Assembly (NCBI GenBank): GCA_015075625.1 | Contig: JABTTZ010000001.1 | Location: forward strand, 1,922,001-1,986,000 | DNA: 64,000 nt | Origin: Anaerolineales bacterium | GTDB taxonomy: Bacteria; Chloroflexota; Anaerolineae; Aggregatilineales; UBA2796 | Direction of reading: 5' to 3' | In this document: positions 1 through 64,000 of the stretch, one piece after another | How positions within the stretch are numbered: the stretch's first letter is position 1 | How the letters are laid out: every line of letters begins with the position of its first letter | Made by a program: the position numbers and the translations under genes | The notes under the pieces: generated by a model | What the model was told of the DNA's origin: nothing | What the model saw: the letters and a program-made list of their open reading frames with translations, nothing else | Databases searched by the model: none

Positions 1-1
1 T

Positions 2-2833
2 GCCCGACAAAATAACGAACGAAATCCCTTCTTAGTTGAAACCTTGACAACACAATTCGCCATGCTAAATAGCTGGCAAGTTGGTGATGCTCGAATTGAG
101 GACGTGGTTCGTCGGCTGCGGCTACTTCCGGCGAATATTGAGGGTAATGAGCAGTTCCTCAAAGGGTTACGTGGACAGTGGACGGCGTATGACCCTACAC
201 AGCAACGTGAACTCAATGTCAACCTGATTGACTATGAACATCCTGAGCGCAATACCTTTCACTTCACTCAAGAAATGTGGTTTGAGGATCGGGATCGCCG
301 TCGAATGGACATGGTGCTATTCATCAATGGCTTGCCTGTCGTCCTCATCGAAAACAAAGCACCCACATTGCCCGATGCCGGAGAGCAGGGTTTTCGACAA
401 GTCCAAGAAACATATACTGCCCAAATCCCAGAGTTTCTCAAGTTTCCAATTCCATTTGCCGTCTGTGCGCGGGGTGTAGAGTATGGCGCAACGTGGAATC
501 CGCGCATGACTGCATTCTACACATGGAAATTACACACTAGCGCAACTGGACTGGAAGCTCTTGGTAAATCGTTCTTTGATCGTCAAAACGTACTCAATAT
601 CCTTCGTGACTACACCATTTTTTATCGAAGCGAAGATACATTACAGAAATACCTGATGCGCCCTCATCAGATGCGGACGGTGGAAAAGATTGTTGAACGT
701 GTCATCGAAGGAATTCATGGCGCGGAAGCGAATACAGGGCTTGAGTGGCACACACAAGGTAGCGGCAAAACCCTGACGATGATCGTGGCGGCACACTTGC
801 TCCGTCGTCAGCGTGAATTAGAAAACCCAACACTCCTCATCGTAGTAGACCGAATTGAACTTGAAACCCAGATGCAGCAAAACCTTGAAGCGTTCGGTTT
901 TGCTGGTGTGACACGCGCAGAGAGTAGAGAACACCTGCGGCAACTGCTGAACAATGATTATCGTGGTTTGATTGTGACGACCATCCATAAGTTTGACCGC
1001 ATGAATGCTGATGCCTGCACTCGAAAAAATGTTATCTTGCTAATTGATGAAGCACATCGTTCTCAGGAAGGCGATTTAGGTGTGTACTTGAATGCTGCCC
1101 TGCCAAATGCCTTCAAGTTCGGGTTTACTGGAACACCGATTGATAAGGGTAAAGTAGGAAAAGGCACATTTAAACTCTTCGGACAGTTTGATGCTGAAGG
1201 GTATCATGACAAATACAGCATCAATGAGAGCATTGAAGACGGTACAACTGTCCCACTGTACTACACACTTGCACCATCAAAAGTTTGGCTTGATAAAGAG
1301 CAACTTGAGACAGAATTTCACGAACTCCGTGATGAATTCTTTAACGAACTTGATGAGGAAGGCGCGGAAAGTCAAGAAGCCCTTTCCCGTCTACTCCAAC
1401 GCGCTGATAAATTGATGGCTGTTCTGAAGTCTCCATCTCGTATTACAGCCATAGCGGAACATATCGCGCAACACTTCCAAGAAGCTGTGCTGCCGCTCGG
1501 TCTCAAAGCATTGGTCGTTGCTCCTGATCGTGAAGCCTGTGCGCTCTATAAGCAAGCACTCGACCAATTGTTGCCCACAGAATGGAGTGTAGTAGTCTAT
1601 AGTCCAGACCATAAAGATATTGGGCTACTGCGTGAATACCACCTTGATGATGATAGTGAAAAGCAGGTGCGCCGTGCATTCCGTGACCCTGCGAGAGACC
1701 CAAAAATCCTAATTGTGACAGAAAAATTGCTGACGGGGTATGATGCTCCGGTTGCCTATGCAATGTACTTGGATAAGCCACTCAAAGACCATACGCTGCT
1801 TCAAGCAATAGCACGAGTGAATCGCCCCTATCCAAACAAGAAAAGCGGTTTGATTGTTGATTATCAAGCGATTTTTGAAGATTTGCAGCGGGCATTAGCA
1901 TTCGACCAAGCCAGCATCACAAAAGGTCTCATTGACCTTGAAAAGCTCAAAACTCGGTTTGGCGAACTCCTCACAAGCGCAGAAGGCATTGTTGCCCCGA
2001 TTAATCCCAACAAGGTTGAAGGGCGTACTGATAGGTTACTTGAATACTTCTTCGATACTGAAGTCCGTGAACGTCTCTTTGAAGTGTTTGGCGAACTTCA
2101 AGATGCCTTCGAAATTCTCTCACCTGATGCCTTCTTGTATCCATACTTGGATCGCTTTGCCTTTGTCACTCAACTTTACCAAGTGGTCTATGCAGAGTTC
2201 TCCCCAAAAGCACAACAACAACGGCTAGAACGCCAGCTTTTGAAGAAAACAGATGCATTGATTCGCCAGCATGTATCTGCTGATCGAGTCGTTTCGCCAA
2301 TGCACATATATCCTATCAATCGTAATCTTGCCGATGTGGTCAACAGCGATAATGTCAGCGCCCAGGTGAAGGTCATCAATTTACAACGTAGCCTCATCGC
2401 AACAATTGAAGAACTCGGCGATGAACAACCATATCTATTGAGTTTGAGCGATGCAGTGGAAGAAGTAATCCAACGGCTCTTGGATCGGCAAATTAGTGCG
2501 GAAACTGCCCTTGCTGAACAGTTGAAAAATGCTGAACGGCTGGTGGAAATGCAAGAAGCACGGGCTGAAAGCGATTTAGATAATGTGGCATTCTCGCTCA
2601 ACATGGTACTGCGTGGTAGCCAACAATTTGCAGGTGATACAGATATACTCGCTCAAGAACTCGCAGCTTTGCTAAACCAGCGACAAGGATGGATCTACAA
2701 CGAACGCCTAGAGGGACAAGTACGCACAGAACTATATGCTCGGTTGCTGAAAGAACTTCCAAAACCAGTAAACCCGCAAAATGCCAGAAACCTCGTCAAT
2801 GATTTGCTGCGAATGCACAGAACGGTGATGTGA
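2..2833 (+). CDS. hsdR: Type I restriction enzyme R subunit (partial at left edge)
   Basis: Motor and nuclease subunit of a type I restriction-modification complex, cutting DNA after ATP-driven translocation. The N-terminal PD-(D/E)xK nuclease is visible as a D in MDMVLF and the IENK signature near 350. SF2 helicase motifs follow: GSGKT Walker A near 760, IDEAH near 1045, a GFTGTP motif near 1130 and an ARVNRP motif VI near 1815. The first internal start is a TTG at 44, but the frame stays open with protein-like sequence to the edge and the family usually begins further upstream, so I call the gene 5'-truncated by the window. hsdM and hsdS are not visible and presumably lie to the left. It overlaps the next gene at TGATG, which suggests translational coupling. 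Confidence 0.95.
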   Translation, partial: ARQNNERNPFLVETLTTQFAMLNSWQVGDARIEDVVRRLRLLPANIEGNEQFLKGLRGQWTAYDPTQQRELNVNLIDYEHPERNTFHFTQEMWFEDRDRRRMDMVLFINGLPVVLIENKAPTLPDAGEQGFRQVQETYTAQIPEFLKFPIPFAVCARGVEYGATWNPRMTAFYTWKLHTSATGLEALGKSFFDRQNVLNILRDYTIFYRSEDTLQKYLMRPHQMRTVEKIVERVIEGIHGAEANTGLEWHTQGSGKTLTMIVAAHLLRRQRELENPTLLIVVDRIELETQMQQNLEAFGFAGVTRAESREHLRQLLNNDYRGLIVTTIHKFDRMNADACTRKNVILLIDEAHRSQEGDLGVYLNAALPNAFKFGFTGTPIDKGKVGKGTFKLFGQFDAEGYHDKYSINESIEDGTTVPLYYTLAPSKVWLDKEQLETEFHELRDEFFNELDEEGAESQEALSRLLQRADKLMAVLKSPSRITAIAEHIAQHFQEAVLPLGLKALVVAPDREACALYKQALDQLLPTEWSVVVYSPDHKDIGLLREYHLDDDSEKQVRRAFRDPARDPKILIVTEKLLTGYDAPVAYAMYLDKPLKDHTLLQAIARVNRPYPNKKSGLIVDYQAIFEDLQRALAFDQASITKGLIDLEKLKTRFGELLTSAEGIVAPINPNKVEGRTDRLLEYFFDTEVRERLFEVFGELQDAFEILSPDAFLYPYLDRFAFVTQLYQVVYAEFSPKAQQQRLERQLLKKTDALIRQHVSADRVVSPMHIYPINRNLADVVNSDNVSAQVKVINLQRSLIATIEELGDEQPYLLSLSDAVEEVIQRLLDRQISAETALAEQLKNAERLVEMQEARAESDLDNVAFSLNMVLRGSQQFAGDTDILAQELAALLNQRQGWIYNERLEGQVRTELYARLLKELPKPVNPQNARNLVNDLLRMHRTVM

Positions 2834-3168
2834 TGACAAGTCACCAGACTTTTGCTTCACAAGCATCTCATTCGTCGGAGCATCTTCACAGTATGATTGA
2901 TAGTTGGGCGACAGAGATTGGTGTCTCAGTCACTCGTGTTCAAATACGAAAAATGAAGCGAAAGTGGGGATCTGTCTCGACGGCTGGCATTTTGACACTT
3001 TCTAGCCACTTGCTCTGTCTCCCTCTTGACCTTGCAGAATACGTGATTGTTCATGAGCTTGTGCATTTGCGCTGCCCAGATCACAGCAAAGCGTGGAAAG
3101 TCAGCATGGGGCTGTATCTTCCAGACTGGCGAATACGTCATAGCCAGTTACAGAAGCATCGTCTCTGA
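2833..3168 (+). CDS. YgjP/SprT-like zinc metalloprotease (DUF45)
   Basis: A 111-residue protein starting at the ATG that overlaps the hsdR stop; a GTG three bases earlier is an alternative. It carries the hallmark of the YgjP/WLM-like family: a KRKWGS stretch (residues ~37-42), then VIVHELVHLR with the HExxH zinc site, and a later PDHSKAW where the third ligand and the aromatic motif are expected. YgjP-like genes frequently follow type I hsdR genes, so it is probably an accessory of the restriction locus. It is shorter than typical members (about 170-230 residues) because only the C-terminal catalytic part is present. The substrate is unknown. Confidence 0.85.
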   Translation: MTSHQTFASQASHSSEHLHSMIDSWATEIGVSVTRVQIRKMKRKWGSVSTAGILTLSSHLLCLPLDLAEYVIVHELVHLRCPDHSKAWKVSMGLYLPDWRIRHSQLQKHRL

Positions 3169-3216
3169 CATCCTTCTAGTAGCCTGACATTTTATTCTGA
3201 CATTGCAAAAAATAGA

Positions 3217-3245
3217 TTGACAAGTCAGGTATTTTCGCATAGACT
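3217..3245 (+). promoter_or_regulatory. Sigma-70-type promoter for the QueC-like operon
   Basis: A perfect -35 TTGACA (3217-3222) sits 17 bp before TAGACT (3240-3245, four of six matches to the -10 consensus). It lies in the 110-bp gap between the YgjP-like gene and the next start. An AGGAG ribosome site lies just before the ATG at 3279. This makes the following operon an independent transcription unit rather than part of the restriction operon. Confidence 0.6.
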
Positions 3246-3278
3246 CCGATTCATGAGGTTGAGTCTAGGAGTGGTGAA

Positions 3279-3773
3279 ATGCCTGACGGAGATGTCGTGT
3301 ATCACGGCGTGGGTCGGGGATACGCTGGAGCGTACAACGAACTATGTGAGGGATACTTTAGTGATGAGCAGGTTGCAGGAAAAATAGCAAAAGCCCTCCG
3401 TAAAGGACTGAAGCGATACGGCAATCAGCCGATAACGCTTGTTACTCAAACCTTTGCTGATGTCTCCGACGCTGTTGCTAGGGGAACCGGAATCCTGTCT
3501 ACCCAAGAAAGCTACCAGATAGATCAAACGGCGCGTGAACTCATGGGTCATCGGCGGGGAACTCCGCTTGCCGTTGATGCTTGTAAAGAGTATGTCATGC
3601 AGGTTTGTGCTGGGGCTGGAAATAGCCTTACCGTTGTTTCTGTCATACGTGGGTACGTTTCGCGGGTACTGCAAGCTGACTTTTACGAACATCTGCCGCT
3701 TCTTAATCACCACAACGACATATCTTCAGAGGTCGTTGACCAACGGATTCAGCAAGTACGCCCCTCACGTTGA
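3279..3773 (+). CDS. Unknown partner protein of the QueC-like operon (probably frameshifted)
   Basis: First gene of the operon, with AGGAG ahead of its ATG. I do not recognise the family. The frame ends at 3773 after 164 residues. The +1 frame from about 3755 to 3936 then reads as a convincing charged C-terminus (KYAPHVDVEIEKI onward) that ends inside the start of the QatC-like gene. The simplest reading is one protein of about 218 residues interrupted by a single extra base near 3755. Its place immediately before a QatC-like enzyme matches that of qatB in Qat systems, so it may be the substrate or partner of that enzyme. That role is inferred from position only. The sequence shows no transmembrane segment and no motif I can name. 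Confidence 0.6.
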   Translation: MPDGDVVYHGVGRGYAGAYNELCEGYFSDEQVAGKIAKALRKGLKRYGNQPITLVTQTFADVSDAVARGTGILSTQESYQIDQTARELMGHRRGTPLAVDACKEYVMQVCAGAGNSLTVVSVIRGYVSRVLQADFYEHLPLLNHHNDISSEVVDQRIQQVRPSR

Positions 3774-3936
3774 TGTAGAAATTGAAAAAATAGTGGCACA
3801 AATCGCCAAAACTGGTCGGGTTGACCGTTTGCGTAAAGAAGCTCGTGATCGTACCAAGTCACAACCTGATTTTTCGGGAATGGATATTTCGATGCCGGGT
3901 GATTGGCAGGATGGTGACAATGATGACGATGCCTGA
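3754..3936 (+). other. C-terminal continuation of the preceding gene in the +1 frame
   Basis: This stretch encodes an acidic, lysine-rich tail (VEIEKIVAQIAKTGR, later PGDWQDGDNDDDA) with no plausible start of its own: upstream in this frame the translation looks random. It ends at the TGA at 3934-3936, overlapping the next gene's start, as expected for tightly packed operon genes. No obvious slippery heptamer is visible at the junction near 3750-3760, so a mutation or sequencing error is more likely than programmed frameshifting. Confidence 0.5.
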
Positions 3937-5380
3937 GCCTCACTACACCTTTGATTTTGAGGGGCTTTCTGATCACCTTCAGAATAGCCACCTGCAAATT
4001 ACTGACCATCTTGAGGGGAGAACTGCAACGATTCGTGTTTCAGTGGATGACACCGATTTTCTCCACCTTCGTGGATTACAAGTTGATGGTCATATTGCAG
4101 ACCTCATTGACTTGGCGGTTGCCATTTCTGAAGCGGATCGTTGGTCGCAGCGTGATCCTGAATTCCCCTGTGTCATACGTGTCCGTTTGCCTGTGCGTCA
4201 TCTTGAAAGGTTCAATCAACCTGGACTGCATGAGCATCTTCGAACGATGTTGTATTGGTTCACTGGTGATTATTGGATCTTCGAGTTTACTGCCCTAAGC
4301 CAGCAACGACGGTTTGCTGAACTGCAACGTCCGTTGTGGAAATCATCAAACGCAGATGTTCATGCCGAAGTTGCGCTTTGGAGTGGCGGGCTTGATGCTT
4401 TGGCAGGTCTCTGCAATCGCATTCATCAAGGTATAGCTGATCGTTTTCTTCTTTTTGGGGCAGGAGGAAACTCCTCAATACGTGGTGTACAGCAGCGTGT
4501 GTTCCAACTCCTAAAGAAGCGTTTAGGTGGTGATTTGCACCTGATGCAATTGCACATTTATCAACGCGATACCAAAAAAACTGGGCTGCGACCAGACAAA
4601 AAACTGAGGGCGCGTGGAGTGGTCTTTATGCTCTTAGGCTCTGCCTATGCTCGTTTAGAAGGGCAACATGCGCTCGCGCTATATGAGAATGGTACGGGCG
4701 CTATAAACCTGCCATTTCGCGCCTCTGAGGTGGGACTTGACCATGCTCGTTCCGTCCATCCCCTCTCGCTACATGGGGTCAGTAAATTGGTGTCTTTTGT
4801 TCTTGAGGAGCAATTTGTCGTTCACAACCCATTTATCTGGTGGACGAAAGCAGAAATGTGTCATGTTTTGGAGAAATTGGGGGTAACGGATATTGCTTGG
4901 CAAACGGTCTCATGTGATCGACAACACAGGAAAGATACTCCTCAATGTGGGCGTTGTTCATCTTGTCTCCTCCGGCGCGAAAGCTTTCTCGCCTCTGGCA
5001 TTCCTGATAAGACCCGATACCTTATTCATACTGAGTCGGGAAACGCTTTACATGCGCTTTTACGCAAAAGCCAACTACCACACATGATGTATCAATCTAA
5101 AACCATGTATGCTGCACTCCAAAATGGACATGCTTGGGATGTTTTCGCACGGCAACATCCAAGTCGTCTTGCTGATATGGTAGACCGCTTAAGTCAAGAA
5201 GTAGGCGAAAATCGTGAAAACATTATCGAAGAAGTAGTTTCTCTCTTTCAGCGATACGCTGATGAGTGGATGCAACCGAGCGTAAGAGCGGTTTTTGACC
5301 GAGAAATCGAGGACATAAAACGTGTCCCCAAACGCACGAAACAACCGAACGCTGTTTCGCATGAAGGAATGCAAAAATGA
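3920..5380 (+). CDS. QatC/QueC-like PP-loop enzyme
   Basis: About 486 residues from ATG 3920; ATGs at 3911 and 3923 are alternatives. QueC enzymes use ATP through a PP-loop to make preQ0, and homologues serve in defence systems such as Qat. The PP-loop is LWSGGLDAL near residue 150 (the family's SGGLDS with a final A). A cysteine cluster CGRCSSC near residues 355-361, with another C upstream, fits the QueC zinc site. An upstream FTGDYW stretch also occurs, as LTGDYW, in the QatC gene at 10,051. This marks a QatC-type protein with the extra N-terminal domain, not a housekeeping QueC. No other queuosine genes are nearby. Its stop overlaps the next start by ATGA. Confidence 0.85.
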   Translation: MMTMPEPHYTFDFEGLSDHLQNSHLQITDHLEGRTATIRVSVDDTDFLHLRGLQVDGHIADLIDLAVAISEADRWSQRDPEFPCVIRVRLPVRHLERFNQPGLHEHLRTMLYWFTGDYWIFEFTALSQQRRFAELQRPLWKSSNADVHAEVALWSGGLDALAGLCNRIHQGIADRFLLFGAGGNSSIRGVQQRVFQLLKKRLGGDLHLMQLHIYQRDTKKTGLRPDKKLRARGVVFMLLGSAYARLEGQHALALYENGTGAINLPFRASEVGLDHARSVHPLSLHGVSKLVSFVLEEQFVVHNPFIWWTKAEMCHVLEKLGVTDIAWQTVSCDRQHRKDTPQCGRCSSCLLRRESFLASGIPDKTRYLIHTESGNALHALLRKSQLPHMMYQSKTMYAALQNGHAWDVFARQHPSRLADMVDRLSQEVGENRENIIEEVVSLFQRYADEWMQPSVRAVFDREIEDIKRVPKRTKQPNAVSHEGMQK

Positions 5381-6543
5381 ACGACGCTGAAAAGATATTG
5401 AATGCTCTCGATGCACGCGAATTCGGCAAGCGACTTCGCCTAGCTCGTGAACGGCGAGGCATGACGCAAGACGACGCAGGAAAGGTCATCAACGTTGGTC
5501 GTACCACGATTGTCGCAATCGAAAAGGGAGAGCGTAGGATTCGCCCTGAAGAGCTAATTCAACTTGCAATCGAATATGGACGTGATGTGAATGATCTCAT
5601 TCGAGAGATGCAACCAACGCTCTTCACCGAACCGCAGTTTCGGGGACCCGAACACTATGAAAATGAAGAAGACGCGCAGATCGAACAATGGATTGAAACG
5701 TTAAAAGAACTCGCTGCGGATTATTTTGAGTATGAGCAACTTCTCGATGCTCCAATGGTCAAAAAATATCCGCCAGAATATCAGATGGGTAGGCTTAAAG
5801 CAGATGAAATTGGCGAAAGCATTGCCCTTGAGGAGCGCCAACGGCTAGGACTGGGTGATAAACCAATTGGGGTGCTTCGGACGCTACTAGAACAAGAAGT
5901 TGGGCTAAGGATTTACTACTTACCGCTCAAGCCCTCAAAGTATTCGGCAATATATGTCTATAGCGATCAAATCGGTGGTTGTATTGCAGTAAACAGTCAA
6001 CACCCTGAAGAGCGGGATAGATTATCTCTTGCTCATGATTACGGACATTTTCTCACCTCACGCTATAAACCCACGCTTTATATCGAAGGGTTTTATCCTC
6101 AACGGTCTGACTCCGAAAAAATTGCCGATCAATTTGCGGTTCATTTTCTTATGCCAACGACGGGGATTACGAGAAGGTTCACTGACATTCGCAAGACGAA
6201 GGGGAAGGTTACGCCATACGATTTAGTAGAAATGGCACACTATTTTGGCGTGTCTTTTGAAGCACTATGTTATCGCCTTGAGGGGTTACGGCTCATTCCA
6301 TCTGGAATGCTTGAGCATCTCAAAGAACAAGGATTTAAAGTGCAATATGTAAAAGCGCAGTTAGGACTTGAAATGTTGCCAGCAAGTCGGCAACGCCTGC
6401 CGCTGCGTCATCAACTTCTTGCTGTTGAAGCACTCGATCAAGGTCTTGTAAGTGAGAGCCGATTTGCCCAATTACTTGAAGTCGATCTCCTTGAGGCACG
6501 CGCAATTTTTGCTGCCCTTAAAGGTGAAGCACTCTCCTTCTAG
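5377..6543 (+). CDS. XRE-family regulator with ImmA/IrrE-type metalloprotease domain
   Basis: A 388-residue two-domain protein. Residues ~12-68 form an XRE helix-turn-helix (RGMTQDDAGK, then TTIVAIEKGER). The region around residues 215-260 is an ImmA/IrrE (M78, COG2856) peptidase: AHDYGHFL supplies an HxxxH zinc site with D where the usual catalytic E stands, and ADQFAVHFLMP provides the downstream helix. ImmA-type proteins cleave repressors or antitoxins after a cue. It is coupled by ATGA overlap to the QatC-like gene and followed by a PIN nuclease. A regulator or antitoxin-like sensor role is therefore likely, but it is inferred from context. Confidence 0.88.
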   Translation: MNDAEKILNALDAREFGKRLRLARERRGMTQDDAGKVINVGRTTIVAIEKGERRIRPEELIQLAIEYGRDVNDLIREMQPTLFTEPQFRGPEHYENEEDAQIEQWIETLKELAADYFEYEQLLDAPMVKKYPPEYQMGRLKADEIGESIALEERQRLGLGDKPIGVLRTLLEQEVGLRIYYLPLKPSKYSAIYVYSDQIGGCIAVNSQHPEERDRLSLAHDYGHFLTSRYKPTLYIEGFYPQRSDSEKIADQFAVHFLMPTTGITRRFTDIRKTKGKVTPYDLVEMAHYFGVSFEALCYRLEGLRLIPSGMLEHLKEQGFKVQYVKAQLGLEMLPASRQRLPLRHQLLAVEALDQGLVSESRFAQLLEVDLLEARAIFAALKGEALSF

Positions 6544-6596
6544 GAAGGTAGTGGTCATGCCACATATATTGGAACTTCGGTGAAGGAGAACAGTAG

Positions 6597-7178
6597 TTGA
6601 GCAGCGAACTAGCCTTCCAACATGAATGTGTTATCTGTGATGCGTGCTCTGTGATTAATTTGTATGCAACAGACCGAATGGGAGACATTTTACGGGCTGC
6701 TCCTACCCGTTTTGCCGTTTGTTCCCATGTGAAAGATAAAGAAGCGCTCGGAGTATTTAATGGACAAGTCATTGACGGAAAACGCCAACGCAACCCTATC
6801 AACTTAGAACCACTCATTACGGCAGGTATCCTCGATGTTGCGGCACATGATTGGAACATCCATGCCAATCAGATTATCGTGTTAAGTCGAGCTGGTATTA
6901 GTGGAATGGGTGAAAAAATTTCCAGTGCAATTGCCCTAGAAAAGGGATGGGGAATAGTCACAGATGATCGTCATGCCCATAAGAAACTGACCGTTTTGAT
7001 GCCTCAGACCCAAATTCTCACAACGATTGATTTGGTACGGCACTGGGCGAATGTGGAGAACATCGGTGTTGATGTTCTCCGTGAAGTGCTGGAAAAAATT
7101 CGGATAAGAGGGAATGCCGAACCAGCGCAAGACCATCCACACTATGCGTGGATTATGAGTATAGTGTCTACCCCATAA
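6597..7178 (+). CDS. PIN-like nuclease, probable effector or toxin
   Basis: 193 residues starting at TTG 6597, placed eight bases after a clear AAGGAG (6583-6588). PIN-fold acidic residues are visible in order: CDACSVINL (residues ~13-21), GMGEKISSAIAL (~107-118) and VTDDRHA (~126-132). The pattern D...GE...TDD is that of PIN ribonuclease toxins. The gene lies 53 bp after the XRE-ImmA/IrrE gene on the same strand, an arrangement that resembles a toxin with its protease-regulator. It may be the effector of the QueC-like operon or a separate toxin-antitoxin pair. I cannot tell which from sequence alone. Confidence 0.75.
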   Translation: MSSELAFQHECVICDACSVINLYATDRMGDILRAAPTRFAVCSHVKDKEALGVFNGQVIDGKRQRNPINLEPLITAGILDVAAHDWNIHANQIIVLSRAGISGMGEKISSAIALEKGWGIVTDDRHAHKKLTVLMPQTQILTTIDLVRHWANVENIGVDVLREVLEKIRIRGNAEPAQDHPHYAWIMSIVSTP

Positions 7179-7251
7179 TGGGGGCGGGCTATGGGTTTAT
7201 AATCCGAAATTGAGGCATTTCTGCCTCTCTAAACAACGCTAAGGAGAACTT

Positions 7252-9213
7252 ATGTGGTCTGACAACGAGGCAAGTATTGACCTGCTACGCTTTCGGTCAC
7301 TTGCAAAAACAATAGATGATGTCATTACAACAGATAGCCTTCTACCTACCACGATTGGCGTTTTTGGTGACTGGGGAAGTGGCAAGTCCACCTTGCTGAA
7401 AATGATTCAGAATGATCTTGAGGGTATGGATGGTGTCATGTGCCTTACATTCAACGGATGGCTGTTTGAAGGATATGAAGATGCCAAAACCGCCCTTATG
7501 GGAAGCATCATTGATGCCCTTGAAGAGCACGCAAAAGCAAACGAATCAATATTCGCAAAATCTGGGGCGCTCATCACGAAATTGCTCGGACGAGTGAGTT
7601 GGATGCAAGCCATTGGTCTTGTGGGTAAATACGGTCTCCCTATCCTTTTAGGGATGCCTCAATTAGCTGCCCTTACTGCGGCAGCGGATATGATGAAAAC
7701 TCAGCCAACTAGCCCTGAAGAGTTATCGAAACTCATTAAAGCGAATCCCAAAGAACTCCAAGAGATCCGCCGCGACATAAGGGATTTCAGAAAAGATTTT
7801 GCCCAGCTACTTCACGAAACAGAGGTTCGCACGCTGGTAGTGTTTATTGATGATTTGGACAGATGCCTGCCTGAAACCGTGATAGCGACATTAGAAGCAA
7901 TTCGGTTATTCCTTTTTGTGCCTAATACCGTCTTCATTCTCGGAGCAGATGAACGGTTGGTAGAGTATGCTGCCCGTACTCGTTTCCCAGCTACTCCTGG
8001 CGTAGAGCGCGAACTTGCTCTCGGTAAAGATTATTTGGAAAAACTCATTCAAATCCCATTGAGAATCCCGCCTTTGAGTGGTGGTGAAATTGAATCCTAT
8101 ATGAATCTGCTCTTTGCAGAAAAAGCACTTGATTCGGATTGCTACTCGTCCCTTTGCGAGAAACTCACACAAGCAAAACCTGCTGACGTATTTGCGCGAA
8201 CATTCGATATAGAGAGCGCACGTAACATTCTGAAGCAAGATGATGTCTCGCTAATACAAGCTGATCTCGACCTAACAGCAAGAATTGTTCCCATATTGAG
8301 TCAAGGACTTGGTGGCAATCCACGCAGGACTAAGCGCTTCCTCAACACCATGATTTTGAGAATGAAGTTAAGTAAAGAGCGCGGTATTGACTTACAGCAG
8401 CGTGTACTTGTGAAATTGATGGTGCTTGAGTACACAAAATCAGAGTTCTTTAAGCAAATTGCGAACTTGCAAATCCTTCAGGAAGGGAAACCAAACGAAC
8501 TCAAAGAAGCCGAAAAATACGTAATTGGTGCGGCAACTGAGACAGATAAGGAAAATCTCGAACTAGCTCAAGCTACGGATTTGCCTGCACAAAAAAGCAA
8601 ATTGAAAGATTCTAAGTCTGCTGCCCATACGAGTGGACAGGATACAAGTGAGTCATCGCTATCTTGGCAAGTCCAAACATGGGTAACAGATGAATGGATG
8701 CTCCGATGGTTAAAACTTGATCCGATACTAGCGGATATTGATCTGCGCCCATACTTCTATATCGCTCATGATAAGGTTGGAGGGTTCACTGGAAGCCAAT
8801 TACGCCTTACCCCCAGAGCAAGAGAAGTATTGAATCGCCTGATTAGCCCGCAGGAAGTAACTCGGAAAATTGGTCTAAAAGATTTGGAAACCCTCAACGA
8901 AGCTGACGTGAATTCAATATTCCAAAGTTTGACTGACCAAATACGGCAAATGGAAGGTTCTGCGACTACGCAACTTGAGAGAACCTTGTTTGATGTAGTC
9001 GAGAAGAAACGAGACTTGCTTCCACAATTAATTGCGTTTTATGAGGCATTACCTGATTTGCGGATAGTGCCTGCTATTCCGCCAATGCTTTTACGGGTGT
9101 CAAAAGATACTCCGGCTGAAGGTATTGCCCGTAATCTCATGACACGTTGGTCAAGTTCTTCAAATCAAGGGCTTGCTTCGGCGTCAAAGCAAATCTTAAA
9201 CAGAAAGAACTGA
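7252..9213 (+). CDS. qatA: QatA: KAP-family P-loop NTPase of the Qat anti-phage system
   Basis: 653 residues with AAGGAG correctly spaced before the ATG. The N-terminal P-loop is GDWGSGKST (residues ~37-45). Walker B is VVFIDDLDRC (~199-208), which, with the following LEAIRLFL and ILGADE, is characteristic of KAP NTPases. A hydrophobic stretch around residues 120-150 (GLPILLGMPQ region) matches the membrane-associated insertion common in KAP proteins. The order KAP ATPase, small partner, QueC-like and TatD-like gene is exactly that of the described QatABCD defence system. A TATAAT hexamer at 7198-7203 could be a -10 box, but no good -35 is visible. Confidence 0.92.
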   Translation: MWSDNEASIDLLRFRSLAKTIDDVITTDSLLPTTIGVFGDWGSGKSTLLKMIQNDLEGMDGVMCLTFNGWLFEGYEDAKTALMGSIIDALEEHAKANESIFAKSGALITKLLGRVSWMQAIGLVGKYGLPILLGMPQLAALTAAADMMKTQPTSPEELSKLIKANPKELQEIRRDIRDFRKDFAQLLHETEVRTLVVFIDDLDRCLPETVIATLEAIRLFLFVPNTVFILGADERLVEYAARTRFPATPGVERELALGKDYLEKLIQIPLRIPPLSGGEIESYMNLLFAEKALDSDCYSSLCEKLTQAKPADVFARTFDIESARNILKQDDVSLIQADLDLTARIVPILSQGLGGNPRRTKRFLNTMILRMKLSKERGIDLQQRVLVKLMVLEYTKSEFFKQIANLQILQEGKPNELKEAEKYVIGAATETDKENLELAQATDLPAQKSKLKDSKSAAHTSGQDTSESSLSWQVQTWVTDEWMLRWLKLDPILADIDLRPYFYIAHDKVGGFTGSQLRLTPRAREVLNRLISPQEVTRKIGLKDLETLNEADVNSIFQSLTDQIRQMEGSATTQLERTLFDVVEKKRDLLPQLIAFYEALPDLRIVPAIPPMLLRVSKDTPAEGIARNLMTRWSSSSNQGLASASKQILNRKN

Positions 9214-9223
9214 GCAGATATTT

Positions 9224-10054
9224 ATGGGAACCTCAAGCTCCTCACCTGGCCCAAAACGCCCTCCGAACCTATTGCCACCTTGGGGTGGCGATCCTATACC
9301 ACCAAATCCGCCTCCACCGGATCAGGATAATGAACCTTTAGGCAACGCTACGCCTACATTGCCACCTCAGACACAAAAACCGACTCCTTGGAGCGTACCT
9401 AAAGGGGCAATGACAAGGTTTGCACATGGGGGTGGTTCGCTAGGGTCTGTGGGACGATCTTATGTAAGTGCAAATGGTGGGGCAAGCCATCTCGCCACTT
9501 CAGCACGATCTGGAAGGCAGACAGCCGGAAGTCTCGCCGGATTCATGGCAAATGGCATTCGTAGTGGATTTGCGGAAGCAGCTCGTCAAATTGGACTCGG
9601 CAATCTAGTTGGGAGAGATGTTGAGTTCGTACTTGCATCATTTGTTGATTTGATTGCACCTAGTGGAGCAACAGTTGAACAAGCAATAGCACGGGATGCC
9701 CTCAATGATACTCTCTGGGAGGTATTTGACAGGTACGGTGTCAATACGGAGGGGATTGGCGCATTGGATAAATTAGGGCGTAATGAACTAACTGAAGTGA
9801 TTGGGCTGTATATCTCGAATTATGTGAATGAACGTTTACAGCAAGAGCTATTTTATCGCGTAGAGCGCGGCACTATGAATGAGACAGAGGCAAATAATTG
9901 TGCCACACAAATAAAGGATTTTGTTTTCGAGGTTGTACGGCTAGATTTTCAAGATATTGACCCTGTAACTTTTGACTGGCAGGGGACAGACGGAAAGAAC
10001 CTGATTGAGCAAAAATATCAAGAGGCGTATTCGTTGTTAGGAGATGCGGAATGA
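9224..10054 (+). CDS. qatB: QatB: partner protein of the Qat system
   Basis: 276 residues. The N-terminus begins MGTSSSSPGP and continues as a proline-rich flexible arm of roughly 60 residues. A folded helical part follows (for example NLVGRDVEFVLASFVD). Methionine removal would expose an N-terminal glycine. As I recall, QueC-type enzymes of defence systems can attach a 7-deazaguanine to an N-terminal glycine of a partner, which would make this the substrate of QatC; that is known-family reasoning and not shown here. It starts 10 bp after qatA and overlaps qatC by ATGA. Confidence 0.9.
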   Translation: MGTSSSSPGPKRPPNLLPPWGGDPIPPNPPPPDQDNEPLGNATPTLPPQTQKPTPWSVPKGAMTRFAHGGGSLGSVGRSYVSANGGASHLATSARSGRQTAGSLAGFMANGIRSGFAEAARQIGLGNLVGRDVEFVLASFVDLIAPSGATVEQAIARDALNDTLWEVFDRYGVNTEGIGALDKLGRNELTEVIGLYISNYVNERLQQELFYRVERGTMNETEANNCATQIKDFVFEVVRLDFQDIDPVTFDWQGTDGKNLIEQKYQEAYSLLGDAE

Positions 10055-11382
10055 GTTGGCACATTGTCTGTCTCTTTGGGGACGATAACTATAGTCCTGA
10101 ATTACGTGGCGGCGACCAAAGTCTTGTACTCCCATTCCAAGAATACCATCACTACTTTACCTATGTTTCATCGCTCATCGAGACATTTGACACATACGGT
10201 CTTACGCCAACCGCAGAAGCAATGGAAATCCTGAATGCAGCGATCGGGGCATATATTGCGGACATTCGCGTTCCTAGAGGAGAAACCACTGATGGCTGGA
10301 CGCGAGATATGGTACTTCATTTCGCTGTTCGTGATCCGCAACAATGGGAACCAGTAGTCCCTGTTTTCCAAGAACTGCTTTCGTTTCTTACAGGGGATTA
10401 TTGGGCAGTCGTTCTCCGTCAACTGCCTAAAAGCCAGCGCCTCAATAGCACAAAGCCAGTGCAGAAAAAGCCTCAATCGAAGATAGTGAGCTTATTTTCT
10501 GGCGGACTTGATTCATTCATTGGAGCGATTGACCAAGTTGAGCGATATGGGAATACAGTGCTTGTTGGTCATCATGGACGTGGGGGTGGTGCAACAAGCG
10601 TTTCCCAAAATGATGCTATTCAGGCATTACGCAAATGCTACGACGACAATAAAGCTCCATTTCTTCGATTTTGGATTGTCCCGCCCAAAAATGTGTCAGA
10701 TAGAACCGAAACAACCACACGAGCGCGGTCAATCATCTTCTTTGGGCTTGGGCTTGCGGTTGCAAGTGCGCTAGGTGAAGCTAAGTTGATTGTGCCAGAA
10801 AATGGTTTTATCTCACTGAATATCCCACTCACTCCGTCACGATTGGGAAGTTTCAGTACCCGTACAACTCACCCATATTTGATTGATTTGCTCAGGAAAC
10901 TTATCGTTGGCTTGGGTATTAGTATTGAAATCGAGTTACCATACCGCTTCATGACTAAGGGTGAAATGCTTCAAGGGTGTCAAAATCGTCCGCTCATCGA
11001 AACCGTCTTGTCATCCACCATGTCCTGCTCTCATCCTTCAGCGAACCGTTTTACTACGGCAAAAGACCCTAATATTCATTGTGGGTATTGCGTTCCTTGC
11101 CTTGTTCGCAGAGCGGCGATTCAAGCAGGAGGTTTTCCCGATCCAACTTCTTATGCGTTTGAGGACTTAGCCGCTCCGTTATCAACAAACAGAGCCTCAG
11201 ACCTCAAAGCATTTAGAATAGCCATTGATCGCTATAAATCGCACCCACCTCTGTTAAAAGATGTTTTAGTTTCAGGCACACTTCCCGGCACGGATGATGA
11301 ACTTAGGTCGTATCTTGGTGTATATCAACGCGGATTAACAGAAGTCGCAACGTTTTTAAGAAGGTATACAGATACACAATGA
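10051..11382 (+). CDS. qatC: QatC: QueC-like enzyme of the Qat system
   Basis: 443 residues. The PP-loop ATP site is LFSGGLDSF near residue 150. A zinc cluster CGYCVPC lies near residues 348-354 with a C in MSCSHPS upstream. The N-terminal ~130-residue domain includes the FLTGDYW stretch shared with the QatC-like protein at 3,920. QueC makes preQ0 in tRNA modification; in Qat the homologue is required for phage protection. Start and stop overlap both neighbours by four bases, which indicates a translationally coupled qatBCD. Confidence 0.92.
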   Translation: MSWHIVCLFGDDNYSPELRGGDQSLVLPFQEYHHYFTYVSSLIETFDTYGLTPTAEAMEILNAAIGAYIADIRVPRGETTDGWTRDMVLHFAVRDPQQWEPVVPVFQELLSFLTGDYWAVVLRQLPKSQRLNSTKPVQKKPQSKIVSLFSGGLDSFIGAIDQVERYGNTVLVGHHGRGGGATSVSQNDAIQALRKCYDDNKAPFLRFWIVPPKNVSDRTETTTRARSIIFFGLGLAVASALGEAKLIVPENGFISLNIPLTPSRLGSFSTRTTHPYLIDLLRKLIVGLGISIEIELPYRFMTKGEMLQGCQNRPLIETVLSSTMSCSHPSANRFTTAKDPNIHCGYCVPCLVRRAAIQAGGFPDPTSYAFEDLAAPLSTNRASDLKAFRIAIDRYKSHPPLLKDVLVSGTLPGTDDELRSYLGVYQRGLTEVATFLRRYTDTQ

Positions 11383-12116
11383 GCTTAGTTGACACGCACT
11401 GCCATATTGATCTCTATCCTGATTATCAACAGGTGGTCAAACGTGTTGAAGCAAAGCAAATATACACGGTTGCTGTCACTACTGCCCCATCTGTATATCG
11501 CCAGAGCAATTCACTCACAAAGGATACAAAGTTTTTAAGGACTGCTCTCGGCTTTCATCCTGAGCTTGTTGCCCAACGAGCATATGAGATTGATTTATTT
11601 GTTGAGTTAGCTTCAGACACAAAGTACATTGGCGAAATTGGGCTAGATTTTGTAACAACGGATGAAGAAAACCGGAACATACAAAAGAAGGTCTTTGAAC
11701 AGATAATAAGCCACTGCGCTTCCTTAAAGCGGAAGATTCTGACTATCCATAGTCGTCGGGCGGCAATGGAAGTCGTTGACATGATTGGAGACAATTACCC
11801 TAATAGGGTTATTTTACATTGGTATTCTGGAAGTAAAAAAGCATTACAGAAAGGTCTAGGATACGGATTTTATTTTTCGGTTAATTCCGCCATGCTTCTC
11901 AGCGAGAATGGATTGAAGATAATCAGAGAAATCCCAAGGGACAAGCTACTGACAGAATCCGATGGCCCATTTGTGAATACGCAAGGACGAGCAGCAGACC
12001 CCCTTGATATGCAAAAGGTTGTACAAGGTCTCTCTGAACTCCATCAAATGCCATATCAGGAAATGGAAGACATTATTTTCACCAACTTTCGACAGCTTTT
12101 GAAAACTACAGAGTAG
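11379..12116 (+). CDS. qatD: QatD: TatD-like metal-dependent hydrolase of the Qat system
   Basis: 245 residues with the TatD amidohydrolase-fold metal ligands in order: DTHCHID at the N-terminus, GFHPEL near residue 58, IGEIGLDF near 86, a histidine in TIHSRR near 122, a histidine in LHWYSG near 145, and ESDGP near 193. TatD proteins are Mg-dependent deoxyribonucleases. Here the gene overlaps qatC by ATGA and completes the Qat set. A housekeeping TatD is unlikely given this coupling. All key residues appear intact. Confidence 0.92.
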   Translation: MSLVDTHCHIDLYPDYQQVVKRVEAKQIYTVAVTTAPSVYRQSNSLTKDTKFLRTALGFHPELVAQRAYEIDLFVELASDTKYIGEIGLDFVTTDEENRNIQKKVFEQIISHCASLKRKILTIHSRRAAMEVVDMIGDNYPNRVILHWYSGSKKALQKGLGYGFYFSVNSAMLLSENGLKIIREIPRDKLLTESDGPFVNTQGRAADPLDMQKVVQGLSELHQMPYQEMEDIIFTNFRQLLKTTE

Positions 12117-12129
12117 CTTAAAGCCTCCA

Positions 12130-12972
12130 TTGAAAGGTCATAAGAAATTGGGTTTCTTAAAAGTCATTCACCGCAAACTGAAAACAGATCAGGGTTTCCG
12201 AGAAGCATTGTGTGAGTTACCTATTGGTGAGTTAGGGCAACCTATTCAGACCGCAAAGTACGAGCCGAACGCTATTTCGCTTCTTCAATGGCTACCTGGA
12301 ATGAAAAATGTGGAGCTTATTCAATCAACTCTTGAGCCGAAAAAACAAAAATTCTCTGTTCGCAAACTTACAGGCGTATGTGCGGGCAAAACACCGGGCA
12401 ATGTAGATGTTGAGACATTTCTCAACTATGGGCGTGCGCTCAGACCCGCTCACGAATATACATTGGGAAATCGGATTGGCTATGAAACCGAGGAAGACTT
12501 CCAAACAAACTGTGAGTATCTACGCAACAGGTTAAGTTGGATCGCTGGAAATGATGATGGCGTTCCAGTCATTTATCATCGCGCGTGGGACAATACCTAC
12601 TATTTGGTCAATATTGATGGTGGCAATCACTTCGCAGCCGTGTATCGTCAGTGTATTGAGCAGAAACGTGATTTTACATTTGAGTGCCGGATTGAACAGC
12701 AATCACTGAACGTTGAAAACTGTAGAAAAGGATTAGATGGGCATGGGCTGCTCATTGTACCAACGCCCATCGTTGAACCTCTTGCCTATCTACTGTCAGA
12801 GTTCGGTCTAAAGATTCGTCCATACACTACTGAATTTCAGACAGGAAAAAGTTTGCTTAGTATCGGCTGGAACTACTTCCCGAAAGGCTTGCAGCTATAC
12901 AGAAGCGTTTGTGAAACGTTGCCTCGCAAAAGCTACTTTAATCTCAGTCGCTACTTGCTCACGCTCCTGTAG
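12130..12972 (+). CDS. Hypothetical protein downstream of qatD
   Basis: About 280 residues with a TTG start at 12,130, 13 bp after qatD. A second TTG at 12,148, ten bases after AAAGG, is a better ribosome-site match. I do not recognise the family. The protein is soluble-looking, with a central YHRAWDNTYYLVNIDGGNHFAAVYRQ-type region that reads like a beta-rich fold binding something (tryptophan, histidine and aspartate rich), and no transmembrane helix. Its position and strand suggest that it travels with qatABCD as a fifth gene, but it could be unrelated cargo. Confidence 0.7.
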   Translation: MKGHKKLGFLKVIHRKLKTDQGFREALCELPIGELGQPIQTAKYEPNAISLLQWLPGMKNVELIQSTLEPKKQKFSVRKLTGVCAGKTPGNVDVETFLNYGRALRPAHEYTLGNRIGYETEEDFQTNCEYLRNRLSWIAGNDDGVPVIYHRAWDNTYYLVNIDGGNHFAAVYRQCIEQKRDFTFECRIEQQSLNVENCRKGLDGHGLLIVPTPIVEPLAYLLSEFGLKIRPYTTEFQTGKSLLSIGWNYFPKGLQLYRSVCETLPRKSYFNLSRYLLTLL

Positions 12973-12980
12973 AACCGTAG

Positions 12981-13163
12981 TCAATCCTTCGACAAATCGG
13001 TTAACGGGCGAAGCCTTCCCAAGCGAACATCCTCTTGAGATTGTTCAATCATTTCGATCACCTCCTCAGGCAATTGCTCTGTACTGTCTAAGTGTTCCAG
13101 TTGCTCATGACGTTTACTCAGATCGTGGTGTAAGTTCCATTTGGAGTTTATGGAGTTGTTCAT
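12981..13163 (-). CDS. Small acidic protein, possibly antitoxin-like
   Basis: 60 residues beginning 9 bp after the stop of the PIN-domain gene on the same strand. The C-terminus (IEMIEQSQEDVRLGRL, then RPL) looks like the linker or neutralising tail of small antitoxins. No ribosome site is evident, so translation would depend on coupling. It is convergent with the 12,130 gene. It is kept as a tentative gene because its composition is protein-like and its placement is tight; it could be a chance ORF. Confidence 0.4.
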   Translation of the reverse strand: MNNSINSKWNLHHDLSKRHEQLEHLDSTEQLPEEVIEMIEQSQEDVRLGRLRPLTDLSKD

Positions 13164-13172
13164 AAAATATGA

Positions 13173-13595
13173 CTACAAATTTTTCTGGATAACCAATTCA
13201 AAGCGCTCGTAGAATTTGTCGAAAGCAAGCAGATTCGATATGCCATAGTGCTTGGCAACTGCCACGTTACTACAGTCCACCATGCTGGTTTTCTTGGTTG
13301 TTTGCTCTCGAAAGATGCCATGAGTATTCTGTTCAAGCTCAGTTGTAATTGGCAGTACCGGAATTGCGCCCTCATCAATCATAGTTAGAAATTTAATGGC
13401 GGTTTCTTGACTATCTCTAGAGCTAAGGACAGTGGCGGTTTCTGCGACTACCCAATTGGTAGTCGCTACTCGTTGAAATCGTTGGGAAATGCGTTCAAAA
13501 AGGCTGACAACTGTAGTGTGGAGGGCATCATTCGGCAGGAATAAGCCAACAAAAGTGTCACTATCTATCAAATAATCAAAGCTACTCGGCACGAC
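13173..13595 (-). CDS. VapC-like PIN-domain toxin
   Basis: About 140 residues from a GTG at 13,595, close behind GGAAAGGA; an open frame continues upstream but would overlap the antitoxin gene much further. PIN acidic residues are visible: YLIDSDTFVGLF at the start, VVAETATVL near residue 55, SMVDCSNVAVA near 110 and LLAFDKFYERF near 125. VapC toxins are Mg-dependent ribonucleases that cut tRNA or rRNA. The start lies 14 bp inside the end of the RHH gene, the usual toxin-antitoxin coupling. Confidence 0.8.
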   Translation of the reverse strand, partial: VVPSSFDYLIDSDTFVGLFLPNDALHTTVVSLFERISQRFQRVATTNWVVAETATVLSSRDSQETAIKFLTMIDEGAIPVLPITTELEQNTHGIFREQTTKKTSMVDCSNVAVAKHYGISNLLAFDKFYERFELVIQKNL

Positions 13596-13863
13596 TTCCT
13601 TTCCAGACACCATCTGCACCGTAGAGCGTTTCATCAATGGTTTGAGAAGCATCAGTAACGTCTGGAGAACCACTCCCCTGCCATTTTCGGAGCGCCGCGT
13701 ACATCTTCTCTAGGCGTTGTTTCTCTTGTTCTTCAAAATGGCTGTTCAAGTCAGCTTCAATCACGCGAGACATACTCCATCGGCGTTCTCGTGCAATGGT
13801 TCTAACTCGTTGAAGGAATCCAGCACTGAAAGACAAGGTTGTTTTCACAGTTTGTTGTTGCAT
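13582..13863 (-). CDS. Ribbon-helix-helix antitoxin paired with the PIN toxin
   Basis: 93 residues from ATG 13,863 (MQQQTVKTTLSFS). The open frame extends 41 codons further upstream, but that part looks non-coding. The N-terminal segment has the RHH pattern: a beta strand TVKTTLSFS, then two helices with RERRWSMSRVIEADL between. The C-terminal half is charged and would bind the toxin. RHH antitoxins bind the operon's own promoter, so autoregulation from the 13,864-14,000 region is expected. The stop overlaps the toxin start. Confidence 0.75.
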   Translation of the reverse strand: MQQQTVKTTLSFSAGFLQRVRTIARERRWSMSRVIEADLNSHFEEQEKQRLEKMYAALRKWQGSGSPDVTDASQTIDETLYGADGVWKGSRAE

Positions 13864-14328
13864 GGTAGATCGTATTACAGCACGGGTAGATAGGGTAGTC
13901 AACACACGAATGTGGGTATGGGTACGGCGTGATTCAAAACGTCGCACAATATTTATAAAGCGACATAGAATTTCCTCAAGTAGCACATTTCAGAAAAATC
14001 AATAAATCGAGCCTCTTGAGGAAGACGAATATGAGATCGTCCTATAGGGTAACGGTCTCGGTTGTCCTATATTCAGGTTTCGTTTGAACGTGAACTTGAA
14101 CAATCACTTTGTGGAGATGAAGTAAAAGCGGGACAATAAAAATATCGCCAGTTGAGTGACGAAATATGATGATTAGAAAGCTAATAGACTACCCCATAAA
14201 AATGAGACGCTAGGAGCCGATTGACTTTTTCGAGTAGGATAAGATTTATAGATATTCCCTCTTGGGCAAAGCTCTGGAAAATTCTCAGGTTTTATAGTGT
14301 CCTGAGTCAGGACGAACTAAGTGAGTTA
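13864..14328. other. 465-bp non-coding gap between the TA pair and the HEAT gene
   Basis: No gene with good coding character was found. The right part holds a short perfect palindrome at 14,299-14,313 (GTCCTGA, G, TCAGGAC), downstream of the HEAT-repeat gene's stop. It has no adjacent T-run that would make it a clear terminator. The left part must hold the promoter of the toxin-antitoxin pair; I could not assign -35 and -10 boxes. Confidence 0.5.
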
Positions 14329-16638
14329 TTACACAGTATCAGAGAACAGTTCTGGTCGAGTTCTCATTGCTTTACTCACTGTGCTTTTTATCCAATAGTT
14401 TGAATCCTCTGCGAGCGCAACGAGTGCCTCAACAAATAAATCTGGGCGAGTTGCCATAACCTTTACGGCGGCAAGCTTTGTATCTTGATCTTCACCTTTA
14501 GCAAGCATAGTGAGTACGTCTACAAACGGCTCTGGGTTGTGTTCCATCTCACCTATGGCATGTACTCGCACATGACGTCTTTTATCTTTTGTAAACTTAA
14601 TCAGCTCCTCGACAGTTACTTCTGGTTCTGACTGAAGTAGATCGCCTAACGCTTTTTTGGCAGCGAAACTGAGTTGAGTCTCATATCTATCTCTCACAAT
14701 CGTTGTAAGCGCATCGACAAATAACTCAGGACGATTTGCCATAACCTCTACAGCAGCAAACTTTACATCGGCATTTTCGTCTTTCGCAAGAGTGGTGAGC
14801 GCCTCAACAAATAGCTCTGGTCGTTTCCCCATTGCCTTGATGGCTCTCTTTTTCAGCCACTCATCTTCATCTTTTGCAAGGGCAGTGAGTACCTCGACAA
14901 ATAACTCAGGACGATTTGCTATAACATCCATGGTATCAACTTTTACACCGGCATTTTCGTCTTTCGCAAGAGTGGTGAGCGTCTCAACAAATAGCTCTGG
15001 TCGTTTCCCCGTTGCTCCTACTACAAGTCTACGTATATGAAAGGACTTATCTTTCGCAAGATCATTTAATGCTTCTGTGAACAACTCTAGTCGTTTTTCT
15101 ATTGCTTGTACCGCAAGTCTACGTACATCAGGGGATTCATCTTTTAGCGCAAAGATAAGCGTATCAGCAAATAAAACTGGTCGTTTTCCCATTGCTTCTA
15201 CTGCAAGTCTACGTACATCAGGGGATTCATCTTTTGCGAGGAGGTTAAGTTCCTCCTCATAAAACTCTGGCTTTTCAATTACTAAATTGACGACTCTTAT
15301 TTTAACATCATATTTTTGGCTACGAATCAGCATTGGTAGAATCGCTTGTACTTCTTTTCGTGAAAAGTATTTCTCTTGTAACTCTTCAATACGGGGATCT
15401 TGTTGGTAACCAAACCCATCAATCACAGCATCTATTTCATAGAGAAATCGAAAGTCTTTTGGCGAGAGTGGTTCACCTTTCTTGGTTTTCTCTTCAATAG
15501 CCGTGAGCTTCCGCATGTCGTTCATTTTTTTGTGGTACTTATCACCCTCTGGTAAATCACCTAACTTCGTGTCCACAATTTCGGTCATCTCTGGTTCAAG
15601 GTTTTGTCCTGGTTGAACGCCGCGCACTTCTGTCACGCCAAGATCGGTCACACTAATGGCTGCTCTGGGGATAGTGGCGTTTTGGGTATCGTCATAAGAA
15701 AAATAGACATAGAAATCCCCTTGGTCTACGTAAGACTGCGCGGTGGCTCGTCCAACGATACACCAACCTGTGTCATAACCTAGAATGGCTTCTGAGAGCG
15801 CCGTACCATCACTGCCTTTGTCATACTTTACCCATTTACCTTCGGTGGTTCGTTCTTTTCCTTCTTGATGCTTTGTAATTTCCGCGAGATGACGAATACT
15901 GTCTGCATACAAAGTTCCAAAATCACCCACTTCTACTAACTTTGCTCGCTCTGGGTGAGTGGTTTTGAAGGTTTTCCACAACTCCTGGGATCTTTTCCAT
16001 TCTCTAGATGCAACTTCTTCTTTTGGTTGTGTACCTAAAGTAGCAGTTTTTCGCAAAAGATCATTGTAAACAAGTGCCAACACTTCGGCATTCAATTCAG
16101 GAAATGGTTTGGTGGTAGTTTTCGAACGGTTCTTGAATGTGCCTTGCTCTTTGTTGAATGGTTCATATTTAATGACCATTCTCAAGACATAATATCTGAA
16201 CCACATGGGGTACTGACCATCATTCTGGGCAAGGTAGTTCACCCACGTTTCGAGGCTTTCTTGCTGGTCTGCTTGAATACGTTCAATTTCTTGCTCTCTC
16301 GCTTCATCAGTGAGTTCTTGAGTACCAAGTCCCATCTGTCGTCCAATCTCAATCTGGTTGGCGAAATAAGCGTCAGGTACATCCTCCGGCGCAATCATCA
16401 TCTTTTCGACGAATTGATGACTAAGCAACGCAATATTGCGTTCTTTTTGTATGGGGTCTTGGGGATCAACTAAACGTTCGAGTCTTTGGAGAAAAGCCTG
16501 AATTTTCTTCTCTGGGGCTATCTTCTGACCTTCTTTATAGCCTTCAGTTTCTCGTTTGGTGGCACGCTGGACACTCTCATCCTCACGAGCCATTTGAAGA
16601 AAGTGTTTGTTGAGAAACTCTGCGCCTTTTTCTGTCAT
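14329..16638 (-). CDS. HEAT-repeat protein with conserved N-terminal module (paralog A)
   Basis: 769 residues. The first ~90 residues are charged helices. Residues ~145-360 form a conserved module: MWFRYYVLRMVIKYEP, FPELNAEVLALVY, YDTGWCIVGRATA, GDFYVYFSYD, then IPRAAISV and TEVRGV. From memory, similar GxGWC/DFYVYY proteins of unknown function are common in candidate-phyla (CPR) genomes. The C-terminal half is a run of ~30-residue HEAT-like repeats (RPELFVEALTTLAKDENADV type), about ten or more copies, which also show as 90-bp DNA repeats. The sequence has no signal peptide. It is paralogous to the gene at 21,056. I infer a scaffold or binding role; the function is unknown. Confidence 0.8.
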   Translation of the reverse strand: MTEKGAEFLNKHFLQMAREDESVQRATKRETEGYKEGQKIAPEKKIQAFLQRLERLVDPQDPIQKERNIALLSHQFVEKMMIAPEDVPDAYFANQIEIGRQMGLGTQELTDEAREQEIERIQADQQESLETWVNYLAQNDGQYPMWFRYYVLRMVIKYEPFNKEQGTFKNRSKTTTKPFPELNAEVLALVYNDLLRKTATLGTQPKEEVASREWKRSQELWKTFKTTHPERAKLVEVGDFGTLYADSIRHLAEITKHQEGKERTTEGKWVKYDKGSDGTALSEAILGYDTGWCIVGRATAQSYVDQGDFYVYFSYDDTQNATIPRAAISVTDLGVTEVRGVQPGQNLEPEMTEIVDTKLGDLPEGDKYHKKMNDMRKLTAIEEKTKKGEPLSPKDFRFLYEIDAVIDGFGYQQDPRIEELQEKYFSRKEVQAILPMLIRSQKYDVKIRVVNLVIEKPEFYEEELNLLAKDESPDVRRLAVEAMGKRPVLFADTLIFALKDESPDVRRLAVQAIEKRLELFTEALNDLAKDKSFHIRRLVVGATGKRPELFVETLTTLAKDENAGVKVDTMDVIANRPELFVEVLTALAKDEDEWLKKRAIKAMGKRPELFVEALTTLAKDENADVKFAAVEVMANRPELFVDALTTIVRDRYETQLSFAAKKALGDLLQSEPEVTVEELIKFTKDKRRHVRVHAIGEMEHNPEPFVDVLTMLAKGEDQDTKLAAVKVMATRPDLFVEALVALAEDSNYWIKSTVSKAMRTRPELFSDTV

Positions 16639-16705
16639 CTCTGTATCAAATCATACGGATGACAACTGAACAAGTAGAGGCACAGACTGGCGAATATGAG
16701 AATTT
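16639..16705 (-). repeat. Upstream leader repeat, copy A
   Basis: The ~65 bp before the ATG of the HEAT gene (TGTATCAAATCATACGG, later GGCGAATATGAGA on the + strand) recur upstream of the second paralog (22,991-23,115) and of the orphan leader ORF (25,101-25,221). They probably hold a shared promoter or 5' leader. This copy lacks the hairpin present in the other two. Confidence 0.6.
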
Positions 16706-16714
16706 TTACCGCGT

Positions 16715-17173
16715 TCAGCGGATTTCTTTAATTATCGTCGCAGTGGATTGTGTGGCGTTGTGCCGAACTGTGAAACCATGCTGTCTGTAAAACTCAAGTA
16801 AATATGGCGTTTCTCGAAGATCATCTGATGTCACAAATCCTGAAATCGCCTCAACTTCTAGCTTTTCAGCTTGGGAAATAACATAGCGCAGCATTGCCGA
16901 ACCTAGTCCGCGCTGTCTGAAGTTCGGTGGTTTCCATGTGAGAAATGGTAAAAGCCTTGACCACAATGGACGATGACCTACCTTATCAAAAATCACAAGA
17001 TCAGCGAGCGTCATCACATTGTTCTCTTCAATCACCCAATTAATGCGCCCCACACAAATCTTCTCAAAGGAAATATATGCGCTGAAGACAATCTCTCCTT
17101 CAGAAACGATATTCACGACATACACATTACCCTGCTTATCTTCTATCTGTGGACGAATTATCGGATTTTGCAA
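16715..17173 (-). CDS. GNAT-family N-acetyltransferase
   Basis: 152 residues. The acetyl-CoA binding motif A is RQRGLGSAML near residues 87-96, followed by the helix ending ISQAEKLEVEAISG and the C-terminal LLEFYRQHGFTVR typical of GNAT folds. The substrate cannot be told. It starts 5 bp after the stop of the sigma-like gene on the same strand, so the two are probably co-transcribed. The sequence has no transmembrane segment. Confidence 0.85.
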   Translation of the reverse strand: MQNPIIRPQIEDKQGNVYVVNIVSEGEIVFSAYISFEKICVGRINWVIEENNVMTLADLVIFDKVGHRPLWSRLLPFLTWKPPNFRQRGLGSAMLRYVISQAEKLEVEAISGFVTSDDLRETPYLLEFYRQHGFTVRHNATQSTATIIKEIR

Positions 17174-17178
17174 CCGTG

Positions 17179-18132
17179 CTATCTCCGTTGTGCTTTACGA
17201 AATTCCTCTGCCAACATCATTTTGATCTGAGCAATTTCTTGGCGAAACTTTGTAAGTGGAATACTGAAAAGCTCTGCGACATCTTTGCGTTTTGCAGAGG
17301 TAGTCACGATATACAAGGCTAAGAGAAGTCGTTGATTATTCATCACACGCTCGGCTATTCGTGTCACACACTCAAGGTTCTCTCCCCGTTTAATGTTATC
17401 TGTCCAAAACTCATCGGAGAAGCCCTTGCCTTCATCTTTTTCAAGAATTTCCCGCATCTCATTTTTTACTTCATTTCGGGCTTCGATAAGCTGATTCTTA
17501 TGGGCTTTAGCGACTGGCAATACGTCTTTCATCTTGACTGATGTGGTCAGAGAATACAGAGCGAATAGTTTTTGAGGATCACCATCATATCTCTGCGCCA
17601 GAGCATTCATTAACAGCGCAAAGTCAATCTGTTCATCAACACGAGTTGCAAAACCTGCCCATCGCTCTGGGCGATTGCCACTGTAGTGATAAGCACCATC
17701 GAGAGGAATATTTCTTGCCTTGTGCTTCCATAATGCCCTTCGACTCCCTGAAAACGCAATCCATATACCAACCCAAGCTGCTCGTTTATCGCAGAGCAGC
17801 ATTGGTTGTTCTTTGAGAGCTTTCCAGAGGTTGAGTGACCCAAGCTGGAAACAGTCTTCAGCATCTTGATCGGTATATCCAAGTGAACGCATTTTGGCAT
17901 ACGCGACATTCTGAACGTTTTTATCAGTCAAGATTTCTTCGAGGGTTGCGCCTCCTCTCCATTGAGTGGAGTATTGAGGCTCAGGTTCAATTTCAGGTAT
18001 TGGCTCTTGGGTGACGTGTGTGGGGAGTTCTTTTACAGGAGTGCTATCACTGGTTTTTATATCTGGGAAAACGATACGCTCAGAAGGAAAGACAGAATGA
18101 TATGGACGAACTTCAAATTCTTGTCGTAGCAC
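17179..18132 (-). CDS. Sigma-70-like factor or sigma-like DNA-binding protein
   Basis: 317 residues from GTG 18,132, with GGAGG just upstream. The first ~70 residues are a proline- and acid-rich linker. Residues ~75-135 resemble sigma region 2 (YAKMRSLGYTDQDAEDCFQ, SLNLWKALKEQ). The C-terminus (RKDVAELFSIPLTKFRQEIA) resembles the region 4 helix-turn-helix. An extra ~100-residue segment between them differs from standard ECF factors. It could be a degenerate sigma factor encoded by the mobile element to drive its own promoters. Family membership is likely, but activity is unproven. Confidence 0.65.
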   Translation of the reverse strand: MLRQEFEVRPYHSVFPSERIVFPDIKTSDSTPVKELPTHVTQEPIPEIEPEPQYSTQWRGGATLEEILTDKNVQNVAYAKMRSLGYTDQDAEDCFQLGSLNLWKALKEQPMLLCDKRAAWVGIWIAFSGSRRALWKHKARNIPLDGAYHYSGNRPERWAGFATRVDEQIDFALLMNALAQRYDGDPQKLFALYSLTTSVKMKDVLPVAKAHKNQLIEARNEVKNEMREILEKDEGKGFSDEFWTDNIKRGENLECVTRIAERVMNNQRLLLALYIVTTSAKRKDVAELFSIPLTKFRQEIAQIKMMLAEEFRKAQRR

Positions 18133-18280
18133 TCACCTCCGGCAAAAGATCAAAAGAAGAAGATTACACTACCATGCTGAAAATGAGGTGTCTAGCGTCG
18201 TTAATACATTTGCGGGCAATAGTGATAGCCAACCAGTTCATTAGAAAGACTTGATGTGAAACAAGGGAAATTTTTAGTTT

Positions 18281-18315
18281 AAAAAGGCAAAGCCCCCTTG
18301 TTTGTGGCAAGGGGG
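18281..18315 (-). terminator. Rho-independent terminator after the 18,325 gene
   Basis: A perfect 8-bp stem CCCCCTTG / CAAGGGGG (18,293-18,300 and 18,308-18,315) with a 7-base loop. On the - strand it is followed after 8 bases by a five-T run (18,281-18,285). It lies ten bases past the stop at 18,325. Confidence 0.6.
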
Positions 18316-18324
18316 TGAAAAGCA

Positions 18325-18666
18325 CTAACTTTGCGGTGTCGGATGGCGCAGCATAAGCGCACACCCACTCCGCATTCTATCTATGTCGACACTCTGGGAA
18401 CGTACCCAGAGGTAACGCCCTTCGTACATCACCTCCAAATACCCCCCAACACTTGCCATGATAAATATTTCCTGATTTTCATTCAGGTACGTATAAACAC
18501 CTGAATCGTTTGAAAACCCATTAAACAGAGGGGCATCATTTATCAGCCGTGCTGAGCAGCTATATGGAGGCGTGGTGTGAGCTGAACCAAGAATAAAGCC
18601 AACAAATAACCCGAGTACCCAACCAAGCACCCACCAAGTATTGAAACCTCGCATTTTGTTCACCAT
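18325..18666 (-). CDS. Small single-pass membrane protein with SH3-like tail
   Basis: 113 residues from ATG 18,666, preceded by GAGAG. The longer open frame to 18,813 runs through a hairpin and looks like leader RNA. One transmembrane helix lies near residues 9-28 (WWVLGWVLGLFVGFILG), followed by an extracytoplasmic domain whose strands (EIFIMASVGGYLEVMYEGRYLWV) resemble a bacterial SH3 fold. It may be an envelope protein of the mobile element. No close family was recognised. Confidence 0.6.
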   Translation of the reverse strand: MVNKMRGFNTWWVLGWVLGLFVGFILGSAHTTPPYSCSARLINDAPLFNGFSNDSGVYTYLNENQEIFIMASVGGYLEVMYEGRYLWVRSQSVDIDRMRSGCALMLRHPTPQS

Positions 18667-18713
18667 TTCTCTCGGTAGCCACCCATATGGTAGCTTTCCA
18701 AACCGGAGAAGCC

Positions 18714-18762
18714 CTTGTAAGGCAAAGAAAACACCGGAGAGATATCCTCTTTGCCTTACAAG
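18714..18762 (-). promoter_or_regulatory. Perfect 14-bp inverted repeat in the 5' leader
   Basis: CTTGTAAGGCAAAG (18,714-18,727) and CTTTGCCTTACAAG (18,749-18,762) are exact inverted copies with a 21-bp loop, about 50 bp before the start of the membrane-protein gene. This would form a strong RNA hairpin in the - strand transcript, so an attenuator or operator is likely. No T-run follows. Confidence 0.6.
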
Positions 18763-19035
18763 ATAAGGTTGTTTAATAGTGCTTTTTAAGGGGCGTTGAG
18801 AGACGTGTTTCAATCGCTATGACAGAAAAATGTCATCACAACTATATATTAGTATATAACTTACAGCCTATAATGTCAACTTTGTGGATGTACTAGCATG
18901 TTACCAAAGGGAAGTATTGTGGAGAAAAGATATTTAGACGTTCGAGTAATTGAATCTCACAGTGAAAATGTCCTATAATTTCCGGGTCGCCGCTAGGTAT
19001 ACTATCTATTTCAAGTCCAAATATATTTAGTGAAT

Positions 19036-19536
19036 TTACTCACCCCCACCAAGTAATGACCATCCCAAACTATCAAGGTCATCAAGTTCTGACAATGCTC
19101 CATCTTCATCAGTCAGGTCAGCCAGTAGCTCGTAGAGTTTGGCACGCGGCGACTGTCCAGATGGAGTCGAATTTGCTCGAACAAAGTCTTCTCGCTCTGT
19201 AATCTGTTGGCGGACTTCCGCTTTCGCAAGGGCTGGAAGTGTTTCTGCCTTTCGCTGACTTTCAAACCATTGCCAACTATCAACGATCAAGCGTTCTCGG
19301 TGTTCGTGATACCCAAGTCCCCAAAATGTGTACAGCTTCTTGGGCTGCTCGGCGCGGCAACTGATGGTCACAAACAAATATTCGCCAAAACTGTTGCTGT
19401 CTTCCTTGATTTCATGAATATCTACATCTGGTTGCATTACAATGGCGAGAAATCGGTTGTGAGTTACGTGGTCGTAGAGCTTTTCTCGCTCGGTAAAACT
19501 GAAACACGGATTTGGCTGACGTTCGTTTGCTGACAT
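19036..19536 (-). CDS. Hypothetical protein downstream of the DUF2958 gene
   Basis: 166 residues, starting 8 bp after the DUF2958 gene stop. I recognise no family. The first ~95 residues are folded-looking (REKLYDHVTHNRFLAIVMQP, then strands around LFVTISCRAEQ and TFWGLGYHEHRERL). The C-terminal third is a charged helix and an acidic tail (LTDEDGALSELDDLDS). It is probably co-expressed with the DUF2958 protein. Such pairs are typical of plasmid and ICE cargo. Confidence 0.6.
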   Translation of the reverse strand: MSANERQPNPCFSFTEREKLYDHVTHNRFLAIVMQPDVDIHEIKEDSNSFGEYLFVTISCRAEQPKKLYTFWGLGYHEHRERLIVDSWQWFESQRKAETLPALAKAEVRQQITEREDFVRANSTPSGQSPRAKLYELLADLTDEDGALSELDDLDSLGWSLLGGGE

Positions 19537-19544
19537 AACTGAAA

Positions 19545-20414
19545 TTAGTCGTTATTCGCTCCCCGCCGTTCTTTGCGATGCTTATCTTGAAGGTCTTTCA
19601 GGGAAATTGGAGTAAAGTGTCGATCACGTTCTACTGGAAGTTGCAATCCCCCACCAACACCTTCTAGCTCGGAGAGTGAGAAATAACCGAGTTCAAGTTC
19701 GTATCCGTCAACTAACCCGAAGAAAATCACATCTTCAATGCTAGGATCGTTCTGATCTACTTCGGTCAGAGTTTTATACGTTCCGTCTTTCATCACTGCA
19801 CTTGCTTCACTGGCGTACCATGTCCAGTTACTACTTGGAGTGAAAAACTTCACCTGAGCAAGGGCATTCAAGCCAATAGCCTCGTTCGTGTAGAGTTTTG
19901 GCAGCAGTTCTCTACTCTTCTGGTCAAGAAGAGGTTCTGGTCGCTGCGCGGGTGTTTCGGTGTGATCCCGTTTGATTTGTATGATGTTTTCCATCCGGCG
20001 GTCTTGGTTATTGTAGGTAATCAGATAGTGTTCGCCATCATCATGACCAATAACTTCAAGCCCGTTCTCTCCTCGTTTACGGGCAAGATAGCCGACTGCT
20101 TCGGCAATATCATTTGCTCGATCCCATGCTTCGTCGCGTGTTGAGAAGTACGGTAAGTCCATCTCACCGTAGATGTGAATGATGCCACCACTTTGCGGAT
20201 CGCTTGTTTCCCAGATGTCAAACGTCTCCCCAGACGGAAATTCGACCTGTGGCATCTTCTGGTTTTTCAACCATTCGGGATTAAAAAACGGAACTGTTGC
20301 ACCGCTATACTTGAGTGCCAAAATACGAGCAAGGATGTCCCCGTCAAGGAAATGCAATCCATGAATGAGGAGATTGTCTAAGCGAGTATGGGACTGTTTT
20401 TCGATCCATGACAT
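19545..20414 (-). CDS. DUF2958-domain protein
   Basis: About 289 residues from ATG 20,414, the start that clears the upstream gene's stop at 20,432; an in-frame start at 20,480 would overlap that gene. The C-terminal ~120 residues match DUF2958 as I know it: [49 protein letters not shown] and LPVERDRHF. The N-terminal ~150 residues are unassigned ([15 protein letters not shown] region). DUF2958 proteins occur mostly on plasmids and conjugative elements, which supports the mobile nature of this block. The biochemical role is unknown. Confidence 0.8.
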
Positions 20415-20431
20415 ATACGCTTTCAGAGTAG

Positions 20432-20635
20432 TCAATGTGATGTGCCTGCTGCGCCCAAGTACACAACATCTAATCGCCATTCATCCGTGAGCGAAGGACG
20501 AATCATATAGTGTTCACTGATATTCACGCCAACAAGCTCAAATTCGTTCTTCCCTATTTGCCAAACATGTGTAACTGGTTTCTCAAGGGGCGTATATGTT
20601 GAAAATGGGGTAAAAATAGGGAGGTATTTCTTCAT
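20432..20635 (-). CDS. Small hypothetical protein upstream of the DUF2958 gene
   Basis: 67 residues from ATG 20,635 ([11 protein letters not shown]); an open frame to a TTG at 20,695 adds 20 hydrophobic residues. The composition is protein-like with beta-strand pattern ([28 protein letters not shown]). It ends 17 bp before the DUF2958 start, suggesting one operon. No family was recognised, and the ribosome site is weak for both starts. Confidence 0.5.
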
Positions 20636-20775
20636 GCCTATAGCTGCACCATAACAGATGGCGATAGGCAAGTAAAGTAGCGAATAGTCGATCAAAATTC
20701 AGGATGGAAAGATGAGTGCTATACGCTTGTTAGAAGCGAATTTGCCAATAACTGTTTTACGACCCTATCTTATCA

Positions 20776-21054
20776 GTGGCTTCGTTTTCTGCTGACGCGC
20801 TTGCGCCCTATCTCACTGAAAACGAGCAGTTCATTATAACCATACTGCGCGGCGCGTTACCAGAAAACCATGACGGCATTTCTTTGCACGAACTCTGCCT
20901 GCACCTGACAGAAATTCTCCGAAAATCATTTCCTGATGAGCTTCCTCTAGAGCATCCTGTTGCCAAGCGTCTTAAAGTCCTTGCGAGTCAAGCAATCGTC
21001 ACAAAATACTCATCGCGGACAATAAAATTATCACCAGTTGAAAGATTAATTTGA
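20776..21054 (+). CDS. Small hypothetical protein, possibly winged-helix
   Basis: 92 residues from GTG 20,776, on the opposite strand to its neighbours and ending 1 bp before the convergent paralog B gene. The pattern GISLHELCLHLTEILR, then HPVAKRLKVLASQAIV and a short strand SSRTIKLS, resembles a winged-helix DNA-binding fold. No ribosome site is clear. It is kept because the composition is protein-like and it fills the gap exactly; it could still be a chance ORF. Confidence 0.45.
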   Translation: MASFSADALAPYLTENEQFIITILRGALPENHDGISLHELCLHLTEILRKSFPDELPLEHPVAKRLKVLASQAIVTKYSSRTIKLSPVERLI

Positions 21055-21055
21055 T

Positions 21056-22990
21056 CTATTTATTAGGAATTTTATTCTGCAATATTGCCTGTGCGGCATC
21101 ACAACAGATTTCCCGATAAGTTTTATCTTTTGCGATTGTGGTGAGTGCATCGACAAACAACTCTGGTCGATGTCCCATTGCTTGTATGACATCTAGCCCC
21201 AAACCATAGTTGAAGTAATCGTAGTCTTTTGCAATCGAGGTGAGTGCATCGACAAACAACTCTGGTCGATGTCCCATTGCTTGTATGGCAGCACGACAGA
21301 TTTCCGGATAAGTTTTATCTTTTGCAATTGTAGTGAAGACATCGACAAACAACTCTGGTCGATTTCTCATTGTTCTTATAGCTTTCGTTCTCACATTTCC
21401 ATTTTTTAATACAACGTCAACACTGTCATATCCTGTTAGGGCGAGCATGTGAGTGAACATTGTATTATTCATAACCTGACCTTTTGCAATCGAGGTGAGT
21501 GCATCGACAAACAACTCTGGTCGATGTCCCATTGCTTGTACAACTTGTTCTCTTACCCAAGGGTTATTGTCCTCTGCTAAGAGGTGGAGCTCCTCTGCAT
21601 ATAACTCTGGATTCTCAGACACTACGTTAGCTGCTCTCTCTCTTATATTTTGTCTTTTGCTACGAATCAGCTTTGGCAAAATTTCTTGTACTTCTACTCG
21701 CGTAAAGCATTGTTCTTGCAGTTCTGCGATTCGAGGGTCATCTTCATAACCAAATCCCTCTATCCCGCCATTCACTTCATAGAGAAAAAGCAAATCTTTC
21801 TGTGAAAGCGATTCACCCTTCTTGACTTTCTTCTCTATAGCCGTCAATTTTCGCATATCTTCCATTTTTTTGAAGTATTTGTCACCACCTTTTTCTCTCA
21901 ACTCATCACTGTGAAGCATCTTACTCACTTCGCCAAGCATTTCTGGTTCAAGATTTTGGTCTTGGGCAACACCCCGTACTTCTGTCACGCCAAGATGGGT
22001 CACGCTAATGGCAGCTCTAGGGATAGTGGCGTGTTTCTCCTTGTCGTAGGAGAAGTAGACGTAGAAATCCCCTTGGTCTACGTAAGACTGCGCGGTGGCT
22101 CGTCCAACGATACACCAACCTGTGTCATAACCTAGAATGGCTTCTGAGAGCGCCGTGCCGCCGCTGCCTTTGTCGTACTTCACCCATTTACCTTCGGTGG
22201 TTCGTTCTTTTCCTTCTTGATGCTTTGTAATTTCCGCGAGATGACGAATACTGTCTGCATACAAAGTTCCAAAATCACCCACTTCTACTAACTTTGCTCG
22301 CTCTGGGTGAGTGGTTTTGAAGGTTTTCCACAACTCCTGGGATCTTTTCCATTCTCTAGATGCAACTTCTTCTTTTGGTTGTGTACCTAAAGTAGCAGTT
22401 TTTCGCAAAAGATCATTGTAAACAAGTGCCAACACTTCGGCATTCAATTCAGGAAATGGTTTGGTGGTAGTTTTCGAACGGTTCTTGAATGTGCCTTGCT
22501 CTTTGTTGAATGGTTCATATTTAATGACCATTCTCAAGACATAATATCTGAACCACATGGGATAGTTGCCATCATTTTGGGCGAGGTAGTCTACCCATTT
22601 TTCAAGACTTTCTTGCTGGTTTGCCCGAATGCGATCAATTTCTTGATCTCTAGCTTCATCAGTGAGTTCTTTCCTTATCCCCAGTTGTTCAGCGGTAGCC
22701 CTGACCTGGTTGGCGAAATACGCCTCTGGGACATCCTCTGGAGCAGTGATTACCTTTTCGACGAATTGGTGACTGAGCAACGCAATATTGCGTTCTTTTT
22801 GAATGGGGTCTTGGGGATCAACGAGTTTTTCAAGCCTTTGGAGAAAGGCTTGGATTTTCTTCTCTGGGGCTATCTTTTGCCCTTCTTTATAGCCATCAAT
22901 CTCTCTCTTGGTGGCACGCTGGACACTCTTATCCTCACGAGCCATCTGTAGGAAATGTTTGTTGAGGAATGCTGCACCTTTTTCTGTCAT
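21056..22990 (-). CDS. HEAT-repeat protein with conserved N-terminal module (paralog B)
   Basis: 644 residues, same architecture as the gene at 14,329 but with fewer C-terminal ~30-residue repeats (HRPELFVDALTSIAKD type). The N-terminal module keeps GWCIVG, DFYVYFSYD and TEVRGV. The middle of the gene (22,182-22,561) is identical, base for base, to 15,830-16,209 in paralog A, while the two flanks have diverged. This points to recent gene conversion. It starts with the shared MTEKGAAFLNKHFLQMARED leader. Function unknown; a binding or scaffold role is inferred from the repeats. Confidence 0.8.
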   Translation of the reverse strand: MTEKGAAFLNKHFLQMAREDKSVQRATKREIDGYKEGQKIAPEKKIQAFLQRLEKLVDPQDPIQKERNIALLSHQFVEKVITAPEDVPEAYFANQVRATAEQLGIRKELTDEARDQEIDRIRANQQESLEKWVDYLAQNDGNYPMWFRYYVLRMVIKYEPFNKEQGTFKNRSKTTTKPFPELNAEVLALVYNDLLRKTATLGTQPKEEVASREWKRSQELWKTFKTTHPERAKLVEVGDFGTLYADSIRHLAEITKHQEGKERTTEGKWVKYDKGSGGTALSEAILGYDTGWCIVGRATAQSYVDQGDFYVYFSYDKEKHATIPRAAISVTHLGVTEVRGVAQDQNLEPEMLGEVSKMLHSDELREKGGDKYFKKMEDMRKLTAIEKKVKKGESLSQKDLLFLYEVNGGIEGFGYEDDPRIAELQEQCFTRVEVQEILPKLIRSKRQNIRERAANVVSENPELYAEELHLLAEDNNPWVREQVVQAMGHRPELFVDALTSIAKGQVMNNTMFTHMLALTGYDSVDVVLKNGNVRTKAIRTMRNRPELFVDVFTTIAKDKTYPEICRAAIQAMGHRPELFVDALTSIAKDYDYFNYGLGLDVIQAMGHRPELFVDALTTIAKDKTYREICCDAAQAILQNKIPNK

Positions 22991-23115
22991 CTCTGTATCA
23001 AATCATACGGGTGACAACTGGGCAAGGAGAGACGCAAACTGGCGAATATGAGACTGGCTGTAAGACAGTCTCGCAGAAACTTTATGACGCAACTAGACGA
23101 AACTGCACTATTGTG
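22991..23115 (-). repeat. Upstream leader repeat, copy B, with hairpin
   Basis: Repeated upstream of three leader-bearing ORFs. This copy includes a stem-loop at 23,050-23,072 (GAGACTG / CAGTCTC arms). It continues into a degraded copy of the 3' end of the coupling-ATPase gene: the sequence around 23,080-23,110 matches 25,190-25,220, which is coding there. The unit was therefore duplicated as one segment from the 25.1-kb region. Confidence 0.65.
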
Positions 23116-23221
23116 ATTGATTGAATCGTTCAGTCGGGTTAGTCGGGCAAGAAGTGTGGAGAAGAATTCAAGCGTTTTTCCACGAGAATATGGCAAGTTT
23201 AAATCTACGGGAACGGAAATC

Positions 23222-24931
23222 TTACTCTCTCATTAAGTCAAGTAATTGATTTTTGACCAATTTTACTCGGGGAATATAACTTGCATCTTGTTCAGGTAAC
23301 TGTTCTTCATCAAGGATTTTATGAATATTATCAATAAGTTCTAGAGTGGTCTCTACTCCTTCTTCTCTTAGGCTAGAAACCGCCAATGAAAAAAATTTCT
23401 TCAATTCATCCCACTGTGCTTTGCTTCTGTTATCACTAAGATTTTTCTGCAAGTTGTCAAAGCTTTTTTCATTAACTCCCACTAACTTAAGAACTGTCAA
23501 AACCATATGAGAACCGAATGTTACTTGGTTAAGCGTTCCGTTCAAAAGGTACACTACTGCCGCCTTTTTACGCTCTGAAAGAGCTAATTTAATCGATACT
23601 TCCTGCTTTTTCTCATTATATTTTGTGTTGGTGTTTTCTGTAAAACTCTTAACTTCTTTAGGTAGAGCTTCTAAAATTTGCTGAACAGCCTGATATGGGT
23701 CTTCTATTTTTTGTTGTATTGCTTGAATAACGATGTCTACAAACTGATCCGAAAATCCTTTTTGAGCTAATAGTTCTCTCATTTGCGTCTCATCCTGTGA
23801 GTGAACCTCAAAGGTTCGTGCAACAAACTCACCAACGGACTTGGTTATTCTTCGTACACTGTCTTCTAACTGTGTTGTTTGTTCGGGTGGGAGATCAAGT
23901 TTGATTGGTGGATGAAGTGCTGTGTTCTGTTTTTTGAATTGGTCTAGGTGATTAAATAAATGTTGTGGGTTTTTGGATAAAGAATCTACTAATTCTTCTA
24001 TAGCTTGTGCTTCTCTGTCCAACTCATCCACTTTTTTCTTCAAAGCAATAAGTTGCTCACTCCTCTCTGAATTATTAAATCTCAGAACGACACGGTAAAG
24101 TTCAGGTGACATTTCACTAGTTTGGTTCGGTGTCCCATCAATTTGGGTGAGAAGCTCAGATTTTAATGAGTTGTCATTTATTAGCTCAATGGTTCGTCTA
24201 TTTTGACTATTTCTTTTTTCGTCTTGGCTAAGAGAAGAAAATATATCTTTAATACCTTGCTTATTTCTTTTGTATTGTTCTTGCTTTTCCTCAAGTGTTT
24301 GTCGCTGCCGTTGTAAGTTGTCTTGTTTGCCACGCAATCTCTTCGCTAAACTACTCTTAAGTTCATCAATATCAAAAGCGCCGCCCACATCAAATATTTT
24401 TGCATCTACCCCTTGCTCACTCTGGCTCACCAAAACATTCAAGTCATAGCCAAAATCAACCAAAAAGATGCCTTTCTTCATTGCTTCTTGAATAGTCATT
24501 AATATCTGCTGAACAACACCTATCTCCTGTGTTCGCTTTTCTACAGAATCAGGCGTGTTTGCAAAGTAATCATTAGGACTTGAACCGTCTAAAAATTCGA
24601 CCACAAGAAGCGGAACATTTTCCGGTTGATATTTTAGATCTACCACACCAGAAATTCCTTTTAGTTTTCTGAGGATCTTCCCTTCTTGATTGATACCTTC
24701 TCTCACTGATGTATCTCTTGAAACCGGAACTTTAAGAGCTGCTTTTTCGCCATCAGGTCTTTCAATCTTATAGACCGCACCAACAGTTCCCTTGCCAACT
24801 CGTTCTAGTTCTTTTGGGGTTTCCAACTTCTCATCTGCAATTAAGTCAGATACTTCAGAAAAATTCAGATGCTTCATAAGAGTATCTTTTAAGGATAGCA
24901 TTATTGCTGCATTTTTTTCAAAATCGTTCAT
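23222..24931 (-). CDS. Divergent protein-kinase-like protein with coiled coil
   Basis: 569 residues. Residues ~40-195 resemble a protein kinase: GKGTVGAVYKI glycine loop, AALKVP with the lysine, LLVVEFLDG hinge, then FLVDFGYDLNVLV in place of the HRDxxxxN catalytic loop and AKIFDVGGA in place of DFG. These changes mark an atypical or degenerate kinase. The rest is helical and highly charged (KRLRGKQDNLQRQRQTLEE), with probable coiled coils to about residue 330 and a helical C-terminus. It has its own ATG 29 bp after an orphan leader ORF. I infer signalling or a structural role. Confidence 0.65.
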   Translation of the reverse strand: MNDFEKNAAIMLSLKDTLMKHLNFSEVSDLIADEKLETPKELERVGKGTVGAVYKIERPDGEKAALKVPVSRDTSVREGINQEGKILRKLKGISGVVDLKYQPENVPLLVVEFLDGSSPNDYFANTPDSVEKRTQEIGVVQQILMTIQEAMKKGIFLVDFGYDLNVLVSQSEQGVDAKIFDVGGAFDIDELKSSLAKRLRGKQDNLQRQRQTLEEKQEQYKRNKQGIKDIFSSLSQDEKRNSQNRRTIELINDNSLKSELLTQIDGTPNQTSEMSPELYRVVLRFNNSERSEQLIALKKKVDELDREAQAIEELVDSLSKNPQHLFNHLDQFKKQNTALHPPIKLDLPPEQTTQLEDSVRRITKSVGEFVARTFEVHSQDETQMRELLAQKGFSDQFVDIVIQAIQQKIEDPYQAVQQILEALPKEVKSFTENTNTKYNEKKQEVSIKLALSERKKAAVVYLLNGTLNQVTFGSHMVLTVLKLVGVNEKSFDNLQKNLSDNRSKAQWDELKKFFSLAVSSLREEGVETTLELIDNIHKILDEEQLPEQDASYIPRVKLVKNQLLDLMRE

Positions 24932-24959
24932 TAAACTCCTATCTTTAATTTCTTCAGCG

Positions 24960-25100
24960 CTAGTAAATTTTCCAATATCCTTGTATCAAATCAAGCTTTA
25001 CACCCTCAACTTCCCGATTTACTACGCGCTGGACACTCTTATCCTCACGAGCCATCTGAAGGAAATGCTCGCTGAGGAATGCTGCTCCTTTTTCTGTCAT
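24960..25100 (-). CDS. 46-residue orphan copy of the paralog N-terminus
   Basis: MTEKGAAFLSEHFLQMARED, then KSVQR, matches the first 25 residues of both HEAT proteins. It then diverges and stops at 24,960, just before the kinase-like gene. Either it is the relic of a third paralog whose body was replaced by the kinase gene, or it is a functional upstream ORF that couples translation to it. The shared upstream repeat (25,101-25,221) is also present. I favour a relic. Confidence 0.5.
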   Translation of the reverse strand: MTEKGAAFLSEHFLQMAREDKSVQRVVNREVEGVKLDLIQGYWKIY

Positions 25101-25221
25101 TTCTGTATCAGATCATAACATCCTATCGGTGCAAGTAGGGATGCAGACCGGCGAATATGAGACTGTCTGTAAGACGGTCTCGCAGAAACTTTATGCTGCA
25201 ACCTGACGGAATTGCACTATC
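25101..25221 (-). repeat. Upstream leader repeat, copy C, with hairpin
   Basis: The source-like copy of the leader repeat: its right end lies within the 3' end of the coupling-ATPase gene (stop at 25,191). A stem-loop GAGACTGTCT / AGACGGTCTC at 25,159-25,181 sits just past that stop, where it may act as a terminator or RNA-stability element. The same unit, mutated, is found at 22,991-23,115. Confidence 0.6.
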
Positions 25222-26792
25222 GTTCCTACACCAGAGCGAATGACGTAGGCTCGTCCGGGTGGAAATCGTCTCACTGCATTCAGATTTACTTTGCGCTGCT
25301 CCTCAAGACGAATTGACCCTAGCCCGGTCAGGTCAATCTCATCCATTTGATACGTCAGATGGGGCGCGGTAAATGTACCTGCCAGTTCACCGATCACTTC
25401 TGGGGTATCCGTTTTCATCAAAATTTTAGTCTGCACACTGCTTAGGATACGCTCTCTGATATGACGTTCCCGAACTGTTGAGAGGTCTTGGGTAGCAAGT
25501 AGGATGCCAAGATTGGCACTTCGAGCCAATTCAATCAGCGCAATAATGGATTGGTTCTCAAACTGACCAAATTCATCTATCACAAGGAGTGCAGGGCGCT
25601 GTTGGCGTTTCCCAACCCAGTCTTTGAAATCTTCGATCAGAAAATTTAAGAAACGTCGTGAGGTATCTCCCATCGCTGCTGTCCGAAGTGAAAAGACTGC
25701 GCCAGAGACACCATCTAGGCTAAATCCTTCCGGCGAAAGATACTCCTCAAAATCCCAGATCAAACTATCTGCGCGTAAGCGAAAACCATCAAAGTAGGGT
25801 TCATATCGCTCAATGGCACGCAGTTTTCTCGGATCGTGGCGATAACAATAGCGAAGCCATGAAAGCGACAACCGTTCATCCAGTTCCGAGAGAGAACGTG
25901 GTGTTCCCTCTGGGGAAAAGCACACCAGATTTAGTAGCGCCCGATTAATGTTCGCATAAAACTCCCCGTCGCCTATTTGCTGCTCGACATTAAACATCGC
26001 GGTTAAACGCTGCTTGATTGCCTCTGGTGTCCCAACAAACCCGTTATAGGGATCGCCTCGGTCTTGCGTCCCCATTTGAAAGACAGGAATAGTGGTCTGG
26101 CGGTGATCGTAAAAGAGGCGCTGCGCTCCGTAAGCGAAATCACGCTCCCCTTTTCCGTCCACAATAAATACATCTCGCTGTGTCTTGGCTAAAACTTGGG
26201 CAATCAAGTGTTTAATGGCTTCGGATTTACCGCTTCCGGGCGCTCCTATCAAAAGAAGGTGTTGATTAAGAAATTGTTCATCTGCCCAAAGATAGTCTTC
26301 TTGAAGCTGGAATGCGTCCATGTTTAACGCTCGTGCGTCTTTTTCAATGACTAATCCGATTTCAATCCCATACTCGCGGGTTGGCTCAAGTGAGAGGCGG
26401 GATTCAACATCACGTTCTTTGCGGCGTTCATACCGCGCTTCTTGGACATGAAGTGTATGATCCCAGGACGGTAAATTCAAATACCACTCGTGAAGGATGA
26501 GCAACACTTGAACAACGATTTTGGAAAGACCTCCGAGTGGAATGGCATAAATGAGCCAATATCGTAGGGTGTTATCATAGGCATGGGTGAAAAACAACAT
26601 CATCGCCCAAAGAACACTGAACCCTGAAAGCGCATACAACCAGGGCTTTGGGATGTCTTTGCGCTTGTATACCAATAGGATGCCAACAAGACCTCCAACA
26701 CCGAAAAAAACAGCGTACACGACGCTGACACACGCATAGATAAGAAGTCTCTCGCCCGTGCGACGGCGCGAAATTAGATGTTCATCAGGCAT
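25191..26792 (-). CDS. VirD4/TraG-like coupling ATPase
   Basis: 533 residues. Two N-terminal membrane helices (residues ~15-40 and ~50-75), a third hydrophobic segment near 80-105, then a P-loop ATPase domain: LLIGAPGSGKSEAI (near 180) as Walker A and ALLVIDEFGQFE (near 400) as Walker B, followed by LGILLATQDLSTVRE sensor-type sequence. This layout is that of type IV coupling proteins that feed DNA to a conjugation channel. It overlaps the upstream replication-relaxation-like gene by 8 bp. The matching relaxase and VirB4 are not in the window. Confidence 0.8.
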   Translation of the reverse strand: MPDEHLISRRRTGERLLIYACVSVVYAVFFGVGGLVGILLVYKRKDIPKPWLYALSGFSVLWAMMLFFTHAYDNTLRYWLIYAIPLGGLSKIVVQVLLILHEWYLNLPSWDHTLHVQEARYERRKERDVESRLSLEPTREYGIEIGLVIEKDARALNMDAFQLQEDYLWADEQFLNQHLLLIGAPGSGKSEAIKHLIAQVLAKTQRDVFIVDGKGERDFAYGAQRLFYDHRQTTIPVFQMGTQDRGDPYNGFVGTPEAIKQRLTAMFNVEQQIGDGEFYANINRALLNLVCFSPEGTPRSLSELDERLSLSWLRYCYRHDPRKLRAIERYEPYFDGFRLRADSLIWDFEEYLSPEGFSLDGVSGAVFSLRTAAMGDTSRRFLNFLIEDFKDWVGKRQQRPALLVIDEFGQFENQSIIALIELARSANLGILLATQDLSTVRERHIRERILSSVQTKILMKTDTPEVIGELAGTFTAPHLTYQMDEIDLTGLGSIRLEEQRKVNLNAVRRFPPGRAYVIRSGVGTIVQFRQVAA

Positions 26793-27498
26793 AAAGCTGC
26801 GGCATGGGCAGACAGAGAATTTTTTCTGTCAGATGCTCGCGCTGCGGGGCTGGAAGCTCCCACAAAATAGCGTGAACGGTTCGCTCTATCGCATGTTGAA
26901 TAGCAGGCGTTTCGCAATAGTAGCGTACTTGTGTGTAAAGCTCGGTATACAGATAGCCTTGAAGTATGCTCCTGAGCTTGCTCGGACGTTTGTATGCCTT
27001 TTCGATCTCAATGGCAATACGTTCATTTCCTGTATGAATGACTGCATCTGGACGATGGATTTTCGGTGCATGGGGATGTTCTTTTGCGTCAAGTTTCTCT
27101 TGCTGCATTAAGGATCGCTCTGAGACCCACGACATTACTTGGCGATTCTTCCATGCCTCTTTCTCAAGAAAAAGACGCACCATATTTACACTGTCATGGT
27201 GGGTGAGGTGTGCTACATCCGATGTTCCAGGTGTACGTGGTGCAAATGGTAAGCCCGTTGCCCGAATACCCTGCGCTGCCAAGAACACATGGTTTCCTCG
27301 CCGAAGTTGGTGCGAGGTCTGGGCAAGCCCATCACGCTTCCAGCGATGTACCGCGTCTCTCACAAAATATTCGCCAATGGGTTGGAGATTGTGCTTTTCC
27401 GCATCAAAACGGAACAGGTAGTCGAGTTCTCTTGAATTTACAATGAACTGCTCCCCTATCCACATCAATATCCGTATATCCCTCTCAGTAATCTGCAT
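26785..27498 (-). CDS. Replication-relaxation-like protein 1
   Basis: 237 residues. The N-terminus is a winged-helix module (TERDIRILMWIGEQFIVN, then YFVRDAVHRWKRDGL). A central PDAVIHTGNERIAIEIEKAYK segment resembles a restriction-nuclease-like core with an E-x-E pattern. This is the pattern of the Replic_Relax (PF13814) family found beside FtsK/VirD4-type ATPases on conjugative plasmids. It is paired with the ATPase at 25,191 by overlap, just as the protein at 31,009 follows the larger ATPase. I infer a role in origin recognition or transfer. The family assignment is from memory. Confidence 0.65.
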   Translation of the reverse strand: MQITERDIRILMWIGEQFIVNSRELDYLFRFDAEKHNLQPIGEYFVRDAVHRWKRDGLAQTSHQLRRGNHVFLAAQGIRATGLPFAPRTPGTSDVAHLTHHDSVNMVRLFLEKEAWKNRQVMSWVSERSLMQQEKLDAKEHPHAPKIHRPDAVIHTGNERIAIEIEKAYKRPSKLRSILQGYLYTELYTQVRYYCETPAIQHAIERTVHAILWELPAPQREHLTEKILCLPMPQLYA

Positions 27499-27561
27499 AT
27501 CTGTACTTTGTTTTCACACATCTACACGCATGTAGTGTGTTTTTAGCCGCGTAGCGGCTTG

Positions 27562-27651
27562 TACACCCATCTGATCTTCCAGACCACAGCACCACGAGGA
27601 ACGATGCGGGGGTGTGGTCTGGAAGCACGCGACAGAGTGAAGATGGGTGTA
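27562..27651. repeat. Large interrupted inverted repeat (oriT or origin candidate)
   Basis: Two nested perfect arms: TACACCCATCT (27,562-27,572) with AGATGGGTGTA (27,641-27,651), and CTTCCAGACCACA (27,576-27,588) with TGTGGTCTGGAAG (27,613-27,625). Such nested cruciform structure beside transfer genes is typical of nick or origin regions. No coding function is apparent. It could also be a pair of transcription terminators, but no T-run is present. Confidence 0.65.
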
Positions 27652-28106
27652 ACTCGGCTTCGCTTGGTCGCTTTTTAAACAAGGTCTCCACTTAATCACA
27701 TACCCTATGCTGAGTGCAAGTAGATGTGACAAATCATCCCTTTCCCTGCCCTCCGGGCTGGAAGGGTTTGTCCCCATATGATGTATTCTTGTCCTTCCCT
27801 CCCGTCGCTGCTCTTCGTTCCTGATCTTCCTAAGCGAAGCATTCGCTTCGTGATTTTCTTCTTTGTTTTCACGAGGCGACGGCTTCAACTCGCTTGAGGT
27901 GTCTTAGTCTCGCATTTCGGGCGAGATTAGGCATGTTTGAGAGGTCTCCCTCTCTTCTCTGCCAACAGTTGATCTTTCACTTCGGTTGCTTTGGTCGGTT
28001 GGCTCTTCCCCGTCCGCCGGAAGAGTGGCGTTCCGTTCACACGTTTTCACGTATGAACATAAGCATCACAACATGAAAAAAAGACTCATTCAAGGGGAAA
28101 AACGCA

Positions 28107-28220
28107 CCATGATACCAAGCATGGTTTCATGGTAGATACCACGACACCATTCCACCATGATACCGAGACATCAAGATGCCACGATACCATGATGTCAAGC
28201 AACCATGACACCGTGATACC
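28107..28220. repeat. Decamer array, putative parS centromere
   Basis: At least six copies of the decamer CC(A/G)(T/C)GA(T/C/A)ACC in both orientations: 28,107-28,116, 28,123-28,132 (inverted), 28,139-28,148, 28,155-28,164, 28,179-28,188, 28,203-28,212 and 28,211-28,220. The array lies directly downstream of the ParB-like gene, the usual place for a partition site. Confidence 0.7.
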
Positions 28221-28226
28221 AACCAT

Positions 28227-28664
28227 CTATTTTTTGAGAGCTTGAAGAACTAAACCGAGAAGACTATCTTTGCCATTACGATTAAATTCATCTATCACAA
28301 AATTAATTGCAATCCTAGTAATCTCATTTTCTGTTGTACGAATGCCTTGCATATTGAGGGTGTGAGCGACACTTGCAACCGCTCGTTTCTCAGTAAGTGT
28401 AAACCGATGAGTTGCAGCCTCTTTGCCGAATTCTTTTACAGCCTTCCGAATAAACTCAACAGTGGTGTCTTGATACCGTGATACCACGACACCATGATTG
28501 CTTGATACCTTGGTTTCGTGGTTGCTTGGTATCACGGTATCACCTGGATGATTCTCATTTTTGAGAGATGATTCCACAGGAAAGACTGTAGTAGTCTGTT
28601 CTTTCACTTCATCTGGAACAGGCTGAAAAAATGGACTGTCAGCTAATCCGCTTTTACGTTTCAT
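28227..28664 (-). CDS. ParB-like partner of ParA (plasmid partition)
   Basis: 145 residues, overlapping parA by 4 bp and so translationally coupled. The C-terminal ~75 residues are helical (RKAVKEFGKEAATHRFTLTE, then TTENEITRIAINFVIDEF) and would form the DNA-binding and dimer domain. The middle (about residues 35-65) is low complexity because its DNA carries a second cluster of the decamer repeat. I recognise no classic ParB nuclease domain, so it is a small plasmid-type centromere-binding protein inferred from context. Confidence 0.7.
   Translation of the reverse strand: MKRKSGLADSPFFQPVPDEVKEQTTTVFPVESSLKNENHPGDTVIPSNHETKVSSNHGVVVSRYQDTTVEFIRKAVKEFGKEAATHRFTLTEKRAVASVAHTLNMQGIRTTENEITRIAINFVIDEFNRNGKDSLLGLVLQALKK
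28476..28545. repeat. Second decamer cluster inside the ParB-like gene
   Basis: Copies of the same decamer occur at 28,476-28,485, 28,484-28,493, 28,512-28,521 (inverted) and 28,528-28,537 (inverted), with degenerate ones between. They lie within the coding region of the partner gene and encode its low-complexity linker. Confidence 0.65.
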
Positions 28665-29425
28665 TGTCGAGCAATTACCTCTTGGACAAGGGCAGAGTAA
28701 GCCTTTGCCCCTGTACTTTTGGGAGCAAAATCGAAGATATGGGTATGGTTAGAGTGAGCTTCCTCAAGTTTGACATTCTTAGGGATGGTAGTTTCAAACA
28801 CCGAGTCGCCAAAGTAACGGCGAAGTTGATTCTCAACATCTCTCGAAACGTTGGTTTCCTCACAGAATGTGCAAAGAACCCCAAGTATCCTTAAATCAGG
28901 GTTTAGGCGTGTCTGTTTGACCATCCCAATCGTCTCTTTGAGTTGGTCAAGACCAGTGAGTGCAAAATAGGCAGTAGAGACGGGAATGAGGATACGATCA
29001 CTGGCAGTAAAGGAGTTCATTGTTACTAAACCAAGTGAAGGGGGATTGTCGATGATGATGTAATCAAACACATGTCTCATCTCATCAATAGCTTGCTTGA
29101 GACGTGCGCTACGATTATCAAGAGCTTGTGCCAACTCTAAATCAGCACTAGAAAGCCGTAAATGAGAGGGGACAAGCGACAAATTATTGACTTGGGTAGG
29201 GTGAATAACAGATGTAAGGGGAGCGAACTTCAAGATGACCTGATAGAGCGTTTTTTCGAGGTCTATCTCAATATCAGGATGAATAAAGACTTGGGTTGTA
29301 TTCGTTTGCGGATCGGCATCAATCAACAACACTTTATAACCCATAATGGCTAAACCAGCAGCAAGGTTAATGGCAGTGGTTGTTTTCGCTACACCGCCCT
29401 TCTGGTTTGCAACAGAGATGACCAT
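28661..29425 (-). CDS. parA: ParA-family partition ATPase
   Basis: 254 residues with the deviant Walker A KGGVAKTT (residues ~9-16), the LLIDADPQTN switch (~34-43) and IIIDNPPSLGL Walker B-type segment (~121-131), all hallmarks of ParA/MinD ATPases. ParA forms dynamic gradients that move plasmid DNA bound by the partner protein. It is short and lacks an N-terminal DNA-binding extension, so the partner or a separate RHH protein would repress the operon. It lies 2 bp from the upstream RHH gene. Confidence 0.92.
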   Translation of the reverse strand: MVISVANQKGGVAKTTTAINLAAGLAIMGYKVLLIDADPQTNTTQVFIHPDIEIDLEKTLYQVILKFAPLTSVIHPTQVNNLSLVPSHLRLSSADLELAQALDNRSARLKQAIDEMRHVFDYIIIDNPPSLGLVTMNSFTASDRILIPVSTAYFALTGLDQLKETIGMVKQTRLNPDLRILGVLCTFCEETNVSRDVENQLRRYFGDSVFETTIPKNVKLEEAHSNHTHIFDFAPKSTGAKAYSALVQEVIARQ

Positions 29426-29427
29426 AA

Positions 29428-29688
29428 TTACCTTTTCGCTTTGATATATTCTGTGGCAATAATTCTCATTAAGGATGAAAGCGATACAGTGCGCTCTTTA
29501 GCAAGTTCTTGAAGTTGTTGTTTCAAGGATGGCGATAGATGCACCTTGATAAAGGTTTGAGCAGTGGTTGGGGGGGTGCTGGTTTTGGTCACAAACTGGG
29601 TCAAAAATGGGTACTTATTACGTGAATATATCAAATCAAAGCGATGAGGCGTTGTCAATAGGGGAATGTTAGGTAAGCAGCATCCCAC
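29428..29688 (-). CDS. Ribbon-helix-helix DNA-binding protein
   Basis: Up to 86 residues from a GTG at 29,688. The real start may be further in, as the first ~35 residues look poorly conserved in character. The C-terminal ~50 residues are an RHH fold: TFIKVHLSPSLKQQLQELAK, then TVSLSSLMRIIATEYI. It sits between the primase and parA and may repress the partition or replication operon. It overlaps the primase stop by about 20 bp if the GTG start is used. Confidence 0.65.
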   Translation of the reverse strand: MGCCLPNIPLLTTPHRFDLIYSRNKYPFLTQFVTKTSTPPTTAQTFIKVHLSPSLKQQLQELAKERTVSLSSLMRIIATEYIKAKR

Positions 29689-30703
29689 GCAATTCCTTAA
29701 CTGTCGCTACGAAACTGCTGTCTTGACCATGCACTTCACGCCACTTCATCCAGAAATCAATGATTGAACCGCCGCCACATCCTGCAAAACAATGCCAATA
29801 ATCGCGTCCCTTGTTTACTCCAAAAGACTTCGCGTGGTCGTCATGAAACGGGCATAATCCGCGCCCTTGCTCATTGAGATATACATATCGGCTTACAAAA
29901 TCAAAGACGGAAATTGCATTCTTGAGCGCCTCGGAGAGTGGTTCGTTATGACGTGGTGTGTATTTCTTAAATTCGGGTGGTGGTTTGGGTGGAGGAGGGA
30001 ATACCTGAACTTCGTTTGAGAGAAATGAGGTTATGAACGCTTGCGGTATTCTTTGGGGCTGTCCAAGCAAGCGTATTTGCTCTCTGATGGTTGGGGCTAT
30101 CGGCAGTCCTTGATGATCTACAAAGTGATATACCTGTCCAGTTTTCAGATGCACGCCAAGCGGCAAGCGAACAAAAGAACCTGCGCCTTCTCCAAGTACG
30201 TCTTGTTTTGGGTAGATTTCGATCTTGCGTTTTTTCTCTTCATCAAGTTCGGCAATCTTGTATTTTGCTAGAAGATTTCGAGCAAAGGTGCGAATGTCCT
30301 TTCCCGAAAGCAGGGGAGTGAACAGCCAAAGATGCCCGCCTCGTCGGGACGGTTCAAGATATGTAGGGACATCTTGAACTGATAGACTGCGTGAAAGTTC
30401 ACGAAGGTGTTGCCACTGATGATCTGCATCTGCATCAAAACATACCCACCTTGCTTGGCTATGCTCATCAAGGGCGTATGCCCCAATCGTAAAAGGCTTA
30501 AATCCCAGTCTGGCATTGGTCAAGTGTTTGGTGATTTTGGGGAAAGTGAGTGGTTCGCGCATCTGAATGTACGTGCCATTGTCAACCTGACGGGGATAGC
30601 AATCCCAACGGGAAATAAACGTCTCCGCAAATGCACGAGTAAGCTGAGGATCAAGCTCAAGTGAGCGTAGTCGTTCCTTCACATAAGCATTGTAGCGGGT
30701 CAA
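29669..30703 (-). CDS. AEP-type primase with C-terminal CHC2 zinc finger
   Basis: 344 residues. The N-terminal ~215 residues resemble an archaeo-eukaryotic primase: RWVCFDADADHQW gives the DxD-type metal site, TYLEPSRRGGHLWLF the central strand, and SFVRLPLGVHLKTG the later conserved segment. The C-terminal ~75 residues (residues ~260-335) contain the DnaG-type CHC2 zinc finger: GLCPFHDDHAKSFGV, then YWHCFAGCGGGSIIDF. Finding both in one polypeptide without a helicase is unusual. It likely primes replication of the element. Its position with parA supports a self-replicating plasmid or ICE. Confidence 0.75.
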   Translation of the reverse strand: MTRYNAYVKERLRSLELDPQLTRAFAETFISRWDCYPRQVDNGTYIQMREPLTFPKITKHLTNARLGFKPFTIGAYALDEHSQARWVCFDADADHQWQHLRELSRSLSVQDVPTYLEPSRRGGHLWLFTPLLSGKDIRTFARNLLAKYKIAELDEEKKRKIEIYPKQDVLGEGAGSFVRLPLGVHLKTGQVYHFVDHQGLPIAPTIREQIRLLGQPQRIPQAFITSFLSNEVQVFPPPPKPPPEFKKYTPRHNEPLSEALKNAISVFDFVSRYVYLNEQGRGLCPFHDDHAKSFGVNKGRDYWHCFAGCGGGSIIDFWMKWREVHGQDSSFVATVKELRGMLLT

Positions 30704-31008
30704 AATGTCGGGTAGTAATTGAAAAAGTTATGCGTTTACTTGAGAAAACCGCACTATACTTGAGAGAGAAGCTGGATGTGCCGCCTAAAACGAGCTACCC
30801 ACATTGAAAGCTCGGAAAGGAGGCATATGTCTTTTACGATCCAAACAAGCCTTCACGACTTTATACAAGCTGTCGTGTTTGTTGCTGTCGTGGCTGGCTT
30901 GGTGGTGATGAAGAGGCGTTAACTCTTCTGAACTGAGCCAGTGCGTAACTGGTGAAGGTGGCACACTCTGGCTTCGGGTAAATCAAAGTATACCATGTCA
31001 ACCTACTA
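30704..31008. other. 305-bp gap holding a short membrane-protein gene
   Basis: Between the primase and the second replication-relaxation-like gene. It contains a 31-codon ORF on the + strand with a strong ribosome site (30,827-30,922) and two ACTTGAGA direct repeats near 30,737 and 30,757. No other features were recognised. Confidence 0.5.
30827..30922 (+). CDS. 31-residue membrane microprotein
   Basis: Starts at ATG 30,827 behind a near-perfect AAAGGAGG (30,816-30,823), spacing three bases. The translation is MSFTIQTSLHDFIQAV followed by a 14-residue hydrophobic stretch (VFVAVVAGLVV) and a basic end MKRR. That gives a single-pass membrane topology. It is on the opposite strand to its neighbours. 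Such a clean ribosome site before a hydrophobic microprotein is unlikely by chance. The function is unknown; a toxin of a small membrane type or a transfer accessory are possibilities. Confidence 0.6.
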   Translation: MSFTIQTSLHDFIQAVVFVAVVAGLVVMKRR

Positions 31009-31863
31009 TCAAGTTGGAACGAGCAGAGAGTGTGTTTCACTTCCTGCCACATGCCAGTGAGGGGAGTGAAGAATTGATGTATTTACCTGCTCTGCGGTGG
31101 TGAACCAAAATCGCCTATCTCCTCCAATACTCTCCGCCGATGTCTTGAGATTTTTACATCGAGCCTCGCTGTTCGTGACCGTCAATATTCGTAGACTCTT
31201 CGATTGATACCGAGTTTGATACGCACCACTCTGCATATATACAAGGTAGGCGCGTATCTTGGTTTGAAAGCGCCCGACAGTCATTGTTCCCATGTCCATC
31301 TCAAGAAAAAACGATGTTTTCCCTTTGGGAGTTTCTAGGGTGAAGTAGCTATCTGGAATAAGCGAAACGGATTGCTTTTTTCCTTTGTGGTCGGTGATGG
31401 TCACGCGATCATAGTCTGCTTTGAGGTCTGCTTCGCTACTCCATGTGAGAAGTGTGTAGCCTGCCTGTCTGCACGCTACTGTCACTGCAATACGGAAGTC
31501 ATTGATAGCAAGCGCATGAGACAGAAATTCATGTCCATTCTCGCTATCCCAGACTGAGATTCCAATAGCGCCATATTCGGTCTTTAACACGGCAATTCCA
31601 CGTTTATCTAGCGTGTAGAGCGTCGGACTCCATCCTGCATACACAGGCAGGAAATGACGTTGTACAAACCCATGTTGATAGAGATGCGAAAGACGATACT
31701 GTGCCGTGCTTTTTGAACCAAAGAAAAGTTGCTGTATCTGATCTTGGCGGAGAATACGGTACTCTGCTAATGCTTTCAAGATTTCAATATCTCGTGCTGT
31801 GAGGCGCATATTGGGCGGATTATTACTTCGGCGTTGTCTACTGAGCCGTTTTTTCTCGTCCAT
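31009..31863 (-). CDS. Replication-relaxation-like protein 2
   Basis: 284 residues. The N-terminal winged helix is clear: LTARDIEILKALAEYRIL, then STAQYRLSHLYQHGFVQR. A central part has YTLDKRGIAVL and a nuclease-like SLIPDSYFTLE, SFFLEMDMGTMTV with an E-x-D pattern, as in the Replic_Relax family. It lies 92 bp downstream of the large ATPase. The two copies of ATPase plus relaxation-like protein (here and at 25,191-27,498) suggest two functional modules for DNA processing. The family assignment is from memory. Confidence 0.7.
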   Translation of the reverse strand: MDEKKRLSRQRRSNNPPNMRLTARDIEILKALAEYRILRQDQIQQLFFGSKSTAQYRLSHLYQHGFVQRHFLPVYAGWSPTLYTLDKRGIAVLKTEYGAIGISVWDSENGHEFLSHALAINDFRIAVTVACRQAGYTLLTWSSEADLKADYDRVTITDHKGKKQSVSLIPDSYFTLETPKGKTSFFLEMDMGTMTVGRFQTKIRAYLVYMQSGAYQTRYQSKSLRILTVTNSEARCKNLKTSAESIGGDRRFWFTTAEQVNTSILHSPHWHVAGSETHSLLVPT

Positions 31864-31955
31864 CAGCCTTTTTGCTCCTGTTTAGAAAGCCCCTCATGCG
31901 TTTCTGTCTATCAGACAGATACAATCGCCCCACACGAGGGGTTGGTTATTCATAC

Positions 31956-34241
31956 CTACTCAAAATCTACGATGTCGTCCACTGCCCCTGATGGAGTGGT
32001 GGCAGTAGCGTACCGACTGGCAAGCCATGCAAGCACCTCGTCACGGGTTTTAGGGATGTAATGTTTCCGTGAAAGGGCGCGAAGATATTGTTCCCGTTCC
32101 TGCGCTTTCGACAGCGAAATCCGTCCAGAAAGTGGGGCAAGCGTCTGCATTGAGAAAGCGGTCAAAGACTGGCTTTTGTAGCGTGTGGTGATTGCAGCTT
32201 CGTACTTATTCAGGTGCATCAGATGTTCTGCATCAAAACCGGGTGCGAAGTATGGCTCGATCAACTTTGAGTCTACCAGCCCTGTTTGGAATGCAATTGT
32301 TGTCCCGACATTACCAAAAATCGCGTCTAGCATATCACCTGCTAACTGCTTCAAATACTGATTGGCAGTGGTCAGAGAGACCTTATTTTTGCGTGCTTCT
32401 GAGAGCAATGTTTCAAATGTGGTGGTGACGAAATGTTGCACTTCGTCCACGTAGAGATAAAACATCTCGCTTTCTTTCGGACGCACCATCAGGGTTTGTT
32501 GCAACTGCGTCAGGAGAATTAAGCCCAAAAGATGTTGTTCGCGCATCGGGATACGTGCCTCATCCGCCTTCAGTGACACAAGCAAAATCTTGTTGTTGGC
32601 AACGATGGAGGTAAGATCAAGGGTGTCGGGATGACACAAGATTGGATAGAGAAAAGAGTTCCCATAGAGCGCACGTAAGCGCCATAGTACAGGGCGAATG
32701 ATTTGGTCACGTCCAGATTTTTGCTCAGTGAAGCGTTCCCAGAACTCAAGGGCTGCAACGTTGGTGAGCTTATCCATCAATCGCCCCCGGTAGCTCTCAT
32801 CTCGAAACAAACGCCCCACATCACGAATGGTTGCTTGCTCATCATGGAGAAGCGCAACAAGGCTGGCGGACATCGCGTCAGCAACTGTTGGTGTGCTATT
32901 GAAGTCATACAGGCGATCAAGCACACCCATCAGTTGCCCTGCGGCATTGCCTCGATCCATCCCTGCTGGAACAGCCAGCAAGTTGAGTGGCACGGGGTAT
33001 GCCTCATCTGCAATATCCAAAACAATCACATCCTTTTCGCGGTGGACAGGAATGCTGTATCGCAAAGTATCGCTGACCAGTTGTCCATGTGGGTCAATGA
33101 CCACAACCCCACATCCGTTAGCAATGTCCTGATGAATGAGATGGTGCATGAGGTTGGACTTGCCAACACCAGATTGCCCGATGATCGAGATGTGTCCACT
33201 TCGGTCTGGAATGTAGATTGGCTCGTCGCGTCCGGCAAAGCGATTCACCCCAACGCATACCCCTTCAGTTTTAGTGCGTAGTACAGCGGGAATACGCACA
33301 TTGCCGTAAGACCACACAATCGTGGGGGCGGTGAATTCGTCATGGGGAAGATGCCAGAGTGAAGCTAGTTCGCGTGGCTCAAGAATAAGGTCAATCTGTT
33401 CCTTGAGCTTGTTCTTGCGAAACAACCCATCTTCTTTGGTGACAATCGTGGCAAATTGTCCCAATGCGCTGGTGTCCCATTCGGCATTATGATCGGTGAC
33501 AGTAAATATTTTTTGCCCATCACTAATCCAGCCCAATGCACCAAACTGAGGACGGTCAAAACTGACCATTTGGTTGTCGATGGTCAGAAGTGCGTTGACC
33601 CGCTGTGGGTCAGGAGTATCGAGTTGGATAAAAACACTAGCATGATAGAGGCGCTGTGAGAGTTTGCCGCGACACACACGACTTAGCTCACCTGAGTATT
33701 TATCCGTTCGGTATGGGTCAACAAATCCAGTGAGAGTTCCATCATAGATATTGCGGGTCAGGTGTTTCTCGCCTTGTTTATAGGCTTCTGGCGCTCCGCC
33801 CCAGACAAACAGGTAATACATAATACGCTCACCCTGACGCAAGTTCCCCATAATTTCGGCGATATGTGAGAGGGGATCGGGGCTGGTGATGTCATTGGCA
33901 TAGACAATGGGCGCAAGGAAGGTCTCCATCATTTGCTGATACTTCAACACGATGCGAGAAATCGGATACTCGTCAGGAAGTTCACCTGCTCCAAATTCCT
34001 CGACTTCCACGTTGATTTCTGGATAGCTGGCGCGAATGGCGTTTTCAAGCGCGTGAGCATCTCCACTGTCGAAGTCAAGCACCTGCCAAACCATCGTGTC
34101 AGTGGTTGCCATGATGCGGAACGTCAGGGAATTGAATCCTGAGATGATTTGATGCATAAACTGGGCTGCTCTGTCACCGTCCCATGTTGTATCTCTGGGG
34201 AGAGAGAGCGTAAGAACGTATGGCGTGCGATGTGAAGCCAT
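31956..34241 (-). CDS. HerA/TraD-like DNA-translocating ATPase of a conjugative system
   Basis: 761 residues. Residues ~1-330 are an unassigned N-terminal domain. The P-loop is IIGQSGVGKSNLMHHL (near residue 360) followed by VVVIDPHGQL. Walker B and sensor lie in YLYVDEVQHFVT (near 605) and TTANQYLKQL (near 635). This is the pattern of VirD4/TraM-recognition-type ATPases of conjugative elements. I see no membrane helices, unlike the ATPase at 25,191. It is followed by the replication-relaxation-like gene. Upstream are small zinc-ribbon and membrane genes on the same strand. Confidence 0.8.
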   Translation of the reverse strand: MASHRTPYVLTLSLPRDTTWDGDRAAQFMHQIISGFNSLTFRIMATTDTMVWQVLDFDSGDAHALENAIRASYPEINVEVEEFGAGELPDEYPISRIVLKYQQMMETFLAPIVYANDITSPDPLSHIAEIMGNLRQGERIMYYLFVWGGAPEAYKQGEKHLTRNIYDGTLTGFVDPYRTDKYSGELSRVCRGKLSQRLYHASVFIQLDTPDPQRVNALLTIDNQMVSFDRPQFGALGWISDGQKIFTVTDHNAEWDTSALGQFATIVTKEDGLFRKNKLKEQIDLILEPRELASLWHLPHDEFTAPTIVWSYGNVRIPAVLRTKTEGVCVGVNRFAGRDEPIYIPDRSGHISIIGQSGVGKSNLMHHLIHQDIANGCGVVVIDPHGQLVSDTLRYSIPVHREKDVIVLDIADEAYPVPLNLLAVPAGMDRGNAAGQLMGVLDRLYDFNSTPTVADAMSASLVALLHDEQATIRDVGRLFRDESYRGRLMDKLTNVAALEFWERFTEQKSGRDQIIRPVLWRLRALYGNSFLYPILCHPDTLDLTSIVANNKILLVSLKADEARIPMREQHLLGLILLTQLQQTLMVRPKESEMFYLYVDEVQHFVTTTFETLLSEARKNKVSLTTANQYLKQLAGDMLDAIFGNVGTTIAFQTGLVDSKLIEPYFAPGFDAEHLMHLNKYEAAITTRYKSQSLTAFSMQTLAPLSGRISLSKAQEREQYLRALSRKHYIPKTRDEVLAWLASRYATATTPSGAVDDIVDFE

Positions 34242-34325
34242 GAATACTAGCCTTTCTGTATGTTCGCAATCGCATGAATGATGGCGAATGTGGTGACACC
34301 CTCACTACAAGGATGTCACCGCGAG

Positions 34326-34526
34326 TTACTTCTTGGCAGCAAGCCGCATTGTCGGGGAGAGAAAAGTATCCTCTTTGGCGGTCTTTCTGCGCTCTTTGTG
34401 GGGAACACTGGTAGCTTGTGAAAGCCGTTTGAGACGTGCTGTGCATTTGCCACAGAGACGCGGTGTGCCTGTTTGCCAACGCATCTCCGCGTCACAGTTC
34501 GCACAGGTTGCATCTACTATGTTCAT
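34326..34526 (-). CDS. Small zinc-ribbon protein
   Basis: 66 residues from ATG 34,526, which has a perfect AGGAGG seven bases upstream; the frame is open further but without a ribosome site. Two CxxC pairs are visible, CANCD near residues 8-12 and CGKCT near 24-28, then a basic tail (RLKRLSQAT, PHKERRKTA). Likely a small zinc-binding DNA-binding protein. It lies 84 bp upstream of the HerA-like ATPase gene and 11 bp after the small membrane gene, in one operon. Confidence 0.65.
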   Translation of the reverse strand: MNIVDATCANCDAEMRWQTGTPRLCGKCTARLKRLSQATSVPHKERRKTAKEDTFLSPTMRLAAKK

Positions 34527-34537
34527 TGCCGCTCCTC

Positions 34538-34657
34538 CTATCGACGGCGGTTGCTCATGTTCGCAATGGTCACGAAGATGCCTTTGATGACCCAGAAGAT
34601 GAACAAGACGGTGTACCATAAAATACGGAAGAACTGGTCAACAAATGGATCAAACAT
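34538..34657 (-). CDS. 39-residue membrane microprotein at the head of the transfer operon
   Basis: Starts at ATG 34,657 with AAAGGAG nine bases upstream. The translation begins MFDPFVDQFFRILWY and continues with a hydrophobic helix (TVLFIFWVIKGIFVTIA), ending NRRR, so it is a single-pass membrane peptide with a positive C-terminus. It is the first gene of the - strand operon that carries the zinc-ribbon and HerA-like genes. Possibly a transfer-complex subunit. Confidence 0.6.
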   Translation of the reverse strand: MFDPFVDQFFRILWYTVLFIFWVIKGIFVTIANMSNRRR

Positions 34658-34767
34658 GGGAAGTAGCTCCTTTGCATATCTTGATTTCGGATAGGTGCTT
34701 CATCGGCGAAGCTATCTCCATTGAAGAGCAAACCCACTTGACCCAACCAGCATGTTTGAAAATGGCT

Positions 34768-34788
34768 GACTTGAACGGCATTCAAGTC
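34768..34788. promoter_or_regulatory. Palindromic operator in the divergent control region
   Basis: A perfect 8-bp inverted repeat, GACTTGAA / TTCAAGTC, with a 5-bp centre, lies between the XRE-SorC regulator and the transfer operon. Further ACTTGAA half-sites occur near 34,800 and 34,817. The array is a likely binding site for the neighbouring regulator. Confidence 0.55.
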
Positions 34789-34856
34789 GGTTGCCGGAAA
34801 CTTGAAAATCGCTAGACTTGAATTGAAAAGGTAAAGCACGTTAGGCTGCGTCAGAG

Positions 34857-36164
34857 ATGGTGAGAAAGCAGATTGATCCCAAAAAAGATGTTAAGGCGTT
34901 TCTGGTTCGTGTTGGAAAGAATATTCGAGAGAAACGTGAAGAATTTGGCTTGAATCAAACTGATGTGGCGGGGTTTGTCGGGTGTGACGATACGCTAGTC
35001 AGCAAATGGGAAAGGGGGAAAACACTTCCGCGACTGAGCGATATTTGGCAGTTGTGTACCCTCTTTCAGTGTTCGTTTGATACGTTGCTTGGAGATGAAA
35101 CATCTCACATCCCTGACGCATCCCAGATACCGTACCCGCGTCCACTCTATGTCCATACCAATGCGCTTTCTCATCTGAAAACACCTGATACTGAACGCGA
35201 TTTGAAGCATGGCGTGGAGTTGCTTGAAGCGTGCCTTCAAGGAAAAACTCTCGAAGACCTATACGCCCTACCAGGGCTTGAAAAGTATCGTGCGAACAAA
35301 GATATGGTTATTGCGTTTCTCCGCGCTGCGCTGCTTTCTGGCGAGATTACCTTTACCTTTGTGCCTCGCTCTTCAACGCTTGAAGCACGCATCGCAGAAC
35401 AATATCCACAGCTTGCGGGGTCTGTCATTGTTGTTGATCTCCCTGAAAGCATGATTGGGGAAGCACTCCCGCCGGAATTGATTGGATGGACAGCCGCGCA
35501 TCATGTCTTGTCGCATATCGACAAACCATCGCGGGTTGGATTTGGCAACGGCTATACACTCTATCGGATGTGTGCCAATACATTGCCTAAAGCCCAACAA
35601 TTCAGTGGAACACAGTGGATACCACTAATTACCTATCGGCATGATGAAGAAGTAACCGTGAACTCAGCCAACTTTCTTGCTGCTTTTATGCGTCACCGTC
35701 ACCATAACTCCGCTGCCGCATTTCTTCCCTATGTACCCGTTGAGGAGCAACCAATATCTCGACAGCTTGAACAGATGCGACGGGACTGGGAACGATTAAA
35801 TGTTGCGTTTGTCAGTGGATATGGATGGAGCAAAGAAGATAATACTCGTGTTCCCACAAGCTATCGAGGTATCTACAGAATGCTCGAAAGCACGAGAGAG
35901 ATTAATCGACTTGCGGGAGAATTTTTAGGCTATGTGCTTGACACTGAGGGGAATATTGTAGGCACTGATACGCTTCAGGCGATGAGTGCAGCGACAACAC
36001 GTATTCCGCTCGAAGCACTCCAAGAGTGTATTGCAAACACCGGAAAAGTCTATTTTGTTGGTGGAACTGCCAAGAAAGCCCCGATTGTCCGTGTTGCCCT
36101 GATGTGCGGGTATGTCAACGGATTAATCACCGATAGCCGCCTTGCTAAAGAATTGCTGAAATAA
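34857..36164 (+). CDS. XRE-type regulator fused to a SorC-like effector domain
   Basis: 435 residues. Residues ~15-72 are an XRE helix-turn-helix (LNQTDVAGFVGCDDTLVSKWERG). The rest resembles the sugar-binding domain of SorC/DeoR regulators (PF04198): DLPESMIGEALPPEL, RVGFGNGYTLYRM, then NSANFLAAFM, and a C-terminal VYFVGGTAKKAPIVRVALMCG and LITDSRLAKELL. That domain senses phosphorylated sugars in SorC proteins. XRE plus SorC is an unusual combination. The gene is divergent to the transfer operon and so probably controls it through the palindrome at 34,768. The SorC call rests on motif resemblance. Confidence 0.7.
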   Translation: MVRKQIDPKKDVKAFLVRVGKNIREKREEFGLNQTDVAGFVGCDDTLVSKWERGKTLPRLSDIWQLCTLFQCSFDTLLGDETSHIPDASQIPYPRPLYVHTNALSHLKTPDTERDLKHGVELLEACLQGKTLEDLYALPGLEKYRANKDMVIAFLRAALLSGEITFTFVPRSSTLEARIAEQYPQLAGSVIVVDLPESMIGEALPPELIGWTAAHHVLSHIDKPSRVGFGNGYTLYRMCANTLPKAQQFSGTQWIPLITYRHDEEVTVNSANFLAAFMRHRHHNSAAAFLPYVPVEEQPISRQLEQMRRDWERLNVAFVSGYGWSKEDNTRVPTSYRGIYRMLESTREINRLAGEFLGYVLDTEGNIVGTDTLQAMSAATTRIPLEALQECIANTGKVYFVGGTAKKAPIVRVALMCGYVNGLITDSRLAKELLK

Positions 36165-36388
36165 ATCGCGCCTATATAAAAGGTCGGGTACGGGGTGAGG
36201 CGTGAGGTATCTCCATCGCTGAGGAAATAATCACAGTGGTTCGGGCGCGATAAGCTGCGGCGCGAAGCGGCGCAGCGCATGTCCAGACACGAAGGATGAA
36301 AACTGAGTGTAGTCGGGGTGACAAATCGCGTGATGGGAGGAGAAAAAGTACGGTTTAGGAAAACCGTAAGGGAAACCGTAGCTCTCTA
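36165..36388. other. 224-bp non-coding gap between convergent genes
   Basis: Contains a GC-rich hairpin near 36,253-36,275 (GCTGCG / CGCAGC arms) and the terminator at 36,346-36,368. No gene was seen. Confidence 0.5.
36346..36368 (-). terminator. Rho-independent terminator of the 36,389 gene
   Basis: TACGGTTT (36,349-36,356) and AAACCGTA (36,361-36,368) pair perfectly with a 4-base loop, and a T-run follows on the - strand (the A-run before 36,349). It lies 21 bp past the stop of the - strand gene at 36,389. The stem core repeats that of the terminator at 36,926. Confidence 0.6.
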
Positions 36389-36859
36389 TCAACTAGTTCG
36401 TCGCCTAACCTTGCCTGCAAGTGAATGTCTACGAAGTTTTGCGCGAAAGCCAATGATCTGTTGATGGGTTTGGGCTTCAAACACAATTGCAGAACGTGGG
36501 AGAGGGTGGAGAGGCTCTGCGTTCTCCTTTTCCACTTCTGGTGTTTCCATCAAGGTATCCTCAAACAGTGAGATGGTATGCTTCTGCGCTTCGCGCAAAA
36601 AATCTTGCTCAATTTCCTCTGGTGTTCGTGTATCTTGTGATTCGAGAATGAGTGGGGGAGCGGTGGCTTGGTCTAGCCACTCACGATATGCTGAGTTCTT
36701 TTTTCCTCCGAACTGCACCACCTCTTGGGTTTTGAACATCATCGTCTGCTGAGGAGTATCTCGTTCGCGGTCTTTCTTTTTCTGATGCCCGGTACGGGCA
36801 TCAACAAGCTCACCAGAGAACATATCGAATTGAAGTGGTTGACGACCCTCTTTTGACAT
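36389..36859 (-). CDS. Hypothetical charged protein
   Basis: 156 residues from ATG 36,859. It is hydrophilic throughout, with no membrane segment and no motif that I recognise. It starts MSKEGRQPLQFDMFSGELVD and contains a charged middle (KKKDRERDTP) and a basic C-terminus (FRAKLRRHSLAGKVRRRT). It is flanked on both sides by similar GTACGG/CCGTAC terminators, so it forms its own transcription unit. A structural or nucleic-acid-binding role is possible but not shown. It is the last gene before the composition change near 37 kb. Confidence 0.6.
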   Translation of the reverse strand: MSKEGRQPLQFDMFSGELVDARTGHQKKKDRERDTPQQTMMFKTQEVVQFGGKKNSAYREWLDQATAPPLILESQDTRTPEEIEQDFLREAQKHTISLFEDTLMETPEVEKENAEPLHPLPRSAIVFEAQTHQQIIGFRAKLRRHSLAGKVRRRTS

Positions 36860-36925
36860 GTGATCTCATGGTAGCACAACGGTGAGAGGCATCGTACAGT
36901 TGGCGACCCTGCACAAGATGCAAAA

Positions 36926-36951
36926 AAGTACGGTTCTCTGAAACCGTACTT
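36926..36951 (-). terminator. Rho-independent terminator, - strand
   Basis: AAGTACGGTT (36,926-36,935) and AACCGTACTT (36,942-36,951) form a perfect 10-bp stem with a 6-base loop. On the - strand the stem ends in a six-T run. It would stop transcription coming from the chromosome side before the 36,389 gene. Confidence 0.6.
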
Positions 36952-37149
36952 CAAATCATCAGATTGGTTACTTACGAGGCTGCAAGATAGTAGGAAGATT
37001 TCCCCGTATAGAGGGACAATCTCTCAAGAAACTGGCTGTCGAAGAGTGCTGCAACATTTAATCGCTTTACACCGCCGCTGCTATGGTGCTTTGAATTCTG
37101 TGGTATTTGTGGTGGGGAATAGCCTGAGGCTGCGCCATAGGTAACGCTA

Positions 37150-37307
37150 CAGCATTTTTCAAAGAGATTGACCCCTTAGTGGTTGACAGCCCTGCTTATC
37201 ACGATATGCTTATCGATGGGCTAGGCGGTGGTGATCTAAGGGGTAAACGAGCGACGCCCGCCCTTCTTGTAAGAAGGCTGGTTGCCGCCCAACCAGTGAG
37301 GGTACTG
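37150..37307. repeat. 158-bp dispersed element, copy 1
   Basis: Begins CAGCATTTTTCAA and ends GAGGGTACTG, flanked by TA on both sides. The same 158-bp element, in inverted orientation, lies at 62,656-62,813. A 74-bp internally deleted copy is at 47,010-47,083. It contains several small hairpins, for example CCTTCTTGTAAGAAGG, and no ORF. It behaves like a small non-autonomous mobile element. Confidence 0.75.
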
Positions 37308-37452
37308 TACGCCACACGGTTTTCGAGCATCTGTAACCCCTCCTTTCCCCCTTCTCCCTCAGAGAGAAGGGGGGTAGATTAAGGTCACGTGGGTAACGCC
37401 TAGCCAGTGTTAAATACCTCCTGTCATACCCTTCTTTTTGGGCATAGGCACA

Positions 37453-37480
37453 TTGCGTCTTGCCGCAACAGCGCTATAAT
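37453..37480 (+). promoter_or_regulatory. Promoter of the sugar ABC operon
   Basis: A perfect TATAAT at 37,475-37,480 with TTGCGT (37,453-37,458) at a 16-bp spacing. It lies about 80 bp before the binding-protein start. The -35 match is weak, and no operator was recognised. Confidence 0.45.
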
Positions 37481-37560
37481 CCTCAATGGTGCGTGTGGGA
37501 AGTTTGTTATGAACTTACACCACGCCAAAAATGAATCACTTTTCGGAAAGGTTCGTGGAT

Positions 37561-38820
37561 ATGTTGCGGAAACGTGCGTTAACTCTTTTGATGGTGCTTG
37601 CTTTAGTTTTTGGTGCGGCGGCAACGGCTGTTGCTCAAAGCGGCAAGCTCGAAATTTATTCGTGGTGGGCAGGGGATGAAGGTCCCGCGCTTGAGGCGCT
37701 GCTCAAACTTTATGCCGAGAAGTATCCGGGTGTGGAAGTCATCAATGCCACCGTCACCGGTGGGGCAGGCGTTGCGGCGCGTGCTGTGTTGAAGACCCGT
37801 ATGCTCGGCGGTAACCCGCCCGATAGCTTCCAAGTTCATGCCGGGCAAGAACTCACCGGCACGTGGGTGATCTCCGGGCGGATGGAATCCCTCACCGATT
37901 TGTACACCAGCGAAGGCTGGCTAGACAAATTCCCGAAGGATTTGCTCGATCTGATGAGCTATGAAGGCAACATCTACAGCGTTCCGGTGAACATTCACCG
38001 CTCGAACGTCATGTGGTATGTCCCCGCCAAGCTCGAAGAGTGGGGCGTGAAAGTCCCCACCACGTGGGATGAATTCTTCGCCACCTGCGAAACCCTAAAG
38101 GGCGCTGGCGTCACCGCGTTAGCTCTCGGTGAGAACTGGACAGCCGTTCACCTCTTTGAGAACGTCCTTTTGGCAGAACTGGGTGTGCAAGGCTACCGCG
38201 ATCTGTTCTCTGGCACGATGAAGTGGACGGATGAAGCGGCGGTGAAGGCGTGGGAATCCTTTGGCAAGGTGTTGGACTGCACGAACAGCGATGCAGCGTC
38301 GCTAAGCTGGCAGCAGGCAACCGACCTCGTGTTGGAGGGCAAAGCCGCCTTCAACATCATGGGTGACTGGGCAGCCGGCTACATGACCACGACGAAGAAC
38401 CTGGAACCCGGCGTGGGCTTTGGCTATGCGCCCGCCCCCGGCACGGCTGGTGTCTTTAATATGTTGAGCGATGCCTTCGGTTTGCCGAAGGGCGTTGCCA
38501 ACACAGAAAACGTCATGAACTGGCTCAAACTGGTCGGCTCGGTGGAAGGGCAAGATGCCTTCAACCCGCTGAAGGGGTCGATTCCGGCACGTATTGACGC
38601 CGATACGAAGAATCCTGCCTTGTACAATGCCTACCTCCAGAGCGCGGCGGCAGACTTTGCCAAAGATGCCATTGTGGGTAGCTTGATTCATGGTGCAGCC
38701 GCGCCGGAATCGTTCACGAACGACTTCCAAACGATCCTCTCCGTCTATGTTGCCACCCGCGACAGCGGCTTGGCGTCGATGGCGGCGCAGGGCGTGGCGG
38801 AAAGCACCTACGCGAAATAA
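37561..38820 (+). CDS. Sugar ABC transporter substrate-binding protein
   Basis: About 419 residues from ATG 37,561, preceded by GGAAAGG; an upstream ATG at 37,531 has no ribosome site. An N-terminal signal peptide (basic RKRA, hydrophobic [14 protein letters not shown], then AQ) leads to a family 1 binding protein ([22 protein letters not shown]; later [15 protein letters not shown] and GDWAAGYM). Such proteins deliver oligosaccharides or sugar alcohols to a MalFG-type permease. The sugar is unknown. It heads an operon with two permeases; no ATPase is adjacent, so a shared MsmK-type ATPase is expected elsewhere. Confidence 0.9.
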
Positions 38821-38934
38821 CCTTTTGCGCTTGGGTGCAGTGAGATAGTTTTGTGGCGGATCGGTCTGTACAGACCGATCCGCTTTCATATCTGAAACCG
38901 GTTTGTGCTTGCTTATTGGTTAGGAAAAATCACT

Positions 38935-40065
38935 ATGGTCGGACGTTTTTCTCGTGATCGGTTGATGGCAATCGCCGTATTGTTGCCCTCAGTGATCCTC
39001 TTGGCAATCTTCGTCTACGGCTTCATCGCCCAAACGGTCTACTACTCTCTGACCGATTGGGCAACCATGCAAGAAAATCCAACGATTAATTTCATTGGCA
39101 CACGCAATTACGTTGATCTCTTCACCAACAACACAAATCTCTCGAACCTCCGCTTTCGTATTTCGCTGACGAATACGATCTTTTTCACCTTGTTTTTCAT
39201 TGCCTTGTGCTTGATCTTAGGCTTGGCGTTGGCGATCCTCTTGGATCAGAAAATTCGTGGGGAGTCGATCTTCCGCACCATTTTTCTCTTTCCGATGGCG
39301 CTCTCGTTTGTGGTCACGGGGACGGTCTGGCGTTGGCTGTTTAACCCCCGCAGTGGGTTCAACACCCTCCCTACCGTCGTCGGCAGTCCGCCCTTGCCAC
39401 CGCAGCAGTTCCCTTGGATGACGGATACTCGCACGGGGCTAAACTTCAGTTGGGGGGCAGCCGTCCACATCATCATCCTTTTGGTGGTCGTCGGGTTCAT
39501 CGTTGTGGCGGTACGCGCCGCCATGAAACGCCGTCCAGGAGCGGCAGTCATTGCCGGAATCGCGGCGGCGAGTCTGGTTGGGTGGTTTTTCCTCAGCGGG
39601 CTGTCCGATGCTTTCATGCAGGTGAGCGCCAGCAAACTATACGGCTTAAACTATGCCTTGTTCACCGTTGTTGTCGCCGCTGTATGGCAAATGTCCGGCT
39701 ACACCATGGCGATGTACCTTGCCGGTCTGCGTGGCATCCCCGAAGAACTTCGTGAGGCGGCGCGGGTCGATGGCTGCAATGAGTGGGGCGTCTACCGCCA
39801 TGTGGTACTGCCCCTTTTACAACCGATCACGCTCAGCGCGATCATCATCCTCGGTCATATCTCGCTGAAAATCTTCGACCTCGTGTTCGTTATGGCAGGG
39901 GCAAACAACCTCTACATGGATGTCCCCGGCGTTCAGATGTGGACACAGTTCCGAGGAAACAATTTCAGCTACGGCGCAGCAATCGCCGTCGTCATGTTGG
40001 TCTTGGTCGCCCTTGTGATCGTTCCCTACCTCATCAGTCAATTGCGTTCCTCGGAGGCACGTTAA
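38935..40065 (+). CDS. Sugar ABC transporter permease (MalF-type)
   Basis: About 376 residues from ATG 38,935, nine bases after TAGGA. Several membrane helices are evident (for example [19 protein letters not shown] and [19 protein letters not shown]). The ABC-permease EAA loop is [16 protein letters not shown] followed by VVLPLL. It carries an additional ~100-residue insertion between the early helices (residues ~150-240) with two further hydrophobic segments, making it longer than typical members (about 290-300). It precedes the second permease by 2 bp. Confidence 0.9.
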
Positions 40066-40067
40066 CC

Positions 40068-40943
40068 ATGACCGCTGTACTTTCTTCTGCCAAGCCAAAG
40101 GCGGGCGGCACGGGCTTGAATCCGAGACGCTTCGCCATTTACGCCGCGCTGATTATTGCTTGTATCTTGTTCCTTGTGCCGGTGTACCTCGTCCTGACGA
40201 CGAGCCTAAAAGCGCCGAGCGAAGTGAACTTGGAGCGGGTGTGGTCGCTGCCGCAAGGGTTTCGCCTCGATTCCTTCGTCACCGCCTTCAACACACTCAG
40301 CCCGAATTTCGTTAACAGCCTACTGTTGACCCTTCCGGCTACGGCGCTTTCGGCATTGTTGGGGTCGCTGAACGGGTACATCCTCAGCAAATGGAAGTTT
40401 CCCGGTGCGGGGATTATCTTCCCCTTGATGCTTTTTGGGATGTTCATCCCCTACCAAAGCATCTTGATTCCCCTCTTTCAGTTCATCAGTGGGGTGCGCA
40501 TTGGGGAATACCGCCTGACCGGAAATCTCGTCGGGCTGATCTTGACCCATGTGATCTACGGGCTGCCAATCACGACCCTCATTTTCCGCAACTACTACGC
40601 GGAGATTCCGGGGGAGATGATGGAGGCGGGTCAGATCGATGGGGCAGGCTTTTGGCGGCTTTACGCAAACATCGTTTTTCCTCTTTCGTTGCCTGGATTC
40701 GTTGTGGTGATCATTTGGCAGTTCACCCAAATTTGGAATGAGTACCTCTTTGCCGTCATGCTCACCAGCGAGGGATCGCAGCCGATCACCGTGAAGCTCG
40801 CTAGTTTAGGCGGCGGACAGGCAATCGATTTCAGCTTGCAAATGGCGGGGTCGTTCCTAACGGCATTGCCAACACTGTTGGTCTATATCCTGTTAGGGCG
40901 GTATTTCATTCGTGGTCTGCTGGCGGGGTCGGTGAAAGGCTAG
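40068..40943 (+). CDS. Sugar ABC transporter permease (MalG-type)
   Basis: 291 residues from ATG 40,068, 2 bp after the first permease and with GGAGG upstream. Six helices are expected; visible ones include [39 protein letters not shown] and [13 protein letters not shown]. The EAA motif is [25 protein letters not shown]. It completes a carbohydrate ABC importer of the CUT1 type. The substrate is unknown. Confidence 0.92.
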
Positions 40944-41397
40944 GCGTTCATCGGAAAGATTTCTAAAAGAACCCCTATCCCCCGGTTACTGCGCAGCAGT
41001 CGCCTTTCCCCGCACACAGGGAAAGGTCAGAAATTCTGTGGGCGGGGGGGGGAGGGGGAAGCCCCCTCAAAGATGTGATTTCCCCTTCTCCCCCAGGGAG
41101 AAGGGGGTTAGGGGGATGAAGGCAACGGCGTAACCTCTACACCTATAATTCGGTGGAGAAGGTATCCTTATCCATTGTTCAATCCTTTCGTTGTTGGCTT
41201 GGATTGTCCATGGGCGATACGTTCTTTTCCTTACCGAACAAGCCCTAAAGGGCGGGGCTGCGATCAGAGGAAACCAAGAACGGGCTTTCAAGTCCGGCAC
41301 TTCAGCGCCGGGGACGGGTGTATTCCCCCCGTTCCCCTGTCATGGCTTGCGAAGAAAGGGTGATAGGGGTTTTGCAAAAGCGCCCTGACCTATGCGC
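40944..41397. other. 454-bp repeat-rich intergenic region
   Basis: No gene. Contains short GC-rich palindromes: GCCTTTCCCC/GGGAAAGG near 41,010-41,026, a G-run at 41,041-41,058, and a repeat unit at 41,051-41,141 that recurs at 52,443-52,531. These are short dispersed repeats. Confidence 0.5.
41051..41141. repeat. GC-rich palindromic repeat unit, copy 1
   Basis: Shares about 90 bp with 52,443-52,531: a GGGGGAAGCCCCC hairpin, then CCCCTTCTCCC / GGGAGAAGGGG (41,082-41,106), ending GGCAACGGCGTAACCTCTAC. It has no TTACGCAGTTG-type left end as the other copy has, so it is probably a truncated copy. Confidence 0.6.
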
Positions 41398-41886
41398 CTA
41401 ATTCAACTTTGTTAGGATGTCGTAGTAGGCGTTCACAGCCGGCAAATAGCCGGGATCAATCTGGAAGGCTCGCCGCAGCGAACTTAATGCCGCGTAGACC
41501 TCCCCTAATTTCAGGCGGGCGCGGGCAATGTTCATATGAGGGAAGGCGGGGTGATCATAACGCGGCGCGTCAATTGCCCGCTCAAACCACTCGATTGCCT
41601 CTAGGGGGCGATCCATCGCCAGTATGTACGCGCCTATGTCGTTATAAGGGTTGCCAAAATCGGGGTCAAGCCGAATAGCAATCTCACATTCGCGAATGGC
41701 CTCTTCAAAACGCCCTTTCAGGCTGTACGCCCACCCCAAATAGGTGTGCGCTTCCGCCGTTGGGTAGGTCATGATGGACTCTTGGTAAAGCTGAATCGCC
41801 TCGTCAATACCCCCTGCCGCACCCGACATTTGTCGTTGGTAGCCATCTTGCCACAGTTGTTGGGCTAACTCATAATCGGTATTCAT
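41398..41886 (-). CDS. TPR-repeat protein
   Basis: About 162 residues from ATG 41,886, with AGGAGAAGGAACG ahead of it and a 4-bp overlap with the methyltransferase stop. Tandem 34-residue tetratricopeptide repeats are visible: AIQLYQESIMTYPTAEAHTYLG, EEAIRECEIAIRLDP, EAIEWFERAIDAP and AALSSLRRAFQIDPG. TPR proteins mediate protein-protein contacts. No signal peptide was seen. It forms a - strand operon with hrcA and the methyltransferase. Confidence 0.85.
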   Translation of the reverse strand: MNTDYELAQQLWQDGYQRQMSGAAGGIDEAIQLYQESIMTYPTAEAHTYLGWAYSLKGRFEEAIRECEIAIRLDPDFGNPYNDIGAYILAMDRPLEAIEWFERAIDAPRYDHPAFPHMNIARARLKLGEVYAALSSLRRAFQIDPGYLPAVNAYYDILTKLN

Positions 41887-42560
41887 CGTTCCTTCTCCTC
41901 TCGGATGCACCGTAAAATCATGACAGCGGGGATATGCTCTCCGCCAAGTTCTGTAAGGGGTTCATCCATCTGCTCTAGAATCATAGAGGACTCACGCATG
42001 GCTGCAAAATGATCTGACAGAAAATATACAAAGTGGGCAATGGCAATCTGGCGACCATCGGAAAGTGTGAACCGCCTCTGCCCACCACGCAGGGCAAGGT
42101 AGGGGTGAAAATCGCTGATCAGGGCAATGCCGCCCGGAACGAGGATGCGGGCGATCTCCCTATAGGCAGTGTGCATGGCTGATGGCGGGAGGTGCCCTAT
42201 TGCTAACCCACACAAGACAACCTCGAACGTCTGCGCCAGGAAGGGAAGACAGTCCATCCGCGCTTGGGCGGCGCTCAGCACGCCGCTGCGGAGCATCGAG
42301 AGACTGAGGTCAACGCCAACAACCTGTGCCGCGCCGTCCTCTTGTGCCAAGCGCCCATAACGCCCCGTCCCACAGGCCAGGTCAAGGACGCGCTTCCCCT
42401 TTAGAGGGGGCATATGCCGCAGCATTGCCGCTTCTTCCACGCGCATCAGGGCGTTGTGGGCGTGCGGGGGGTAGATTTCTGCCAACTGATCATAAGCGCT
42501 GTGAACAGCCGTCAGAGGCAGTCTCACAGAGCTACGTCGCAAAGCACGCAGAACCTTCAC
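41883..42560 (-). CDS. SAM-dependent methyltransferase
   Basis: About 226 residues from GTG 42,560; an ATG at 42,602 in frame would overlap hrcA by 29 bp. The class I SAM motif is VLDLACGTGRYG (near residue 55), followed by VVGVDLSLSML, PFLAQTFEVVLC and the GGIALISDFHP post-motif. Substrate unknown; a small molecule such as a quinone or lipid intermediate is possible. It sits between hrcA and the TPR gene, both overlapping or adjacent. Confidence 0.85.
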   Translation of the reverse strand: MKVLRALRRSSVRLPLTAVHSAYDQLAEIYPPHAHNALMRVEEAAMLRHMPPLKGKRVLDLACGTGRYGRLAQEDGAAQVVGVDLSLSMLRSGVLSAAQARMDCLPFLAQTFEVVLCGLAIGHLPPSAMHTAYREIARILVPGGIALISDFHPYLALRGGQRRFTLSDGRQIAIAHFVYFLSDHFAAMRESSMILEQMDEPLTELGGEHIPAVMILRCIREEKER

Positions 42561-42573
42561 GCGATCACCCCTG

Positions 42574-43635
42574 TCACTCCTCACCCACACCATACACCCC
42601 AAGCATCAGATTGGTAATCATCCCAGAGACATAGCCCGCTGCTGAAATTGCCCGCCCATAGCGCATCCGCGTTGGTCCAATGACGATCAACGTCCCCACC
42701 GCCCGCCCCGACACTCCATAGCGGCTGAGGACAACGCTCAGGTGACGAATCGCTTCCCAACGTCCATCGCCAGCGATCAAAACGCGCACCTCGCCAATCG
42801 GTTGTTCGGCAGCCTCATCCATAATCGGTTCTAAGCCGCGCTGCCCTTCAATCAGCCGAACGGCTTGTTGGGCGCTCTGGCTGTCGGGAAACTCAAAAAG
42901 GGCATCACTAAGTCCCCCTCGATAGGCGTTCGCCGCCAGTGGATCGAGATCGCGCAGGGCTTCCACAACCAGATCGAACACTTCCCGTTCAAGATCGCTT
43001 TCAAAAGACGGGATGAGCGCTTGCAACTGATCGGCATCCAACCCAGCACACATCGTGTTCAGCTTGTTTGTCGCCGCACTCAGATGATCTTGGGTATAGC
43101 TTTCGGCAAGGGTGAACATTTGCTGGCGGACATCGCCACTTTGCATCACCAACACCATCATCACCATCCGCCCATGTGTGGCGAGCAAGGCAAGATGTTT
43201 AAAGTAACTTGCCGGGGCGCGAGGGGCGGTCACCATTGTTGCCGAACGGGTGGTGCGGGCAAGGGTCGTCGCCGCTGTGCGCAGCCACATGGCAAGGTCG
43301 CTAGGGGTGCGTTCAAAATCTTGCCGAATCAGGTGTTTGTCGGCGGCGCTCAGATCATGGTCGGGGTTCGCCATGAGGGAGCGGACGAAATAACGGTAGC
43401 CCGCTTCAGTGGGAATCCGTCCGGCGGAAGTGTGCGGCGCAGCAAGCAAGCCCAATTCTTCTAACCGCGCCATTTCGTTGCGGATGGTCGCGCTGCTGAT
43501 GGTGGCAAGGTGTGTTTCGGCAAGGTACTTGCTGCCGACGGGTTCAGGGCTGTTGGTGTATTCCTGAACAATGAGCGTAAGAATTTTTTCTTGACGCTCC
43601 GTAAGTTCTGGGAGATGATTTGCGTCTGTAGTCAT
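42574..43635 (-). CDS. hrcA: Heat-inducible transcription repressor HrcA
   Basis: 353 residues. The N-terminal winged helix (LTERQEKILTLIVQEY, then SSATIRNEMARLEELGLL and PHTSAGRIPTEAGYRYFV) is diagnostic for HrcA. The dimerisation and inserted domains follow. HrcA represses groESL and dnaK operons by binding CIRCE elements. No CIRCE palindrome was found at its own promoter in the 43,636-43,763 gap, and no groES or dnaK is nearby. Confidence 0.95.
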   Translation of the reverse strand: MTTDANHLPELTERQEKILTLIVQEYTNSPEPVGSKYLAETHLATISSATIRNEMARLEELGLLAAPHTSAGRIPTEAGYRYFVRSLMANPDHDLSAADKHLIRQDFERTPSDLAMWLRTAATTLARTTRSATMVTAPRAPASYFKHLALLATHGRMVMMVLVMQSGDVRQQMFTLAESYTQDHLSAATNKLNTMCAGLDADQLQALIPSFESDLEREVFDLVVEALRDLDPLAANAYRGGLSDALFEFPDSQSAQQAVRLIEGQRGLEPIMDEAAEQPIGEVRVLIAGDGRWEAIRHLSVVLSRYGVSGRAVGTLIVIGPTRMRYGRAISAAGYVSGMITNLMLGVYGVGEE

Positions 43636-43763
43636 AGAGAATAACCTTCCACATCACTGCTTACCAATACAAATCCCTCTTGTGCTGCATCTTAGCACCA
43701 CACAGGGCGAGGCGTCAAACGGCAGCGGTGCGGCGAACATACCTGATAGAGGAGTATACGCTA

Positions 43764-44105
43764 ATGGGTAAACATACCTTTGAAGTGACCGATGCAACTT
43801 TCCAGCAGGAGGTTCTTGATTCGGAAACCCCCGTGCTGATTGACTTTTGGGCAGAATGGTGCGGTCCGTGCAAGATGATCGCCCCCCATGTAGAGGATAT
43901 CGCCGAGGAATTCGCCGGACAACTGCGCGTCGGCAAGTTCGATGTTGATAGCAACCCTATCGCCCCCGAAACCTATGGCATTCAGGGTATCCCTACCTTG
44001 CTTGTCTTTAAGGGCGGCGAAGTGGCGGCACGCTTGGTTGGCTTCCGTCCGAAGGAACGCCTGCGTACTGAATTGGCAACCGTCTTGGAGAAAGCGAAGG
44101 CGTAA
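43764..44105 (+). CDS. trxA: Thioredoxin
   Basis: 113 residues from ATG 43,764, with GAGGAG nine bases ahead; the longer frame has no coding character upstream. The active site is WAEWCGPCKM (CGPC at residues ~31-34) and the cis-proline is in GIPTLLVF. Reduces protein disulfides in the cytoplasm. It is divergent from hrcA and followed by a terminator at 44,137-44,169. All catalytic residues are intact. Confidence 0.95.
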   Translation: MGKHTFEVTDATFQQEVLDSETPVLIDFWAEWCGPCKMIAPHVEDIAEEFAGQLRVGKFDVDSNPIAPETYGIQGIPTLLVFKGGEVAARLVGFRPKERLRTELATVLEKAKA

Positions 44106-44136
44106 CCCGCCGTCGCCGATATAGGATCATTTTTCT

Positions 44137-44169
44137 AAAGGCGAAGGGGTAACGCCTCTTCGCCTTTTT
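44137..44169 (+). terminator. Rho-independent terminator of trxA
   Basis: AAAGGCGAAG (44,137-44,146) and CTTCGCCTTT (44,158-44,167) pair perfectly with an 11-base loop and end in a T-run. It lies about 30 bp past the stop. Confidence 0.75.
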
Positions 44170-44185
44170 GATTGGGGAATCAGCG

Positions 44186-45070
44186 CTAGTTCTGAACGCT
44201 CTCCGCTTGCGACCAATTCAAAATAGGAATGGTATTGTAGAGCGATTGCAAGACGAGGAAGTTCCAAATGGTGAAGCCATCCTCCATATAGCGGAAATCG
44301 GCGCTGATGAAGGCGTTGCCCGGGCTAAGGTGAAGATTATCTGTCGCCACCCCATGATTGGGGAGAGCATCAATAGCAGCGGCGAGGTCAATCAAAGGCA
44401 GGGTGCGTCCGGCGGCAACGCTCCGCACAGTGTCGTTGAGCGCAATGGCTTGGCGGAAATAACGCGGACGCTGCGGCATGGTGGCAAGCATGGGGATCAC
44501 ACCGGCATCAAGCGCGGCATCAATAATCCGATTCAGGCTGGACTCGAACCGCTCCGGGGGTGTCCCAATGGCGAGATCAATAACCCCCACTTCAATGATG
44601 ATCACCGCTGGACGATGCACCCGAATTTCGCATAAGATCGGGCTTTCGTCAGCGACGCAGGCTTTGGGGTCTGCCCATGTCGGATCAAGAATGGCGGCAC
44701 TGGTGAAGCCCCCCTCGTGCGCCCAACTGCGATTCAAAAACGATCCTTCCGTGTAGTAATCAAGGACGGTTTGCAGCCAGTGGTAGTTACCGAGGTTGTA
44801 GGAACGTCCATCCTTGTAAAACTGAATGAACCAGTTATCGGCAACATGGCAATCACCCGCCGTTGAGAACACGTTGAGGTGCAGCCCATTCGTGCGCCCC
44901 CGTTGGGCAATCTTGACCATTGCCGCGCCAACCTCGCCAGTGAACTGCGCCGCATAGCGCTCCATGCCACGTTCATCTTGAGCGCGACTGATTCCGGTAG
45001 AGGAAAAGCCTAAGGTAGTGAACAGTAGTATCCCAATAAAGGAAAGCCCAATAAGGCGGCGAATGAACAT
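44186..45070 (-). CDS. SGNH/GDSL-like hydrolase, secreted
   Basis: 294 residues with an N-terminal signal peptide (MFIRRLIGLSFIGILLFTTLG, then AQ). The family blocks are degenerate: block I reads AGDCHVADN where the family has GDS, block III reads VGVIDLAIG, and block V reads TDNLHLSPG with the histidine and aspartate in place. A cysteine or neighbouring residue stands where the catalytic serine is expected, so activity is uncertain. The rest (MLATMPQRPRYF, PLIDLAAAIDA) fits SGNH lipases and esterases. Confidence 0.7.
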   Translation of the reverse strand: MFIRRLIGLSFIGILLFTTLGFSSTGISRAQDERGMERYAAQFTGEVGAAMVKIAQRGRTNGLHLNVFSTAGDCHVADNWFIQFYKDGRSYNLGNYHWLQTVLDYYTEGSFLNRSWAHEGGFTSAAILDPTWADPKACVADESPILCEIRVHRPAVIIIEVGVIDLAIGTPPERFESSLNRIIDAALDAGVIPMLATMPQRPRYFRQAIALNDTVRSVAAGRTLPLIDLAAAIDALPNHGVATDNLHLSPGNAFISADFRYMEDGFTIWNFLVLQSLYNTIPILNWSQAESVQN

Positions 45071-45120
45071 ACTCTACATCCCCATTCACACCTCAATCTG
45101 TCGTGTCTCTATCGCAACCG

Positions 45121-45948
45121 TTACCACACCGTCCGCCCGCCATCAATGACAACATTCACCCCTGTCATGTAGGCGGAAGCGTCAGAAACAAGGAACACAA
45201 CGGCGGCTTTGTATTCATCCTGTGCCGCCATGCGTCCCATCGGGATCAGGTTTGTCAGGCGGGCAACGAATGCCTCATCTTGCCCATTAAAGACGCCGCC
45301 CGGACTCAGCGCGTTTGCCCGCACGCCCTGTTCCGCCCAATAGGTTGCCAAATAGCGCGTCAACCCAACAAGGGCAGCCTTCACCACAGAATAAGTCACC
45401 GGTTTTACCATTTGCTGGTCGTCGGGCAGCCCGGGCTGGCGGTAAATCCGCTGATCAGGGGCGATCACGGCGAGATCAGAGGCGATGTTGAGGATCACAC
45501 CCTTTCCGCGCCGCGCCAATTCCGCACCAATCACTTGGGAACAGAGGTACGCCCCCGTCACCCCAACGGCAATATCTTGCTCCCACACGCTTAGAGGGAA
45601 ATTTTCCAAGCGCGACCACTGCTGACCCGCCGCCGCTTCAACCTTTGGGTTGTTCGCCGCGTTGTTGATCAGGATGTCCACCCGCCCAAAGGCGGCGAGC
45701 GTTTGTTCAAGAATGCCCCGCACCGAATCAGGATTCGTAATGTCGGCGTGGATGCCCAACGCCCCACAGCCCGTCCGCGCTTGGAGGTCAGCGGCGGCGG
45801 TAGCCACCCGCTCCGCGCTGATGTCCACAAGGACGGGGCTGCCGCCCATCTCGGCAACTGCCTCCGCGTGCTTGATGCCAAGCAAGCCCGCCCCTCCGGT
45901 AATGACGGCGACGCGATCCCGAAGGGAGAGTGTCTCTTGGACGGACAC
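45121..45948 (-). CDS. Short-chain dehydrogenase/reductase
   Basis: 275 residues with the SDR glycine motif (TGGAGLLG near residue 20), the NNAA stretch (near 98), the NIASD serine (near 152) and YSVVKAALV (Tyr-Lys pair near 193-197). The C-terminal MTGVNVVIDGG is typical. NAD(P)-dependent sugar or polyol dehydrogenase; the exact substrate is unknown. It lies 8 bp downstream of the NeuB-like gene, suggesting a sugar-biosynthesis operon. Confidence 0.88.
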   Translation of the reverse strand: MSVQETLSLRDRVAVITGGAGLLGIKHAEAVAEMGGSPVLVDISAERVATAAADLQARTGCGALGIHADITNPDSVRGILEQTLAAFGRVDILINNAANNPKVEAAAGQQWSRLENFPLSVWEQDIAVGVTGAYLCSQVIGAELARRGKGVILNIASDLAVIAPDQRIYRQPGLPDDQQMVKPVTYSVVKAALVGLTRYLATYWAEQGVRANALSPGGVFNGQDEAFVARLTNLIPMGRMAAQDEYKAAVVFLVSDASAYMTGVNVVIDGGRTVW

Positions 45949-45956
45949 GGTGTGTG

Positions 45957-46832
45957 TTATGCCCCCACGCGGCGCAATTTTTTGATGATCGATTTTTCGC
46001 TCTCGTAGACAACCTTCACGCCGTCACCGAGGGCGATCTCAATGGCACGAATATCTTTCACCATGCGGGCGAACCCTTGGGGTTCGACGCTTGCCGCTTG
46101 GTCGCTGCCCCACATGGCGCGATCCAGCGTGATGTGCCGTTCGATCATCACCGCCCCAAGCGCCGCCGCCGCGATGGAGGGGGCAAGTCCCACCTCATGC
46201 CCGCTGTAACCGACGGGAACATCGGGGTAACGGGCGGCAAGGGTATGCATCACTCGCAGATTGAGTTCTTCCAACTGGGAAGGATAGGTGCTTGTCGTGT
46301 GGAGCAGAATCAAATCATCCTTACCCAAAACCTCCACCGCATGATCGATTTGCTCTAGTGTACTCATCCCTGTGCTGAGGATAATCGGGCGTTTGTACTG
46401 GCGGTGGTGACGGAGGAGGTTGTCATCGGTGAGCGAGGCAGAGGCAATCTTGTAGCAGGCGGGCTGGAATTTCTCAATGAAATCTACCGACCCCTCATCC
46501 CAACACGAGGCAAACCACAGAATGCCCTTCTCGCGGCAGTAGGCGTCGATCTCGGCATACTGATCGACCCCAAATTCTAACCCATATTTAAGATCGCCAT
46601 TCGTCGCACCAAAGGGATTTTCGCGGGGGCGGGCGAGTTCTTCCGCCGAATAGACCACATCAATCGTTCGCTTCTGAAATTTTACGGCATTGGCGCCGCT
46701 CTCGATGGCAGCGTCAATCAGGCGCTTGCAAATGTCCATATCCCCGTTGTGGTTAATGCCGATCTCGGCAACGATGAATGTAGGTTGCCCTGCGCCAACG
46801 GAATGCTCACCAATCTGTACCATCTTCGCCAT
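45957..46832 (-). CDS. neuB: NeuB-type N-acetylneuraminate synthase (no SAF domain)
   Basis: 291 residues. NeuB condenses phosphoenolpyruvate with an N-acetylhexosamine to make sialic or legionaminic acids. Visible motifs: EIGINHNGD near the N-terminus, VKFQKR (~50), LWFASCWDEGSVDF (~110), YKIASASLTD (~125), ILSTGMST (~150), LLHTTSTYP (~175) and GYSGHEVG (~200). Typical NeuB enzymes are about 340 residues and end in a SAF (antifreeze-like) domain; this one stops at the end of the TIM barrel. It starts an operon with the SDR gene. Confidence 0.88.
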   Translation of the reverse strand: MAKMVQIGEHSVGAGQPTFIVAEIGINHNGDMDICKRLIDAAIESGANAVKFQKRTIDVVYSAEELARPRENPFGATNGDLKYGLEFGVDQYAEIDAYCREKGILWFASCWDEGSVDFIEKFQPACYKIASASLTDDNLLRHHRQYKRPIILSTGMSTLEQIDHAVEVLGKDDLILLHTTSTYPSQLEELNLRVMHTLAARYPDVPVGYSGHEVGLAPSIAAAALGAVMIERHITLDRAMWGSDQAASVEPQGFARMVKDIRAIEIALGDGVKVVYESEKSIIKKLRRVGA

Positions 46833-47274
46833 AGCTGCGCGTGTCCTTTTGAGTGCGGGTGCTTTTGGGATTCAAAGAAAACGTAAGGATTCTACTGCAA
46901 GTTGAGAGGAAACTCAATGCAGGTTCAAAGAGGTCGGCGTCACCGTGATCGAACAGCGACCAACCACAACTATTGGTGGGTAAAGGTGGGTGTCCCTCGC
47001 GCTTTAATGCAGTACCCTCACTGGTTGGGCGGCAGCCAGCCTTCTCACAAGAAGGGCGGGGTCAATCCCCTTGAAAAATGCTGTAGGGGGTGTAGGGTGT
47101 GTTGACCGTGTAACCCCAGTGATCCCGCCGCTAAAGCAGCGGGCTGAAAACAACCACCTCTTTGGGGCTTGGAAACTCTAACACCCACTCCGTACACAGA
47201 AAGAGGGAATCGCTCCCCCTTTCCCTGCAAGCGGGGAAAGGGCGTAGGGGGGATAGGAGTTTTTGAAATACGTT
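46833..47274. other. 442-bp intergenic region with dispersed repeats
   Basis: Holds the 74-bp short copy of the dispersed element (47,010-47,083) and a CCCCTTTCCC / GGGGAAAGGG palindrome around 47,217-47,240. No gene was recognised. Confidence 0.5.
47010..47083. repeat. 158-bp dispersed element, internally deleted copy
   Basis: Begins CAGTACCCTCACTGGTTGGG and ends GAAAAATGCTG, flanked by TA on the right. Compared with the 158-bp copies, the central 84 bp is missing, with the two ends joined at a short G-run. It resembles a deletion derivative of a mobile element. Confidence 0.7.
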
Positions 47275-48093
47275 CTAGCCAAAGCGCCCGGAAATGTAAT
47301 CCTCAGTCCGTTTATCCTTCGGTTTGGTGAACATGTCCGTTGTCTGCCCATATTCGATGAGCGTCCCTGTGCGCGTTTCGTTGGCGAGGAAGAACGCTGT
47401 CATATGGCTGACCCGCGCCGCTTGCTGCATGTTGTGCGTCACCAACACAATCGTGTAACGGCTAGAGAGTTCTTGCATGAGTTCTTCGATGCGCAGCGTG
47501 GAGATGGGGTCAAGCGCCGAACAGGGTTCGTCCATCAGGATCAAATCGGGTTGCGTGGCGAGGGCGCGAGCAATACAAAGCCGCTGCTGCTGTCCACCGG
47601 AGAGAGCCAACCCTGATTTCTTCAGATCATTTTTGACTTCATCCCATAAGACTGCCGCCCGGAGGCTTGTTTCAACGATCTCAGTGAGGACGTTCTTATC
47701 GCGGATGCCCAACAAGCGCGGACCATAGGCAACATTATCGAAGATGCTTTTGGGAAACGGGTTTGGCTTCTGAAAAACCATCCCGATACGGCGGCGAACT
47801 TCAACGGGGTCAACGCCCATCGCATAGAGATTATTCCCATGATAAAGAACTTCCCCTTCCACCCGTGCGCCCGGGATCAGGTCGTTCATGCGGTTGATGC
47901 TGCGTAAAACAGTGCTTTTTCCGCAGCCGGAAGGTCCGATATAGGCGGTGATTTTGCTTTTCTGAACCGCCATGTTCACGCCAGCTACGGCGCGATGTTC
48001 ACCGTAAAAAACCGTTAGATCGTGCAGTTCAAGGGCGAGGTTGTCCCTAGTAGCCAATCCGTTCATGGTGGCAAGGTTTGCTTGTGCGGTCAT
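47275..48093 (-). CDS. pstB: Phosphate ABC transporter ATP-binding protein PstB
   Basis: 272 residues. ABC ATPase motifs: GPSGCGKST Walker A (near 52), [15 protein letters not shown] signature (near 163), [13 protein letters not shown] Walker B (near 183) and a VTHNMQQA switch (near 213). The family-specific [12 protein letters not shown] identifies PstB. It lies 6 bp after pstA in a - strand operon pstS-pstC-pstA-pstB. No phoU follows. Confidence 0.97.
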
Positions 48094-48099
48094 CGGTGG

Positions 48100-49503
48100 T
48101 TACCCTCGTAATTTCTTGCTATAGCGCTGACGTAAGACAATGGCAGTGGCGTTCAAGGTGAGCAAAATTACCAACAAGGTCAGAATGGCAGCGGCAGCAA
48201 CATTCTTATAGCGCGGGTCAGGTTCGCTTGTCCAGGCGAAAATCTGAATAGGGATCACGCTGAACTTTGAGAAGATGCCGTTGGGGTCAAGTGTGGTAAA
48301 GGTCAGCCCGCCCACCACCAGAAGGGGCGCTGTTTCCCCCACTGCCCGCGCTAGGGAGAGGATCACACCGGTGAGGATACCGGGAATGCCCGCTGGTAGG
48401 ACAGTCCGCCAGATCGTCTGCCAGCGCGTCGCCCCAATACCAAAACTTGCCTCCCGCAGCGAGGATGGCACGGCGCGGATTGCTTCTTGGCTGTTGATGA
48501 TAATCACAGGAAGAATGAGCAGGGACATAGTGAAGGCGGCGGAGAGGATCGTCCGCCCGTTCGTGTCGGTGATTCCAACAAAGCGCCCATTTGTCAGACC
48601 AGCCTCATCGCCCAATGCCCGCACGAAGATCGCCAACCCAAGCATCCCATAGATAATCGAGGGAACGCCCGCAAGGTTGCGGATGAGCGTCTCCAAAAAG
48701 GCGGTGAAGCGGGTGTGTTTGGCGTATTCCTCAAGGTAAATCGCCGCGCCAATCCCAAGCGGGATAGAGATGAATATCGTCAAAAGGAGGATGTAAATCG
48801 TCCCCAAAATGGCGATGCGCAAGCCGGTGGTGGCGGGGTCGCGGGTGAACTCTGTGGTGAGGAACGAGAGGTTCAACCACGAGTGCCAAACAAGTTCGTC
48901 TTTCGGATAGTTTGCCTGAAAGGTTGCCTCTACACTGCTCCGGTTAAAAAGGGTTTGCAAGAGGGGGAAAAATTGAACAATGCGCGGTTGCAGCACATCT
49001 TTGCTGACGATGGCGTACAACCCGGCTTGGTCAACGTTGCTCTCCAAAAGTGCCACCAAATTGGTAGCGTCCAATTCGCTGTACATTTTCTCCGCAATTT
49101 CGGCAGGGTATTGACAGTTAGCGAAAAGCTGCCCAATAGATTCCGTGCTAAGCCGCGCTGGATCGATGGTTTTGCCCAACAGGTTATCGCGCACAATGAC
49201 CCGCAGGCGGCGCACCCCGATTTTTTCGACCATAATCGCGCCGAGTTCCGCCTCGCTGAGCGTCTCTAAGGGCTTTGTGCTAAGTTCGGCGGGGCGTATG
49301 TCATAGGTGCGCACGCCCAACCCAAAGACTTTATCCACAATAGTCAGGAAAAGAATCACCAGCGCCAGCAGCGCGAAAACACTCGCACCCAAATAGATCA
49401 TGCGCCATAGTGCCGCCCGACGGTTACGGTGTGCTAAGGCTTTTTCAAACAAGGCGGTGTTTTGCAGGGCAGGATGGATTGGCTGAATGGCTTGATCGCT
49501 CAT
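48100..49503 (-). CDS. pstA: Phosphate ABC transporter permease PstA
   Basis: 467 residues, far longer than the usual ~290. The first helix ([19 protein letters not shown]) is followed by an insertion of roughly 150 residues that is probably extracytoplasmic. The PstA core starts near residue 228 ([18 protein letters not shown]) with [15 protein letters not shown], the [18 protein letters not shown]-type loop and [13 protein letters not shown]. It overlaps pstC by 4 bp. Confidence 0.93.
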
Positions 49504-50717
49504 GAATACACCTCGCGGAAGCGGTTGCGAATGTAGTTGCTGGCAAGGTTCAAACCGAGGGTGATCAGAAACAGCGTCAAGCCAATGACGAAAATGCTGT
49601 TGTATTGGATCGACCCAAAGCTGAGGTCACCCGTGCTGATGCGGGCAATATGCCCCGTCATGGTTTCGCCAGACTCAACAGGGTTAAGGGTCAAGTTCCG
49701 CACCGGACCCGCCCCGGCTGCCACAGCGACGATCATCGTCTCCCCAACGGCGCGGGCAATGCCCAAAATAAAGGCGGCTAAAATACCAGAGAGCGCCGCA
49801 GGCAAGAGAACTTTGACCACCGTCTCAAATTTCGTTGCTCCCAAGCCATAGCTTGCCTCGCGTAGGCTGCGGGGGACGGCGCTGAGCGCATCCTCACTAA
49901 TGGAGGAAATGGTCGGGATAATCATGATGCCCATCACTAACCCGGCGGAGAGCATGTTGTACTGCCCAATGATTTCAATGTCCCCCCGATTCAACAGGGA
50001 GCGCAAAATCATCGTGACAAAGGTGAGCGCAAAATAGCCATACACGACGGTGGGGATGCCCGCCAAGAGTTCCAAAATAGGTTTCACTACCGCTCGCACG
50101 CGCTCTGAGGCATATTCGCTCAGGAAAATAGCGACCCCTAAGCCAACCGGTCCGGCAATGAGCATAGCAATCAGGCTGGTGAGGAAGGTCGCATTCACGA
50201 GGGGCAAAATCCCAAACTGCCCGATCTCTGGCTGCCAACGGGTACCCGTCAGGTAATCCCCCAGATCGACAGGTTCACCGAGGGCGATGGCAGCATTCAC
50301 CGGATGGCGTTCTGGGCGCGTCCCCCCATAGGCACGTTGGATGCGAAAGCGCGTTGCCGATTCCTCTGTAGTGATCAGCACTTCTTCCTCGCCAATGCGG
50401 AGGATGCGCCCGACATTGAGCGTGCTGCCCACATCGGTAACTTCCAAAAGATCTGCCGTCTCGTCAAGCGCCGCCGTTGTATATTTGTTCGAGTCTGAAA
50501 AGCCCACGCGGGTGAAAAAGCGCGAGGATTCCGTCCCTAAAACAAGGATGATGGCAAATGTGGTCAGAATAGACACCGAGGCACAGCCGATCAAAATCAG
50601 GCGAATAAGGTCTTCGCGGAAGCGCGGGTGACGTTGTAAGCCCGTCGTTTCGTTGCGCTGACGTACAGCGTCCCGTGCCGAGATCGCGGTGGTGCGGATA
50701 GCGTTATCGTTTTGCAT
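49500..50717 (-). CDS. pstC: Phosphate ABC transporter permease PstC
   Basis: 405 residues. The first helix ([19 protein letters not shown]) is followed by an extracytoplasmic insertion of about 110 residues ([15 protein letters not shown] to VDLGDYL). The permease core has [33 protein letters not shown], the EAA loop [15 protein letters not shown] and [13 protein letters not shown]. It lies 98 bp after pstS, with a strong hairpin between, and overlaps pstA. Confidence 0.93.
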
Positions 50718-50753
50718 AGGCAGTGTCTTGTACGTCTCCCTTAGGACAGGTTA

Positions 50754-50780
50754 TGGGGAGGGACACTCTGCCCCTCCCCA
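50754..50780 (-). promoter_or_regulatory. Hairpin between pstS and pstC
   Basis: TGGGGAGGG (50,754-50,762) pairs with CCCTCCCCA (50,772-50,780). No T-run follows. Such intercistronic stems usually stabilise or attenuate transcripts so that the binding protein is made in excess over the permease genes. Confidence 0.55.
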
Positions 50781-50815
50781 CAACAATGTTATAAACTCAC
50801 CATGTCGAGGCGAGA

Positions 50816-52210
50816 TTACTTGGCGGTGAGGGCGAGGAACGCCAACCGGTCAAGGTTATGGGCGTCGCTGTTCACCGGGAAGTAACCAACTTTGCCCGCT
50901 TCCGTCCCGTAGACTTCATCAACAACGGTTAGGTAGTAGTTGATGAAGGCGGCAACCTGCGGCTTTTCCGCCATGATCGTTGCCGTTGTGTAGATGTACA
51001 ACGGGCGGCTCAGAGCATATTCACCGCTCTCTGCCGTTTCCTCAGTGGGGACAACCTCATTGATGCTGACGGTGTTCAGTGTGTCGGTGTTCGGGGCGAA
51101 GTAGGCATAGCCAAAGTAGCCGATAGCGCCCTTGGTGCCTTCCACACCGGTGACGAGGACGTTATCATCTTCGCTGAACTGGATGCCAGCGGCGTTCAAA
51201 ATCGGCTCTTTCGCCTTGTTGAAAATGATTTCAACGAAGTAATCGAAGGTGCCGGAGTCTGTGCCGGGGCTGAACAGCTTGATGAGGTCTGCGGGGAACT
51301 CGGCGTTGAAATCCTTCCATGTAGCGTACTTGCCGGAAAAGACTTCTGCCAATTGTTCTTTCGTCAGATTCTTCACATAGTCGGTCTGCTTGCCAACGAC
51401 AACGGCGAGGGCGTCCACACCGATGAAGAAGCCATATGGCTCACGCCCGATCTTGGCACATTCTTCAATTTCGCTGCCCTTGATGGCGCGGCTGGCGTTA
51501 GCAATATCCGTCTCGCCTGCCTTGCAGAAGCGCTCGAAGCCAGCACCCGTACCAACGGAGGCAACTTCGACGTTATCGGTAAAGCCTTCATTGCGGAAGA
51601 TGTCCGCGATAGCCGCAGTCACTGGATAGACCGTCGAGGAACCAGCGGTCAGGATATTGCCCTTTACGGCGAGGGGATCAACTTCGGGTAGTTCAATATC
51701 GGGGATCAACACGGTGTCAATGATATGGATCACGCCGTTGGAGGCTTCCACATCGGCGGTGATCACTTCGGCGCTGTTCACCGAGACGCTCTCGCCTTCG
51801 GTAGAGACAACCAGTTCGCTGCCTTCAACGCTTTTTGCTGTCGCCACGTTGTCGGTCATCATACCCACTACATCGGCAGCCATCGCCTTGCCGGGGACGA
51901 CATGGTAGGTCAGGATGCGGATGAGCAGGTCTTTATTTTCGGGCTTGAGCAAGTAATCCAAAACAAAGGCGGGAACTTTGGCAAAGGCTTCATCGGTGGG
52001 GGCGAAAACTGTGAACGGACCCTCACCCTTGAGGGTATCGACCAAGCCTGCCGCTTCCACAGCCGCCACAAGCGTCTTGAAGTTGCCATTTTCAATCGCA
52101 ATATCGACAATCGTTTTTCCAGCCTGCGCCCGCGTGTTGGCGAACGTCGAGGCGAGAATTGCCACCAGCGCAAAAAGCGCTGCGAGGCGTTTTTTCAACA
52201 TGTGTTCCAT
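50816..52210 (-). CDS. pstS: Fasciclin (FAS1) domain fused to phosphate-binding PstS
   Basis: 464 residues: signal peptide (MEHMLKKRLAALFALVAILAS), then a FAS1 domain at residues ~32-170 (TIVDIAIENGNFKTLVAAVE, GPFTVFAPTDEAFAKVP, ILTYHVVPGKAM, NGVIHIIDTVLIP), then PstS at ~180-460 (ILTAGSSTVYPVTAAIAD, ANASRAIKGSEIEEC, FSPGTDSGTFDYFVEI, GAIGYFGYAYF). FAS1 domains mediate cell-surface adhesion or matrix contact. The fusion would anchor or gather the phosphate receptor outside the membrane. The gene heads the pst operon and has no sign of a frameshift between its domains. Confidence 0.93.
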   Translation of the reverse strand: MEHMLKKRLAALFALVAILASTFANTRAQAGKTIVDIAIENGNFKTLVAAVEAAGLVDTLKGEGPFTVFAPTDEAFAKVPAFVLDYLLKPENKDLLIRILTYHVVPGKAMAADVVGMMTDNVATAKSVEGSELVVSTEGESVSVNSAEVITADVEASNGVIHIIDTVLIPDIELPEVDPLAVKGNILTAGSSTVYPVTAAIADIFRNEGFTDNVEVASVGTGAGFERFCKAGETDIANASRAIKGSEIEECAKIGREPYGFFIGVDALAVVVGKQTDYVKNLTKEQLAEVFSGKYATWKDFNAEFPADLIKLFSPGTDSGTFDYFVEIIFNKAKEPILNAAGIQFSEDDNVLVTGVEGTKGAIGYFGYAYFAPNTDTLNTVSINEVVPTEETAESGEYALSRPLYIYTTATIMAEKPQVAAFINYYLTVVDEVYGTEAGKVGYFPVNSDAHNLDRLAFLALTAK

Positions 52211-52297
52211 CCTCCGAAAATTGACATGCGGTTGAGAGGGGTTGCCCTCATCGTTAGAGAAGATAGCGGATCACAGGTTAAGGATAGCTACGGGGAT

Positions 52298-52314
52298 TGT
52301 TAAATGGCTTTTAA
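52298..52314 (-). promoter_or_regulatory. Possible PhoP/PhoB-type direct repeats upstream of pstS
   Basis: On the - strand TTAAAA and TTAACA are spaced 11 bp start to start, the geometry of PhoP boxes (TT-ACA repeats every 11 bp). Only two repeats are convincing and the sequence is AT-rich, so this is weak evidence for phosphate control. Confidence 0.25.
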
Positions 52315-52394
52315 GAATGGGCAAAGAGTTATATATCAAAGTGAGGGGGGTGGGGGCAAGCAGGGATAACAAAAATCCTCATTCCACATAGAAC

Positions 52395-52525
52395 TTACGC
52401 AGTTGAACTTGTTTACCCTGTATTCATCGAAAGGGGACGTTTGAGGGGGAAGCCCCCTCAAAAAAATGGATTCCCCCTTCTCCCACTGGGAGAAGGGGGG
52501 TAGGGGGATGAGGGCAACTGCGTAA
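52395..52525. repeat. MITE-like element with 11-bp terminal inverted repeats
   Basis: TTACGCAGTTG (52,395-52,405) and CAACTGCGTAA (52,515-52,525) are perfect inverted ends. Between them are a TTGAGGGGG/CCCCCTCAA hairpin (52,441-52,461) and a CCCCCTTCTCCC/GGGAGAAGGGGG palindrome (52,473-52,499). The inner part recurs at 41,051-41,141. No ORF is present. It lies 20-30 bp before the DinB-like gene. Confidence 0.65.
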
Positions 52526-52554
52526 CATCTAGTTATCTCAAGGAGGGGTTGCCA

Positions 52555-52887
52555 GTGGCTAGCAATCTGAAAACAAGTATTTGGGAGCAGTTTAGCGCTT
52601 CGATTGAGTACCTTGCCGGTACGATAGATGCCTATCCTGAGGAACTTTGGCGTGCCTCGCTATGGACGACATCACAGACGAAACCAGAATTCTCCCAAGC
52701 GTGGTATGTTGCTTACCACACCCTGTTTTGGTTAGACCTTTACCTGACTGGCACAGAGGATGGCTTTCTCCCCCCAGAACCCTTCACCCTCATTGTTCAC
52801 GGACACGCCTCCCAGTTGAACATGCTGCTTGGGCAAAAAGGCGTCGCAACACCGGATTACCCAACCCAAATGAAGAACCAATCTTGA
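52555..52887 (+). CDS. DinB-like protein, apparently with internal deletion
   Basis: About 110 residues from GTG 52,555, eight bases after AGGAGG; a TTG at 52,549 is too close to it. The start (YLAGTIDAYPEELWRASLW, AWYVAYHTLFWLDLYLTG) is the DinB-family four-helix pattern with the first metal histidine (H in AYHTLFW). The sequence then jumps from LPPEPFTL straight to HGHASQLNMLLGQKG, which in relatives lies ~60 residues later. The middle helices thus seem to be missing in frame. A damaged or minimal DinB protein is likely. It lies 13 bp before the glycosyltransferase gene. Confidence 0.6.
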   Translation: MASNLKTSIWEQFSASIEYLAGTIDAYPEELWRASLWTTSQTKPEFSQAWYVAYHTLFWLDLYLTGTEDGFLPPEPFTLIVHGHASQLNMLLGQKGVATPDYPTQMKNQS

Positions 52888-52900
52888 GAGGGGACATCCG

Positions 52901-54112
52901 ATGCGCCTGTTGGTGATCGCCCGCTGCCCACCCTATCCCCTTCATCTCGGAGATCGCTTGATTCTCGGAAACCTCTTGCCGATATTAGCGCGGCGCGGCT
53001 ATGCGATTGACCTGATCGCTTTCTCTGACCGCACCGAAGATCGCGCTGAGATAACCCACTACCGAAGCGATTATGCCAGTGTGCATCTGATCCCAGACCC
53101 GCGCCGCTCGGCAGTTGATTATCTGAAGCGCTTGGTTGTGCCGGGGACGTTTTTCCCACAACGGGCAGCACAGTGTTGGTCGCCACAGATGGGGCGGGCG
53201 GTTGAGGAACGGCTAGCGAGTGCTGATGTCGTTCACCTGTTTGGGGGAATTCAGGTTTATGAATACCGCGATCTGATTCGCTCAAAACCACATCTGATCG
53301 TCCCTTATGAATCCTACAGCCTATATTTAGAATCCGCCTTGCGAGAAGTGCGTTCCCCCCGCGAAAAGATGCTTACGCGCTTACGATTGGCACTCACGCG
53401 CCGCTATGAAGGACGGATGTTCAATGGTTTTCAGCGGGTTGTCGTTCTCACCGCACAAGATCGGGCTGCCTTGGCACGGTTATCACGGCGACGCCAGCAG
53501 AACTGGATCGTGATTCCCAATGGCATTGCCCTTGAGCGGTTTCCCCTCAGCCAGTCACCGCTTGATCATCGTGAGCCGAGGCTGATCTTCGTCGGAAATT
53601 ACGCCTATGCGCCGAATGAAGATGCGGCGTTGTTCTTGGGGCGGGAGGTCTTTCCCCGTGTACGGAAAAAACACCCTGATTGCCAACTGCGCCTTGTGGG
53701 AAATGCCCCTACGCCGGCGATGCTCAACTTGGCAGCGGCAGCGGGCATCACCGTGACGGGTTTTGTCCCCGATGTGAACGCCGAGCTACAACTGGCGCGG
53801 CTTCTCGCTGCCCCCATCCGCTTTGGGGCAGGGATGAAAAACAAACTCTTAGAGGGAATGGCGGCGGGGCTGCCAATCATCACCACCGAGGCAGGTATTG
53901 CTGGCATGGAAGGATCCGCCGGTATCACTATCGTTGATCCTGATCCGGCGGCGTTTGCGGCGGCGGTTAGCCGCGCTCTTGACGATCCAGCGGGTTTAGC
54001 CTTTTGGGGAAAGGCAAACCGTGCCTTTACTGAGGAACGCTTTACATGGGCGCGGATTGCAGACGAATACGAGGCACTTTATCACCAGATTTGTCATGAG
54101 TATTCTTCTTAA
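52901..54112 (+). CDS. Group 1 glycosyltransferase (GT4-like)
   Basis: 403 residues of a GT-B fold: the N-terminal ARCPPYPLHLGDRLIL with GNLLPILARRGY, then IPNGIALERFPL, LIFVGNYAYAPNEDA, GFVPDVNAELQLARL and the C-terminal GAGMKNKLLEGMAAGLPIITT followed by EAGIAG, where the nucleotide-sugar EX7E-like element lies. Transfers a sugar to a lipid or polysaccharide acceptor. It is the only such gene here, so the target polymer is unknown. Confidence 0.88.
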   Translation: MRLLVIARCPPYPLHLGDRLILGNLLPILARRGYAIDLIAFSDRTEDRAEITHYRSDYASVHLIPDPRRSAVDYLKRLVVPGTFFPQRAAQCWSPQMGRAVEERLASADVVHLFGGIQVYEYRDLIRSKPHLIVPYESYSLYLESALREVRSPREKMLTRLRLALTRRYEGRMFNGFQRVVVLTAQDRAALARLSRRRQQNWIVIPNGIALERFPLSQSPLDHREPRLIFVGNYAYAPNEDAALFLGREVFPRVRKKHPDCQLRLVGNAPTPAMLNLAAAAGITVTGFVPDVNAELQLARLLAAPIRFGAGMKNKLLEGMAAGLPIITTEAGIAGMEGSAGITIVDPDPAAFAAAVSRALDDPAGLAFWGKANRAFTEERFTWARIADEYEALYHQICHEYSS

Positions 54113-54221
54113 TCGCTGTTCAACGAACGATATTCTTTTAGAAAACCACACCCTAACCGTATTCCAACGCAAATTCGTGTAGAATGAGGCATGTATAAAC
54201 GTTTCAGGGGATGTGCCGCCA

Positions 54222-55550
54222 ATGACCGGAAACCCAACAGATCTTACATCTACCTCATCTGGGCAAGGCATGGATGCCAAGACACTGGAGACAGTGCTGA
54301 ACATCAGCCACCACATGGCACAGAATCGCAACCTGAATCCACTGCTGAACTACGCTATGGAGGAGGCGGTAAACCTTGTTGGGGCAGAGGCAGGCTATCT
54401 TGTCCTTTTGGAGAGCGATGGAACACTGACCTTCCGCGCCGCCTATTCCCGCGATGGCTCTAAGTCAGCAGTCCCCGATGATGCCATTAGCGGCACGATT
54501 TTGGGCGAGGTCATTCGGACCGGCAAGCCACTTGTCCTGCGCGATGCCGGTATTGACCCCAATTTTGCCAATGCCACCAGTGTCGTGCTGCTCCGTTTGC
54601 GTTCGGTGATGTGCGTCCCACTTTTGGTGCGCGGCGGCGTGATTGGGGCAATCTATGTGGAAAACCGCAGCATTGAGGGGCGTTTCGGCGAGGCGAATTT
54701 GCCACCGCTGCTGCTCTTTGCTAACCAAGCGGCAATCGCCATTGAGAATGCCCGCCTGAACGATGAATTGGAAGAACGGATTGCCGAACGCACACGCCAG
54801 CTAGAACGAGCGATCACCCAAGTCGAGACGGCATGGCAGCAAGCGGTAGAAGTGAACCGGATGCACACCGAGTGGTTGGGGAAAATCACCCACGATATGC
54901 GTGCGCCGCTGAGCGTTGTCATCTCGGCGCTGACGCTGATGCAAGAGGGGGAATTTGGCGCGGTGGAAGGCGAGATGTTGGAATGGGTAACGCGAGCGCT
55001 GGACGCCACGAACCGTGCCTTGGTGCTCTCCAACAACGTGTTTGACCTTGCCAAGCTGGAGATGGGCGGCTTGCGCCTCTATAAAGAACCAATCGACCCC
55101 GTTGCCTTTTTGCAAGGCATCTTCAACATCGGTATGGGGTTGCCCTGGGCAGAGGGGGTTTCCTTTCGTCTCGAGATTCCCGCCGAACTCCCCTCTATCA
55201 CCATCGATCCGGGGCGGATTCATCAGGTCATCATCAACTTGCTCTCCAATGCCCTGAAGTTTACCGAAGCGGGGGAGGTTGTCCTCCATGCCGAACTAGG
55301 AAGTGAGATGCTCATCGTCGGTGTCCGCGACACGGGGAACGGTATTGCCTTGGATGCCCAAGAACGCATCTTTGAGCGGTTTTACCAAGCACCCCAGACG
55401 CTTGACAAACGCCGTTCGGGGACAGGGCTAGGGTTAGCCATTTGTCAGGAATTGGTTGAGGCACACGGCGGACAGATTTGGGTAGAGAGCGAGCCGAACG
55501 CCGGATCAGATTTCTTGTTTACCTTGCCGTATAACGCACCTTCATCCTAA
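54222..55550 (+). CDS. Cytosolic GAF sensor histidine kinase
   Basis: About 442 residues from ATG 54,222; a GTG at 54,213 is possible but very close to AGGGG. A GAF sensory domain covers residues ~18-165 (LLNYAMEEAVNLVGAEAGYL, MCVPLLVRGGVIGAIYVEN), then a coiled coil (ELEERIAERTRQLERA). HisKA with H-box KITHDMRAPLSVV and an HATPase with NLLSNALKF (N box), VRDTGNGIA (G1), FYQAP and GTGLGLAICQ (G2) follow. No membrane segment was seen, so it senses a cytoplasmic signal. No response regulator is adjacent. Confidence 0.93.
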   Translation: MTGNPTDLTSTSSGQGMDAKTLETVLNISHHMAQNRNLNPLLNYAMEEAVNLVGAEAGYLVLLESDGTLTFRAAYSRDGSKSAVPDDAISGTILGEVIRTGKPLVLRDAGIDPNFANATSVVLLRLRSVMCVPLLVRGGVIGAIYVENRSIEGRFGEANLPPLLLFANQAAIAIENARLNDELEERIAERTRQLERAITQVETAWQQAVEVNRMHTEWLGKITHDMRAPLSVVISALTLMQEGEFGAVEGEMLEWVTRALDATNRALVLSNNVFDLAKLEMGGLRLYKEPIDPVAFLQGIFNIGMGLPWAEGVSFRLEIPAELPSITIDPGRIHQVIINLLSNALKFTEAGEVVLHAELGSEMLIVGVRDTGNGIALDAQERIFERFYQAPQTLDKRRSGTGLGLAICQELVEAHGGQIWVESEPNAGSDFLFTLPYNAPSS

Positions 55551-55609
55551 GCCGATTCTCAACTATAATTCACGGACAGGTTCGCGTTGGGTGGTATGGA
55601 GGGGCTGCG

Positions 55610-57040
55610 GTGGCAAACAACGATCAGTACGAAGGACGAATGTCTCACTATCATATTTGGACCCTCGGTTGTCAGATGAATGTTGCTGACTCCCAACGGC
55701 TTGCCAGTGAACTGGAAAAGCGCGGCTTCCGGGCGACAGATGAACCAGAGAGCGCCGATATTCTCGTCGTGAATACCTGCGTCGTCCGGCAAGGCGCTGA
55801 AGATAAAGGCGTTTCCCGCCTGCACATGCTGCGCCCGCTCAAACAGAAATTTCCCGACAAAGTGATCGGGCTGATGGGCTGCATGGTGGGCGTCCGCGAT
55901 CCGCTTCCTTTGCGGAAACGGTTCCCCTTTGTCGATGTCTTTATGGCGCCCTCTGATCCCGACCCCATGCTTGAATTCCTGAACGAGCGAGGAATAGAAG
56001 GGGATGTGCGCACTTATGAGGATACCTCGCGTACCTTCCGCGATGCGCTCCAAGACGAGGACTTACTGCTGCTGCCCACCCATGAACGCGGACACCTCAT
56101 CAGTGCCCATGTTCCGGTTGTGTATGGCTGTTCTCATGCCTGCGCGTTTTGTATTATTCCGTTTCGGCGGGGGGTGGAGCGCAGCCGGACGGTGGGGGAA
56201 ATCGTCGCTGATGTGCGCAGCCTAACCCGTCAGGGGGTCAAAGAGATCACCCTTTTGGGGCAGATTGTGGATCGTTATGGAAAGGACATTCCCGACGGAC
56301 CGGACCTTGCCGCTCTGCTGCGGATTGTCCACGAGGTAGGCGTTGGGGAAGGGTTGGAGCGTATTCGCTTTTTGACCAGCCACCCCAATTGGATGACCGA
56401 TAAACTGCTCGAAACAGTTGCCGAGTTGCCCCATGTGATGCCCCATATCGAAGTTCCCGTCCAAGCTGGCGATGATGAAGTGCTGCGGCGCATGAAACGC
56501 GGCTACACCCAAGCAGAATACCGCCGCCTGATTGAGCGCATCCGGCAGATTATCCCTGAGGTGGCGATCAACACGGATATTATTGTCGGCTTCCCCGGCG
56601 AAACAGAAACCCAGTTTATGGCGACCCACGATCTTTTGGCAGACCTCAAATTGGATAAAATCCATCTGGCAAAATACAGCCCACGCCCGCAGACCGTCAG
56701 CGAGCGGACGATGGCTGATGATGTCCCTGAAGTAGAGAAGGAACGCCGCCGTGCCTTGCTAGATGAGCAGCAAAAACGGACATGTGCCGCGATCAACGGG
56801 CGTTTGTTAGGGGCAACTGTTCCTGTATTGGTGGAAGAAAAGCAAGAGACCCGTTGGCGAGGGCGAACGCCTCAAAACAAACTGGTGTTTTTCGAGGATG
56901 AAGGACAAACGAGCGCAAATCGACGCGGCGAGGTGGTCGATGTGGAGATCATATGGACAGGACCATGGTCGATGGTCGGACGCCTGCCGGGTCAGATCGC
57001 TCAATCGGCGCCGGAAACTATCGAACTGACCTCCGTGTGA
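55610..57040 (+). CDS. miaB: tRNA-2-methylthio-N6-dimethylallyladenosine synthase MiaB
   Basis: 476 residues from GTG 55,610 with GGAGG upstream; an ATG at 55,640 is an alternative. The N-terminal domain has three cysteines for the second cluster (TLGCQMN, VNTCVVR, LMGCMVG). The radical-SAM site is YGCSHACAFCIIP (CxxxCxxC near residue 180). A C-terminal TRAM-like domain ends the protein. MiaB thiomethylates A37 of tRNAs reading U-starting codons. It is a complete enzyme. Confidence 0.95.
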   Translation: MANNDQYEGRMSHYHIWTLGCQMNVADSQRLASELEKRGFRATDEPESADILVVNTCVVRQGAEDKGVSRLHMLRPLKQKFPDKVIGLMGCMVGVRDPLPLRKRFPFVDVFMAPSDPDPMLEFLNERGIEGDVRTYEDTSRTFRDALQDEDLLLLPTHERGHLISAHVPVVYGCSHACAFCIIPFRRGVERSRTVGEIVADVRSLTRQGVKEITLLGQIVDRYGKDIPDGPDLAALLRIVHEVGVGEGLERIRFLTSHPNWMTDKLLETVAELPHVMPHIEVPVQAGDDEVLRRMKRGYTQAEYRRLIERIRQIIPEVAINTDIIVGFPGETETQFMATHDLLADLKLDKIHLAKYSPRPQTVSERTMADDVPEVEKERRRALLDEQQKRTCAAINGRLLGATVPVLVEEKQETRWRGRTPQNKLVFFEDEGQTSANRRGEVVDVEIIWTGPWSMVGRLPGQIAQSAPETIELTSV

Positions 57041-57048
57041 TTTGCCCT

Positions 57049-57762
57049 ATGCACAGGTTGTCACGGACATTCCCTATCCTTGTTCTCCTCGCTGCGATCC
57101 TCGCTTGTAACCTGATGGGTGCCGCGGGGAGCAGTACGCCAACACCAAACGCGGGGGAGACACTTTCCCCCAACGGTGCTGGACGCCCACTGGTTCTCAT
57201 CGAAGCGCCGACCAACGGCTCGCAAGGCGTTTTACGCCAACCGCTGACCGTGAAGGTGCGGGCGACGGATACCAACGGAATTACCCGCGTCGTCATGCGT
57301 GAGGGAGGGCGTGTTGTGGTCACACTACCTTCCCCAAATGCCCAAAAAGAATTTTCTGTGCTTTTGCCCTATACACCTATGCGGACAGGGAACATCACCT
57401 TAGAGGTCATTGCCTACAGCCAAACGGGGGATAGTCCACCCGTTTCCCTCACCTTAGAGATTGTTGGGAGCGTGGGAGAACTGCGCAATCCAGCCTCTCT
57501 CGATCCAACCTTAGGGGCGGCATCTGGGCAAGCAGTGTGTACCGTAAAAGTGAACATTGACAACCTGAATATGCGGCGGGGGGCAGGAACCGCTTACGCC
57601 ATTATCGTCAAACTCCCGCTTGGTGAGGATTTGACCGTGATTGGGCGAAACAACGATACCACCTGGCTCAGTGTCCGCCGCAGCAACGGGATGGAGGGGT
57701 GGGTTTCCGCTCAGTATGTCAATTCAACAGGCGATTGCACCCGCGCCCCCATCACAGGATAA
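57049..57762 (+). CDS. Lipoprotein with Ig-like and SH3 domains
   Basis: About 237 residues from ATG 57,049, 8 bp after miaB; an ORF start at 56,953 lies inside miaB. The signal peptide ends in a lipobox (LLAAILAC), so the protein is lipid-anchored. A disordered TPTPN stretch follows, then an Ig-like strand-rich domain (residues ~45-145) and a C-terminal SH3_3 domain (VNIDNLNMRRGAGTAYAII, TWLSVRRSNGMEGWVSAQYV). Probably binds cell-wall or surface polymer. Function is inferred from domains. Confidence 0.85.
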   Translation: MHRLSRTFPILVLLAAILACNLMGAAGSSTPTPNAGETLSPNGAGRPLVLIEAPTNGSQGVLRQPLTVKVRATDTNGITRVVMREGGRVVVTLPSPNAQKEFSVLLPYTPMRTGNITLEVIAYSQTGDSPPVSLTLEIVGSVGELRNPASLDPTLGAASGQAVCTVKVNIDNLNMRRGAGTAYAIIVKLPLGEDLTVIGRNNDTTWLSVRRSNGMEGWVSAQYVNSTGDCTRAPITG

Positions 57763-57777
57763 CGGCACCACGACCTC

Positions 57778-58923
57778 ATGACACTCAAACAACGAACAAC
57801 GGGAGAACGTGATTCCCGCCGCGCCAATCGCCAAGCCATCCTCCGCGCCATTTACAGCGGAGAGGCGAATACTCGCGTTGACCTTGCCACGCACCTCGGT
57901 GTGACGAAAACCACCGTTGGGGAAGTGATCGGCAGTCTGATCGATGAAGGCTACCTTGCCGAGACGGGGTTGGGGCAATCCACCGACGAGGGGGGGAAAC
58001 GTCCCCGCCTGTTGGAATTTCAACGAGAGACGCGCCATGTCATTGGTGTTAGCCTCAACGGAGATCACCTCCTCGGCGTCCTCTCCAATATGGGAGGGGA
58101 TGTGCTGGTTGAGCATCGCTTGGCTACGGAAGCGCTCAGCGGGAAGGAGATGATCGAAGCGATCTGCAATGTGATTAATGGCTTGATCGCCCAGATCAGT
58201 GTACCGCTGCTTGCCATTGGCATTGGTGTGCCTGGGTTGGTCAATTCAGACGCTGGTGTTGTAGAACTCGCCCCCACGCTCACATGGCGCAACCTCCCTT
58301 TGACAAAGATGATTGAAGAGCGTTACGGTGTCCCTGTTTATATCGGGAGCAGCACAGCGCTTGCCGCCCTCGGTTTATACGCTTGGGGGAGTGGGGAAGC
58401 CGTTCGCTCACTGGCAATGATCCATGTTGGGAATAGCGTTGGCGTTGGGTGGGTCATTGATGGCAATTCCTATCAGGGAGGGATTGGCTATCTGCGGGTG
58501 GGGGGCAGCGACACGCCCTACCTTGACGCACTCTTAGGCTGGACAGCCGTCCGCCGCCGCGCCGAAGACCTTTACCTTCAACGGCGGGATGACCTCATGG
58601 GCGCGGAATGGTCGTACCTCCATGTTCGGCGGGCATATTTGGATGGGCAAGCCGGGGCGCTGACGCTCCACGAGGAATTGGCATCGTCGCTAGGGCGGGC
58701 GGTGGCGTGGACGGTTGCCATGCTGCGCCCCGAACACCTTGTCTTGGCGGGGACAATTGCCGATTTGGGGCAGCCCTTCCTCCGCCGCACACTTGCCCAT
58801 GCCCATGACCTTGTGCTGCCCGATTTGCTCAAAGAAGTGACCGTCAGCCTGAATACGACTCCGGCGCTTGGCGCGGTGGGCGCAGTAGCAGAGGCGCTGC
58901 GGCGCGAATTAGGGATTATTTGA
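57778..58923 (+). CDS. ROK-family transcriptional regulator
   Basis: 381 residues. A winged helix at residues ~15-70 (NRQAILRAIYSGEANTRVDLA, GVTKTTVGEVIGSLIDEGYLAET) is followed by a ROK domain (VIGVSLNGDHLLGVL, IGIGVPGLVN, GNSVGVGWVIDG). The family's GEIGH-type motif and zinc-binding CxCGxxGCxE cluster are missing: the corresponding regions read IGYLRVGG and SDTPYLDALLGW. It therefore probably lacks kinase activity and works as a sugar-responsive repressor like NagC or XylR. It is followed by a binding-protein-like regulator gene. Confidence 0.88.
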   Translation: MTLKQRTTGERDSRRANRQAILRAIYSGEANTRVDLATHLGVTKTTVGEVIGSLIDEGYLAETGLGQSTDEGGKRPRLLEFQRETRHVIGVSLNGDHLLGVLSNMGGDVLVEHRLATEALSGKEMIEAICNVINGLIAQISVPLLAIGIGVPGLVNSDAGVVELAPTLTWRNLPLTKMIEERYGVPVYIGSSTALAALGLYAWGSGEAVRSLAMIHVGNSVGVGWVIDGNSYQGGIGYLRVGGSDTPYLDALLGWTAVRRRAEDLYLQRRDDLMGAEWSYLHVRRAYLDGQAGALTLHEELASSLGRAVAWTVAMLRPEHLVLAGTIADLGQPFLRRTLAHAHDLVLPDLLKEVTVSLNTTPALGAVGAVAEALRRELGII

Positions 58924-59017
58924 ATGTGGTATGTGCATATGTGATAAGGTGTCTCTGCGCCCAGTGTGATATCTTCAATACTACGTTTAGCGAAATTCTT
59001 TCTAAAAAGGTACGTTC

Positions 59018-59833
59018 ATGCGACGCGCCCCCAAAACCCCCCAAGCAATTGGCGTTTTCACCAATGATCCGAACGGTGTCTTTCAGCGCAATGTTATACG
59101 CGGGGTGGAGCAAGAGGCAAAACAGCACGACTATCCGATTGAGGTTATTGCTGTTCCAGATTGGCAAAATACGGCGCCGCGCTATGACTCCTTAGCGGGG
59201 ATCATCAGCGTGGCGACGGCTGTCCCCGATAATTTTTTGCGCATGTTTTACCGCCTTGCCAAACCGCTCTCGCTGATCGCCCATATCATCCCTGATACAC
59301 CCGTCCCAACAGTAATCTCAAATAATGCGCAAGGCATTGCTGAACTCGTTCGCTATCTGTGTGACGAGCGCGGTTGCTCCCGCTTTGTCTATATCCGAGG
59401 CATTGCCGCCCAGATCGACGCCCAACAACGGGAACGTGCCTTTCGAGAAGAACTTACCCGACGCGGGTTTTCTCCACAAGACGCACGCTTTGTCGCCGGG
59501 GATTTTGATCCACCCATCGCCGCACAATCCATTCGTGCGTTGGTGAAGCAGCGAAAAGAATTCCCCTTTGATGCCATTCTTGCTGCCGATTACATGATGG
59601 GCATTGCGGCGGCAGAAGTCCTTTACAAGGCGAACATTGATATTCCCGATGAGGTCGCCATTGCTGGCTTTGGCGATGGGCATGAAGCCCTTGACGCCGA
59701 TCTGACCACCGTTGCTGCCAATGTGAGCGAGCTTGGCGTCTGTGCAACGCGGCAGGTGGTCAAGCAAATTGATGGGCTGCGCATCAGCGGGGCAACCGTC
59801 CTTAGCACACGGCTGATCGTGCGAGGGACGTGA
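59018..59833 (+). CDS. LacI/PBP1-like sugar-binding protein without DNA-binding domain
   Basis: 271 residues starting at ATG 59,018 after AAAGG. The fold is that of LacI effector domains: QAIGVFTNDPNGVFQRNVIRG, PTVISNNAQGIAELVRYL, FVYIRGIAAQIDAQQRERAF, DAILAADYMMGIAAAEVL and PDEVAIAGFGDGHEALDADLTTV. The usual N-terminal helix-turn-helix is missing, and the upstream 90 bp hold no in-frame one. In Chloroflexota such domains often head sensor kinases, but here translation ends at a stop codon. There is no signal peptide, so it is cytoplasmic. A role as a co-regulator with the adjacent ROK protein is possible. Confidence 0.8.
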   Translation: MRRAPKTPQAIGVFTNDPNGVFQRNVIRGVEQEAKQHDYPIEVIAVPDWQNTAPRYDSLAGIISVATAVPDNFLRMFYRLAKPLSLIAHIIPDTPVPTVISNNAQGIAELVRYLCDERGCSRFVYIRGIAAQIDAQQRERAFREELTRRGFSPQDARFVAGDFDPPIAAQSIRALVKQRKEFPFDAILAADYMMGIAAAEVLYKANIDIPDEVAIAGFGDGHEALDADLTTVAANVSELGVCATRQVVKQIDGLRISGATVLSTRLIVRGT

Positions 59834-59852
59834 TTTCCCACCCCCCCTCATC

Positions 59853-60347
59853 TCACAGGTTTATTGTCCGCACGGCTTCCCGTAGATGCGTTTGCACAGC
59901 GGCAACAATGTCGGCATAAACGGCATGCGCAGTTTCCGGGGTGAGGATTACATCATGGTGAAATGTACCGGATGCTCGTTCCAAAAGCCATGTATCCGCC
60001 CCAACCAGCGAACTATTTTTCGCGTCATCAAGGGAATCGAAGTGAAGTTGGCGGAGGGTTGTCGTCAGCGCCCCATAGCGAATGGTATCAATCGTCGTCT
60101 CAAGGGTCAGCGGTTTGGCATTTGGGCGGCGATAGGTGACGGCGAGATGTCCCTCTGCGCTCCCTCGTACACGGACAAGCGTCCCGACCTGATCGGGGTG
60201 GCGTCCATCGTGGTAGCGAATGGTGAGTCGGTACGCCTCAATAACAGTGGGTTGAGCGGCTACCGTAGTGAGTTCGGGCTGCATAACGCGCAGGGCAATG
60301 AGGCGTAATGGTGCAGCGGCGGGTCGTAATGGGTGTGTGGACATCAT
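59853..60347 (-). CDS. Hypothetical protein
   Basis: About 164 residues from ATG 60,347 (or 60,344), behind GAGAGGGG; the longer open frame has poor coding character. No family recognised. Two folded-looking stretches: MQPELTTVAAQPTVIEAYRL, then HLAVTYRRPNAKPLTLET, and a C-terminal helix (AHAVYADIVAAVQTHLREAV). It lies divergently from the methyltransferase gene at 60,414. No membrane segment. Confidence 0.6.
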   Translation of the reverse strand: MMSTHPLRPAAAPLRLIALRVMQPELTTVAAQPTVIEAYRLTIRYHDGRHPDQVGTLVRVRGSAEGHLAVTYRRPNAKPLTLETTIDTIRYGALTTTLRQLHFDSLDDAKNSSLVGADTWLLERASGTFHHDVILTPETAHAVYADIVAAVQTHLREAVRTINL

Positions 60348-60413
60348 AATACCCCTCTCCCCCATTGGGGTTACTGATCCTCCTCTATAGCTTCGATTGT
60401 ACGGGAAAAGCGC

Positions 60414-61304
60414 ATGAAGTGTGACCTGACAGGTGTTCGGGAATTGTACAAAGCAACAGCGGATCGCTATACAACTGCGATCACCCCGCTGATGGGGGAA
60501 TTTGCCCATGATCTCGCACAGTGGGCGCTTAACTGCCTTGCCGCCCACCGTGCCGGGCGCTTGTTCGATCCCTTCGATCTCCCCTCGATCCGTTCCCCCG
60601 CACATGAGGTCTATCCCATTCGGGCGCTTGATCTTGGAACGGGTACGGGGGCGTTGGCGGCAGGGTTAGCGGGTACTGTCCGTGAGGTGATCGGCATCGA
60701 TCTTGTTCCCGAAATGCTGCGGGAAATATCCCTCCCCTTTGCCGTCCATGGTGACATACACGCTTTGCCCTTCGCCCGCGCCAGTGTTGATCTGGTTGGG
60801 GCATGTTTTGGCTTGAATCACAGCGATCCGAAGGTATCCCTGCGGGAGGCAGCGCGTGTCCTACGTCCGAGGGGGTTGTTGATCCTTCAGGAATGGGGGG
60901 CGCGTGATCCGCTTAGTCAGATCGTTGAGGATATCTTGGATTCCTTTGCCGCTGACCTGCCTGAAGCGCTGCCCTCTACCTTGCGCCACTTTTGTGATTC
61001 CCCAACAGTCTGGTATGACCACCTCCAAGACGCCGATGATTACCGCCAATGGCTGCGTGGACGGGGCTTTTCGCTCGTCTATGCCCACGAAGAACCCTTC
61101 GTCCGCGTGCGCATCCCAATTGCCACCTTTCTAGGGGCAAAACTGGCATGGGCAACGGCGTGGCACACCCTTCAGGCGCTTTCAGAGGGGCGGCGGGCGG
61201 CGTGCCGGAGAGCGTTGGAGCAGGCACTAACCCCACACGCTGACCATAGCGGGATGCTCACCTTTTCGCCGCCTTTGATTCGCCTTTGCGCTGTGCGGGG
61301 GTGA
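60414..61304 (+). CDS. SAM-dependent methyltransferase
   Basis: 296 residues. SAM-binding motif ALDLGTGTGALAAGL (near residue 75), then VIGIDLVPEML, GDIHALPFARASVDLVGAC and the LRPRGLLILQEWG segment. Typical class I fold of the UbiE/BioC type; the substrate is unknown. The C-terminal ~110 residues may bind the acceptor. It is convergent with, and overlaps by 47 bp, the CcmI-like gene. Confidence 0.85.
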   Translation: MKCDLTGVRELYKATADRYTTAITPLMGEFAHDLAQWALNCLAAHRAGRLFDPFDLPSIRSPAHEVYPIRALDLGTGTGALAAGLAGTVREVIGIDLVPEMLREISLPFAVHGDIHALPFARASVDLVGACFGLNHSDPKVSLREAARVLRPRGLLILQEWGARDPLSQIVEDILDSFAADLPEALPSTLRHFCDSPTVWYDHLQDADDYRQWLRGRGFSLVYAHEEPFVRVRIPIATFLGAKLAWATAWHTLQALSEGRRAACRRALEQALTPHADHSGMLTFSPPLIRLCAVRG

Positions 61305-61638
61305 TGTTCTCAGCAATCAACGCATCAATTGCCCCTAATTGGGCGGCGTCTAGTGACTTCAAAATCGCCACCCCCCGCCGGAGAAGGTCTTCGCGCAGGG
61401 TGTAATGATCGGCGTCGGTGATCTTCCCCGTCTGGTGGTCAAAATCGAGGTCGTGGACAGCGGCGAGGATCGCTTCGCGCTCTGCCTCCAATTGGGCGAT
61501 CAAAGGCATATCGCCAAATTCTTCCTCGCCTGTGTTTTGCCTACCGATCCGCCGTCCACGCCCGATAAGAGGAAAGGCGATCAGTGCCGCCACGATCAGG
61601 GCAACGCCCGCGAAAAAGATGTATCCGCCGTTACTCAT
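61258..61638 (-). CDS. CcmI-like membrane protein of cytochrome c assembly
   Basis: 126 residues. One N-terminal membrane helix (GYIFFAGVALIVAALIAFPLIG), then a cytoplasmic helical region with AILAAVHDLDFDHQTGKIT and DADHYTLREDLLRRG. The pattern AVxDLDFDxxxGK is typical of the short CcmI-like/cytochrome c biogenesis family. It overlaps the TlpA-like gene by ATGA, a frequent partner in this pathway, and ends inside the opposite methyltransferase gene. No heme lyase is nearby. Confidence 0.75.
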   Translation of the reverse strand: MSNGGYIFFAGVALIVAALIAFPLIGRGRRIGRQNTGEEEFGDMPLIAQLEAEREAILAAVHDLDFDHQTGKITDADHYTLREDLLRRGVAILKSLDAAQLGAIDALIAENITPAQRKGESKAAKR

Positions 61639-62213
61639 GGGGTGTTCTCTTTGGGGGTGTTCTCACTCGGCGCAAGAAGTGCTTCGAGAATGGGACGAAC
61701 GTCGGCGGCGCTGATCGGTTGGATGAAAATCTTCGCCAATTTCCCTTCTTTATCGACAATAAACGTCTCTGGAACGCCTTTGATCCGGTAGGCGCGGCTG
61801 GCGGCGTTCCCGCTATCATGCCCGGTTGGGTAGACTATGCCAAATTCAGCAAGGAAGGCGCGAGCATTCGCTTCGGTATCGTTGTACCCGACCCCAACGA
61901 GGACGACGCCGCGATCTTCGTAATCTTCCCAAAGGGCGTTCAGGTCGGCGGCTTCCGAGCGGCAGGGTCCGCACCAACTCGCCCAGAAATTGACGAGGAC
62001 AACCTTCCCTCGCAGATCGTTCAGGCGCAGCGGTTCGCCTGTGTCATAGCGGATAATCGTGAAATCGGGCGCATCGCCGCTGGCAACTTGCCCCTGATTC
62101 GCCTCAAAGAGCGCCCATGCCAACCCTAACATAAAAAGGATGGGGAAGATCAACAGCGCGATCAGTGCGGCGGGGCGGGTGGTACGAATCGTTGTTTCTG
62201 GCGTAGTATTCAT
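61635..62213 (-). CDS. TlpA/ResA-like membrane thioredoxin
   Basis: 192 residues. An N-terminal signal anchor (LIALLIFPILFMLGLAWALF) holds an extracytoplasmic thioredoxin domain with NFWASWCGPCRSEA (CGPC near residue 82), VVLVGVGYND and GVPETFIVDKEGKL. Family members (ResA, CcmG, TlpA) keep apocytochrome cysteines reduced for heme attachment, in line with the CcmI-like neighbour. It overlaps both flanking genes by 4 bp. Confidence 0.88.
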   Translation of the reverse strand: MNTTPETTIRTTRPAALIALLIFPILFMLGLAWALFEANQGQVASGDAPDFTIIRYDTGEPLRLNDLRGKVVLVNFWASWCGPCRSEAADLNALWEDYEDRGVVLVGVGYNDTEANARAFLAEFGIVYPTGHDSGNAASRAYRIKGVPETFIVDKEGKLAKIFIQPISAADVRPILEALLAPSENTPKENTP

Positions 62214-63137
62214 GATGCGGCGTTGGCACGTTTCTTTCTTGTGCGGCGGATCGTATTGGTGACCACCGAGAGCATGTTACTTATGGAGAGTGGGGCAATG
62301 CAAACGAGCAGATCGCCCTTCTGAAAGCCGGGATTGCGTTCAAGGAAAAAGCGAAGGGTGGGCAGTTTCAATTCCTTTGTCGAAACGGGCAGCACAAAAT
62401 CCCGCAGTTTGCGATCCCCTGTCCCTTCGACAATACCGCGTTCGGCGTCCCACGCCTCTCCATAACGCTGACGGGCAAGAAAATCGACAAAGCGGGCATA
62501 CCATTCTGGCGTAGGGCGATCACGGCGGGGGTAGAATTCCTTCATGTTACGGGAGAGCATCAGATAACTTTTGTAGCTGAAGGTATCAAAGAGGATGAAA
62601 ATGGGCGTGAAGGGGTGACGAACCCGTGCTTGCAGGTAATTTTGAATCCCTATTGCAGTACCCTCACTGGTTGGGCTGCAACCAGCCTTCTTACAAGAAG
62701 GGCGGGCGTCGCTCGTTTACCCCTTAGATCACCACCGCCTAGCCCATCGATAAGTATATCGTGATAAGCAGGGCTGTCAACCACTAAGGGGTCAATCTCC
62801 TTGAAAAATGCTGTAAGCGTTGAATAATGTTCAAGCCACGATAGCCATCTGCCAAGAGGACATTTCCCCCAAAAATGATCACGTAGCGTCGCCCCTCAAA
62901 GGTTACCGGATAGCGCTGCACTGCCGCTAAGCCCACCAATTCCCCCGAATCGTGATCTCGAATGAGATAAACCTTCTGTTTTTGGCGAAGGCTGCGCTCG
63001 TAAATCTCGCGGGTGGTATCCGTAAAGCGGTTGGCAAACGTCCAAATGTCATCGACGTGGGCGGCAGTGAGTGTTGGCACGGGTAGAGATTCAAGGCGAA
63101 TACGCTTGCCTATAGCAGGCTTCGGCTGATTGGACAT
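62210..63137 (-). pseudogene. GNAT-like gene split by the 158-bp dispersed element
   Basis: Two halves in one original frame. 63,137-62,814 encodes the N-terminal ~108 residues (IWTFANRFTDTTREIYERS, VYLIRDHDSGELVGLAAVQ, GGNVLLADGYRGLNIIQRL). Then comes the inserted element, then 62,650-62,210 (GIQNYLQARVRHPFTPIFIL, FDTFSYKSYLMLSR, and onward). Read through the insertion, translation stops at a TAG inside the element. Deleting 62,651-62,813 leaves CGC TTA GGG ATT and restores the frame exactly. The motif ADGYRGLNIIQRL resembles the acetyl-CoA site of GNAT enzymes. The second half has an internal ATG at 62,560, but it is unlikely to be a real gene. It lies in an operon with tlpA-like genes. Confidence 0.8.
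62656..62813. repeat. 158-bp dispersed element, copy 2 (gene-disrupting)
   Basis: Inverted copy of the element at 37,150-37,307 and of the same length. It begins CAGTACCCTCACTGG and ends GAAAAATGCTG next to TA. It carries internal small hairpins (CCTTCTTACAAGAAGG type) and a CCCCTTAG / CTAAGGGG pair. A TA target duplication is suggested by 62,651-62,652 and 62,814-62,815, with three extra bases before CAGTACC at this site. Confidence 0.75.
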
Positions 63138-63155
63138 AACCTCCCTTTCATTCGG

Positions 63156-63998
63156 TTAGCGTTTGGGGATTTTGTGGTGCAAGAGAAGTTGTTCCGCCTC
63201 GTGGAGAAGGTTGCTCAACACCTGAGCAACCCACTCAAACTCCGAGCCGATAATTTTGATTCGTCCGCGCCATGCCTCGCGCAGGGCAGTGATATTCCCC
63301 CATAGGTTTTCACTCGTCAAGCGCATATCATAATTCAAGATCACCCCCGCCAAAACAAGCGGCAAATAGGCATGGCTAAGATCAATCCCATCCCCACGCC
63401 CCAAAACGCTGACGACCTCTTGGGCATAACTGCGGTGATCATCAGCGCTGCCAAGTGATTCACCGGTGACTGTCTCCACTAATTTCAAGCCAAGCCGTAC
63501 ACCATCACGAATGAGCGGCATGTAAATTTTTTCGACCAACACATCGGGCTGTTTCGTCACCAGCGGGTCTTCGATAAGCCCAACAAGATGTTGAAACCAT
63601 GCTGATTCACCAACGCGACAAATGCCTTGTACTTCTAAGCCATCCTCAAGGGTATAGGCAAGAATTTTTCCGATAAAGACAGCCTCGCCGGGGTGCAGGG
63701 GCAAGCCGGAATCACTGAAGACTTTCTCTGTCTGCTTGATCAGTGGAAGAAGGATTTGGGAATGGGAAATCGTTCCGGCAAACTGCGTGGCTTTCTCGCT
63801 CAGTTGGGTGTGTCGGGCTTGCTCTTGAGGGAGTTCTCGTGCCGACCAAAGCGTTTCATAACGATGGGCGAGAACCGGCGCTGGGGCGTTAATTTGCCCT
63901 TCGACAATATCGACAATGCGCGTGATGAAACCACCTTCTTCGTGAGCAGTGAACCCCACCCCGCGCAAAATTGAGAGGCGGAAAGGAGACATGCTCAA
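63156..63998 (-). CDS. Hypothetical protein, start at or beyond right edge
   Basis: At least 278 residues. The first ATG is at 63,992 (MSPFRLSILRGVGF) with a TTG two codons upstream; the frame is open to the window edge, so the gene could begin further right. I recognise no family. The protein is soluble and mostly helical: residues ~60-80 (EKATQFAGTISHSQILL), then charged helices, a middle region with DPLVTKQPDVLVEKIYMPL, and a long C-terminal helix (VAQVLSNLLHEAEQLLL). It stops 18 bp before the split gene, apparently in the same operon. Confidence 0.65.
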   Translation of the reverse strand: MSMSPFRLSILRGVGFTAHEEGGFITRIVDIVEGQINAPAPVLAHRYETLWSARELPQEQARHTQLSEKATQFAGTISHSQILLPLIKQTEKVFSDSGLPLHPGEAVFIGKILAYTLEDGLEVQGICRVGESAWFQHLVGLIEDPLVTKQPDVLVEKIYMPLIRDGVRLGLKLVETVTGESLGSADDHRSYAQEVVSVLGRGDGIDLSHAYLPLVLAGVILNYDMRLTSENLWGNITALREAWRGRIKIIGSEFEWVAQVLSNLLHEAEQLLLHHKIPKR

Positions 63999-64000
63999 AA

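Follow-up and report, generated by a model that had tools for sequence, protein, structure and literature searches.

A candidate portable expression cassette: a 163-bp mobile repeat that divides a gene in a Chloroflexota genome

Does the minus-strand region 62210–63137 of the window – the whole 64,000-nt stretch of DNA analysed here, from an Anaerolineales bacterium – hold a single gene broken by a mobile insert, and what kind of element is that insert? A preliminary description had proposed that the two halves of a GNAT-like gene rejoin exactly once a short, recent, mobile element is taken out.

One gene, divided by an insert

The region holds one ancestral gene divided in two by the insert. 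The minus-strand junction reads CGC T|TA CAGC...CTGCAA|TA GGG, and removal of 163 bp on that strand yields a single 254-aa open reading frame (ORF; ...RGLNIIQRL|GIQNYLQAR...). The N-terminal half (62784..63137, minus strand) now runs into the element to a stop, giving 117 aa, while the C-terminal half occupies 62210..62650 on the same strand. When an empty site was sought in relatives, it was found in a genome of the same genus (G001), where one intact 266-aa ORF (L032:1495–2295) reads RGLNVIQRL|GLQNYLSAR at the junction and aligns there with the restored protein without a gap, at 69% identity. A homologue from Myxococcales, with 28% identity in the alignment, likewise runs unbroken over the junction. 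Both halves are real and belong to one original frame, as the preliminary description had it, and the agreement is far beyond chance.

The C-terminal half does contain an internal ATG ORF (the first, at 62210–62560, of 116 aa), as might be expected if two separate genes lay here and the element were an intergenic regulatory region. We attach practically no credence to this reading, which is already refuted by the single, continuous proteins of the congener and of the Myxococcales homologue. The family label is a weaker matter: the gene does match Pfam Acetyltransf_9, which is what remains of the description ‘GNAT-like’, but with E = 0.02 and below the curated cut-off.

The element itself measures 163 bp rather than the 158 bp first given, a figure at odds with the interval 62,651–62,813 that accompanied it. 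Its exact ends are ambiguous because of two TA bases, and the limits used here (62653..62815, minus strand) represent one of three equivalent registers, with the left end TACAGCATTTTTC at 62815 and the right end ...GGGTACTGCAATA at 62651. The TA at the right junction (62651..62652, minus strand) is absent from many other copies; just one TA was present before insertion, and one is left upon removal, as had been claimed. That this particular gene was hit is a matter of chance, the element being non-autonomous and prolific.

A dispersed and lineage-specific family

About 100 copies are present in this Chloroflexota genome. BLAST with the element found at least 40 genomic places with 90–100% identity, pattern searches of the genome returned 91 matches to the left end and 98 to the right, and a profile search of the retrieved genome stretches gave 102 matches, 93 of them full-length (160–166 bp) – a sample that favours intact right ends, because old copies were retrieved partly through right-end patterns. 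The copies are short, non-coding, dispersed and nearly all of one length. Two further ones lie in the window: a second full copy on the plus strand (37148..37309), 98% identical and with a right end that lacks the TA, and an internally deleted copy on the minus strand (47005..47085) that retains model positions 1–28 and 110–165.

A second empty site came to light within another repeat of the same genome, where the filled locus (L063) reads CAACAGCCCC|TACAG...CAATA|GTTACCGG and its empty counterpart (L079:740–882) reads CAACAGACCCTGGTTACCGG. Together with the empty site in the congener and the dispersal of the copies, it bears out the mobility of the element; its recency, also proposed earlier, agrees with an identity of 98–99% to other copies and with its absence from the congener.

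The element was not found in 40 relatives by DNA comparison, in 60 relatives by a covariance model, or in about 400 genomes of the phylum Chloroflexota; its exact right-end patterns had no match in the genome_contigs and viral_contigs collections, and a covariance-model search of Rfam 15 gave no match up to E = 1. As far as the collections searched show, the element is lineage-specific. Two loci are peculiar. L092, considered as a copy starting inside the element, has a right flank identical to that of L035 and was excluded as a recombinant, and at L045:1198–1362, the element is followed in the flank by a tandem duplicate of the final 16 bases of its right end.

A conserved promoter, leader and Shine–Dalgarno sequence

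The preliminary description had overlooked what the element carries from left to right: TTGACA-N16-TATACT, two covarying hairpins and GAGGG just ahead of the TACTGCAATA end. In the copy that divides the gene, all on the minus strand, the sigma-70-like promoter (62753..62780) points to the right end and matches the sigma-70 consensus at 11 of 12 positions, a sequence kept in diverged copies. Beyond it lie, with approximate limits, the leader hairpin CCTTCTTgtAAGAAGG (62684..62700; helix 2, with 96.9% of cells paired and two pairs with double changes), a hairpin between leader and right end, CTGGTTGcagccCAACCAG (62665..62684; helix 3, CTGGTTG-CAACCAG, roughly 14 nt inside the right end, with 98.1% of cells paired and again two pairs with double changes), and the Shine–Dalgarno-like GAGGG by the right end (62658..62664). 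For the hairpins taken together, 97.7% of cells are paired and five pairs have double changes, values matched by 0 of 500 shuffles.

These parts have outlasted their surroundings. Among the 20 copies with the most diverged interiors, the promoter departs from the consensus at 6.7% of positions, the Shine–Dalgarno sequence at 3% and the hairpins at 11%, compared with 25.7% for the remainder: old copies preserve promoter, leader and Shine–Dalgarno sequence while the rest decays. Promoter mismatches are also fewer in gene-abutting copies than in the others (2.9% vs 6.8%), and the rest of the abutting copies is not less diverged. Sequence and conservation together suggest that promoter and Shine–Dalgarno sequence work. 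Sequestration of the latter as a switch was considered and set aside, since in predicted leaders it is partly paired to a variable extent (mean pairing 0.58).

The position of the copies relative to genes points in the same direction. In 17 copies – about one in six – a coding ORF starts 13–19 nt past the first G of GAGGG, whereas the left end has just two genes that begin within 6 nt of it (two-sided sign test, about 0.0007, with counts based on our own codon-score gene calls); this excess could come partly from insertion bias. The majority of copies do not abut any start codon. Among the genes that follow abutting copies, which include essential ones, are holA (DNA polymerase III delta), glycogen synthase, aldehyde dehydrogenase, a PALP enzyme, a family-4 glycosyltransferase and a phosphopantetheinyl transferase, and a biotin carboxylase starts somewhat farther off, at 29 nt. 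Several of the called starts are consistent with where Pfam domains begin (residue 2 in glycogen synthase, residue 3 in a His-phosphatase and residue 12 in holA), and no shared function or pathway was seen among the downstream genes. Gene-fronting copies have probably been kept by selection.

The reading that we prefer, with a probability of roughly two in three, is that of a non-autonomous mobile element acting as a portable expression cassette. A unit of about 161–163 bp, presumably moved by a transposase supplied in trans, has inserted into the putative GNAT gene at CGCT^TAGGG; its internal sigma-70 promoter, structured leader of about 95 nt and Shine–Dalgarno sequence (GAGGG) would together form a mobile 5' region, from which any gene beginning just beyond the right end would receive both promoter and ribosome-binding site. 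Counting against this reading are the partial pairing of the Shine–Dalgarno sequence in predicted leaders, the majority of copies that abut no start codon, and the search for an autonomous partner, which found none with matching ends. If the cassette works, one insertion can swap a gene’s entire expression signal, and some 100 natural insertions in one genome would offer a direct test of how bacterial transcription and translation are rewired. A bolder version strikes us as quite improbable: a cis-regulatory leader RNA that brings along both promoter and ribosome-binding site would have acquired mobility and be placing many unrelated genes, essential ones included, under a single regulatory input – a regulon built by transposition, through a mechanism needing no inverted repeats.

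Promoter-bearing small repeats are already known; here, the moving unit appears to consist of promoter, structured leader and Shine–Dalgarno sequence, and to end at the start codon. Correia elements are bounded by terminal inverted repeats and insert at TA. Known from Neisseria (as CREE/NEMIS), these abundant, non-autonomous units of 105–155 bp carry sigma-70-like promoters, lie directly upstream of genes and form RNA stem-loops (PMC10969869, PMC2229807). The present element resembles them in being short, abundant, non-autonomous and gene-adjacent, with a sigma-70-like promoter and stem-loops; it differs in its lack of terminal inverted repeats, its asymmetric ends, its CYTA left junction and its right-end Shine–Dalgarno sequence abutting start codons. 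In the Bacillus cereus group, bcr1 repeats are 100–400 bp long, occur in up to 130 copies within one lineage and have a mobility tied to the motif TTTAT (PMC6542083). They share with our element size, copy number, lineage restriction and a short target motif; the motif is a different one, however, and the text consulted describes no promoter and Shine–Dalgarno cassette abutting start codons. A limited literature search found no report of a small bacterial repeat with a Shine–Dalgarno sequence at its edge abutting start codons.

Asymmetric ends and candidate modes of movement

The ends of the element – no inverted repeats, CYTA on the left, CAAT-unit additions on the right – raise the question of how it transposes. 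The left junction is fixed and sharp: base counts over 93 copies show C at position -2 in 84, a pyrimidine (C or T) at -1 in 90, and then T in 89 and A in 90, followed by the conserved CAGCATTTTTC. At the interrupted gene, this CYTA tetranucleotide is represented by CTTA (62814..62817, minus strand). The target preference suspected earlier does exist, and takes the more exact form of C-(C/T)-T-A on the left, with purines mildly favoured on the right. The right end is variable, being conserved up to TACTGCA and then continuing as ATA in most copies and differently in many. Terminal inverted repeats of useful length are absent (left TACAGCATTTTTC vs right, in reverse complement, TATTGCAGTACCC). 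The flanking TA is indistinguishable from element sequence, and left and right k-mers show no correlation among copies that would indicate a target duplication. Orientation shows no bias with local GC skew (41 of 93 copies), and -10-like boxes near insertion sites were rejected as a target signal, being enriched to a similar degree whichever strand or side is considered, with no position preference.

These features bear on whether the element might be an ordinary MITE, mobilised by an IS630/Tc1-type DDE transposase with duplication of a TA target, in which the promoter-like and Shine–Dalgarno-like sequences are incidental. The single TA of the empty site, the TA on both sides here and in most copies, and a left end starting TA-CAG, a start common among Tc1-type ends, would all fit. 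Transposition of this type accounts for the TA but not for the missing inverted repeats or for the loss of the TA on the right, where it directly follows TGCAA in about 58 of 93 copies, compared with about 89 of 93 for the left TA. Among the 29 least diverged copies, about eight lack the right TA and all 29 have the left one, a pattern unlike that of a decaying duplication. As promoter and Shine–Dalgarno sequence are, moreover, better conserved than the remainder, we hold this reading to be unlikely.

Non-autonomous elements and REPs derived from IS200/IS605 have no terminal inverted repeats or target-site duplications, a conserved tetranucleotide next to the left end and a right subterminal hairpin (PMC6006769). 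Our element resembles them in all these respects – neither inverted repeats nor a correlation pointing to target duplication, CYTA at the left, a right subterminal hairpin – and differs in having no robust left hairpin, no identified guide sequences and neither an autonomous IS nor a Y1 gene that matches it. Single-strand (HUH, IS200/IS605-like) insertion 3' of CYTA agrees with the asymmetry of the ends, the tetranucleotide on the left and the hairpin on the right. It is our leading guess for movement, a tentative one, weakened by the left end, where no robust subterminal hairpin was seen (mean folding z +0.29). A search for an autonomous partner with matching ends found none: the end matches pair at about 160 bp or represent cut-off or diverged copies (six further near matches to one end lay outside the comparison). 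Nor did a cognate TnpA emerge, as the genome’s four Y1 hits all lack both similarity to the element and matching ends.

The same features can be taken further, to a REP-like, IS200/IS605-derived element moved by a Y1 HUH transposase, whose hairpins are retained for DNA recognition and not as an RNA leader. The fixed left tetranucleotide, the hairpin some 14 nt short of the right end, the absence of inverted repeats and of any sign of target duplication, and the Y1 genes in the genome speak for it; we nonetheless find it doubtful, given the lack of a robust left hairpin and the absence of matching ends at all four Y1 loci, and it leaves unexplained both the conservation of promoter and Shine–Dalgarno sequence and the abutment on start codons. 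At L098 (G000:C1:1725926–1726267 and flanks), a Y1 (RAYT-like) transposase gene is embedded in a long REP-like hairpin array (CTTTCCAAGCCCCGTAGGGGTGGTTATTCCTAGCGCGGG...CCCGCGCC), which forms a repeat system of its own and a very dense one. L099 and L100 contain decayed remains of IS200/IS605 (TnpA fragments) that bear no similarity to the element, the latter with an ORF that, judged by eye, is TnpB-like.

About ten copies have four-base units added at the right end (TG-CAAT-CAATA, TG-CAAG-CAATA, TG-CATG-CAATA, with up to about four units). Such CAAT-like units between TG and CAATA occur at L004_1817, L040, L046, L057, L073, L077, L088, L089, L090 and L091, in copies of different subfamilies. 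Additions of the form TG-(CAAT)n-CAATA and its variants would suit a SINE-like retroelement, with the variable right junctions arising from template-primed copying. We consider this very improbable: an internal promoter would leave the element’s left third untranscribed, and truncation is possible at both ends.

The genome also contains a second abundant repeat family, with ends ...GGTTACACGGTCAACACACCCTAG and a CCCGCTGCTTTAGCGGCGGG hairpin, seen in the flank of the deleted copy at 47005–47085 in the window and at L008, L027, L045, L056, L087 and L099. The 163-bp element is often placed at the CCTAG or CCTA of this family.
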